Of a stretch of 35,931 bases of DNA, positions 1 to 35,931 are shown in pieces. The stretch lies in NCBI GenBank assembly GCA_027071355.1, contig JALSUJ010000212.1, positions 1 through 35,931 on the forward strand, given 5' to 3'. The notes under the pieces are model-generated. The model made no database searches, was not told the DNA's origin, and saw only the letters and a list, made by a program, of their open reading frames with translations. This DNA comes from Gammaproteobacteria bacterium. GTDB taxonomy: Bacteria; Pseudomonadota; Gammaproteobacteria; GRL18. The translations under genes were made by a program, and so were the position numbers. Within the stretch, counting starts at the first letter, position 1, and each line of letters begins with the position of its first letter.

Positions 1-178
1 CCTCAGCCATAGATCCAGTTATAACCCAAATTCCTAACGAGGTGAGTAATACGACGACAACGGTTGCCCAGATAGCAACACGCTTGCGACGAGCAATCGC
101 TGTTTTGCTTGCTGTCGCTTCCCGGCGTTTTTCCGCCAAGGCTTCCGGGGTTGGTGGTTTAGATGTGATGTCAATCAT
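1..178 (-). CDS. Small membrane protein, N-terminal part (runs off the left edge)
   Basis: The reading frame starts with ATG at 178 on the minus strand and stays open to the window edge, giving about 59 residues. It begins MIDITSKPPTPEALAEKRRE, continues as a lysine- and arginine-rich stretch, and then enters a hydrophobic segment (AIWATVVVVLLTSLGIWVI). This is the layout of a small inner-membrane protein with a basic cytoplasmic N-terminus and a single membrane helix. Its start overlaps the end of the upstream gene by 8 bases, which suggests co-translation as the last visible member of a minus-strand operon. I do not recognise a family, and the C-terminus is outside the window. Confidence 0.6.
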   Translation of the reverse strand, partial: MIDITSKPPTPEALAEKRREATASKTAIARRKRVAIWATVVVVLLTSLGIWVITGSMAE

Positions 179-371
179 GTTTTTTCTTCTCATTTATTTT
201 ATTTAAGGCCTCGCAATTTTTTTTACTGACAACACCACGCAAGACAATATCAAAAAAAACGGGGTCAGTGTTGGCCCAACGTATTAACGTGCCCGAGGTC
301 CGTCCGGTCATTTCTGATAATTCAACCAGGTTCTTCAACCCGGCTAGTTTGCATTTGTCACTAACTTTCAT
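171..371 (-). CDS. Small putative DNA-binding protein, paralogue of the gene at 7155-7349
   Basis: I chose ATG at 371, giving about 66 residues; a TTG at 395 would extend it into the preceding gene. The N-terminal segment KCKLAGLKNLVELSEMTGRT closely matches KCKLAGLKSLAELSDLVDVP in the small gene at 7155-7349. In both, the spacing of hydrophobic residues followed by a serine/threonine-rich turn and then TLIRW or TLHDR resembles a helix-turn-helix of the Cro/regulatory type. The two are therefore likely paralogous regulators carried twice by this element. The gene sits 7 bases after the preceding gene and overlaps the next start. Function as a repressor is inference; no operator was identified. 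Confidence 0.6.
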   Translation of the reverse strand: MKVSDKCKLAGLKNLVELSEMTGRTSGTLIRWANTDPVFFDIVLRGVVSKKNCEALNKINEKKKHD

Positions 372-378
372 CAGTTTT

Positions 379-630
379 TTATTCTTCAATCTCAATTGTA
401 AAATACCTGGCTTTCTGTTTTTTTATTGAGACTTCAGCAGGGTAGGTTTCATAGCCAACACTCACATACCAGTTGGCTATTTTTTCGGCTTCTTCATCAC
501 TATCGCACTCATAAACATCATAAAAACCATCGTTATCAGCAATTTTTACTTTCTGATTGTCCTCAAGATCGTTCATTTCAGCCTTACCATTGCCATATTT
601 TTCTACATGGTAAATCGAGTAATCAGTCAT
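379..630 (-). CDS. Small acidic protein of unknown function
   Basis: An 83-residue acidic protein starting at ATG 630, which overlaps the stop of the upstream 47-residue ORF (ATGACTGA arrangement). The sequence is rich in Asp and Glu in its middle (YECDSDEEAEKIANWYVSVG) and ends in an alternating hydrophobic segment (ARYFTIEIEE), suggesting a small alpha/beta fold. There is no signal peptide or membrane segment. It resembles the many short accessory proteins found in leading or cargo regions of plasmids, but I recognise no family and assign no function. Confidence 0.65.
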   Translation of the reverse strand: MTDYSIYHVEKYGNGKAEMNDLEDNQKVKIADNDGFYDVYECDSDEEAEKIANWYVSVGYETYPAEVSIKKQKARYFTIEIEE

Positions 631-766
631 TTCGTCTCCCCGTTTTTTGTTTCACAAACAAATCGTATGCCTCGCCCGCTTCACTCCATGCCCATTGTTG
701 GGCTGGTGGTATTCTCTTTCTTCTACAATAGTCCATTTTCCATGTCCACTTAATACTTGATCTCAT
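623..766 (-). CDS. Very small basic protein (47 residues), translationally coupled
   Basis: This short minus-strand frame starts at ATG 766, is preceded by a GAGGG ribosome-binding site about 6 bases upstream, and ends in a TGA that overlaps the ATG of the next gene. The product begins MRSSIKWTWKMDYCRRKRI and is rich in Trp, Lys and Arg. The good ribosome-binding site and the start/stop overlap are the reasons for calling it. No family is recognised. Confidence 0.5.
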   Translation of the reverse strand: MRSSIKWTWKMDYCRRKRIPPAQQWAWSEAGEAYDLFVKQKTGRRND

Positions 767-812
767 TTTATTGCCCTCGTTTTATATATTCATTATTCTG
801 TATATATCACTG

Positions 813-1082
813 TTATGCGCCAAACATATCTTTGCGTTTCGTGCGTATTTCGTCTTCTGTTAAGCCTGCTGATAGCGCTATTTCAAAATATACTTTGCAC
901 AGCTTTTCCGCCGCGATAAGTGCGTCCGCCGCTTCATTTAGCAATGGGGCATGTAAAGCTTCGCGCTCATCGTAAGGGTCTGGTAGCGCGTGTTTTCGCA
1001 AGCGTCCAACAAGGCGTTTAACATCGGGCGCTTCGCGTCTGGTCGCCGCTTCACTTTCAGTTTTCAAATCATGTTTTGTCAT
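813..1082 (-). CDS. Phage/plasmid-type accessory protein of unknown function
   Basis: An 89-residue minus-strand protein from ATG 1082. It is strongly helical and charged, with a central segment reading RLVGRLRKHALPDPYDER followed by NEAADALIAAEKL. This type of segment recurs in short phage and plasmid proteins of unknown function, where an Ala- and Glu-rich helix follows a tyrosine-containing turn. There is no membrane segment. It lies in the same minus-strand run as its neighbours, with about 45 bases to the next small gene. I can say it is probably a real, helical cytoplasmic protein but not what it does. Confidence 0.55.
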   Translation of the reverse strand: MTKHDLKTESEAATRREAPDVKRLVGRLRKHALPDPYDEREALHAPLLNEAADALIAAEKLCKVYFEIALSAGLTEDEIRTKRKDMFGA

Positions 1083-1112
1083 TGCTTTTAGTCCTATGCT
1101 TGCGCCGGTTAA

Positions 1113-1313
1113 CTAATGCGTTATGTTTGCAACGAAGCGTTGTATTTCTTCACGGCTCACATACACAGTTTGCTCTGTACCTTTCACTTTGATGTACTCC
1201 CACGAATGAATTCGGGGATTCTTTGGGTTCAAGCAGCATGAGCGGAAGTTTCCCGTCTTACCGCGCCTGGCCCTAACGCTGACATCCCAGCGTTTTTGAT
1301 ATTGATTGCGGTG
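1113..1313 (-). pseudogene. Open frame without a start codon, in frame with the release-factor-like gene
   Basis: Directly after the TAA stop of the release-factor-like gene (1314-1316) the same frame stays open for 66 codons to a TAG at 1113-1115. The translation is protein-like and basic (QKRWDVSVRARRGKTGNF, then NPKNPRIHSWEYIKVKG and YVSREEIQRFVANI) but has no ATG or GTG near its beginning; the first possible start is an internal TTG. It may be a small gene that lost its start, a fusion partner separated by a nonsense mutation, or a read-through extension. Part of it (1189-1214) matches one arm of the long palindrome at 22347-22388. Confidence 0.4.
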
Positions 1314-1712
1314 TTATACACTCGCTATGGTATTACGTCTGGCCTCTATCATCTCTGATAAGTCACCGTCCACAACTACTTTTTTATAGCTCCGTTTGAG
1401 TCCGCTTGCTTTATCATGCACCTCATTTCTCACGCAGTGGTAGTTGCGGATTGTATCCCGAGTCTTAAATCTAATCACGGGATTGTCTGAGTAGAAATGT
1501 GCCAATATCAACTTTGCCAGCCTGTTGAATGCCGTGCGCTGGTTGGATGCGCGCTCTCTCGATTCGGTGCCTTGCGCTCTAAGTCCTGTTGCAATATGAG
1601 TGATTCGGCAGCAGTTCTGGTGTTTATTCCTGTGCTGTCCGCCGGCGCCAGATCCAGAATACCATTCCACCTTAAAATCTTTTTTAGTTAAATGTATTTC
1701 TTCGTATATCAT
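1314..1712 (-). CDS. Release-factor-like peptidyl-tRNA hydrolase with GGQ motif
   Basis: A 132-residue protein starting at ATG 1712 after an AGGTGA ribosome-binding site. Residues 20-40 read GSGAGGQHRNKHQNCCRITH, the universal GGQ loop of class I release factors plus the RITH strand; TG and an arginine/asparagine-rich helix (ESRERASNQRTAFNRLAKLI) follow, as in RF1/RF2 domain 3. In that family the GGQ glutamine lets water hydrolyse peptidyl-tRNA in the ribosome. The protein lacks the codon-recognition domain, so by size it resembles ArfB/PrfH-type rescue factors or phage-encoded release-factor-like proteins. It could rescue stalled ribosomes or act against host translation; which one cannot be read from the sequence. 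It lies beside a tRNA-like RNA. Confidence 0.85.
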   Translation of the reverse strand: MIYEEIHLTKKDFKVEWYSGSGAGGQHRNKHQNCCRITHIATGLRAQGTESRERASNQRTAFNRLAKLILAHFYSDNPVIRFKTRDTIRNYHCVRNEVHDKASGLKRSYKKVVVDGDLSEMIEARRNTIASV

Positions 1713-1787
1713 GTCTCACCTAAAATTCGTGTATAACAAGGCGCTACACGGTACGTAAAAACCGCGCCCGTGAGTTTGATCGTTAGG

Positions 1788-1871
1788 TGGCGGCATGTGG
1801 AATCGAACCACTCACCAGGTAATCTTAAATGCAGGAGCGTGTTACCTACATACCAGGTGCCGATTACCGCC
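1788..1871 (-). tRNA. tRNA-like gene, atypical or degenerate
   Basis: On the minus strand an 84-base segment has a 7-bp acceptor stem (GGCGGTA pairing with TGCCGCC, one G-U) and a T arm with GTGG-TTCGATT-CCAC, ending in a discriminator A without an encoded CCA. A short TTACC/GGTGA pairing before the T arm suggests a class II variable arm. I could not find a standard 5-bp anticodon stem with a 7-base loop; a TGCAT segment in the middle could present GCA, but the flanks do not pair. It is therefore a tRNA-like element, possibly degraded, rather than a confident tRNA. Its 5' end overlaps the stop of the zinc-finger ORF by 8 bases. Confidence 0.45.
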
Positions 1872-2031
1872 ATGTTCTTTTTGCTCTCAATCTTTTTTCA
1901 GCTTCGCCCGGATGTTTATCTTCCATGTGCTTTACCAGTCCGACTATTGACATAAATCGCCTGTTGTTTTTTTGTATACATCCACGTACTGGGCATTGAT
2001 AGCCTTCTACGTTTTGTTTTGAACTAGCCAT
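1864..2031 (-). CDS. Small single C2H2-like zinc-finger protein
   Basis: I start this gene at ATG 2031, which has an AGGTGA ribosome-binding site four to five bases upstream, giving about 55 residues; an upstream ATG at 2055 lies in a duplicated copy of the same leader segment. The protein contains a CPVRGC pair of cysteines followed by FMSIVGLVKHMEDKH, fitting a C-x4-C ... H-x4-H finger, and ends in a basic tail (KRLRAKRTWR). Bacterial C2H2-like fingers are typically DNA- or RNA-binding. The leader contains two copies of TTAGGTGATTTTAT, so the duplicated start region may be a recent local duplication. Confidence 0.55.
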   Translation of the reverse strand: MASSKQNVEGYQCPVRGCIQKNNRRFMSIVGLVKHMEDKHPGEAEKRLRAKRTWR

Positions 2032-2088
2032 AAAATCACCTAACAATAAAATCACCTAACGTAAAAAACACGCCGCTTATTAAAATCG

Positions 2089-2319
2089 TTAGCAATATAA
2101 ATTCTCGAATTCGTTTTGCTTTTTCTGCAGCCTGTTGTATTGTTCTATTACGCGTGTAGGCATCACATCAAAGCTACCGTATTTGTCCCATATTACTTCC
2201 ATCATGGATAGCCGTTCCATTGCCGCTTGTTCTTCTTTTTCACTTGGCCCAACTAATCTCTTTAGGTCGGAAAGGTTTTTTGATTTTCTGATCGCATCCT
2301 TCAGTTGTTTAATGTTCAT
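2089..2319 (-). CDS. Small helical protein of unknown function
   Basis: A 76-residue, highly charged protein from ATG 2319, beginning MNIKQLKDAIRKSKNLSDLK. Almost all of it is predicted helix by eye (alternating Lys/Glu with leucines), with methionines in the centre and a C-terminal YNRLQKKQNEFENL that could form a short coiled coil. No cysteine cluster or membrane segment is seen apart from a final Cys. It lies in the minus-strand accessory operon between the gene at 2381 and the zinc-finger gene. The family is not recognised. Confidence 0.55.
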   Translation of the reverse strand: MNIKQLKDAIRKSKNLSDLKRLVGPSEKEEQAAMERLSMMEVIWDKYGSFDVMPTRVIEQYNRLQKKQNEFENLYC

Positions 2320-2380
2320 ATTTCACATTCCTCAAATTACTACACAAACACATCTATAGTCATATCCTTTTTTTTGAAGA

Positions 2381-2650
2381 TCAATTCAAAATATCAAACA
2401 ACGATCCTGTGACCTGTCCGATATCAAACCAACCACCAGGAATAAGATCATCTGGTAGCACCTTTGCAATCTCCTCCTCATCATTGTAATAAATAATGAG
2501 AAACCACTCGTCGCCTCTGTGATAAACCTCTACTTTTGCAACATAAGAATCCCTTTCCAGGACTGATTGGCGGTACTCTTTACTCTCTCCCGCCAGTTTC
2601 ATGTAAGGTGCTGTTCTGATTTGTTCGGGTGTCAAGGTTGCTGTCAGCAT
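2381..2650 (-). CDS. Small acidic protein of unknown function, first gene of the leftward operon
   Basis: An 89-residue protein starting at ATG 2650 behind a CTGGAGAAAG ribosome-binding site. The first third is helical and the middle reads as beta strands (YVAKVEVYHRGDEWFLIIYY), followed by an acidic turn and a proline/glycine-rich end. It is the most upstream gene of the leftward accessory operon and faces the rightward operon across a divergent promoter region. The composition suggests a compact cytoplasmic protein. I do not recognise it. Confidence 0.6.
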   Translation of the reverse strand: MLTATLTPEQIRTAPYMKLAGESKEYRQSVLERDSYVAKVEVYHRGDEWFLIIYYNDEEEIAKVLPDDLIPGGWFDIGQVTGSLFDILN

Positions 2651-2676
2651 GGCTTTCTCCAGTTTATGTTGACTCT

Positions 2677-2705
2677 ATTTTATTATCATATATGTAATAA
2701 ATCAA
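2677..2705 (-). promoter_or_regulatory. Candidate sigma-70 promoter for the leftward operon
   Basis: On the minus strand TTGATT (2700-2705) and TAAAAT (2677-2682) are separated by 17 bases in an AT-rich stretch, 27 bases upstream of the first gene. It forms a divergent pair with the promoter at 2726-2754. Confidence 0.5.
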
Positions 2706-2725
2706 GCTATTTATTATTATATATA

Positions 2726-2754
2726 TTGACAACAACGACTGTTTTTGATACTAT
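2726..2754 (+). promoter_or_regulatory. Strong sigma-70 promoter for the rightward cargo operon
   Basis: A consensus TTGACA at 2726-2731 and TACTAT at 2749-2754 are separated by exactly 17 bases. Transcription would run into the cargo genes from 2825 onward, with a 5' leader of about 65 bases to the first short ORF and 170 to the first longer gene. Confidence 0.7.
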
Positions 2755-2824
2755 AAACCTATCAAGTAGATTCTTTACTAACTGCGCCTCGGGTTTCAGG
2801 GGCATTAATCACAACAGGTGATCC

Positions 2825-2926
2825 ATGACACAAGCAAATCATATCTATGTATCGTCGGTAAACATTTTACCCTCCCCTAAAATCTCCGTTATAACCTCAT
2901 CCCTGACACATCAGGCTGGCGAATAA
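2825..2926 (+). CDS. Short leader ORF (33 residues)
   Basis: An ATG at 2825 is preceded by AGGTGA with a short spacer, the same ribosome-binding sequence used by other genes of this element. The frame runs 33 codons (MTQANHIYVSSVNILPSPKI...) to a TAA four bases before the ATG of the next gene. It could be a small protein or a leader peptide that couples translation of the downstream gene. There is no run of one amino acid as in classical attenuators. Confidence 0.4.
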   Translation: MTQANHIYVSSVNILPSPKISVITSSLTHQAGE

Positions 2927-2930
2927 CGTC

Positions 2931-3344
2931 ATGAGAAAAAATGTAAAAATGTCACCAGGCGAAGCAAAAAAAGCCATGATTTTACGAGGCTTTATGCTGT
3001 CCACTGCCGCACGGATTGATGACTACGAACAAGCACACCCCGATGCTATCTATCTGGTCGGCAACAACTGGAACCCAGGCGCATGTTGGTCAGAACCAGG
3101 GCTTGTCTGTGAAACATTAGCTCGCACTAACAGTAAATCACATGGGCGTTCTATCAGGACAACACACGCTGTACGCGAAGCCACTGATGACGAAATAGAA
3201 GCCCAGTTATCCCGTGAGTTAAGTAAGCCATACTTCGGTCTCGACCGAATAAAAAAACTAATCAATATCGCTGATAGTCGTGATATGACAACAACATCAT
3301 ATCGTCGTAAATACGTCGAATTGAGAATCAGGAGATCAGCATAA
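2931..3344 (+). CDS. Cargo protein of unknown function, first of a tight rightward cluster
   Basis: A 137-residue basic protein from ATG 2931, four bases after the short leader ORF. The N-terminal half contains aromatic residues and tryptophans (YLVGNNWNPGACWSEPGL), and the C-terminal half is rich in Arg and Lys (TSYRRKYVELRIRRSA). No membrane segment, signal peptide or known catalytic motif is visible. Its stop overlaps the next start (TAATG), so these genes are co-translated. The position right behind a strong promoter in a plasmid cargo zone that later encodes an AcrVA2 homologue makes an early-expressed anti-host or housekeeping role possible, but that is inference from context only. Confidence 0.6.
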   Translation: MRKNVKMSPGEAKKAMILRGFMLSTAARIDDYEQAHPDAIYLVGNNWNPGACWSEPGLVCETLARTNSKSHGRSIRTTHAVREATDDEIEAQLSRELSKPYFGLDRIKKLINIADSRDMTTTSYRRKYVELRIRRSA

Positions 3345-3595
3345 TGGCTAACATAAAAAAGAAATTTAAAATTATAGCCAGGCATAATAACTGGGTTGCC
3401 GGTTCAAAAATTACCGAAAGCTTTTCATTGATAGATGTTCGTATTCGTCGATTTACCGCAACGATTGAGGGATGGCGCAACTGGAAAATATACGAAGGCC
3501 CCGTTAATGACGAAATCATTAACTCGGTTATAACAAAAGTAAAAAACATCCGTGACAGAATAAAGTCAGGCGATAAAACCGTTTTTGAGGAATGA
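3344..3595 (+). CDS. Small basic protein of unknown function
   Basis: An 83-residue protein beginning MANIKKKFKIIARHNNWVAG, whose ATG overlaps the preceding stop by one base. It is rich in Lys, Arg, Ile and Val, with a predicted beta-rich N-terminal half and a helical C-terminal half (NSVITKVKNIRDRIKSGDK). No known motif is seen. The tight spacing on both sides indicates it is a genuine operon member. Function unknown. Confidence 0.6.
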   Translation: MANIKKKFKIIARHNNWVAGSKITESFSLIDVRIRRFTATIEGWRNWKIYEGPVNDEIINSVITKVKNIRDRIKSGDKTVFEE

Positions 3596-3599
3596 GTTA

Positions 3600-3926
3600 A
3601 TGAACAACACAAAAGAAAAGGCCATTGAAATTTATGCGTTAGTCGCAAATGATTCTTATGTTTGTACTGTCAGCAGTCCAGACAGGAATAATTGTGAGAC
3701 ATCAGTTGGGACCGGTAGCGACATGATTGGCGCAATCGAATCAGATGAATATAACGAGTATTACCTTGAAAAGGCGGACAAGACAGAAGCTGTTGATGCC
3801 TACAATAATATGGTCGATACGCATCAAATTAACGGCGAAGGATTTGCCAATTATGATTATCATCAGTTAACCGTTGTCAGCGAATCGATGATGGAAGTTG
3901 CTTATATCCCTGTGGGCGGGTGGTAA
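3600..3926 (+). CDS. Acidic cargo protein of unknown function
   Basis: I use the ATG at 3600 (MNNTKEKAIEIYALVANDSY), preceded by GAGG at a usable distance; a TTG at 3585 in the same frame is less likely. The protein has about 108 residues, is clearly acidic, and mixes short strands (IEIYALVA, YVCTVSS) with Asp/Glu/Asn-rich loops, ending HQLTVVSESMMEVAYIPVGGW. The small size and acidity are common among DNA-mimic and anti-defence proteins, but this alone is not evidence for such a role. No family is recognised. Confidence 0.6.
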   Translation: MNNTKEKAIEIYALVANDSYVCTVSSPDRNNCETSVGTGSDMIGAIESDEYNEYYLEKADKTEAVDAYNNMVDTHQINGEGFANYDYHQLTVVSESMMEVAYIPVGGW

Positions 3927-3960
3927 TCTCGCTCTGTAAATTGATTACCTGGAGATAACA

Positions 3961-4269
3961 ATGCCAAAACGCATACAAAGAAAACGAACAAAGGGCTGGC
4001 GGATGCCTGAAAACACGGTCTTTGTTGGCCGGCCAGGCCGGTTTGGTAATCCCTTCCGTGTTGCTGACTATTCAAACCAAAACGGCCTGTCAAAAAAATC
4101 ACTGCAGCAGTTTGCTGTTGATGATTTCAGGTCAGCGCTGGCGAATGGGCATCTCAATTATACTGAGTGTGATATTCGACGTGAGTTAAAAGGTAAAAAT
4201 CTGGCGTGTTGGTGTGAACAAGGCACACCATGCCACGGTGATGTTTTACTAGAAATAGCAAACACATAA
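3961..4269 (+). CDS. DUF4326 family protein
   Basis: A 102-residue protein starting at ATG 3961 after a CTGGAGATAACA ribosome-binding region. Near the N-terminus KGWRMPENTVFVGRPGRFGN and near the C-terminus LKGKNLACWCEQGTPCHGDV reproduce the hallmark sequence of the DUF4326 family (a GRP..WGNPF-like block and a L+GK.LACWC...CH.DVL block). The conserved Trp-Cys and Cys-His residues suggest a metal site or active site. The family is widespread in phages and plasmids; its function is not known to me. It is probably a complete copy, since both conserved blocks are present and the length is normal. Confidence 0.85.
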   Translation: MPKRIQRKRTKGWRMPENTVFVGRPGRFGNPFRVADYSNQNGLSKKSLQQFAVDDFRSALANGHLNYTECDIRRELKGKNLACWCEQGTPCHGDVLLEIANT

Positions 4270-4337
4270 TGGTAGTGATCCATTATATGAATGACAAATA
4301 AAGAGATAATGTCTTAATAAAACTGGAGAAAATAACA

Positions 4338-4901
4338 ATGAATTACGAATCACAAATAACCATGGCGAAAACCATGGCAGAAACCGATAAAACCCATCAT
4401 GATTACTGGACAGGGTATGTTCGCGGTTTAATGAAAAACCACTATGGCGAAAAGTTTGGCACCCAGGCAGAGCATCAAACCTGGTTGAATGCATCCGGAG
4501 ATGATACCCGGAACAATCGTTCCAGAGGCTATCGTGACGGTTTTGAGCAAAAAACGCCTTGTCCTGATAATACCGCTAACGTGTTAACGCAGGTAGATCG
4601 TGATGTTCTCATTCGGGATTTAATCCCATCGGGGGATGAATATCATTTTGAAAACGGGAATGCCGACTGGGAGTTGAACGAAATTTTCCAGGCGCATATG
4701 AATATGCCAACTGATCTGGCTGAGGATTATACAAAATACATCCTCGTCTCATTTCTTTATACTGATCCGGATCAAGAAACGTTTCATAAACACAGCTCAG
4801 CCAAAGACTGGCTGGAAGGACGGCTAAGTATAATGAAGGAATCGTTAGAGGAATGGGAAACTCATGTAGTTGATGATGGCAATTTGAGTGACTCAGAGTA
4901 A
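4338..4901 (+). CDS. Cargo protein of unknown function upstream of the AcrVA2 homologue
   Basis: A 187-residue acidic protein from ATG 4338 with a CTGGAGAAAATAAC ribosome-binding region. The first 75 residues contain the segment HHDYWTGYVRGLMKNHYGEK and RGYRDGFEQK, a pattern seen in small plasmid proteins; the rest is acidic and helical, ending in DDGNLSDSE. No membrane segment is present. It is followed after 6 bases by the next gene, so 4338-6391 reads as a three-gene unit ending in the AcrVA2 homologue. I do not recognise the family. Its linkage makes it a candidate for an anti-defence or regulatory partner, which is inference. Confidence 0.6.
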   Translation: MNYESQITMAKTMAETDKTHHDYWTGYVRGLMKNHYGEKFGTQAEHQTWLNASGDDTRNNRSRGYRDGFEQKTPCPDNTANVLTQVDRDVLIRDLIPSGDEYHFENGNADWELNEIFQAHMNMPTDLAEDYTKYILVSFLYTDPDQETFHKHSSAKDWLEGRLSIMKESLEEWETHVVDDGNLSDSE

Positions 4902-4907
4902 CGATCA

Positions 4908-5426
4908 ATGAAAAACAAAAAGTACATTAAAACTATATTCAACCATTTTGAACATGGGGACAAGCAAACAGCCAAAGCAATGTGCGACCGGCTAAAAAAT
5001 AACTTTGCCATCGATGATGATGAAGTTCGGTTTTCTCTCGCAGCAAAAGTTTATCAGCCATACAAAGAAACATGTGACAAGCTTATTGCAGATGGCCGGG
5101 CGGATTTAATCGGTAGCGACTTAACGTTGGGCGAGACGTTCGCGCTTAAAATAACTGTCCATTTTCGCAGTATCGAACCGGTTATGATGTATCCGGGTGA
5201 CCCGGACGATGACATCGATGATATGTATTACCATTATTCCGGGCATCTACATATCATACAAAGAGGCAACGGGAAAGTTGTTGTTGATGGCGGTTCGATT
5301 TGTTGTGGTAGATTTTATGATACAAAAAGAGTCAAAAAACAAATAAAAAAATGGCTTAATCAAAAATTTGGTGCAGGCTCATGCACTGATTATCCCGTTA
5401 CACAAAACAATCCGGTGTTTATATAA
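4908..5426 (+). CDS. Cargo protein of unknown function immediately before the AcrVA2 homologue
   Basis: A 172-residue protein from ATG 4908, starting MKNKKYIKTIFNHFEHGDKQ. It has a helical N-terminal third, an acidic central loop (GDPDDDIDDMYYHYSGHLHI) and a basic C-terminal part with adjacent cysteines (SICCGRF). The central HLHI segment with several His, Tyr and Asp could bind metal, but no known motif is complete. Its TAA overlaps the ATG of the AcrVA2 homologue (TAATG), so the two are translationally coupled. Function unknown. Confidence 0.6.
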   Translation: MKNKKYIKTIFNHFEHGDKQTAKAMCDRLKNNFAIDDDEVRFSLAAKVYQPYKETCDKLIADGRADLIGSDLTLGETFALKITVHFRSIEPVMMYPGDPDDDIDDMYYHYSGHLHIIQRGNGKVVVDGGSICCGRFYDTKRVKKQIKKWLNQKFGAGSCTDYPVTQNNPVFI

Positions 5427-6391
5427 TGGCTACTCACCCTAATCGAGGAAAAAAACCCCGCCCGGTACGGCATCTGGAGGCCGCTGGTCAGCTGTACCCC
5501 GATGCCTGGTCGCAAATAGAGACTTTTCGTACTGGCCGGGGTAAAGATTTGCCTGACTGGCCAGACTGGTGTTTTCTCCCTATGGCCGCCTGGTACGCTA
5601 TTGTCTCCGCCGATGCGCAGGTTGATCAACTCTCCTCATTATTAATTCCCGATGTAGCTCGACTGGCCGCCTTGGGTGCCTGGCGATACACCCAGGGGAT
5701 TTATCAGCTGGATCCGGACCTGTTTACAGCCGTCGCACAAACGACGGTGACCGGTGATATTCCCGTTGAGGCAATTATGCATATGCCTGAATGGTGTCTG
5801 TATATTGAAACCCCGGGTATGTACTGGTTAGACAATATCATGCACGGTTTTTTTGCGCACCTGGAATTTGATATCAAGACAAAACGTACCGAACTGCGGT
5901 TGCTTATTGATACAGACGATGAACTGGCTCCCGTGCCATTACACCTGGGTAAACATACGTTAACTGAAGCGGTTGATCGGGCTATCGCTGTGTCTAAAAA
6001 ATACGCAGCAAAAAAAGGCGTTATTATTGATGATAATGTTGAGGCAATAGCAAAATCCCTTCACCCGATGATGTCGTTATTGCTGTATGTCTGCAGTCAC
6101 GCGGTGGATTACCCGGATCAACATCGTCCTGCCAATCCCACAGCTAAACGAACCCGGCGACACGGCTGGCGACTATTTCCCGCAGCTAAACCAAGAAGAT
6201 GGAAACTGGGTAAAAAGACCGGGAAGACAATACGAGAGCAGCTAAACAACAGGAAAAAATCTAATAGCCACAGCAAAGCCCCGCACATTCGCCGTGCTCA
6301 CTGGCATGGTTACTGGGTAGGCCCACGTGACAGTACCGATAGAAAATTTGAATTGAAGTGGTTGCCACCGATGGTTGTTGCGGCTGAGTAA
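5426..6391 (+). CDS. acrVA2-like: AcrVA2 family anti-CRISPR protein homologue
   Basis: A 321-residue protein, about the same length as AcrVA2 of Moraxella bovoculi as I recall it. Several blocks match that family in order: LGAWRYTQGIYQLD (around residue 78), MPEWCLYIE (around 120), LRLLIDTDDE (around 155), and near the C-terminus PHIRRAHWHGYWVG followed by FELKWLPPMVV. AcrVA2 is reported to lower Cas12a levels by recognising the nascent Cas12a peptide and triggering loss of its mRNA. Homologues are known on mobile elements in hosts without Cas12a, so the target here may differ. A basic stretch rich in Lys, Arg and Asn (about residues 232-280) precedes the conserved C-terminal block. The gene is coupled to the one upstream. 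Confidence 0.85.
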   Translation: MATHPNRGKKPRPVRHLEAAGQLYPDAWSQIETFRTGRGKDLPDWPDWCFLPMAAWYAIVSADAQVDQLSSLLIPDVARLAALGAWRYTQGIYQLDPDLFTAVAQTTVTGDIPVEAIMHMPEWCLYIETPGMYWLDNIMHGFFAHLEFDIKTKRTELRLLIDTDDELAPVPLHLGKHTLTEAVDRAIAVSKKYAAKKGVIIDDNVEAIAKSLHPMMSLLLYVCSHAVDYPDQHRPANPTAKRTRRHGWRLFPAAKPRRWKLGKKTGKTIREQLNNRKKSNSHSKAPHIRRAHWHGYWVGPRDSTDRKFELKWLPPMVVAAE

Positions 6392-6416
6392 AAAACATAC
6401 TTAACGTAGTTATTAG

Positions 6417-6445
6417 TTGATATTTCTACGGTTTTCGTATATAAT
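6417..6445 (+). promoter_or_regulatory. Strong sigma-70 promoter before the gene at 6505
   Basis: TTGATA (6417-6422) and a perfect TATAAT (6440-6445) are separated by 17 bases. It lies just after the stop of the AcrVA2 homologue and would drive the genes from 6505 independently of the upstream operon. Confidence 0.75.
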
Positions 6446-6504
6446 ATATTCATAGACAGAGACAATGATAGTCGAAGTCATAATCCAAAAAAAAGGTGAA
6501 TAAC

Positions 6505-7158
6505 ATGAAAGAGAAATATTTAACAATGTCGAATATACCGGCAGTTGAATGGGATAAAGCAGCAAAGACAAAACTACTGGAGTTATTGGCTTCGGATGAA
6601 AGGGTGATGTCATATAAAGACATCGAAAAGACCGATGAAAATGGTCGGCCACTTTTTGAGATAAATAGTGAGACCTTAAACGGTGTTTATACAGGGGCAC
6701 GGATTGCTGTCGAACTACATGAAAATATATTAGAAAGAGAAGCGAGACTTAACATAAACAAATGGAAAAATGATATCAAACGAAGGGTGAGAGAAATAGA
6801 ACGCTTATTTTTTGAGCTTGATGAAATCACTTTGACAGAAGCAAGAAATAGATTCGATGAAATAAACAAGGTTGTCCCTGAATTGAAAGACGGAATATTC
6901 TGGCGTCAATCGTTGCTCGGCAACTTTGAAAAAAGACTTAATGATGTGAGTGATTTTGAGTGTGCAATAAAAAAAGAAGGCATAACTCACAACAATATAT
7001 TGAGAACTATCAATATTTACTCGACAGGACGACGGATTAAAAAACGTGAAGAATCTATTGTAAGTCGAGTTAATTCATTTTTTCAAAAGTATTTTAATAC
7101 GGCCGATTCTGTTTTTGACTGGTCAGAATATCGACAAATGTATGGGCATAATTGGTGA
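6505..7158 (+). CDS. Helical cytoplasmic protein of unknown function
   Basis: I choose ATG 6505, which has AAAGGTG six bases upstream; a GTG at 6496 would add three residues. The product has 217 residues and is almost entirely helical and charged, with a long central stretch (about residues 65-120) whose heptad-like hydrophobic pattern suggests a coiled coil (REIERLFFELDEITLTEARN). There is no membrane segment. Codon use is AT-rich like its neighbours. It has its own good promoter and is followed, with overlap, by a small putative DNA-binding protein. The family is not recognised. Confidence 0.65.
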   Translation: MKEKYLTMSNIPAVEWDKAAKTKLLELLASDERVMSYKDIEKTDENGRPLFEINSETLNGVYTGARIAVELHENILEREARLNINKWKNDIKRRVREIERLFFELDEITLTEARNRFDEINKVVPELKDGIFWRQSLLGNFEKRLNDVSDFECAIKKEGITHNNILRTINIYSTGRRIKKREESIVSRVNSFFQKYFNTADSVFDWSEYRQMYGHNW

Positions 7159-7349
7159 TAAAATTAAGTAAAAAATGTAAATTAGCCGGGCTGAAAAGCC
7201 TGGCTGAACTCTCTGATCTGGTAGATGTGCCGGTTAGCACACTACACGACAGGAATCGGAGCCAGCCTAAACAGATAGAAAACTTGATACGCGCAGCCGT
7301 AATGATCAAATGCGAAATAGCAATAGCAGGTTGGCAAAACGCTGACTAA
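7155..7349 (+). CDS. Small putative DNA-binding protein, paralogue of the gene at 171-371
   Basis: About 64 residues, probably starting at the GTG at 7155, which overlaps the TGA of the preceding gene (GTGA). Residues KCKLAGLKSLAELSDLVDVP followed by VSTLHDRNRSQPKQIENLI look like a two-helix DNA-binding unit in which the second helix carries Arg, Asn and Gln. The same opening block is found at 171-371 at the other end of the cargo region. The preceding gene may be its regulated partner. A role in autoregulation of the 6417 promoter is plausible but not shown. Confidence 0.6.
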   Translation: MIKLSKKCKLAGLKSLAELSDLVDVPVSTLHDRNRSQPKQIENLIRAAVMIKCEIAIAGWQNAD

Positions 7350-7460
7350 AGCGACAACGACCCGGTGACTCCTTTACCTCGCCTATCTTTTACAGAATCA
7401 AGCAATGATAATGGGATGGAAAAAATATAGAAAATGATTTAGTTCAAATGAGGATGTGAA

Positions 7461-7850
7461 ATGTTTGTAGAAAACGATGGTGGATGAAAAGCCGCAGGAA
7501 TTAAGGGAAAAAGTAGAGACTGTGCTGTTCGTGCTATGGCTATAGCTTTGAACATGCCGTACAAGCAGGCTCGGAAAACAATCAAAGACTTCGCTGCCAG
7601 GGGACATCAAGGGAATAAAGCCATAGCGGGCGGGGTTTTTAAGGATGACTTAGATGCCGCACTTCAGTCTATGGGGTGGGTCTGGCACAAAGCACCGGTA
7701 TTACAAGGGCGAAAAGCACGATATTCTGACATACCCGGGGTTGCTATTGTGCGAATGAGTAGACATTTTGCTGCGGTAATCAATGGTGAATTACATGATT
7801 CCTTCGATAGTAGTGATAAAATGGTTTACGGGTATTGGGCTAAAGTATGA
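7461..7850 (+). pseudogene. Cysteine-peptidase-like phage/plasmid protein interrupted by an in-frame TGA
   Basis: ATG 7461, with GAGGA upstream, opens MFVENDGG, then a TGA at 7485-7487, then the same frame continues KAAGIKGKSRDCAVRAMAIA and on to a stop at 7850. Proteins of this family, as I know them, begin with a NDGGR-AAG-KG-DC-VRA-AIA block, so TGA replaces what would be an arginine codon (CGA to TGA). The conserved Cys of DCAVRA lies between the TGA and the next ATG (7536), so a product started at 7536 would lack it. The rest is intact (MSRHFAAVINGELHDSF and a final YGYW). It may be a recent nonsense pseudogene, a read-through gene, or a gene using a non-standard start. Confidence 0.65.
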
Positions 7851-7888
7851 AAGACGCTGAAGAAGAAAATAGCCGACGAGGAAAAAGA

Positions 7889-8098
7889 ATGAAACCAACA
7901 CACACTGACGCTGATATTAAAGTATTTGAAATGATAAAGAACAAGGGCGGACTCAGAACGTTGAACTCAATGATTTATGCTGAACGCAATGTGAGGAATT
8001 TGATTGATGACGTTTACAACCACAGAGATCGTGATCGGTATCCAGTAAAGATATCCAAAGTCGTTTCTGTCGGTATAGAAAACGGCCTGCTGTTATAA
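7889..8098 (+). CDS. Small basic protein of unknown function
   Basis: I choose ATG 7889, which has GAGGAAAAAG upstream; the frame could also start at 7847 overlapping the previous stop. The product has about 69 residues (MKPTHTDADIKVFEMIKNKG...), is helical and charged, with the segment ERNVRNLIDDVYNHRDRDRY in the middle and a hydrophobic end. The arrangement hints at a small winged or helical nucleic-acid-binding protein, but no family match is clear. It is the last plus-strand gene before the transposon remnant and CRISPR array 1. Confidence 0.5.
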   Translation: MKPTHTDADIKVFEMIKNKGGLRTLNSMIYAERNVRNLIDDVYNHRDRDRYPVKISKVVSVGIENGLLL

Positions 8099-8290
8099 AA
8101 AAATAGAAAATAATTTTGCAATGTTATCAACGTGACTGCTCCCCACCCTAATGGGCGAGGCTTCCAACTTCACAGGCCGCAACCGGTGCTTACACCGGAT
8201 TAACGCAGCCTCCATTGGCAGAGACGCTAAACATATCAATATTGCCTGTAAAAAGTGCCCGCAGTGAAAGGAAAACACTTGAGAGGCCAA
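8093..8290 (-). mobile_element. Remnant of a TnpB (IS200/IS605 type) 3' end with its hairpin
   Basis: On the minus strand the translation MEAALIRCKHRLRPVKLEASPIRVGS ends in a form I recognise from the extreme C-terminus of TnpB proteins. The DNA here holds GAAGCCTCGCCC, a short loop, then GGGTGGGGAG and CAGTCAC, the recurring right-end/omega-RNA hairpin of such elements. Upstream there is no intact TnpB, only a few dozen codons, and the zinc-finger cysteines are incomplete. It is therefore a truncated, inactive end. It sits immediately beside the degenerate end of CRISPR array 1, so an insertion may have eroded that end. Identification rests on memory of the motif. Confidence 0.5.
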
Positions 8291-8372
8291 TAATTGAAAC
8301 TACAAGTTTTGGGACTATTTTATCATTCATTGTTTAAGCTAACGAAGCTGTAGAATAACCCAAATAAGTCGC

Positions 8373-8949
8373 CGGGGTCTAACAGCCATTACGGGGAACA
8401 CGCATACAACGGGTGCACCTCACTTGCCATAGACACTTTACCCCGCCTACACGGGGAATACTCGCCATCCAGCAGTTTCTGCAATATTTTTAGCCCTTTA
8501 CCCCCACCTACGCGGGGAACACGTAATCGCCCGATTAAGACTGCATTTGCATTACCCTTTACCCCGCCTACACGGGGAATACCAAATGTGCATAGATAAA
8601 TGTAAATATACATCGCCCTTTACCCCCGCCTACACGGGGAATACGCCAGACAAAACTGCTCAACGCTGACAGTTGAACCCTTTACCCCCGCCTACGCGGG
8701 GAAAACGGTACTAACATCATCAGTGAGGTTATATATGCCCCTTTACCCCCGCCTACACGGGGAACACCATTTATCGTTCTCAAACAGCATTATTGCACTT
8801 CCTTTACCCCGCCTACGTGGGGAAAACGGTACTAACATCATCAGTGAGGTTATATATACCCCTTTACCCCCGCCTACACGGGGAACACTAGACCTGTCTT
8901 TATCCTCCACATGGGTCGCCTCCCTTTACCCCGCCTACACGGGGAACAC
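8373..8949 (-). CRISPR. CRISPR array 1, type I-E/IV-A-like repeats, about nine repeats plus a degenerate one
   Basis: Repeats of 28-29 bases (plus strand: starts CCCTTTACCCCCGCC, then TACACGGGGAAYAC) occur at 8434, 8494, 8555, 8616, 8678, 8739, 8800, 8860 and 8922, with spacers of about 32 bases. A decayed repeat ends at 8401. Read on the minus strand the repeat begins GTGTTCCCCGTGTAGG, with the CCCCG/CGGGG stem of type I-E and IV-A arrays. The leader is on the right, so transcription is leftward and the worn end is leader-distal, as expected. Some repeats have lost one C from the CCCCC run. The spacers at 8707 and 8828 are the same but for one base. No cas effector genes are nearby. Confidence 0.95.
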
Positions 8950-9033
8950 TCTTCCTATAAGTTGTTGATTAGCAGGTTGTTTTCAAGCGCCTGTCAATCT
9001 ACCAAATAATATTACCATATTTAGTTATTATTT
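8950..9033 (-). promoter_or_regulatory. Leader of CRISPR array 1
   Basis: The 80 bases next to the last repeat are closely similar to those beside array 2 (shared blocks include TTGATTRGMAGGTTGTTTT and AAGCGCCTG, then CAATCTACCAA and AATATTACCATATT). Conservation of this segment at the same side of both arrays identifies it as the leader. It ends against the stop of the Cas4-like gene, so the array may be co-transcribed with it. Confidence 0.8.
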
Positions 9034-9549
9034 TTAGCTTTTTCCTGCCGCCCATTGACATGCATAGTTATATGCACATCCCCGACATTTTCCCTTACCA
9101 GGTGTGGCGGGTAGTTTTTCACCGTGCTTCGCCTGTCGTGCCTGCTCCACATACAGTGAAATTAGCTCAAAGAGTTTTTTGTCACTATCCGGCAAATCAA
9201 AATATCGTTGCGTTGTCCTTGTTTTCACCAGACATCGAGTGATTGCTTTACCCGATCCCCTGGCAGCTAATGCCGCACAGAAAACCTGGATAACATCACT
9301 GTTATAGATGCGTCCATGTCGGCTTTTGTACTCCACTGCAAGCAAATCCTGCTCGGTTTGGTAGAGAAAGTCGGGTTTGCCTACTAATTGATAGCGACGA
9401 TTGAAGAAAGGTTTCGTTTGTTCCCCATGGTCGATCCAGATGAGCTTTCCTGGAATACCAACTTGCTGTTTTTTCTCACGGGGAAAAAAACGACGAAAAA
9501 GAAGATAAGGCAGCGCCAGTAAAAGAAGAACAAAAACCAATGTATTCAC
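9034..9549 (-). CDS. Membrane-anchored Cas4-like PD-(D/E)XK nuclease, catalytic part
   Basis: A 171-residue protein from ATG 9549. Residues 1-18 form a membrane helix (MNTLVFVLLLLALPYLLF) followed by basic residues. The nuclease core is seen as VGKPDFLY (Asp60) and LLAVEYKSRHGR (Glu73, Lys75), then IYNSDVIQVFCAAL. The C-terminus carries KCRGCAYNYACQW, a C-x2-C-x5-C cluster (Cys155, 158, 164) like that binding the iron-sulphur cluster of Cas4. The fourth, N-terminal cysteine of Cas4 is missing here but present in the upstream ORF (CPYYLVHK). Cas4 acts in CRISPR spacer acquisition or as an exonuclease; with no cas1/cas2 visible, a plasmid DNA-processing role is equally possible. It is the last gene before the array 1 leader. 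Confidence 0.8.
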   Translation of the reverse strand: MNTLVFVLLLLALPYLLFRRFFPREKKQQVGIPGKLIWIDHGEQTKPFFNRRYQLVGKPDFLYQTEQDLLAVEYKSRHGRIYNSDVIQVFCAALAARGSGKAITRCLVKTRTTQRYFDLPDSDKKLFELISLYVEQARQAKHGEKLPATPGKGKCRGCAYNYACQWAAGKS

Positions 9550-9552
9550 TCG

Positions 9553-9975
9553 TTACTCCTCCAAGCCAGTAATCCGTTTTACTATCGCATCCACGACTGT
9601 TTGTAAAACTTGTCTAAGTGGTTGGCAATGTCTCGACAAGACAACAAGTGTGGGTGAGATGTAGTAATACAAAGTCACAAAAATACGCCCCACCCAATGT
9701 CTCAACAGGTATCTGTCCCGAAAATCACGCAGGCACTGGGTTCGTTTGTCGTTTGGTCCGTACAAAGCAGACGCAATATAACACCGGCTATCCTGCACAA
9801 GCTGGTTTAACGCCTGGTGGCTTTGTGTGCCTTTTTCTCGGGCAATCTCAGCGTGTCGAGAGGGTGAAGTGCCCGCCTGTTTGTGGACCAGGTAGTAGGG
9901 GCAAAACGCTGCACGACCCACATCGCTTGCAGATACCCAGTTAGATTTACCTGGCTTTTTTTCAGTTTGTTTCAA
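9553..9975 (-). CDS. Cas4-like N-terminal part, separate polypeptide
   Basis: A 140-residue protein from ATG 9975, whose start overlaps the end of the SprT-like gene. Its first half reads SASDVGRAAFCPYYLVHKQA (Cys25) and AEIAREKGTQSHQALNQLVQ, the N-terminal block of Cas4-type nucleases where one cysteine ligand of the cluster and a conserved Gly-x-x-x-His segment lie. The catalytic Asp, Glu and Lys are absent; they are in the next gene, 3 bases downstream. The C-terminal half (TLYYYISPTLVVLSRHCQPL) has hydrophobic stretches that may be membrane-associated. The pair looks like a Cas4-like protein split in two, or a heterodimer. A frameshift is less likely because the second ORF has its own membrane-anchor N-terminus. 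Confidence 0.65.
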   Translation of the reverse strand: MKQTEKKPGKSNWVSASDVGRAAFCPYYLVHKQAGTSPSRHAEIAREKGTQSHQALNQLVQDSRCYIASALYGPNDKRTQCLRDFRDRYLLRHWVGRIFVTLYYYISPTLVVLSRHCQPLRQVLQTVVDAIVKRITGLEE

Positions 9976-11096
9976 TGGTTATTTTCCTCAAATACACTAT
10001 TGCATTTGAGACAGCCTATTTTCAGACCAGGCTTGCCCCATAGTTTTACCTTGCACGCAGGGCAGATGTATTTGCTGCGATTACTGCGATTTTTCTTATC
10101 GGCAGGCTCAGGGAGCACGATGTCCATGTCGGACAATTTCTTTGTATCTGGTGGTAAAAACATATAGCCCGTGTAGGTGGGCAGGTTTACATCCTGTGCA
10201 TCCTCATCGTGATAACCCGGTATTATGATTGTTTTCCCGGTAACAATGTTGTCGTCAGGCGTACTGATTGTCTCCGTGGTTACACTGTCTGATAGCGGCT
10301 CATTTCCTTTTGCGACAGTGAGTGACTGGGTACCGGTCTCTCCTTCACCCTGGTCTTCCTTGTCCTGCTCATCCAACTCATCCTGATCCTTTGCTTCTTT
10401 AGCTGTATCAGGAGCCGGGTAAACCAATGTCTCGGTCGATGGTAATGCACTCACGAACCGGTCTACCCACCTCACCTGAAATTTTTCATCACGCATCAAG
10501 ATGGCCGCTTTTTGCGCAAACAAACCGTCCTTCACAATGTAATGCGACACCCTATCCCCGGTGCGCTTGCCACCCGGCCGCCCAGTAGCGGAAGGATATA
10601 AACCAATGCTCTCCATTTTTTTCGCCCATTGGGTATTGTGATAGCCTCGACGACCGTGCTTGCCATCCTTGTCATGGTACTGCCACAGGTGCACCATCTC
10701 ATGAACCAGTGTGGAAGCCGCGTCTATAATGCCGCGTATCGCAAAAAAGGTTGGGTTTAGCGCAATCTCATCGGTTTTACCACCTTCGCTGTCGATGAAC
10801 CTATCCGGACTGAAATAACCCATGCTGCTCTTTTTGCGCTGATACGTGATCAAACAAGATGGTAGTGTGTCCGAAAACAATTCCCGATTAAAAAAATCAA
10901 ACGCATACTGCCAGGAATAATAGGTCTCCTGGGTTGGTTCTTTGTCTGGATCTTGCCGCAACGTTGACTGGCGTTCTTTGACTGGCTGTGTCTTGTCGTC
11001 CGGGTCATTGCTGGTTGTTTTCTGCGCTGCCAGGTTGTCTGTATCAGTGTGACCTTGTTCGTCCATAATAACCGTTGCTTCTGCTTCAGTATTCAC
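9972..11096 (-). CDS. SprT-like zinc metallopeptidase with C-terminal zinc ribbon
   Basis: A 374-residue protein from ATG 11096. Residues 1-55 are a polar, probably disordered tail. A SprT-like domain spans about 58-205, with the HEMVH motif at 132-136 in DAASTLVHEMVHLWQYHD and a third ligand in RRGYHNTQWAKKM (His153). A long acidic linker (about 235-285) follows, and the C-terminus has CPACKVKLWGKPGLKIGCLKC, a zinc ribbon. SprT/Spartan proteins cut proteins bound or cross-linked to DNA. Similar genes are common in conjugative elements, where removal of DNA-protein adducts is a plausible but unproven role. The gene overlaps the Cas4-like N-terminal ORF. Confidence 0.85.
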   Translation of the reverse strand: MNTEAEATVIMDEQGHTDTDNLAAQKTTSNDPDDKTQPVKERQSTLRQDPDKEPTQETYYSWQYAFDFFNRELFSDTLPSCLITYQRKKSSMGYFSPDRFIDSEGGKTDEIALNPTFFAIRGIIDAASTLVHEMVHLWQYHDKDGKHGRRGYHNTQWAKKMESIGLYPSATGRPGGKRTGDRVSHYIVKDGLFAQKAAILMRDEKFQVRWVDRFVSALPSTETLVYPAPDTAKEAKDQDELDEQDKEDQGEGETGTQSLTVAKGNEPLSDSVTTETISTPDDNIVTGKTIIIPGYHDEDAQDVNLPTYTGYMFLPPDTKKLSDMDIVLPEPADKKNRSNRSKYICPACKVKLWGKPGLKIGCLKCNSVFEENNH

Positions 11097-11180
11097 TACT
11101 ACCCACCTCTTTTGCTTGTATTGTCAAAATGTTGCTGCTATATTTAATCCGTGGACAAAGCCAGCGCAGGAACCGTATTT

Positions 11181-11196
11181 TGGATTGTGCAATCCA
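11181..11196 (-). terminator. Hairpin after the membrane-protein gene at 11209
   Basis: TGGATTG and CAATCCA pair over a two-base loop, just beyond the stop of the gene at 11209 and before the SprT-like gene. The T run is poor, so it may be a weak or Rho-assisted terminator separating two operon parts. Confidence 0.35.
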
Positions 11197-11208
11197 TAAT
11201 AATTAAAA

Positions 11209-11901
11209 CTATGGTAACGCTTCCCAAAGCTGGCATTGCAAAAAAAGAGCCATTCTTTTTGCGTCCTGTAATATCGTATAGCGATCCCCGTGGTTAATAA
11301 CAAGTATGCGACTACCATCATCAAAAACCAGATTAATCTCGTAATTGGGCTGGGTGTGCATGTCCCGGTAGTAAATAAGATCCTCCTTGTGGCGACTTCC
11401 TATTACCTGAATTGCGTGGATCGTTGTTAAAGTAAAATTTTTGCCTCCGATCTCGCCTAACCCTGATGCAACATCAAAACCTTTTGGCTGATCCCATACT
11501 CGAAGCATAAACGACGGTAATAGCGTCATTACCAGTCCTAACGGGACACCACCAAGGTATAAAAATCCTTCACCCTGGCTAAACGCCATCCAGCCACTCA
11601 CTGTCAGCGCCACACCTAAAATCATTACGAGTAACGTGAGTGTGAGTATTGCCGGTCGGACCCGGTAAAACAGTTTGTCTTTTTTCTGCAGTAATCGATG
11701 TGTGCAAATTCGTTCCTCCATGGTCAGGCACGTCCATTGTGTTTTTTGCGCTACCGGATCGTTAAGTGCTATGGTTCTGGCCTGGTAAATCACAGGTCGG
11801 TATGTGTCAATCAAGGCTGTTTTGTTGATCACCTGCGAAAGCACGCGAGTAGCTCTGTCATGACGCACCGATGTAACGGTTGTTGCTACGGGTGTGTGCA
11901 T
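11209..11901 (-). CDS. Membrane protein with two TM helices and a C-terminal PH-like domain
   Basis: I start at ATG 11901 (MHTPVATTVTSVRHDRA), which follows a strong AGGAGG, rather than the upstream ATG at 11940. The product has about 230 residues. A cytoplasmic N-terminal third is followed by two membrane helices (VRPAILTLTLLVMILGVALT and LYLGGVPLGLVMTLLPSFML) and a C-terminal domain of alternating strands ending in a helix (ILQDAKRMALFLQCQL), typical of small PH-like membrane-linked domains. The start overlaps the stop of the M50-like gene. It is likely part of a membrane complex with its two upstream neighbours. The precise family is not recognised. Confidence 0.65.
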   Translation of the reverse strand: MHTPVATTVTSVRHDRATRVLSQVINKTALIDTYRPVIYQARTIALNDPVAQKTQWTCLTMEERICTHRLLQKKDKLFYRVRPAILTLTLLVMILGVALTVSGWMAFSQGEGFLYLGGVPLGLVMTLLPSFMLRVWDQPKGFDVASGLGEIGGKNFTLTTIHAIQVIGSRHKEDLIYYRDMHTQPNYEINLVFDDGSRILVINHGDRYTILQDAKRMALFLQCQLWEALP

Positions 11902-12461
11902 TATCTTCCCTCCTGAAAAGGAATGGGTAAAGATAACCAATCATTGTAAAGACCTGTGAATGATAATTGTCGAGAAAGCAGTAAATACGTCAACACCAGC
12001 CAGGCCGCCGTGCCCACTGGTTTTGTTAGCGCCATATTGATATCAACCATGGATGGCCAGGCCGCCGGCAATACACTAAAAAGAATGTAAAGGATCAATA
12101 TGATGCAGTAAGGGGATGTGTGTACACCTATATTTAGCCGGGAATACAGGAACACTGGTATCAACAATATCAATAACGGTGCCATGGCGATGGGAAAACT
12201 GTTCAGGTTATTCAGTCGATAACACGTCACACTTCCGAGTGTCACCCTGTTCTCTGCTGTGTGATGAGGCACAATGGTTAAATGTCGCGGTTTCCCCCAA
12301 AAGAGTATGGCGACAACAAAATGGCAGAGTTCGTGCAGAAAGGTTCCCGGCAGGACAAACAGGCTGTACAGCCCGGTCGATCTTATATGCTGTCGAACCA
12401 GGAACCGCAGCATAATTGACACCAGGCTGGATACCAGTATAAATGTGGTTGCGTTATTCAC
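11901..12461 (-). CDS. Integral membrane M50-like metallopeptidase
   Basis: A 186-residue, very hydrophobic protein from ATG 12461. Residues 36-56 contain LPGTFLHELCHFVVAILFWG, with an HExxH zinc motif (His43, Glu44, His47) inside a membrane segment, as in site-2-type proteases and their relatives. At least four further membrane helices follow (PIAMAPLLILLIPVFLYS, YCIILILYILFSVLPAAW, AAWLVLTYLLLS). A classical distal Asp motif is not clear, so it may be a divergent or inactive member. The start overlaps the end of the 925-residue gene and the end overlaps the following gene, giving a three-gene membrane cassette. Confidence 0.7.
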   Translation of the reverse strand: MNNATTFILVSSLVSIMLRFLVRQHIRSTGLYSLFVLPGTFLHELCHFVVAILFWGKPRHLTIVPHHTAENRVTLGSVTCYRLNNLNSFPIAMAPLLILLIPVFLYSRLNIGVHTSPYCIILILYILFSVLPAAWPSMVDINMALTKPVGTAAWLVLTYLLLSRQLSFTGLYNDWLSLPIPFQEGR

Positions 12462-15231
12462 TGTCGCTCATCAGTGGATTGATACGCAAGCTATAAGGGT
12501 ATCGATGTGTGGTGAATTTATCGGTATAGAGTATTACGTATTTGACCGGGTTGCCCTGTACGTGCAGTGTGGTTACCCAGGGTGACATTGTGTGGGTGAC
12601 GTGCGCCGTGATCAAAACCTTATTATCTTTTGTCAGGGGTTTGATCGCGATGATCTTTTCAGTCATCGTGCCCTGCCCCGTAAACGTAACTTCGCCAGGA
12701 CTGGCTTTGGTTATCATGAGCGTCCCTTGATTCCCGGCAAACGAATACGCTTTGCCAACTTGCGGCCGGGTAATTGTTTTTAGTTTGAAGGTGTGTGGCA
12801 TGGCAATCTGGATAGCGCCTTTTATCTGGATAATGCCACCGTGGTTCAGCTGATCGGCCGTTTCGTTATCGGCCATCGGTGATTGCGTCTGATTGTCTAT
12901 TTGACCGGATACCGGATCATTCACCGCATTATTCTCTTTATTTTTTATTTTGATATCGCCAACGATAAGTGCATGTAGCGCGTTATCGTGGTTTTCTTCC
13001 ATTTCAGCGGATTGCTGCATCAGGGGTTTTCCCTTTCCAGAAGAATAGCTTTCACCATCAGCCATCACCAACGAGGTGACCGTTAGTTTGACAGCGGTCT
13101 CGTTTTTCTCCAGGTTGTAGGCCTTCGGGCTATACAGGTTGAATGTTAGCCCGGTGGTGCCATATTGTGTGATGTCTCGTAACGACAACAGAAAAGGCCC
13201 GGCCGCCTGCATGCCCAGATTGATGCGGGGGTCCAGGTCAACGGTTGGGGGGGTTTTGTATTTTTTTACAAACTGCGATGCTGTGTATTTGTAGTACTTC
13301 ACAACATTCTGTGTCGTCATGTCCGTCGGTACGGAAGGTGTGATACGGTGCAGTGTAAAAGGATAAGCCGACTGGATAAAATCGTCAGCGGTAAACAGTT
13401 TTATTCTTGCCAGCTTCCCGGCAAACGCTATCAGTCCGGTTTGCCCGTAGCCCAGCGCATAAGGTGTTTTCTGGTCGCTGATGGTCTTTAGTACCTCCCC
13501 AGTCTTATTCAGACCCTGCAAAAACAAAAACCGGCTTTTGTTTCCGGTGAGCCGGTAGCTGATCGTGTTCCCGGTCGCATGAAGAATCTCAAAATCAGCA
13601 TGATTGACATTGCTGGTCTGTCCGGCTTTGGGTGGTATTACGGTTTCCGTGACTTTGGTCGGCAGTCGCAATAAGACTTTGCCGGTGAGTTTGTCCGCGT
13701 CAGTAAACGAAGCATCCGTTCGCAGCGGCAAGACCAGCTGCCCGGCTAACTGTGTGCTCTGCCCCGTCAGGAAAGCCCGGTACGGTATCGTCTTACCACA
13801 ACGCGGCGTTTTTAGCAGACTGGAGCCGTTGCTATCGACCAGGCTGTCTACTTCCACTAACGCTGCCCGGCTGCCACCGTAATGATTGACAATGCCTTTT
13901 CCAGTTACCGAGAGGGTGAGGGTTTTACCGGTGTCCGGATGGAACTCGTTGGCGGCAACCTTGATCCCGAAGGGTCCGGCGGTGGCCTGTACCGTGTTGT
14001 CTTCCTTGTCGTACTCAGGAATTTTTACGTCCGACAAAATATCAAGGTAGGCCGGATGCACGCTGGCCAGACGTTCCTTTTTGGCAAATCGATCAAAAAA
14101 TTGATAGGCATGTAAAAAACTAGCGCTGTGTGTCATCACGGCCAGTGTCTCTAGGGGTATTCGCTGGATCGCCAGCGTGAGGGCGGGCGTAATCCGGGTG
14201 TGCAGCACTAACCGGTTCTGTTCAGAGCTTGTCGTTGAGTTGTCAATCAGCCATTGGATAGCGCTGTACTGACCGGCAAACTGTTTTTTGGCGTAGGCCA
14301 GTAACGACGCGAACTGGCCGGCTGTTACCGGGTGGCTGGCATCTTTTGCAACAAATTGCGTGGTGAGTTTTAGTGATGACGGCAGCGGTGTCAGGGTCAG
14401 TCCCATGTAGACCAGTTTGACTTTAGCCAGCGTTTTTTTAGTACGCACTGCCAGTTTGTTGAGGCCCATCCAGTCTATCGACTGCTTTAGCATCGTGGGT
14501 ACCACCAGCATCGAGGAAAACAGCTGTTTTTTACTGAAGGCGTACCAGTCGGACAATGGAATGGCGGATGGCTGGCTTTTGCGGTAACGATCCCGAATGC
14601 TATGGGCAACCCCTTTGGAGGCGATAAACAGATGATGCGGAGTGCTCTCCACCTGCCAGCTGCGTACCGGGACACAGGTTTCGTTGTCCCTCTGCACGAC
14701 CTGCATGCCATTCGCTGACGGGGTTGTATCATAATGGCGAGTCAGGTAATCGTTGATCGCGGTCATGTCGATATCCCCGTCCATCATCAGCGCATAATCG
14801 TCGTCACCGCCCTGGTTGCGGTAGACACCCAGCAGGATACTTTTCACCTTTGCCCCTTTTTTGTTAAGCAGCGCAAGCCAGTCATTCACCGGGTAATGAT
14901 GAAACGGCGAGTTGGTCGGCAAAATCCCGTCAAGCGCGAGCTGATGGAAAAGTTGCGACTGGGCCTGTTCAAAACTTTCAGGCGACACCGCAACAAGCGC
15001 CAGCAGTTTGTCCGTCACCATGGCCTTCGCGCCGCGTGTATCGATCTGAGTGGGTACGGCCGAATGCAACACACGCAGGGTACCCACTTCCCGTTTGACC
15101 GTGGGGTTCATCCACAGCACCAGCAACCCCAGCAGTATGACGGCCGCCGCTATCTGCAGTTTGACTTTTGTGGTCAACGCAAGCCGTTTTTTGCTTTTCG
15201 GCTGTTTTTGTTTTGCTGTCGTGTTGGTCAT
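12454..15231 (-). CDS. Large single-pass membrane protein, periplasmic, unknown function
   Basis: A 925-residue protein from ATG 15231. A short basic N-terminus (KQKQPKSKKRL) precedes one membrane helix at about residues 25-42 (VKLQIAAAVILLGLLVLW), so nearly all of it should be periplasmic. Two parts can be seen: an N-terminal half of mixed alpha/beta character up to about 400, and a C-terminal beta-rich half with repeated Thr/Val-rich strands. Only a few cysteines are present. The layout recalls large periplasmic proteins linked to envelope biogenesis; I considered DUF2138 but cannot support it. Its downstream partners are membrane proteins with overlapping frames. Codon use is GC-rich like the rest of the 9-18 kb block. 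Confidence 0.65.
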   Translation of the reverse strand: MTNTTAKQKQPKSKKRLALTTKVKLQIAAAVILLGLLVLWMNPTVKREVGTLRVLHSAVPTQIDTRGAKAMVTDKLLALVAVSPESFEQAQSQLFHQLALDGILPTNSPFHHYPVNDWLALLNKKGAKVKSILLGVYRNQGGDDDYALMMDGDIDMTAINDYLTRHYDTTPSANGMQVVQRDNETCVPVRSWQVESTPHHLFIASKGVAHSIRDRYRKSQPSAIPLSDWYAFSKKQLFSSMLVVPTMLKQSIDWMGLNKLAVRTKKTLAKVKLVYMGLTLTPLPSSLKLTTQFVAKDASHPVTAGQFASLLAYAKKQFAGQYSAIQWLIDNSTTSSEQNRLVLHTRITPALTLAIQRIPLETLAVMTHSASFLHAYQFFDRFAKKERLASVHPAYLDILSDVKIPEYDKEDNTVQATAGPFGIKVAANEFHPDTGKTLTLSVTGKGIVNHYGGSRAALVEVDSLVDSNGSSLLKTPRCGKTIPYRAFLTGQSTQLAGQLVLPLRTDASFTDADKLTGKVLLRLPTKVTETVIPPKAGQTSNVNHADFEILHATGNTISYRLTGNKSRFLFLQGLNKTGEVLKTISDQKTPYALGYGQTGLIAFAGKLARIKLFTADDFIQSAYPFTLHRITPSVPTDMTTQNVVKYYKYTASQFVKKYKTPPTVDLDPRINLGMQAAGPFLLSLRDITQYGTTGLTFNLYSPKAYNLEKNETAVKLTVTSLVMADGESYSSGKGKPLMQQSAEMEENHDNALHALIVGDIKIKNKENNAVNDPVSGQIDNQTQSPMADNETADQLNHGGIIQIKGAIQIAMPHTFKLKTITRPQVGKAYSFAGNQGTLMITKASPGEVTFTGQGTMTEKIIAIKPLTKDNKVLITAHVTHTMSPWVTTLHVQGNPVKYVILYTDKFTTHRYPYSLRINPLMSDSE

Positions 15232-15324
15232 TTTTTACTCACTCGCTCTGTTGCTTTTGTCTCAAACACTTACTGGGATCATCCCGGCTTTGTCCGCAAG
15301 TTATCCCCCTTTTCTGTGGATAAC

Positions 15325-15501
15325 TTATAAAACTTTCTGCGCTTTCTTTCGATTGAAGACCTCTTTGCGATCCACCAGGATGTCTTTGGGTGCCTCGATA
15401 CCAATCGTGGCCGTGCCATCGTGGTTGATGGTTTTCAAGGTCACTGTGATCTTTTTGTCGATAATGATGGATTCGCCTTCGCGGCGTTTCAGGTTAAGCA
15501 T
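15325..15501 (-). CDS. csrA: CsrA family RNA-binding translational regulator
   Basis: A 58-residue protein from ATG 15501, whose start overlaps the last 8 bases of the helicase gene. It begins MLNLKRREGESIIIDKKITV and continues with IGIEAPKDILVDRKEVFNRK, matching CsrA block by block (MLILTRRVGE and IGVNAPKEVSVHREEIY). The Arg of the HREEI/DRKEV segment and the N-terminal Leu/Arg residues that contact GGA-containing RNA are kept. CsrA dimers block or stabilise mRNAs. Plasmid- or ICE-borne CsrA copies are known from Legionella elements. This one probably regulates the element's own mRNAs or host genes; no GGA target was proven. It is followed by a 93-base gap before the 925-residue gene. Confidence 0.92.
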   Translation of the reverse strand: MLNLKRREGESIIIDKKITVTLKTINHDGTATIGIEAPKDILVDRKEVFNRKKAQKVL

Positions 15502-17266
15502 GGACGCGCTCCTGTTGTTGATTTTGGGCTGGTTTCGTTTTCTTTTTCTTTTTTTGCACTGTGGCGATTTCCTGTAGAAAGGCCGGTGGCTTTTCGATAT
15601 AGCTGATATACAGGGTGCTCTTCGTTCGGGTCATGGCCACATAGAACAAGCGGCGTTCTTCTTCGAGTACCGGTGGTTCAATGTTTTTGGTGTCCACATC
15701 CGCTGCTTTGATCCACACGGTATCGAACTCCAGGCCTTTGGCCGCGTGGAAGGTCGCCACATAGATGGTCTGGTCATTGTCGTGATCGAACGCCGGGCGG
15801 GGTCGCGGGTTGAGCAGTTTTTGCAGAACATCCTCGATGTCCCCCTGGACACTGCAAAACGCATCGGCGGCAATCGTTGTGGTATTAGCACGACGCTGAA
15901 ACAGGTAGTCGTTGTCCACTTTTTTGTAGCGGCTGATGAGCCAGTTTGTTGCAAACAGGACGCTGGCCTGCCAGGTCTCCCCGTCTTGTTGCATTGTTTT
16001 GTATGTCATTAGAATTTCGTTGTATGCCTGCAGGGTCTCGGGCAGACCGGCTTCGCTCAGTGTTTGTGTTGGCACGACACCGGTATTTGCCCGCAGCAAA
16101 TCGACATAGCGTGCAATGGCGTCCTGTTTGACACCGAGATACGCCATCACCGACTGGATGCCGATGCTGTTTTGTGGATTTTCCAAAGACTGGATAAACC
16201 CCAGAAAAAGCGTGCACACCTGATTTTCCCAGAAGGTCCGCCCGGACAGGCGTTGATACGTGAGGCCGGCCACACGCAACACGGCTTCGATTTTGTCCAG
16301 CTGGGCATTGCTGCGGGCCAGTACCGCTTTGGTGCCTTTGTGCGTTGGCAGCTGGGCGGCAATGACCTCCGCTTCCTGTTTGTCGTTGATGCACAGTATC
16401 TGCAACAGGGTGCCGGCCTCGCCGGTGGCTGAGACCAGTTGCTTGGGATGGCGATCATGATTCTGGCTGATGAGCGCGTCTGCCGCATCAAGCACGTCTT
16501 CCGGACAGCGGTAACAGGTATCCAGTACCACCTGGGTCGGATGGGCGATGTGCTGGAATCGTTGTAATCCGGTATAGCCTAACGAATGGCGGAAGGCGTA
16601 AATAGACTGGTCATCGTCGGCCACAACGGTAACCTGAACCCCGCGTTTGACATGCTCGGTCACCCAGGCTAACTGGATATCGTCGATGTCCTGAAACTCG
16701 TCCACCAGCAGGTGCGTGATCGGTAGGGTGTTGAGGACACCCTCACGAAGTGCCAAAACAACGTCCCGGCAGATACCCGGTAAATCGATATAGTTATGCT
16801 CGGTGAGCAGGTGGCGGTAAATACTGTAGGCGTGCCAGGCATCCGGTTCTTTGTTTTTGAGATCGTCCGGGTAGAGGTTGGCACCGTGGCTTTCGATGAT
16901 TTCCTGCATAGCCTCGTAACTGAAAGTTTCCTCGGCCATGTTGATGGTCTGGAAAATCAGGTTGCGTCGATCCACGTTCCCGATCAGTTTTCTTTTGCTG
17001 TGCAAACTGCGGTGCTGGGCGCACAGGTAGGCGTGGAAGGTTTTCACAACGAGACGTGTGCTTTTTGTCTGGGCGGCAATGCGGCTGCGCATCTCATCGG
17101 CGGCGGCTCGCGTGAATGTCACCAGCGCCAGTTTGTTGCTGGGGTTTTTCAGCAGCTCTATCGACCGCTGAATAATCACCCGCGTTTTGCCGGCACCGGG
17201 GCAGGCGGTCACCAGGGTATGGCCGGTAGCATGGATCGCCGCTAACTGTTGTGCGGAATATTCCAC
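15494..17266 (-). CDS. UvrD/Rep-type superfamily 1 DNA helicase
   Basis: A 590-residue protein from ATG 17266. The SF1A motifs are present in order: Q motif (YSAQQLAAI), Walker A (ACPGAGKT, residues 21-28), TFTRAAADEM (motif Ia), DEFQDI (motif II), VVADDDQSIYAFR (motif III), a TCYRCP block (motif IV region), TFHAAKGLEFDTVW (motif V) and EEERRLFYVAMTR (motif VI). It is shorter than UvrD (about 720 residues), mainly by a lysine-rich short tail instead of the usual C-terminal domain. Such enzymes unwind DNA 3' to 5'. Its place between a PH-domain membrane protein and csrA, downstream of a MobI-like protein, suggests a role in plasmid DNA processing. Confidence 0.93.
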   Translation of the reverse strand: MEYSAQQLAAIHATGHTLVTACPGAGKTRVIIQRSIELLKNPSNKLALVTFTRAAADEMRSRIAAQTKSTRLVVKTFHAYLCAQHRSLHSKRKLIGNVDRRNLIFQTINMAEETFSYEAMQEIIESHGANLYPDDLKNKEPDAWHAYSIYRHLLTEHNYIDLPGICRDVVLALREGVLNTLPITHLLVDEFQDIDDIQLAWVTEHVKRGVQVTVVADDDQSIYAFRHSLGYTGLQRFQHIAHPTQVVLDTCYRCPEDVLDAADALISQNHDRHPKQLVSATGEAGTLLQILCINDKQEAEVIAAQLPTHKGTKAVLARSNAQLDKIEAVLRVAGLTYQRLSGRTFWENQVCTLFLGFIQSLENPQNSIGIQSVMAYLGVKQDAIARYVDLLRANTGVVPTQTLSEAGLPETLQAYNEILMTYKTMQQDGETWQASVLFATNWLISRYKKVDNDYLFQRRANTTTIAADAFCSVQGDIEDVLQKLLNPRPRPAFDHDNDQTIYVATFHAAKGLEFDTVWIKAADVDTKNIEPPVLEEERRLFYVAMTRTKSTLYISYIEKPPAFLQEIATVQKKKKKTKPAQNQQQERVHA

Positions 17267-17268
17267 GG

Positions 17269-17994
17269 TTATTTGCGCCTCGCGTACATCCGCTCGTTGA
17301 TGATTTTCTGGATGTTCTCCGGATCCGATACGCCGTGAAACTGCACCTCGGCTCTGTTTGTGCCCGCAGAGGCTAACTCAATCGCGCCTATGCCCAGAAT
17401 ACGGTCAACGTAACCCTGACGTACATCCACAGAGAGAATGTCTTGATATTGAACGCTGGCGCGGTTACGGGCGATGATTCCGGTGATGGTCTCGGCGGTA
17501 TTCTCATTGAGCAGGTATTTCCGTGAAAGCCGTGTTAGGAATATTTTCCCGGCGTAGAACGCGGCAAGCAGTCCGGCGGCCCCCTGCAGACCCGATACCA
17601 GCCAGGGATAATCCGCCAGCCCGTTTACGCCTCGTGATCCCATCGCCATCGACAACACGGTTAGCGGGAACATAAAAACAAACAGGCCGATGAAGATCAG
17701 TGTCCACTCGCGGGGGAAGGCAAACCACGAAGGGCGGTATTTTATGATCTCGAAAATCGCATCCTGTTCCCCCTGGCGCGCCTTTTTCTGAACCTCTGGA
17801 ATCCATTCGGGTTCCCCCTCGATATCAGCAGGCGGTGGGGCTGAATAATCGGATGCCGCCTCGGCATTAACACCCGGCGTTGCCTGTGGCTCGATTTTTC
17901 GACGGATCGAATATTCAGCATTGATGAAATCGATCAGCTCAATCCGGCAATTGGGGCAGTGGATGGATTCGACTGGCTGGTATTTTTTTGCCAT
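17269..17994 (-). CDS. Membrane protein with N-terminal zinc knuckle and C-terminal bacterial PH domain
   Basis: A 241-residue protein from ATG 17994. It starts with a CPNC pair (residues 13-16), then a proline-rich linker, then two membrane helices (WTLIFIGLFVFMFPLTVLSM and WLVSGLQGAAGLLAAFYAGK). The C-terminal 85 residues match the bacterial PH (bPH_2) pattern: YLLNENTAETITGIIARNRA, then YQDILSVDVRQGYVDRILGI, IELASAGT and NIQKIINERM. bPH_2 domains commonly follow paired membrane helices. The stop and the helicase start are 2 bases apart, so the genes are co-translated. The cellular role is unknown; a scaffold at the membrane for DNA transfer functions is possible. Confidence 0.75.
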   Translation of the reverse strand: MAKKYQPVESIHCPNCRIELIDFINAEYSIRRKIEPQATPGVNAEAASDYSAPPPADIEGEPEWIPEVQKKARQGEQDAIFEIIKYRPSWFAFPREWTLIFIGLFVFMFPLTVLSMAMGSRGVNGLADYPWLVSGLQGAAGLLAAFYAGKIFLTRLSRKYLLNENTAETITGIIARNRASVQYQDILSVDVRQGYVDRILGIGAIELASAGTNRAEVQFHGVSDPENIQKIINERMYARRK

Positions 17995-18557
17995 CAGGAT
18001 TCATCTCCAATATCAGGATTCTCATTCAGTAGTTTCTGCATGGTTTTCACCTGCCGCTGGATGGCGTAACAGGTTCGCAGACCGATCCGGCAAATTTCCA
18101 GCCGTCGTTCCGTGTCCATAATCATCGGCAGCTCCCAATCTCGGGCGTGGCGACGAAATGAACTCTCCGGGTAAATGGTGGCGGTTCGACCGGCGCTGCC
18201 CTTGGTGATGCGAATGGATCGGACCAGCTGGCCGCCGGCCTTCGTTTTCACGCAGTTTTGTTTCGTCCAGTCCAGCTCGAATGTTGTTTTGCCCCCACGC
18301 ACCCGTTTGCGGTAACGGACGAAAACGAAACCCTTTTTGTTTATCTCATCCATCTCAGCGTTTTTGGCATCATGCGTACATTTGTATTCATCCACAATCG
18401 CCTGAATCCGTGTCTGCCAGTACCCCACGTTCAAAACATCGTGTGGGGGTGGAAATTCGGGGAATTTTACCCCCCCCTGTTTCCCCACAATATTATCTAT
18501 TGGTTGGGATGGTTTCTCGTCCCCACCATGAATGGGTGTGATTTTTGATTTTTTCAT
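17994..18557 (-). CDS. MobI-like protein, putative oriT-recognition/mobilisation factor
   Basis: I start at ATG 18557 (MKKSKITPIHGGDE); the frame is open upstream to 18689, but that part runs into the repeat region. The product has 187 residues. After a polar N-terminus comes VGYWQTRIQAIVDEYKCTHD, then FVFVRYRKRVRGGKTTFELD, a segment SIRITKGSAG, and SSFRRHARDWELPMIMDTER. This arrangement (aromatic strand plus tryptophan, KG turn, F-x3-A-x-DWE helix) resembles my memory of MobI of SXT/R391 and AcaM of IncA/C plasmids, which are needed for transfer and act at an adjacent oriT. Here too the gene borders a long repeated non-coding region. The assignment is tentative. Confidence 0.5.
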   Translation of the reverse strand: MKKSKITPIHGGDEKPSQPIDNIVGKQGGVKFPEFPPPHDVLNVGYWQTRIQAIVDEYKCTHDAKNAEMDEINKKGFVFVRYRKRVRGGKTTFELDWTKQNCVKTKAGGQLVRSIRITKGSAGRTATIYPESSFRRHARDWELPMIMDTERRLEICRIGLRTCYAIQRQVKTMQKLLNENPDIGDES

Positions 18558-18589
18558 TGAAGACTCTTCTAAAAATGTTGTTTTATTGA

Positions 18590-19045
18590 CTGTTCCACCT
18601 AATTGCCGGTTGTGACGTGCGTCCCACCCTAACTTAGGGTTGGACGGTTGTTTTTGTGGCTGAACCCACGTCCCATTCAGCCGTTCCACCCAATTGCCGG
18701 TTGGCTGTTCTGTTCCAACCCTAATTAGGGTGGGATGAGGCTTTTACGTCCAAAATCCCCGTCCCTTTCGGCTTTTTTGCTCATTTTCGGCTTTCTGGTT
18801 GTCGTCCCACCCTAATTTAGGATTGGATGAGTTGTTTCTCCCACCTGCCTGTTTTTTTTCAGTCGTTCCACCCAATTGCCGGTTGTACTGTGCGCCCCAC
18901 CCTAATTTAGGGTTGGACAGTTGTTTTTGTGGCTGAACCCACGTCCCATTCAGTCGTTCCGCCCAATTGCCGGTTGGCTGTCATGCTCCAACCCTAATTA
19001 GGGTTGGATGAGGCTTTTACGTCCAAAATCCCCTTCCCCTTTTTT
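18590..19045. repeat. Repeat region with five palindromes and a duplicated 170-bp unit; candidate oriT
   Basis: A unit of roughly 170 bases (about 18592-18760) recurs imperfectly at about 18866-19038. Within it the palindrome CCAACCCTAATTAGGGTTGG and close variants occur five times, near 18635, 18715, 18800, 18898 and 18989. The block TTCCACCCAATTGCCGGTTG occurs four times with small changes. No convincing gene is present. The region lies next to a MobI-like gene and between diverging operons. Repeated dyads of this kind are expected at an origin of transfer, a centromere or multiple operator sites. No nic site can be pointed to. Confidence 0.7.
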
Positions 19046-19110
19046 TGGTCCATCAGACGCGTATCCCCGCGCCATGACTTATCTTAGCGCGTTGAAAAAA
19101 GATAAATCGG

Positions 19111-19210
19111 TCTGAAGGTGCCTGTTTTTTATCACTTTCACGGATTTTTTGCCGATTGGCGGTCGATTCGCCCAGGTTTCCGTGAAAGTGCCGTTTTTGG
19201 GGCACTTTCA
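19111..19210. promoter_or_regulatory. Two dyads with half sites TGAARGTG/CACTTTCA at 20-bp spacing
   Basis: Half sites lie at 19113 (TGAAGGTG), 19133 (CACTTTCA), 19183 (TGAAAGTG) and 19203 (CACTTTCA). Each pair is 20 bases apart start to start; the second pair extends to a perfect 10-bp inverted repeat (TGAAAGTGCC, GGCACTTTCA). CACTTTCACGGA and TCCGTGAAAGTG also pair. The first dyad with its centre is nearly identical to the segment upstream of traF (33752-33795), so a common regulator is likely. Confidence 0.6.
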
Positions 19211-19258
19211 GACCCTTTTGCGATTTTTGGATGCCGTAAAATACACGCAGGCGGGGCC

Positions 19259-19353
19259 AGTCGTTCAGTTGAACGACTGGCGAACGACTAGAGTTTTTAT
19301 TTTTTTCATTTTTTTGCGCTAGTCGTTCAGTTGAACGACTAGCGAACGACTAG
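19259..19353. promoter_or_regulatory. Two 33-bp operator/centromere-like units upstream of parM
   Basis: Units at 19259-19291 and 19321-19353 each hold the inverted repeat AGTCGTTCA-GT-TGAACGACT and a third half site CGAACGACTA. They are 62 bases apart, separated by a T-rich stretch, and the second ends at the ribosome-binding site TAGGAG of the ParM-like gene. In ParM systems the small partner protein binds such repeats, which act both as centromere and as autoregulatory operator. Confidence 0.65.
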
Positions 19354-19362
19354 GAGTTTTTG

Positions 19363-20355
19363 ATGAGTATTTTTGCGATTGATCTGGGGTTCAGTAATGT
19401 GAAATTGGCGGTGGGGGGCAATACGGATGTCGAAAGCACCTATCTGATGCCGGCCGGTGTGGTGCCGGCCGGGGATCGCGCCCAGGGGATTACGGACAAA
19501 GCCGCCACCAGTGGCCTGTCCGTGCTGGTGGATGGCGAAATGTATGTGGCCGGTATCGATCACCACGAAACCGGTCGCCACCCGCGTATCCTCGATGCGG
19601 ACTACCCGGCCTCGGTTGATTACCGGGCACTGTATTATGCCGGCCTGGCCACGCTCAATAGCGACCATGTAAAAACCGTGGTTACCGGGTTGCCCAGCTA
19701 TCAGGCGGTGGACAAAAAACGGGTTGATGCCCTGAAAAACATGCTGGTTGGTGAACACCAGGTTGCCAAAAAACGGGTGATTACTGTGGACAATGCCATT
19801 GTGGTGGCACAGCCAACCGGTGCGTATATGGATTATTATGCCTCGGCGGAGGATCCCGAGGGGGTTGAAAACAGCAATGTGCTTATTGTGGATCCCGGCT
19901 TTTTTAGTGTGGACTGGGTACTGGTTTCTCATGGTGCGATTATGGAAAAATCACGAGAGAGCAGCAAAGCGGCTGTCTCGGTCATTCTGGAGGATGCGGT
20001 CAAGTTACTCGGTGAGGATTTTGGTATCAAACCCCGACCGATTGATCTGGAAAAAGCCATACGCGGGGAGTCCACGACTATATGGTTGGCCGGGCGGAAA
20101 GTCGATATCACGGACTATCTGAACCAGGCCAGACATCAGTCCGCTGAAGCGGTGTCTCGCCTGATCAAAATGACCTTGCGAGAAAACGATTGTGCGCCGG
20201 ATATTATTGTGATGGCCGGGGGCGGGGCTGCATATTATGCGGATGCGATTCAGGCCGAGTTTCCTAATAGTCTGTTTGTGCAGCCCGAAGCCCCGGTGTT
20301 CGCCAATGTGCGGGGGTATTTTTTGATTGGGGAATCGGCGGAGAATAACGCGTGA
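19363..20355 (+). CDS. parM-like: ParM/StbA-type actin-like plasmid segregation ATPase
   Basis: About 330 residues from ATG 19363, behind TAGGAG. The actin-fold nucleotide-binding motifs are present: IFAIDLGFSNVKLAVGG (phosphate 1), NVLIVDPGFFSVDWVLVSHG (phosphate 2) and DIIVMAGGGAAYY (adenosine motif). In between are VVTGLPSYQAVDKKRVDAL and AAVSVILEDAVKLLGEDFG, typical of ParM/StbA relatives. Such proteins polymerise into filaments that push plasmid copies apart. The next gene overlaps its stop and encodes the probable adaptor. Upstream repeats would be the centromere. SXT-type elements carry a similar actin-based pair (SrpM/SrpR), in keeping with the rest of the element. Confidence 0.9.
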   Translation: MSIFAIDLGFSNVKLAVGGNTDVESTYLMPAGVVPAGDRAQGITDKAATSGLSVLVDGEMYVAGIDHHETGRHPRILDADYPASVDYRALYYAGLATLNSDHVKTVVTGLPSYQAVDKKRVDALKNMLVGEHQVAKKRVITVDNAIVVAQPTGAYMDYYASAEDPEGVENSNVLIVDPGFFSVDWVLVSHGAIMEKSRESSKAAVSVILEDAVKLLGEDFGIKPRPIDLEKAIRGESTTIWLAGRKVDITDYLNQARHQSAEAVSRLIKMTLRENDCAPDIIVMAGGGAAYYADAIQAEFPNSLFVQPEAPVFANVRGYFLIGESAENNA

Positions 20356-20549
20356 AAGTGCAGGTCACTATCAGCGAGGAAGCCTGTCCTGAGCTGTATG
20401 CCGATCTGTTACACCTCAACCCTCGTTATCGGGCAGCACGGCTCCGGCAACTGGCTATGTGTGGTCTGGCATCGCTTAAGCCGTCCGAACCGCCAAAACC
20501 GCCGAAAAAACCCCGGCGGTTGCCGGCGAAGTTTTCACCGGGTTTGTGA
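20352..20549 (+). CDS. Small partner of the ParM-like protein, putative centromere-binding adaptor
   Basis: A 65-residue protein starting at GTG 20352, overlapping the stop of the ParM-like gene (GTGA). The first 40 residues (MKVQVTISEEACPELYADLL and then RYRAARLRQLAMCGL) fit a ribbon-helix-helix-like pattern: one strand followed by two helices with Arg-rich surface. The C-terminus is proline- and lysine-rich (PPKPPKKPRR). Position, size and coupling are those of ParR/SrpR-type adaptors, which bind repeats upstream of parM. The assignment is by context and fold pattern, not by a strong family match. Confidence 0.65.
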   Translation: MKVQVTISEEACPELYADLLHLNPRYRAARLRQLAMCGLASLKPSEPPKPPKKPRRLPAKFSPGL

Positions 20550-20817
20550 GGGTGGCGTTTTGGCTGGAAATGTTTCTACGTGGAAACATTCTGGCCTGCA
20601 TGGCACTCCCTTCCCTTTTCCCTTGCCAGAGATCGTTATGCTGCCGCCTGGCATGGATCGCTTTGTCATCATGCCGGTCGGTTGCTGTCGCCAGTTCCAG
20701 CGTGATTTTAACTGGTGGCGGTTTTTTAGCTGAGCTTTTGCAGCAGCAGTAAGGCAGATTGTTGTTTGTCGTTATGAATGGCTTGTCTTCTGCCCTGATT
20801 TTCCCTGCTCTTTTTCG
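20550..20817. other. Intergenic stretch between the ParMR pair and the ParB-like gene
   Basis: Apart from the parS-like site at 20571-20588, I see no supported gene. Overlapping short frames exist (one ends MDRFVIMPVGCCRQF...), but none has a good ribosome-binding site or neighbour coupling. Two genes converge here. Confidence 0.5.
20571..20588. promoter_or_regulatory. parS-like site 1
   Basis: TGTTTCTACGTGGAAACA is an 18-bp near-perfect dyad resembling the ParB target TGTTTCACGTGAAACA with two inserted central bases. Two more copies flank the other end of the ParB-like gene. Confidence 0.75.
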
Positions 20818-21567
20818 TTAATCCGGTGACCAGCCCAGGCGTTCGAGTACACCTGAAAGAACATCGTTGTTTTTTCGATAATCAATCACCAGTTCACCTG
20901 TTTCCATCTCGATGCGTGTCGGACAGCCAATCAGGTTGCTGATGGCCTCCTCCAGCTGAATGACTTCACGGGGTCGCGTTGTTGGGGGGGTTGTCGTGGG
21001 AGAACAATCCCCGTGAATAGCGGCCGTCAGGTCACGAACAGACAGTTGTTGCGCCACCACTTTTTTGAGGAAGAAACGTTGTGCCCCGCTTTCCAGTCTG
21101 GCAATGACTTTGACGTGCCCTTCTTTGATGGTGTCAGGATGATCACGGATCAGTACACGGGTTGTCTCAGGGAGTTGATGGATGCGTAAGGCATTACAGA
21201 TCACTGACCGGGGCATACCGGTTGCGTGGCTGTAGGCGGCCTGGCTACGGTAGTGGTGGCAGGCTTGCGCTATTTGATCTGCACGATCCAGAAAATGGGC
21301 TGTTGCAGGTTTAGCCAACGTCTGCAGGGCGGGTGGGGCCAGATGATCCACCGGTATTACCGGGATTTTATCCACCCCGATCTGTTGGGCGAGATACCAG
21401 GACTGCGGGGAGCCAACGATCTCTGCGTCACCCTCGGCTAAGGTGCGTACTAAAACCGGTTGAATGAGGCCGGTGGCTTTTGCCTGCGCAAGTAACGCGG
21501 GTGATAAACGTTCCCGCTGCGATGTGTAGGCTCCACATTGAAGCCGATCAATGTCGATTTGTTGCAT
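20818..21567 (-). CDS. ParB/Spo0J-like DNA-binding protein
   Basis: A 249-residue protein from ATG 21567. It has a ParB N-terminal domain in which the usual motif is altered (QIDIDRLQCGAYTSQRERLS, then GLIQPVLVRTLAEGDAEIVG, but SPQSWYLAQQIGVDKIPVI in place of GERR), and a central helix-turn-helix (QAAYSHATGMPRSVICNALR). The changed arginine patch may affect CTP binding. A small C-terminal domain (EMETGELVIDYRKNNDVLSG) is present. It has no ParA neighbour. Three parS-like dyads border the gene, which supports a role in site-specific DNA binding and perhaps autoregulation or stability. Confidence 0.8.
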   Translation of the reverse strand: MQQIDIDRLQCGAYTSQRERLSPALLAQAKATGLIQPVLVRTLAEGDAEIVGSPQSWYLAQQIGVDKIPVIPVDHLAPPALQTLAKPATAHFLDRADQIAQACHHYRSQAAYSHATGMPRSVICNALRIHQLPETTRVLIRDHPDTIKEGHVKVIARLESGAQRFFLKKVVAQQLSVRDLTAAIHGDCSPTTTPPTTRPREVIQLEEAISNLIGCPTRIEMETGELVIDYRKNNDVLSGVLERLGWSPD

Positions 21568-21580
21568 GATCTGTCCGGAA

Positions 21581-21598
21581 TGTTTCCACGTAGAAACA
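21581..21598. promoter_or_regulatory. parS-like site 2, at the start of the ParB-like gene
   Basis: TGTTTCCACGTAGAAACA lies 13 bases upstream of the ATG of the ParB-like gene and is the exact reverse complement of site 1, so binding here would allow autoregulation. Confidence 0.75.
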
Positions 21599-21641
21599 TG
21601 TTAGCGTATTCCATACCGGTTGGGTAGGGTTTAGTACTAAA

Positions 21642-21659
21642 TGTTTCTACGTGGAAACT
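21642..21659. promoter_or_regulatory. parS-like site 3
   Basis: TGTTTCTACGTGGAAACT matches site 1 except at the last base. It lies 43 bases beyond site 2 and 31 bases before CRISPR array 2. Confidence 0.7.
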
Positions 21660-21690
21660 GTTACCAGCCACGTCCAGCGTGGTCATGAGT

Positions 21691-22255
21691 CCCTTTACTC
21701 CGCCTACACGGACAAAAATCATGACGAACTACCTCTCCTTTACCCCCGCCTACACGGGGAATACGTTCTTAATTTTCCCAACAAAATTGGATCCTGCCCT
21801 TTACCCCCTCCTACGCGGGGAACACGCAAATAGCTCTACTAATCCAAATGCGGTTGATCCCTTTACCCCCGCCTACACGGGGAACATCCATCGCCTGAAC
21901 CAGAAATATCGTGTTTAATCCCTTTACCCCGCCTACACGGGGGGAATACCATTGACGAGTATGATTCTATGTATTTACGCACCCTTTACCCCCGCCTACA
22001 CGGGGAATACGCGCTGATTGAAGTACATGGTGTTGCTAATGTGCCCTTTACCCCGCCTACACGGGGAATACAAATCGATTGCTGAATGTTAATTTAATTT
22101 CAATCCCTTTACCCCCGCCTACACGGGGAACACAACGACAGAGGCGAGCCAGATACATTAAAAAACCCTTTACCCCCGCCTACACGGGGAATACGTCAAG
22201 ACCTCGCCATGCTATGACACTGGAGCCCCTTTACCCCCGCCTACACGGGGAACAC
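21691..22255 (-). CRISPR. CRISPR array 2, ten repeats, same repeat family as array 1
   Basis: Repeats start at 21691 (degenerate), 21736, 21797, 21859, 21920, 21982, 22044, 22105, 22166 and 22227; spacers are 32-33 bases except the first, which is about half length. The repeat is the same as in array 1, including variants that lost one C in the CCCCC run; the 21920 repeat also gained two Gs. The left end is degenerate (CGGACAAAAATC), while the right end touches the leader, so transcription is leftward. No cas genes flank it on either side. I saw no spacer shared with array 1. Confidence 0.95.
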
Positions 22256-22335
22256 GCTTCCTGTAGGTCGTTGATTGGAAGGTTGTTTTTAAGCGCCTGC
22301 CAATCTACCAACCAATATTACCATATTCAACTATG
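22256..22335 (-). promoter_or_regulatory. Leader of CRISPR array 2
   Basis: This segment matches the array 1 leader over about 80 bases, with roughly one difference in five. It lies between the last repeat and the long palindrome at 22347. Confidence 0.8.
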
Positions 22336-22346
22336 ATTTTTTGGAA

Positions 22347-22388
22347 TTGATGTACTCCCCACGAATGAATTCGTGGGGAGTACATCAA
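22347..22388. repeat. Near-perfect 42-bp palindrome overlapping the stop of the gene at 22385
   Basis: TTGATGTACTCCCCACGAAT, two bases, then its exact reverse complement form a 20-bp stem with almost no loop. There is no U run after it in the direction of the gene, so it is not a standard terminator. The sequence recalls hairpins at the ends of IS200/IS605-type elements. A 26-base version of one arm occurs at 1189-1214. Confidence 0.7.
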
Positions 22389-22813
22389 TGTTGTTTCCAG
22401 GGTTTTAGGTAGGGCACGGTTGCTTCTTTTCGATAGCGACCTGGCCAGTGCTGTCCTTTGCCAGTGCGTGTCCATGCTACAATCGAGAAACCGCCACCCT
22501 GATCGGTTTCTGGCAGAAGACGATCACATTGCTCACTAACGATAATTATCGAGAAGGGCGCATCGCTATCATCCTCCCACATTAGCTCCAGTGCCTCGCG
22601 TTGATATTTCCGCCAAAGGCCTCGGGTAACGATTACCTCACGTGCTGATTGCATCTCGTCGAGATAAGATGCTACGATGTCGGGCACTAACAATCGCCCT
22701 ACACCAGCGTTCCAGCTAAGATATACCATGCCGGCTTCGGCCTGGGGTAGATCGAAGTAATTGGTCTGTTTGATACTTGGTCCATTATTGACAATACAAA
22801 TGACGTTTTTCAT
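22385..22813 (-). CDS. Cytoplasmic protein of unknown function beside the CRISPR 2 leader
   Basis: A 142-residue protein from ATG 22813, MKNVICIVNNGPSIKQTNYF..., ending ...KEATVPYLKPWKQH. It has alternating strands and helices (REVIVTRGLWRKYQREALEL, APFSIIIVSEQCDRLL, GGFSIVAWTRTGKGQHW), suggesting a compact alpha/beta domain, and no membrane segment. It lies directly upstream of the array 2 leader on the same strand, with a long palindrome between. Its composition is intermediate between the GC-rich block and the AT-rich plasmid backbone. I recognise no family. Proximity to the array makes a CRISPR-related role worth testing but does not establish one. Confidence 0.6.
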   Translation of the reverse strand: MKNVICIVNNGPSIKQTNYFDLPQAEAGMVYLSWNAGVGRLLVPDIVASYLDEMQSAREVIVTRGLWRKYQREALELMWEDDSDAPFSIIIVSEQCDRLLPETDQGGGFSIVAWTRTGKGQHWPGRYRKEATVPYLKPWKQH

Positions 22814-22907
22814 AAGAATTGCCTTTATATGAGTTACTAGATTTTTTCTCTTGATGCTTTGGTTTCCACAAAAAACATTTATTTTCCTTATTTATCATAG
22901 TCTTAGG

Positions 22908-22927
22908 AAATTGTCGATCGACAATTT
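22908..22927. promoter_or_regulatory. Perfect 20-bp palindrome downstream of parB
   Basis: AAATTGTCGATCGACAATTT is self-complementary and followed by a T run on the plus strand. It lies 7 bases from the end of parB, where P1- and F-type plasmids keep their centromere. It may be parS or a bidirectional terminator. Confidence 0.45.
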
Positions 22928-22934
22928 TTATATT

Positions 22935-23882
22935 TTAATCAACAATTTTTAAAAATTTCTCTATTGCCTCCTTGATCTCGTCTCGGCTACAGTTTTTGGC
23001 AATAGTGAGGGCATAGCCACCGCCTTTTTTTGACCAGTGAATAACTTTCTTTCCGCCTTCTATCTGAATCGCTATGGTTTTTACTGTGTTTTTTACAGAA
23101 CCGTTCCCTGCTTTAACCAACTCGTTAACTAACAACGCCGGCTTTAATTCCTTGGTTTTTAGTCGTTCAGCTTGTGTAATAATGCGTTTTTTTGCTGCTG
23201 GATCAGTTAGAAAACGGGCCAGTTTTTTGTAATGCTCAACCGTAATTTCTGTTACGTCACGATAGGCATCAATAATTGGTTGGGGCAAATCTGCCAGTTT
23301 CAGTAACCGACTAAGCCAAGCCGCATCACATTCCAGATTTTTTACCATTTCAACCTGTCGATCATTGTAATATTCATGCAGGGCTTTTTTGTAATCAATG
23401 GCACGCTCATAGTCACAAATATCATCGCGGTCACGGTTCTCAATATCTGATAATCGAAATGCTTCCTCGTCAGTTAGCTGTCGTGGTTCAATAAGAAACT
23501 TGAAATCTGGCCACTTCTTACGCATATATGTGGCAGTCCAATGCCTACGAGCACCACATATAACCTCGTAATCATAGTCATCATCAGTAATTTTTCTGAC
23601 AATAGCCGGTATCTCCTGCCGACCCTGTGATCTGAATCCTTCAATAAGATCCTGGCATCGATGCTCATTTAATAATTCATAGCGACGATTATGCCCACTC
23701 CACATGCGACAGCGTGCCGGATCAACTAATAATTGTTTTGTTAAAACGGTATTAGCCTGTTCAGAAAATGTTTCCTTCCTGGAACTAATTCGATTCTTTT
23801 TATCCTGGTTAATATTTTTATTACTGGCCGGTAGGTCATTTTCTGTTATTGAGTCAAGAAAATTTTTATTGATATTTGTCAT
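22935..23882 (-). CDS. parB: ParB plasmid partition protein (SopB/P1 ParB type)
   Basis: A 315-residue protein from ATG 23882, which overlaps the stop of parA (ATGA). A variable N-terminus is followed by KQLLVDPARCRMWSGHNRRY, LIEGFRSQGRQEIPAIVRKI and VICGARRHWTATYMRKKW, the ParB nuclease-like/CTP-binding motifs including the ARR patch. The helix-turn-helix region reads VEMVKNLECDAAWLSRLLKL and the C-terminus is a small dimerisation-like domain (TIAIQIEGGKKVIHWSKKGG). It binds the centromere and stimulates ParA. This is a different type from the ParB-like protein at 20818. Confidence 0.92.
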   Translation of the reverse strand: MTNINKNFLDSITENDLPASNKNINQDKKNRISSRKETFSEQANTVLTKQLLVDPARCRMWSGHNRRYELLNEHRCQDLIEGFRSQGRQEIPAIVRKITDDDYDYEVICGARRHWTATYMRKKWPDFKFLIEPRQLTDEEAFRLSDIENRDRDDICDYERAIDYKKALHEYYNDRQVEMVKNLECDAAWLSRLLKLADLPQPIIDAYRDVTEITVEHYKKLARFLTDPAAKKRIITQAERLKTKELKPALLVNELVKAGNGSVKNTVKTIAIQIEGGKKVIHWSKKGGGYALTIAKNCSRDEIKEAIEKFLKIVD

Positions 23883-25105
23883 AATATACCCTCATCACGT
23901 AATTTCTGTTTATGACTCGGCCAAGTTTTTCTGATAAGTATTTCAACCTCCTTATTGAAAGCATCAAAATACGTTTTAGCGCGCCGGTGAACTTTTAACG
24001 ACGTGATGGGTTTTTCCAGTTCATAAATAGTCATTAAGCGTGTGCTGGCATTATCAACTTCAGCACTATCTTTTACTAATGTATTAAAACAATAGTTTTC
24101 AAAAATGTTTTTAATCATCACAGCAACAGCTGTATGCGCACTTTTGCCTTCGTTTATTTTAGTGATAACCGTTTTTACAAACTTATAATCAATCGAACGA
24201 CCAGTCATTTTTTCCAACATTTCTAAGACTTCATCCATCATGTCAAGAAATGTCACCGTAGAATCATAATCATACATTCCCGGCGGTGTTGGTATAACTA
24301 ATGCATTTGCTGCACTTAAAACATTTAGAGATATCATGCCTAAAGCGGGCGGTGCGTCTATCAAAATAATGTCATAACTATCTTTAACACTATCAATTCC
24401 CTGTTTTAAACGAAGTAGGGCAGAAGCCCCTACGCTCCTATTTCCCATCTGCGCTGCCAATAGATACTCTGAATTATAAAGATACAGACTGGAAGGAATA
24501 ATATCGATATTTGGCCAGTATGTATGTTTAATCACATCGGTTACTGTATTGGTATCAAACTGTAAGTAAGGCCCCAGTGTTTCTGACTGTTCAAGATTGT
24601 CAGGATATAAACCAAATGTTGTAGTCATAGAGGCCTGGGGATCACAATCAATAACAAGAATCCGATAGCCAGCAATCGCCAGATAATCAGCGAGATGACA
24701 TGTACCGGTGGATTTTCCACTGCCTCCCTTGAACGATTGTATAGCTAGTATAATCGGTTCATCATCATCGCTACGCCAGGGGAGAGTTCCGAATGTTTTC
24801 CGCATCGCCTGAATATCTTCAAGTCGATAACCAATTCGTCGATTATTTTCATCAAGGGCAGGGGGGGATAAACGCCCCTCTCGTTCAGCTTTCCGAATAG
24901 CTTCTTTAGATCGACTGACCAGACCTGCAGCTGTCGTTATATTAAAACGAATTTTTAGTTGTTTTTCCTCATTGGGTGAAAAAACTGAGGCGCGTAATTT
25001 ACGCTGAACTGTTTTTGCGCGTCTAATTAGTTCCTGAATCTGAATTCTTCCTGTTCCAGCATCTTCGGTATCATCTGTATATGATATTTTTTCTGCGTTA
25101 TTCAT
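23879..25105 (-). CDS. parA: ParA plasmid partition ATPase (type Ia, with N-terminal DNA-binding region)
   Basis: About 408 residues; I use the ATG at 25105 rather than the TTG before it. An N-terminal extension with a MerR-like helix-turn-helix (TAAGLVSRSKEAIRKAEREG and NNRRIGYRLEDIQAMRKTFG) is typical of P1/F-type ParA and allows autoregulation. The deviant Walker A reads QSFKGGSGKSTGTCHLADYL, Walker A' VIDCDPQASMTTTFGL and Walker B DIILIDAPPALGMISLNVL. It forms an operon with parB and diverges from rep. An inverted repeat in the intergenic region is a plausible operator. Confidence 0.95.
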   Translation of the reverse strand: MNNAEKISYTDDTEDAGTGRIQIQELIRRAKTVQRKLRASVFSPNEEKQLKIRFNITTAAGLVSRSKEAIRKAEREGRLSPPALDENNRRIGYRLEDIQAMRKTFGTLPWRSDDDEPIILAIQSFKGGSGKSTGTCHLADYLAIAGYRILVIDCDPQASMTTTFGLYPDNLEQSETLGPYLQFDTNTVTDVIKHTYWPNIDIIPSSLYLYNSEYLLAAQMGNRSVGASALLRLKQGIDSVKDSYDIILIDAPPALGMISLNVLSAANALVIPTPPGMYDYDSTVTFLDMMDEVLEMLEKMTGRSIDYKFVKTVITKINEGKSAHTAVAVMIKNIFENYCFNTLVKDSAEVDNASTRLMTIYELEKPITSLKVHRRAKTYFDAFNKEVEILIRKTWPSHKQKLRDEGIL

Positions 25106-25173
25106 CAAATTTTCGTTAAACCAGTTATTTAGGACTGAGGATAACGGATCTCCTATTTAGCGTTAACTATTAT

Positions 25174-25205
25174 TATATGTTTAGTACGCGCATTTTAAAC
25201 ATATA
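25174..25205. promoter_or_regulatory. Operator-like inverted repeat between parA and rep
   Basis: TATATGTTTA, 12 bases, then TAAACATATA form a perfect 10-bp inverted repeat in the divergent parA-rep region. A TTGACA at 25215 lies just to its right on the plus strand. ParA or Rep could bind here. Confidence 0.55.
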
Positions 25206-25293
25206 TTTTATTATTTGACAACCATATGATGTAACTATAATATTTAACAAACTTATTCGTTGTCGTTCTTTCATTATCTAGCAATAAAAACAG

Positions 25294-26352
25294 ATGACTA
25301 CAAACCTGACAAAAAAAATCAATATTATTGGTGAAAAAGTTTCCATACGTAACAAGGAAATTGGTCAAATTGAAGCTGAAATTTCTTCAGATACAATAAA
25401 TGAACAAAAACCCACTAAACACAGAAAAGGTTTATCCAGTGATAAAATCATTCAACAGGCTGAAAAGACATTTCTAAGAGATGAACAACTTGGTTTGTTC
25501 GATGTCATTCCGGTTACCAAGAAAAACATCTTTCCTACTATTCTCACTCGAATCCCTATTTTTATGCCCATCACTAAGACTATGCAAAAAAAATTACTTG
25601 ATGAGGATAATGCTTTATCATTTGAAACACCCTTTGGCTCGGGAAAACGATATGGTCCAAACCTGTGTGTTTTTGATGAAGATGTACTGTATGCGCTCTC
25701 AAAATTGACTAAGAAGAAGCTCATCGGGTCTCATAAGAACTTGCCTATAAGAGTTTCTAGTACCTATAAACCAGACAATAAGGGCAATGTCAGAGTTAAT
25801 ACAGTTTTATGTACAATAAGCGACATTCTTAGAGAGATTGAGTTATCGAACGGAGGACGTGAACGTACAAGAGTCCTTGATTCCCTAAAACGCCTGACAA
25901 ACTCATCAATAACGCTAACACTCAAAAAAAATGATCGCTATTTAGGTAATTGTGAAATAGGTAAATCGGTCAAATTGATTGATATCGAGTGGCAGTTGTA
26001 TTCAGAGGAAGGGTTTATCTATGGCCAATTTTCCCCGGTAGTCACTTATTGGCTAGAACAAGAATACACATATCTGGACTGGGACATACGTAAACGACTA
26101 AAAAGTGCCTTGGCAAAGGCACTACACCGTTTTTTATCCGGGCAGATAAATAAAAAAAATAAGATATTTTCAAAATTGAACAAGATCGACGATATTGCTG
26201 TGAGTATTGGTTTTCACTGTCGAAAAAGAGACATAAAAAAGCATTTTACAAACGCGCTCGATGAACTTGTTGGAGCCGGTTATTTGACCGAATTTGAGAT
26301 TACTGGTACGGGCCGATCAGAGCCCTTCAGGTTATTTGCTATGCGTGGATAG
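25294..26352 (+). CDS. repA: Plasmid replication initiator protein
   Basis: A 352-residue protein from ATG 25294; the ribosome-binding site is weak. Its N-terminal 60 residues are lysine-rich and polar. The core has RVNTVLCTISDILREIELSN, then RTRVLDSLKRLTNSSITLTL, EGFIYGQFSPVVTYWLEQEY, LDWDIRKRLKSALAKALHRF and KKHFTNALDELVGAGYLTEF. This is the layout of two winged-helix domains found in iteron-binding initiators (RepA/TrfA-like). It is followed directly by thirteen iterons, its expected binding sites. I cannot assign an Inc group. Confidence 0.85.
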   Translation: MTTNLTKKINIIGEKVSIRNKEIGQIEAEISSDTINEQKPTKHRKGLSSDKIIQQAEKTFLRDEQLGLFDVIPVTKKNIFPTILTRIPIFMPITKTMQKKLLDEDNALSFETPFGSGKRYGPNLCVFDEDVLYALSKLTKKKLIGSHKNLPIRVSSTYKPDNKGNVRVNTVLCTISDILREIELSNGGRERTRVLDSLKRLTNSSITLTLKKNDRYLGNCEIGKSVKLIDIEWQLYSEEGFIYGQFSPVVTYWLEQEYTYLDWDIRKRLKSALAKALHRFLSGQINKKNKIFSKLNKIDDIAVSIGFHCRKRDIKKHFTNALDELVGAGYLTEFEITGTGRSEPFRLFAMRG

Positions 26353-26354
26353 TT

Positions 26355-26938
26355 GCGTGTCATTTATGGCTAAAGACCCCGAAACCGAGTATAAGTGATT
26401 GATTTTTTGTCCACGAGTAGCGTGTCATTTGCGGCTGAACCCCTCTTTGTATCCTGAAGATTATTGTAAAACCTGCGTGTCATTTGTGGCTAAAGACCCG
26501 AAACCGAGTATAAGTAATTGATTTTTTGTCCACGAGTAGCGTGTTATTTGCGGCTGAACCACTCTTTGTATCCTGAAGATTATTGTAAAACCTGCGTGTC
26601 ATTTATGGCTAAAGACCCCGAAACCGAGTATAAGTAATTGATTTTTTGTCCACGAGTAGCGTGTCATTTGCGGCTGAACCACTCTTTGTATCCTGAAGAT
26701 TATTGTAAAACCTGCGTGTCATTTGTGGCTAAACCCCTCTTTGTATCCTGAAGATTATTGTAAAACCTGCGTGTCATTTGTGGCTAAAGACTCGAAACCT
26801 GGTATAAGTAATTGATTTTTTGTCCACAGGGTTGCGTGTCATTTGTGGCTTAGTAGCGTGTCATTTGTGGCTTAGTAGCGTGTCATTTGTGGCTTAGTAG
26901 CGTGTCAGTTGTGGCTTAGTAGCGTGTCAGTTGTGGCT
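26355..26938 (+). repeat. oriV: oriV: thirteen 17-bp iterons
   Basis: GCGTGTCATTTGTGGCT or close variants start at 26355, 26420, 26475, 26539, 26594, 26659, 26714, 26769, 26834, 26856, 26878, 26900 and 26922. The last five are exactly 22 bases apart (two helical turns); the earlier ones are 55-65 apart, in a roughly 120-base super-repeat that also carries ATAAGTAATTGATTTTTTGT and a TTGTCCAC segment like a DnaA box (TTTGTCCACAGGG near 26819). An AT-rich stretch follows (26939-27050), suited to strand opening. Confidence 0.92.
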
Positions 26939-27051
26939 TAACGATATTTAGTTGATCGCTATATCATTGATTTATATATATTTCTTTTTGTATTTTACCT
27001 GGCTAGTCTTTTTTAATCTTTCTAAGTCTATTCTAGTCAATTCATAACAAA

Positions 27052-27700
27052 AACCCTCCACCCGCAAAACAGCAGGGGAGGGTTCTTATTATGGGTAACA
27101 ATGCGGCACACGTGCCACATTGTTACCCTGTTCAATCCGCTCAGCACGACGTTTCTGTGCTGAGCGGATGTTTTTTAATTTAACTCGGCGCGCCATACTG
27201 GTGCGCCGAGTCAAATTAAACTCATCCCGCATATATTTTGCGGGATGAGTTTTATCCTCATCCACCATCTTTATGGTGGATGAGGATCTGTCATGCTTTT
27301 CTTCCAGCATGACTTTGACAACCTTCCCTTTTTCTAATGCTCCAATTCCCTGTGGAGCTATTTTTTCTTTCTTTACCGGTCGGGTGACCGGCAAAGAAAG
27401 AATTTTTCTCATCACCATCATGGTGATAATGATCGCCATGATGGTGACTTCTAAACAGAGCAGACTGTGCATAGTACACTCCTGGCATATTGCCTGTTAT
27501 GCCGTAATAATAATTACGGCGTTAAAAAAATGCCCGGTGACAGTAGCACTAAGTGCTATTATCAATCGGGCGTTTATGGGGTCTATACCCCGTAAGCAAT
27601 CATTAACGATTGCTTGATTTACCCTCGGATGAGGGCGTGCCTACAGGTATCGCATACATACTTGATCGTAGCTATGTATAACACTCCCTGTAAGCTAGTT
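27052..27700. repeat. Array of about 17 consecutive, unrelated hairpins
   Basis: Inverted repeats follow each other with only a few bases between: 27052-27084, 27093-27128 (11 bp), 27135-27169 (13 bp), 27177-27217, 27218-27252 (14 bp), 27254-27287 (15 bp, 4-base loop), 27290-27313, 27339-27358, 27365-27402, 27412-27447 (12 bp), 27484-27503, 27501-27520, 27532-27571, 27576-27593, 27594-27615, 27622-27635 and 27654-27679. Arms differ from hairpin to hairpin; several stems are perfect. Three or four are followed by T runs. Open frames here are fragmentary and follow the palindromes. Between 27700 and 27798 I see nothing. Confidence 0.85.
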
Positions 27701-27798
27701 TTTTAGGAAAACCGTCAAAAACCCTTTTTATACTTGTAAAGTCAAGTCGTCTCCATAGAGACTAAAACCCTTTATTAAGATATCAGCGATAATTCAGA

Positions 27799-30700
27799 CT
27801 ATTTTTGTTTAGATATGTCAGGAAACTTTATTTGTTGTGGTATAACCATTGCTTTATAAATGTTCTCAATTTGGCTATCGCCAATTGCTGCCATATCACT
27901 TAGATTTTCCCAAACTTTTCTATCTCTAGGGTTATTTAGATTAAGACCGAACTTCTGTGCGATGATTGAGCGATCGTCACCGATCACCGGATTATCTTCT
28001 TTCATTAAAGCATTGTTTATCATTGTCGAATACGGTGCGGCGGCATCCGCTAATCTGTTGACAACTGGATCACCAAGAGTAACCATGTTGGGCTTATATT
28101 GACCGTTATGCGTGTCCTTCCATTGCTGAATTTCTTCCGGTGGAATATAACCTGACACAAGACTCGCAAAAGCTGAGGCCTGGTTTTCATTAAGTCCTCT
28201 ATTTTTAAACTCTTTCATTTTTTGATCATAAAGTCCATGTGCTAGTTGAATATCCTTTCCAGCTTGGGCAAAAGTTAACTTTCCATGAGCAGCGTCCCAG
28301 GTCATGCCACCAATAATTTCACCAGTTCGATGTGCAAAATTCGGTATTGAATCATACAATGCATGGCCAAATTGCGGGAGGCTGTTAACAACCCTATTAA
28401 CACCGCCTTCATCGTTTATATTTGCTATGGCGTTAACCATTGCTTCATGATTTTTCTGGTATGTTTTTGCATAGGCGCTTACCCCTGTTGCCTCAACTTT
28501 GTTTTTGAATCCGCTGTATGCCTCTGTTGGGTTTGCATTACGTGACTGGTTATCTACTTTTCCAATATTATTATTGGCTGTTTTTTTCAAGCTGTTTATG
28601 TTTGACCTTATCGGTTTTATTTTATCGTCATCAGCTTGTTTAATGGCCCGATTTTCATTGGGATTTATTACCGGTTTATTTTTTAAATTACGATTGTTTT
28701 CGCTGTTATCCATTGTTTTTAGAACATTTTCCCTTTCCACCTCATTATATCCAGCATTAACATGGCTTCTCGATGGTGTCATTGATTCTTCAGGATGCTC
28801 GTGTTCATAATTTTCGGTCCAGTCATAAAGCGATTCAAATTGAGCCAGTTTTGTTACTGAATCGCTGGATAGTACCTGCCCCCAGGATGATGCTCTCAGC
28901 TGCTGAATTCTTTTATTTACATCTGCACCTAAATTGTTTTTTCCAATTAATTTATCAGCTGAACGACTCCATTCTGACGATAGATTATTTGCTAATCTTG
29001 ATTTACGTATTGAAACACTATTCCCAACGCTACTACTATTCGAAGCGGTTTTACTATATTGCTCTATATGACTTCTTGTTTTGTTAACTGCTTTGCTTAG
29101 GCTCTGGTTAAATCCACCTGATGTCGAGTTACTAGCGTTATCGGTCGAATTGTAAGCGGTTGATTTAATCAGGTTTTCTCCTAATTTTGCTTCAACGCCC
29201 GATGTGTTGCTTTCCATTTCTTTCACGCTTGCGTTGAAATCGCTCATAATAGAGGATGTTTTATCGGATGATGTGCTAATTTTAGGTAAGAAGCTGGCTA
29301 AAGAATTGCCTATACTCTTAACTTTGGTTTGCTCTTCCTTGCTTAATTCTCCATCGGCATCGCGTTTTCCTCCAGTGAGGATATTCAATATCTCTGCACC
29401 TGCAATAGCCACTGCGCTACTTTGTTTTTCAGTAAGGTTGGTTTTATTACCCATCCCAATTGCGTTATTTACCGATTTAGCAAGACTGGCGCTTATGTCT
29501 TGTGAATAACCAGCGTTTGTGTTATGTGATGATCCTATGGTTCGACTACCAGCCTGTCCTACTGTGTAATTCGTCGCTATCATTTTGGCTGCCGTGGCTC
29601 CGAGATTTTCTGTTGAACCTTTACTATAAGTGCTTAGACTCTGAGTGGCATTTGAATGCATTTTGTTAATAGTCATAGAGCCACCTCCAACAGGATCAGT
29701 TGCGAAATCACCATTTACTATACTATGCGACACCGGTGCTATATTTTGTACATATGGTGCTGGTTGTATGCTGTCAGGTGAAACAATCTTTTCATTAACA
29801 AAATCACGACCACGTAAATTACCTGCCAGTGATGCCGCCGCCTGGGTTCCGCCATAAATTAACATCAGCGTTATAACCGGCGTAATAGCGATTAACATTG
29901 AGCCTGTTTGATACCAGGTCACTGCGATCTGGTCTGTAGTGAACAGTCCATTGATGGACGCTAATGACATCCCGCCTGTTGCCGTTAGGGTGTCAAGATG
30001 TCCCTCAAATGCTGATAAAATAAAAAAGTTGATAATTGCCATCACCGGATACCATAATTGTATCCACATGGCAAATTTAAAATAAGCTGCTAACAAGCCG
30101 TAGCCGGCAGCACCAAAAGCGAGAATAAAACCTAATATAGGTGTAACCGCATACATGGCAGCTTCAAAAAACGTCATTAACGGTTTTGATATAAGCGTCC
30201 AGTTATCTTTATCCGATTGCCATTGAACCAGGCGCTGATTAGTTGCCTGGTTTATCATTATTTGATAATTATTATTGTTCGATAGAATCGATTTGGCTAT
30301 CGCGGCATCAGGTAGCGCGTTTTTTAGTACATTATTTAGAATATATGTGGTTGCGGTAATCGTCGTTGCTCCTCCCCGAGCATTTAGTGTATCGACGAGA
30401 TTCTGTACCCTGATTTGTGCCTCTGCTACAGATTGTCCGGTGTTTGCTGCAAGTTGTTTGTAAATGGCTCCTTGAAACTGTGATGATAACAGATCATTTT
30501 TTATGAACCCCCAGGCAAGATGACAATCATAAAAGGCCGGGGGCGTTCCAGTAAGATTAACATAGGTGGTACTTGTAACCGTTGTTGATTGTATTGCAGT
30601 CAAAAAATCATTAGCCGCGTATAATTGACTGAGTATCTTTGCTTTATGACCCAGGTCAAATGACAGGCAGTTTGTATAATACTGCGTTAATGCTTCTTCT

Positions 30701-31185
30701 CTGTCTGACAATGGTTTATGGTTTGTGTCTACAGGGTCTGTACCTTTAACCGTTAATTCACCTACTGCTCGCATAGTCGTTATCTCATCAGCAAAACCTT
30801 TTTGGGTTATCTCTGGGCGGGAATAGCCGGTTTCAAATAGTGATGTAAGGCCTTCGCCAACCTGCGATATAATCATGCCGCTGTAGGCCACACCGGTAGG
30901 AACATGACCTACCGAGTATGGGGTCCCTGTTCGAACATCCTTTACAATGACCGTTTTTGTTGTTGAGAAAAACGCCAGCCAGATTATTGCGGCGATGAAG
31001 ATCGAGGAAATGTTAAATTCTTTTGTTCCTCCCATTGCACTCTGTATTGCAACATACATGACACCTAAAATAAAGCCAGCAGCGCTTAAATTGTGAAAGG
31101 CTTGTGATTGGGTAATCATGGCCATGGCGTTTAATGTATCCTTTAAAAACTGAGCGTCACCCAATGAGAGTATTTCTATTGCCAT
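27799..31185 (-). CDS. traG: TraG, F-type conjugation mating-pair stabilisation protein
   Basis: An 1128-residue protein from ATG 31185. The N-terminal part has membrane helices (about residues 30-80), a periplasmic stretch, and a second group at about 345-455 (VTPILGFILAFGAAGYGLLA, YPVMAIINFFILSAF, MLIAITPVITLMLIYGG). The rest (about 480-1128) is a long polar, Ser/Asn/Thr-rich domain with helical segments, as in TraG of F-type systems. TraG takes part in pilus assembly and mating-pair stabilisation, and in some plasmids in entry exclusion. It follows TraH and TraF in the usual order F-H-G and is the last gene before the hairpin array. Confidence 0.9.
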   Translation of the reverse strand: MAIEILSLGDAQFLKDTLNAMAMITQSQAFHNLSAAGFILGVMYVAIQSAMGGTKEFNISSIFIAAIIWLAFFSTTKTVIVKDVRTGTPYSVGHVPTGVAYSGMIISQVGEGLTSLFETGYSRPEITQKGFADEITTMRAVGELTVKGTDPVDTNHKPLSDREEALTQYYTNCLSFDLGHKAKILSQLYAANDFLTAIQSTTVTSTTYVNLTGTPPAFYDCHLAWGFIKNDLLSSQFQGAIYKQLAANTGQSVAEAQIRVQNLVDTLNARGGATTITATTYILNNVLKNALPDAAIAKSILSNNNNYQIMINQATNQRLVQWQSDKDNWTLISKPLMTFFEAAMYAVTPILGFILAFGAAGYGLLAAYFKFAMWIQLWYPVMAIINFFILSAFEGHLDTLTATGGMSLASINGLFTTDQIAVTWYQTGSMLIAITPVITLMLIYGGTQAAASLAGNLRGRDFVNEKIVSPDSIQPAPYVQNIAPVSHSIVNGDFATDPVGGGSMTINKMHSNATQSLSTYSKGSTENLGATAAKMIATNYTVGQAGSRTIGSSHNTNAGYSQDISASLAKSVNNAIGMGNKTNLTEKQSSAVAIAGAEILNILTGGKRDADGELSKEEQTKVKSIGNSLASFLPKISTSSDKTSSIMSDFNASVKEMESNTSGVEAKLGENLIKSTAYNSTDNASNSTSGGFNQSLSKAVNKTRSHIEQYSKTASNSSSVGNSVSIRKSRLANNLSSEWSRSADKLIGKNNLGADVNKRIQQLRASSWGQVLSSDSVTKLAQFESLYDWTENYEHEHPEESMTPSRSHVNAGYNEVERENVLKTMDNSENNRNLKNKPVINPNENRAIKQADDDKIKPIRSNINSLKKTANNNIGKVDNQSRNANPTEAYSGFKNKVEATGVSAYAKTYQKNHEAMVNAIANINDEGGVNRVVNSLPQFGHALYDSIPNFAHRTGEIIGGMTWDAAHGKLTFAQAGKDIQLAHGLYDQKMKEFKNRGLNENQASAFASLVSGYIPPEEIQQWKDTHNGQYKPNMVTLGDPVVNRLADAAAPYSTMINNALMKEDNPVIGDDRSIIAQKFGLNLNNPRDRKVWENLSDMAAIGDSQIENIYKAMVIPQQIKFPDISKQK

Positions 31186-31247
31186 AGTATTTTAGATAGT
31201 ATTTGCTTGTCAGTAGTGGGAATGGATGATGTTAGTAGTAGATGCTA

Positions 31248-32735
31248 TCAGTTACCATTAATAGTTGTTGATGGCAGTGTCGGTAATTTTGGGAATAGAT
31301 CATCCTCGTATGTATTTCTATATCTTATTTTATTTAGCATTTGGTAACTAGCAATCAGTTCTCTATATCTTTTATCAGGGGCTTTTTTCTTGACTACATT
31401 AATTTCTTTCTTGTAATCCGCTTCTGCGTTCGCAAGTATTTTGTTCATGCTTCTGACAGGTAATTTTCCGTGGTAATTAGCCTCCGCTGACTTAAAATCT
31501 TGCATAAATTCATCAAGAAGCGATTGTGCGTAGATAACTGCAATTATTTCGACATTGATATCAGTAAATATTTTTAGTTTTGTCGGGTCTTTTGTTTCGG
31601 CTAGTTTTCTTAGTAAAGATCCCATTCCAGCCGGCATGTGTTCAATAAACCCTTTTTCCTGGCTGGTGTAGGGTGTTGTGATATTGGTCGTCAGTTTTGC
31701 AATAATACCCGGCGATACACCTGGCTTACCGTATAAGATTTCATTTATGATCTGTTTAATCGATTTAAAACTATTATTAATTAACGTTGGAGTAACAGTT
31801 AAACATTTAGGGTCAGCCACAAGATTATCGCATTTATAATACTGCACAACCGTTCCAGTTTTAAAACCGTTTATCAAAACATCGAGTGGTATCATAGCAC
31901 CCGGATACGAATTAACATTAACCTGCTCTTCAGCACCTGTCGGTTTATTAACGATTATCGTTCCTGTCATCGACATTATCGTTTGCTTTAATTGGTCGTC
32001 TCCACCAAGAAGGAACCAATTTTTAAAGTGTTGAGCCCCCATAACCTCCCATGCCAAATTCCCTATCATTTTACTAAATTCAACGGGTGGTAGTTTATGA
32101 GCCGCATCATGTGAAGAACTGTGCCCGTCTTTTGGATGGGCTGCGTCATTTGCATCAGAACTTACGCCTAATCGTGTTAACAGGCTCTTCCCGGTCTTTC
32201 TTGATTCGTCTGCTGCTGATTTTAAACCAGGTGCTACCGCATCAACGAACTGGTGAGCCATTTCGCACGAGTTACGCATTCCGTCGTTAAGCTTATTCAT
32301 TGTGGTCTCAAGATCGTTCATCATTGAATTACAGGTTGGGCATAAAGCTGTAAACGCCAGCTTAAATGCATAGGTTTGTGCGTTAGATGCAATGGATCGT
32401 AATAATGTCGTCAGCTTTGGGCCGTCAATAAAAGAAAAACTTCCGCCGTAGAGATCAATACCGCCGCATCCCGCTGCTACGTGTGGTGCGCTAAAATGAT
32501 ATATTTGTACACCTGACACTCTTTTGTTATGAATAGATATATCTCCTCCAGAAAAGAAAGTCGATGTGGCTGTTTTGAAGGTACCCGTCGGCGTCGTATT
32601 CATTAGCCCTCCAAGCTTTGTGCCGATTTGATCTTGTAAGCTTGCTTGCGAGGTGGCAGCAATAAAAAATAAAAAAATCCCCATTAAATAGATGCTGGGT
32701 TGATGATATAAGTTGTTTTCTTTTTTTATACACAT
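31248..32735 (-). CDS. traH: TraH, F-type conjugal pilus assembly protein
   Basis: A 495-residue protein from ATG 32735 with a signal peptide (YLMGIFLFFIAATSQAS). Family landmarks are AAGCGGIDLYGGSFSFIDGP near residue 90 and FTALCPTCNSMMNDLETTMN near 130, followed by SCEMAHQFVDAV. TraH is a periplasmic protein of the outer-membrane core complex used for pilus extension. It is 24 bases downstream of traF and 62 bases upstream of traG. Other F-type genes (traL, E, K, B, V, C, W, U, N) are not in this window. Confidence 0.93.
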   Translation of the reverse strand: MCIKKENNLYHQPSIYLMGIFLFFIAATSQASLQDQIGTKLGGLMNTTPTGTFKTATSTFFSGGDISIHNKRVSGVQIYHFSAPHVAAGCGGIDLYGGSFSFIDGPKLTTLLRSIASNAQTYAFKLAFTALCPTCNSMMNDLETTMNKLNDGMRNSCEMAHQFVDAVAPGLKSAADESRKTGKSLLTRLGVSSDANDAAHPKDGHSSSHDAAHKLPPVEFSKMIGNLAWEVMGAQHFKNWFLLGGDDQLKQTIMSMTGTIIVNKPTGAEEQVNVNSYPGAMIPLDVLINGFKTGTVVQYYKCDNLVADPKCLTVTPTLINNSFKSIKQIINEILYGKPGVSPGIIAKLTTNITTPYTSQEKGFIEHMPAGMGSLLRKLAETKDPTKLKIFTDINVEIIAVIYAQSLLDEFMQDFKSAEANYHGKLPVRSMNKILANAEADYKKEINVVKKKAPDKRYRELIASYQMLNKIRYRNTYEDDLFPKLPTLPSTTINGN

Positions 32736-32759
32736 GTCTTTCTCGTTCTTGAAGCAGCG

Positions 32760-33731
32760 TTAATTAGCACTGTATATTTGTTTGAGTTTGTTATAAATCT
32801 GTTGTTGATCTAACGATGGACTTTTAAGTAATTTGTCTGCAGTATCAACTGGATTCATACGAAAAATGGCGTTCGCTACGTTGTAGTCTTTTTTATTAAT
32901 AAGCCCCATTGTATAACCGGCGTTAACAACCCTGGTTTCAAGCTGTGTTTCGCTGATAATGCCAAATGCTACCGGTGCGAGTTTCTTTGCCCCTGGATAA
33001 TAGAGATAGGTTGTAGGTGTTACCTTAATATTAAGTGAGGCGGCCTGGCCATGGTCTTTGATATAATCGTCTGCAAAATACCCGTTATCTAACGGTTTAC
33101 CGTCCACTGATATCGCAACTATTGGCACATGGTATATTTCTCCAAATCGCTTTATATTAGGTGCCATTTTTTTACAGAAAGGGCAGTGCGAACTAAAAAA
33201 GAACCAAAGCCCTCCTTTTTTTCCTATCTTTTCGAGTAACCCCGTTCTTTTTTTATATCCTATTTTCGCGCCTGTTCTTGATCCGTAAGTTGATATCGGT
33301 GAACGAGCAGTTTCACCTAATGCCAAATTTGACTGTGTAACCAGCGCAACCCTTCTGGAATAAAGAGTCGCTTTATCCATTGCGTATTTCTGCAGATAAA
33401 GATACGCCTCTATATTTTTTTTTGTCGGATTGTCAATTGCTTTATTCAGGTAAACGGGCAAGTTAATTTTCATCCATGCCGCCGACAAAGGCTTTGGACC
33501 TTTAGGTTTAGCAGGCTCTTTTTTTGACTGTGGAGGAGGGGGGGGTGGTATTATTTTCTTTTTCTTTATCTTTTTAACTGGATCATGGTACCAGAACCAA
33601 CCCTGGGCTTTTTTATGATAGAAGTCGTTGTCAGATAGATGTGCACCTACATTAGAAACCAGTAGAAAACTGATCATGAATAACAGGGCAGATATTGTAT
33701 GATGGCATTTTTCCATCAATATATTATGCAC
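32760..33731 (-). CDS. traF: TraF, thioredoxin-like conjugal pilus assembly protein
   Basis: A 323-residue frame from 33731; the ATG at 33716 (MEKCHHTISALLFM) is an alternative that fits the signal peptide better. After the signal a proline-rich linker (PPPPPPQSKKEP) is followed by an F-type TraF domain and a thioredoxin-like segment with LWFFFSSHCPFCKKMAPN. The CPFC redox pair is kept, so it may be an active disulphide isomerase; TraF of F lacks it. Periplasmic location is expected. It opens the F-H-G gene set, and an 81-base gap with a conserved dyad separates it from the flhC-like gene. Confidence 0.92.
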   Translation of the reverse strand: MHNILMEKCHHTISALLFMISFLLVSNVGAHLSDNDFYHKKAQGWFWYHDPVKKIKKKKIIPPPPPPQSKKEPAKPKGPKPLSAAWMKINLPVYLNKAIDNPTKKNIEAYLYLQKYAMDKATLYSRRVALVTQSNLALGETARSPISTYGSRTGAKIGYKKRTGLLEKIGKKGGLWFFFSSHCPFCKKMAPNIKRFGEIYHVPIVAISVDGKPLDNGYFADDYIKDHGQAASLNIKVTPTTYLYYPGAKKLAPVAFGIISETQLETRVVNAGYTMGLINKKDYNVANAIFRMNPVDTADKLLKSPSLDQQQIYNKLKQIYSAN

Positions 33732-33751
33732 TATATAAAATACGAAAAAAG

Positions 33752-33795
33752 CCGTGAAAGTGCCTGTTTTTTGTAACCTTCAGGGATTTGTTTGC
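33752..33795 (-). promoter_or_regulatory. Conserved dyad upstream of traF
   Basis: TGAAAGTG (33755) and AACCTTCA (33775) are 20 bases apart, with CCTGTTTTTTG between. The whole segment matches 19111-19153 almost base for base. It lies 20-60 bases before the traF start, a place for an activator or operator site. Confidence 0.6.
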
Positions 33796-33812
33796 ATTTT
33801 TACATTTTTTTA

Positions 33813-34388
33813 CTAAACGTCACCAACGGATAGTTCACTCAGTGTTGGGAAGGGGAGCTTCGGGTTTAGCTTTTTCTTATAGGCTAGTTTTCGTAGTAGA
33901 CCTTTTTTGACGCAGATTGGACATAAATTATGCTCTTTTACTACATGCGTCGGGTAATCTGTCGAACAATTTTCGCATACCTGAATTATAATTGTGTTTA
34001 ACCGCAAATCTTTTGCAAAAACCCAGGCGTGGTTCAAATTAAACACCATATTTTTCTTCAGCCGTACCGATGAAATATACTGCTCATAGGCATTTAGTAC
34101 ATTATCTGGGTAGATTGACCGAAATATTTCATCACCATACATCGATCCATAATAATGAAAGAAAATCATTATCTGTAATCGTATTTGAGGATCTCTCATT
34201 AGAGCATAGCTGGAATGCGTTTTTGGTCCGGAAATAGGTGACTCATTGTGCATAGATTTATACAGTGAACGAATCACCGGTTTGGATAGCCCTGTAGCCA
34301 TTTCGACCAGTGATGTTTTCGGTTTAAATCGAAGCATGCGGATGGCTATATCAAACGCTCTGCAATCCTCAGCTGTTCTAACGGCCAT
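33813..34388 (-). CDS. FlhC-like master activator (SetC/AcaC-type)
   Basis: A 191-residue protein from ATG 34388. It shows the FlhC layout: N-terminal helices with DIAIRMLRFKPKTSLVEMAT and LSKPVIRSLYKSMHNESPIS, a central NAYEQYISSVRLKKN, and HAWVFAKDLRLNTIIIQVCE leading to four zinc-ligand cysteines (VCENC ... LCPIC). E. coli FlhC has the same two pairs about 16 residues apart. In SXT/R391 and IncA/C such proteins pair with an FlhD relative to activate transfer genes. Here the operon is slt, flhD-like, 79-residue gene, flhC-like, directly upstream of traF. It is not a flagellar gene by context. Confidence 0.87.
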   Translation of the reverse strand: MAVRTAEDCRAFDIAIRMLRFKPKTSLVEMATGLSKPVIRSLYKSMHNESPISGPKTHSSYALMRDPQIRLQIMIFFHYYGSMYGDEIFRSIYPDNVLNAYEQYISSVRLKKNMVFNLNHAWVFAKDLRLNTIIIQVCENCSTDYPTHVVKEHNLCPICVKKGLLRKLAYKKKLNPKLPFPTLSELSVGDV

Positions 34389-34627
34389 TACGATCTACCC
34401 TGAAATATTGATGCAGATAATACAGGTTTTTTTTGAGCTTTTGATGCTATCTGGATTGCGTACTGTGTTATATTTTTATTCGTCCTCATCCATTCATCAA
34501 TAGCGGGATGCCTGTCAAAATCAATGGGTTTATCACTGATTTCGTCATAAAAAACACGGTGAATCCGTCTGTATCGACTAGATTCATTCTTATCAAAAAA
34601 CTCAATGATTCTATAATCGTTTTTCAT
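34388..34627 (-). CDS. 79-residue protein inserted between the flhD-like and flhC-like genes
   Basis: Starts at ATG 34627, a few bases after the flhD-like stop, and its stop overlaps the flhC-like start (TAATG). The product is charged and helical (MKNDYRIIEFFDKNESSRYR ... ITQYAIQIASKAQKKPVLS), with no zinc or membrane motif. In SXT and IncA/C elements the two activator genes are, as I recall, adjacent; a gene between them is unusual. It could be a third subunit, an anti-activator, or a chaperone of the complex. No family match. Confidence 0.7.
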   Translation of the reverse strand: MKNDYRIIEFFDKNESSRYRRIHRVFYDEISDKPIDFDRHPAIDEWMRTNKNITQYAIQIASKAQKKPVLSASIFQGRS

Positions 34628-34630
34628 GAG

Positions 34631-34930
34631 TCAATGAGCCATTGTCAGGGCATGCTGGTAAACCGTATCAAACATAGTCTCGTCCTCATCACTAGCTGTA
34701 CTGATTAGCTCATCCAGTGATGATTCCGGAATGCGTGGTTTAAACACCAGAACAGGAAGAGAGGAAATTTTGTCGATCTGTGAAGGCGTTAATGTCGAAA
34801 GTTTTTTTGCTAATTCAGGACCAATGCCCAAAAGTTTTTTTGCCATTTGTGGATTTGTTTTTGCGGCTAAACGTGCCATCTGAATATATCTGGCATTGAT
34901 ATGCCTGGCTTCTGAAGCTAATGAATACAT
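34631..34930 (-). CDS. FlhD-like master activator (SetD/AcaD-type)
   Basis: I use ATG 34930, with GCGAGGT seven bases upstream; another ATG at 34945 adds five residues but overlaps the ribosome-binding site. The 99-residue product matches FlhD: HINARYIQMARLAAKTNPQM corresponds to DINLSYLLLAQRL, then KKLLGIGPELAKKLSTLTPS and ISSLPVLVFKPRI correspond to LGINEEMATTLAALTLPQ and NQLVCHFRF of E. coli FlhD. FlhD and FlhC act as a hetero-oligomer on promoter DNA. The gene follows the transglycosylase by 21 bases. Confidence 0.85.
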   Translation of the reverse strand: MYSLASEARHINARYIQMARLAAKTNPQMAKKLLGIGPELAKKLSTLTPSQIDKISSLPVLVFKPRIPESSLDELISTASDEDETMFDTVYQHALTMAH

Positions 34931-34951
34931 TTTTTTACCTCGCATTTGTAA

Positions 34952-35494
34952 TTAAAATTTCAATTTCTTTAAATTATTAGCAATTCGTAACACATCATTA
35001 CCATAGGCAATAGCTTTCGACCTGTCGCTACTATTGTAATGCCCAACACCAAGGGCGGGGTTATTCGGGTAGCGGGCTAATGATTCCGATAAAATGTCTG
35101 CGGCAATAGCGATTGATGTCGCAGGTTTTAGTAAATCGATTGGTTTTTTTACGCGATGGCGGTTGTAGTGAAGATTTATCTGCATAATCCCCACGTCGAT
35201 ATAAACAAGTTTATTTGTTAATATTGCCCTGTTTAGGGCAGTTTTTGCCTGGGTGAAACTGGAATAATAATGTCCACCTGTTCGTGTACGAACAGTCCAC
35301 GGATAGGGAGTAACCTGATGATGCGCTATTGTTATGCGCGACTCTTTTAGTGCTATGGCATAGAGCAGGTAAGGCGAAACACCTTTCTGCTGACCTATTT
35401 GTTGCCAAATAGTGTTATCAAGCGATCCAGCCTCTGCACTACAGCAGCAGATTGCTGTTAATAAAATAATTTTATGGATTTTTGATATTAACAC
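34952..35494 (-). CDS. Lytic transglycosylase, conjugation-associated (SLT domain)
   Basis: I start at the GTG at 35494, which opens a clean signal peptide (VLISKIHKIILLTAICCCSA); an ATG at 35575 would place 27 odd residues before it and run across the first hairpin at 35530. The mature protein has SLT motifs: GVSPYLLYAIALKESRI with the catalytic Glu, then VGIMQINLHYN, ADILSESLARYPNNPALGVG and HYNSSDRS. Such enzymes locally cut peptidoglycan for the transfer apparatus. It is the first gene of the operon with the activator genes. Confidence 0.87.
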   Translation of the reverse strand: MLISKIHKIILLTAICCCSAEAGSLDNTIWQQIGQQKGVSPYLLYAIALKESRITIAHHQVTPYPWTVRTRTGGHYYSSFTQAKTALNRAILTNKLVYIDVGIMQINLHYNRHRVKKPIDLLKPATSIAIAADILSESLARYPNNPALGVGHYNSSDRSKAIAYGNDVLRIANNLKKLKF

Positions 35495-35529
35495 AGCCCT
35501 GAACTCACAATTCACAATAAATCGGTTCG

Positions 35530-35598
35530 TGACACGGGGTTCGGGTGTCAATAATATCGCTAGTTTGATTAGCATCTAACACGGGGTTCGGGTGTTAG
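35530..35598. repeat. Two copies of a short hairpin with compensatory changes
   Basis: The core ACACGGGGTTCGGGTGT occurs at 35532 and 35580. The flanks extend the stem differently: TGACAC with GTGTCA in copy 1 (35530-35550), CTAACAC with GTGTTAG in copy 2 (35576-35598). A G-C pair is replaced by A-T, so pairing is preserved. They lie between pyrG and the slt gene, a boundary position. Confidence 0.7.
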
Positions 35599-35642
35599 TT
35601 AATAGCTTCAGCGACAAGTGCGTTGAAGCTTAAAGCATATAT

Positions 35643-35931
35643 TTATCTTTTGTCAAGAAAAATATGCGTATTGATTTCAGTCTGATACGACAAGGCAGCT
35701 TTAATATAACTGGTGAATAAAGGATGTCCGGTACGTGGTGATGAGGTAAATTCGGGGTGGAACTGGCAACCCAGAAACCAGGGATGGCTAGTATTGGACG
35801 CAACCTGTTGATCACGACTTAACTCGACCACTTCCATCAGGTTGCCATCACTGGATTTACCACTGACGATCAGTCCTGCTGCGGTTAATTGCGCCAGATA
35901 TTTATTATTGAATTCATAACGATGACGATGA
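35643..35931 (-). CDS. pyrG: CTP synthase, C-terminal part (runs off the right edge)
   Basis: The minus-strand frame is open from the window edge to a stop at 35643, giving 95 residues beginning [20 protein letters not shown]. It has [20 protein letters not shown] and [11 protein letters not shown], the end of the glutamine amidotransferase domain of PyrG, including the His and Glu of QFHPEF that complete the Cys-His-Glu triad. CTP synthase converts UTP to CTP with glutamine as the nitrogen donor. In many gammaproteobacteria pyrG is followed by eno; here plasmid genes follow. This could be a chromosomal edge, an integration junction or a plasmid copy. Confidence 0.93.

Follow-up and report, generated by a model that had tools for sequence, protein, structure and literature searches.

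Seventeen consecutive hairpins of unrelated sequence between the iteron origin and traG of a putative IncC/SXT-like conjugative plasmid

The window, by which we mean the whole stretch of 35,931 nucleotides analysed here (contig JALSUJ010000212.1, Gammaproteobacteria bacterium), carries a replication initiator gene (rep) with its iterons, a transfer gene block and the genes of a partition and mobilization region (Table 1). Besides the matches given in the table, Pfam domains were recognized for ParB, a SopB-like protein, ParA, TraF and TraH (both on the minus strand), an FlhC-like regulator and an SLT transglycosylase, together with a weak FlhD-like match. Judged from these domains, the contig is an IncC/SXT-like conjugative plasmid. 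A Shewanella IncC plasmid and a Pseudoalteromonas plasmid also possess the set formed by traF, traH, traG, SLT, FlhDC-type regulators, ParM and mobI, as does Yersinia pYR1 in the part considered; in the plasmid described here its order is rearranged.

Table 1. Coordinates of the features discussed, in the window unless a contig handle is given.
Feature	Position	Strand	Remarks
Replication initiator (Rep)	25294..26352	+	Weak Pfam RPA match
Iterons	26355..26945	+	GCGTGTCATTTGTGGC and variants; 10-mer GCGTGTCATT at least 10 times
AT-rich stretch	26945..27042	.	Probable DNA unwinding element of the origin (putative role)
traG (TraG_N)	27799..31185	-	End of traF-traH-traG block; convergent with rep
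mobI	17994-18689	-	Pfam MobI
ParM-like actin	19360-20355	+	Pfam
Probable oriT region	18690..19359	.	Gap between mobI (-) and parM-like gene (+), with palindromes; putative
Hairpin 1	27043..27093	.	GGAGGG stem, then TTTTTGTT on minus strand; two plus-strand A-C mismatches are G-U on minus
Hairpin 2	27093..27128	.	17-pair stem, one mismatch
Hairpin 3	27135..27169	+	Perfect 13-14 bp stem, then GTTTTTT on plus; terminator-like
Hairpin 4	27174..27220	.	22-pair stem, loop 3
Hairpin 5	27218..27252	.	Perfect 14 bp, loop 7
Hairpin 6	27254..27287	.	Perfect 15 bp, loop 4
Hairpin 7	27290..27313	.	Perfect 8 bp
Hairpin 8	27338..27359	+	Perfect 6-7 bp, then TTTTTT on plus; terminator-like
Hairpin 9	27365..27402	+	17-pair stem, one mismatch; TTTTT on plus
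Hairpin 10	27412..27447	.	16-pair stem; both arms nearly palindromic themselves
Hairpin 11	27456..27496	.	Weak, irregular
Hairpin 12	27499..27522	.	10-pair stem
Hairpin 13	27529..27574	-	Long stem, then TTTTTTT on minus; terminator-like for traG transcripts
Hairpin 14	27576..27594	.	From local folding
Hairpin 15	27594..27615	.	
Hairpin 16	27621..27636	.	5 bp, weak
Hairpin 17	27640..27694	+	Stem interrupted; T-tract on plus
T4CP/mobC divergent-gene gap	L012 8516-9562
T4CP/mobC divergent-gene gap	L239 3962-5000
T4CP/mobC divergent-gene gap	L240 3891-5000
T4CP/mobC divergent-gene gap	L241 3314-4931
T4CP/mobC divergent-gene gap	L242 2043-3049
T4CP/mobC divergent-gene gap	L243 3776-4838

The oriT of IncA/C plasmids is found directly upstream of mobI (PMC5587640), and the gap at the corresponding position is therefore the probable oriT of this plasmid. 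Several copies of the palindrome CCACCCTAAnTTAGGGTTGG and two of the palindrome GTCGTTCAGTTGAACGAC occur in this region (18620-19344). Elsewhere, a perfect 44-nt palindrome (22346-22389; 21-bp arms, 2-nt centre) lies at the end of the open reading frame 22385-22813.

Along the plasmid, rep, the iterons and the AT-rich stretch are followed by a non-coding array of about 650 bases (27043-27694) and then by the 3' end of traG (27799). The array is made up of 17 consecutive hairpins, and lies about 8 kb from the probable oriT. The preliminary description had reported such a run, in steps of roughly 37 bases, with the iteron origin on one side and the end of traG on the other; both its position and its periodicity are borne out, the mean centre-to-centre spacing being 37.4 nt, but it begins at 27043, about 9 nt to the left of the start originally given (27052). 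The gaps between hairpins are mostly of -3 to 9 nt, with a single gap of 24, the loops comprise 2-12 nt and the stems reach 22 bp. The perfect stems of 11-15 bp described at first are indeed found, for instance in hairpins 5 and 6, whereas hairpin 4 forms 22 pairs and hairpins 11, 16 and 17 are weak or irregular. Local folding of 27040-27720 resolved 16 domains covering 89% of the sequence, with 69% of the bases paired, and the array folds as a chain of independent hairpins, not as a compact structure.

The array is real and far beyond chance. Its minimum free energy as RNA is -325.7 kcal/mol, compared with -174.3 ± 6.4 in dinucleotide shuffles (z -23.6), so that sequences of the same composition, proposed beforehand as a possible refutation, do not match it; z remained at -23.1 when the folding span was limited to 80 nt. 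With DNA parameters, z was -21.9 for the plus and -23.4 for the minus strand, and none of 20 shuffles was as stable. Five perfect hairpins of at least 9 bp were observed where 0.02 were expected. Furthermore, the strongest 300-nt window of the array (z -13.5) was the most extreme among about 11,800 windows of this size drawn from Rep-related, TraG-bearing and control contigs; 300-nt scans of later contig sets gave z -8.4 at most, and the mob gap of an Enterobacter plasmid z -10.0. Strong hairpins are no more frequent than usual on the rest of the plasmid: there are 1.4 per 10 kb outside the array, compared with 2.8 on the remaining contigs of this genome and 1.9 on further tra-bearing contigs.

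The array is known from this one contig of a 4.17-Mb draft genome, and no homologue was found in plasmid and phage collections, where its DNA retrieved no similar sequence, or in its own genome. Repeat, arm, copy-number and family searches agree with the initial view that it is not a repeat family, a CRISPR array, a set of iterons or a gene. As had also been stated, the hairpins do not share arms, the mutual similarity of which is no higher than that of shuffled arms. No direct-repeat family runs through the array that could provide the shared unit of a CRISPR or TIGR array, and its single copy in the genome sets it apart from dispersed repeats (REP, BIME or MITE). Similarly, comparison of arms revealed no sequence common to hairpin feet or arms beyond chance, so that the conserved core sites of an attC cassette array are not seen. 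Neither of the two overlapping open reading frames resembles a protein gene, and the one on the plus strand has no family match. No Rfam family matched above its gathering score, and the iteron, searched in viral contigs, gave three single matches and no iteron cluster. The array is not a linear-plasmid telomere, being internal in the 35.9-kb contig, 8 kb and 27 kb from its ends. A structure-only covariance model built from synthetic triple hairpins detects the array with filters off; the genome search with a structure-only model did not return the array, and its one weak match was a different hairpin element. The statement that no element of this form has been described holds for the open-access literature searched, in which none was found.

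Several other structured elements were encountered during these searches. An element of about 160 bp with five unrelated hairpins and terminal inverted repeats (L121 6585-6745, on the G147 chromosome) is also present in genomes G402 and G403; it has about 40 copies in G147, with some stem pairs compensated between copies, and looks like a multi-hairpin MITE. As a dispersed repeat it is a different thing from the array and was rejected as an analogue. Another multi-hairpin dispersed repeat belongs to the host genome, where it has roughly 10-26 matches, on contig G000:C56 (L217 10350-10600) and on no fewer than nine others; its core shares 75-86% identity with the G147 element, which comes from another family. 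In a TraG-bearing, ICE-like stretch, three strong unrelated hairpins (L100 14695-14808) shortly precede Rfam matches to RAGATH-32 and RAGATH-13. In L042 (8997-9326), palindromes of AGTTTCTCCGAGAAACT are repeated in 42-nt steps at a distance of about 1 kb past a related rep gene; this region and one in L041 were likewise discarded as analogues, consisting of repeated palindromes or other structure.

Relatives of Rep, 28-39% identical, were found in Methylomonas, Tenderia, Thiodictyon and Bermanella plasmids and in many MAGs. In several of them the sequence again passes through an AT-rich minimum some 500-750 nt past rep; most of those examined have no array after rep, and none follows traG in the IncC-like and MobI-bearing relatives examined. 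Given this distribution, the array was not inherited with the backbone and does not serve a core function. TraG and MobI were rejected as its carriers, since relatives possessing them lack it, and so was Rep, as only two of its relatives have arrays, at other places. In the first, contig L037, which shares the ParB-SopB-ParA-Rep backbone, the array (16080-16700; z -6.4) follows rep and cargo and precedes a ParB/TraD-like block; in the second, Bermanella pBma45, it separates the coupling-protein gene from the transfer operon (8580-9540; z -12.9). Both arrays stand where replicon and transfer modules meet, between divergent genes, and neither shows sequence similarity to the array studied here.

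The pBma45 array fills the gap between the coupling-protein (T4CP) gene and a downstream gene of the MobC family, and gaps in this position are likewise filled with hairpins in two Vibrio plasmids, Pseudomonas silvicola p2, pK432-IMP and an Eleftheria plasmid. The mobC homologues of Vibrio, Pseudomonas, Enterobacter and Eleftheria plasmids follow hairpin-filled gaps of 1.0-1.6 kb, with 11-27 consecutive hairpins whose stems are mostly unrelated. Folding z in the six gaps ranged from -3.4 to -9.2, as measured against Markov and not exact dinucleotide shuffles. In many hairpins whose stems are unrelated, the loop is TGGACG or TGGGCG (TGGRCG; e.g. accccgcgcgTGGGCGcgcggggt). On the mobC-sense strand of the gaps TGGACG was counted 17 times, and the opposite strand has none. 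Such a one-strand pattern would be the expected look of a single-strand signal near a transfer origin, and these loops are possibly an undescribed signal of this kind in the mob/oriT region. No TGGRCG loop is present in the array studied here, whose plasmid carries MobI and not MobC, and it is therefore at most a functional analogue of the mobC-gap arrays.

On the conjugative contig L115, the sequence preceding an HU gene contains a further hairpin array (116-700), which has a homologue, 76% identical, in L160 (1500-1860). Both copies fold strongly, and at one position a hairpin has been swapped for an unrelated one; seven compensated pairs were counted, against a null mean of 3.1 and a maximum of 9. 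The pair offers weak evidence for the upkeep of structure by hairpin turnover.

The two strands of the array were compared for a preference in folding. On the plus strand, departures of the strong hairpins from Watson-Crick pairing look symmetric (four G-T and five A-C). The whole-fold strand test, which is more sensitive than this count of wobble pairs, showed the minus strand to be 27.1 kcal/mol more stable as RNA, compared with -5.8 ± 7.1 in shuffles, of which 0 of 100 reached the observed value (z -3.0). The left half of the array carries this advantage (z -4.0) and the right half shows none; with DNA parameters the strand difference was -7.3, against about -5.5 in shuffles. Because several strand tests were made, the asymmetry is to be taken as moderate evidence; this modest preference hints at selection on minus-strand RNA.

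T-tracts follow the hairpins starting at 27135, 27338, 27365 and 27640 on the plus strand and that at 27529 on the minus strand, at least five T in eight positions being found at 5 of the 34 hairpin ends, and a scan with a strict terminator consensus returned two terminators where 0.7 were expected. Both convergent units very likely have working terminators in this region. Such terminators would explain no more than about five of the 17 hairpins, and the preliminary suggestion of a terminator series would reach no further than these. The array might nevertheless be a transcription barrier as a whole, in which terminators and stable 3' hairpins keep convergent tra and origin transcripts apart, an explanation we regard as doubtful. 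Its location between convergent units and the T-tracts would be accounted for, as would the better folding of the minus strand, the product of tra read-through; however, no T-tract follows twelve of the hairpins, one or two terminators are normally enough, and in L037 and pBma45 the genes flanking the arrays are divergent, an arrangement in which there is little use for terminators.

Alternatively, the array could be a functionless by-product of mutation, in which template switching repeatedly perfects quasipalindromes at sites where the DNA is frequently single-stranded or replication stalls. The near-perfect arms of unrelated sequence are as this explanation would have them, template switching is known to make quasipalindromes perfect (PMC7202029), and the perfect, unrelated palindromes of nematomorph mitochondria, thought to arise in this way, provide a precedent (PMC6649704). 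The wholesale replacement of a hairpin between L115 and L160, with so few compensated pairs, is also in its favour. Yet the RNA strand asymmetry is not predicted, and since hairpin density is ordinary elsewhere on the plasmid, template switching would need to act on these 650 bp only; we consider this origin unlikely. Quite improbable, finally, is a structured non-coding RNA from the minus strand with a function comparable to that of the small RNA required for SGI1 mobilisation in the IncC/SGI1 system (PMC9299015), as it would explain the strand asymmetry only, lacks an Rfam match, a recognizable promoter and a homologue, and would be a chain of independent hairpins instead of a compact fold; the single large RNA first suggested is weakened by these points, although the minus strand does fold better.

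Most likely, the array acts when its DNA or its transcript is single-stranded. For either strand on its own, folding predicts a chain of about 17 hairpins, each stable and independent of the others. We tentatively put first, as a possibility well short of even, that the array is a cis-acting single-strand folding zone similar to sso or ssi sites, because this explains its position, its lost sequence identity and its analogues. The region would become single-stranded during conjugative transfer or melting of the origin, and the hairpin chain might then offer structured landing sites for complementary-strand priming by primase, a primosome or RNA polymerase or, alternatively, keep SSB and RecA off the entering strand. 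Unrelated arms and fast turnover would follow, since structure would matter and sequence would not.

A single-strand folding zone is consistent with the extreme folding of both strands under RNA and DNA parameters, with the place of the array directly after the iterons and the AT-rich element, with the unrelated arrays at the replicon/transfer border of L037 and pBma45, whose Reps are related, and with the gap arrays of pBma45 and five mobC plasmids bearing a one-strand loop motif. That structure can suffice has been demonstrated for an sso, which still functioned after its primary sequence was replaced and its structure retained (PMC4595007). Against it, known sso and ssi sites comprise a few hairpins and not 17, most relatives of Rep have no array beside rep and the IncC-like relatives none after traG, the array is thus not a core function, it lies away from the probable oriT and lacks TGGRCG loops, and its strands differ in stability with RNA parameters and hardly with DNA parameters, which hints at RNA. 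Moreover, the F-plasmid Frpo folds to mimic a promoter (PMC11541004), whereas promoter-like (-35/-10) matches in the array number 3 against 2.4 expected, amounting to no promoter mimic. The array is accordingly not classed as an sso, and priming is only a candidate function; the single-strand landing zone envisaged in the preliminary description agrees with the position of the array and with the mob-region arrays of other plasmids. More speculatively still, conjugative plasmids might carry a general class of DNA elements defined by structure alone and free of any fixed sequence: dense rows of unlike hairpins that stand at the border of replication and transfer modules, as in the present array and L037, or in the mob region, as in pBma45 and other mobC plasmids. 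Such elements would work on the single strand, whether transferred or melted, and would be renewed through the turnover of hairpins, not conserved as a sequence; we think this somewhat doubtful. Such arrays may have been overlooked, because homology searches miss elements whose arms are all different. Should the array work on single-stranded DNA, either entering or melted, it would give a large plasmid a new means of starting the second strand or of shielding itself; should it be a by-product of template switching only, this mutation process would have left a striking record of itself in nature.

Among known systems, the mobC-gap arrays resemble the array in being consecutive hairpins with mostly unrelated stems, but they adjoin mobC and share one-strand TGGRCG loops, neither of which applies here. 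Convergent intrinsic terminators have the convergent position and some T-tracts in common with it, and differ from its 17 hairpins, most of which have no T-tract. The telomeres of Streptomyces linear plasmids are dense rows of different palindromes that fold on the single strand at DNA ends; compared with them in position only, the array is internal, beside iterons, and not terminal. Nematomorph mitochondrial palindromes, whose upkeep by template switching or conversion has been proposed, are likewise many, perfect and mutually unrelated, but are scattered in coding genes (PMC6649704), whereas the array is a dense non-coding chain. The sso of rolling-circle plasmids and ICEBs1 and the Frpo/ssi of the F plasmid consist of about three hairpins or one promoter-mimicking fold, while the array has neither such a mimic nor a sequence match to them; like it, they are non-coding and reside on mobile elements, and they function as folded single-stranded DNA in which structure can outweigh sequence (PMC4595007, PMC11541004), a property to which the stable single-strand fold predicted for the array would correspond.
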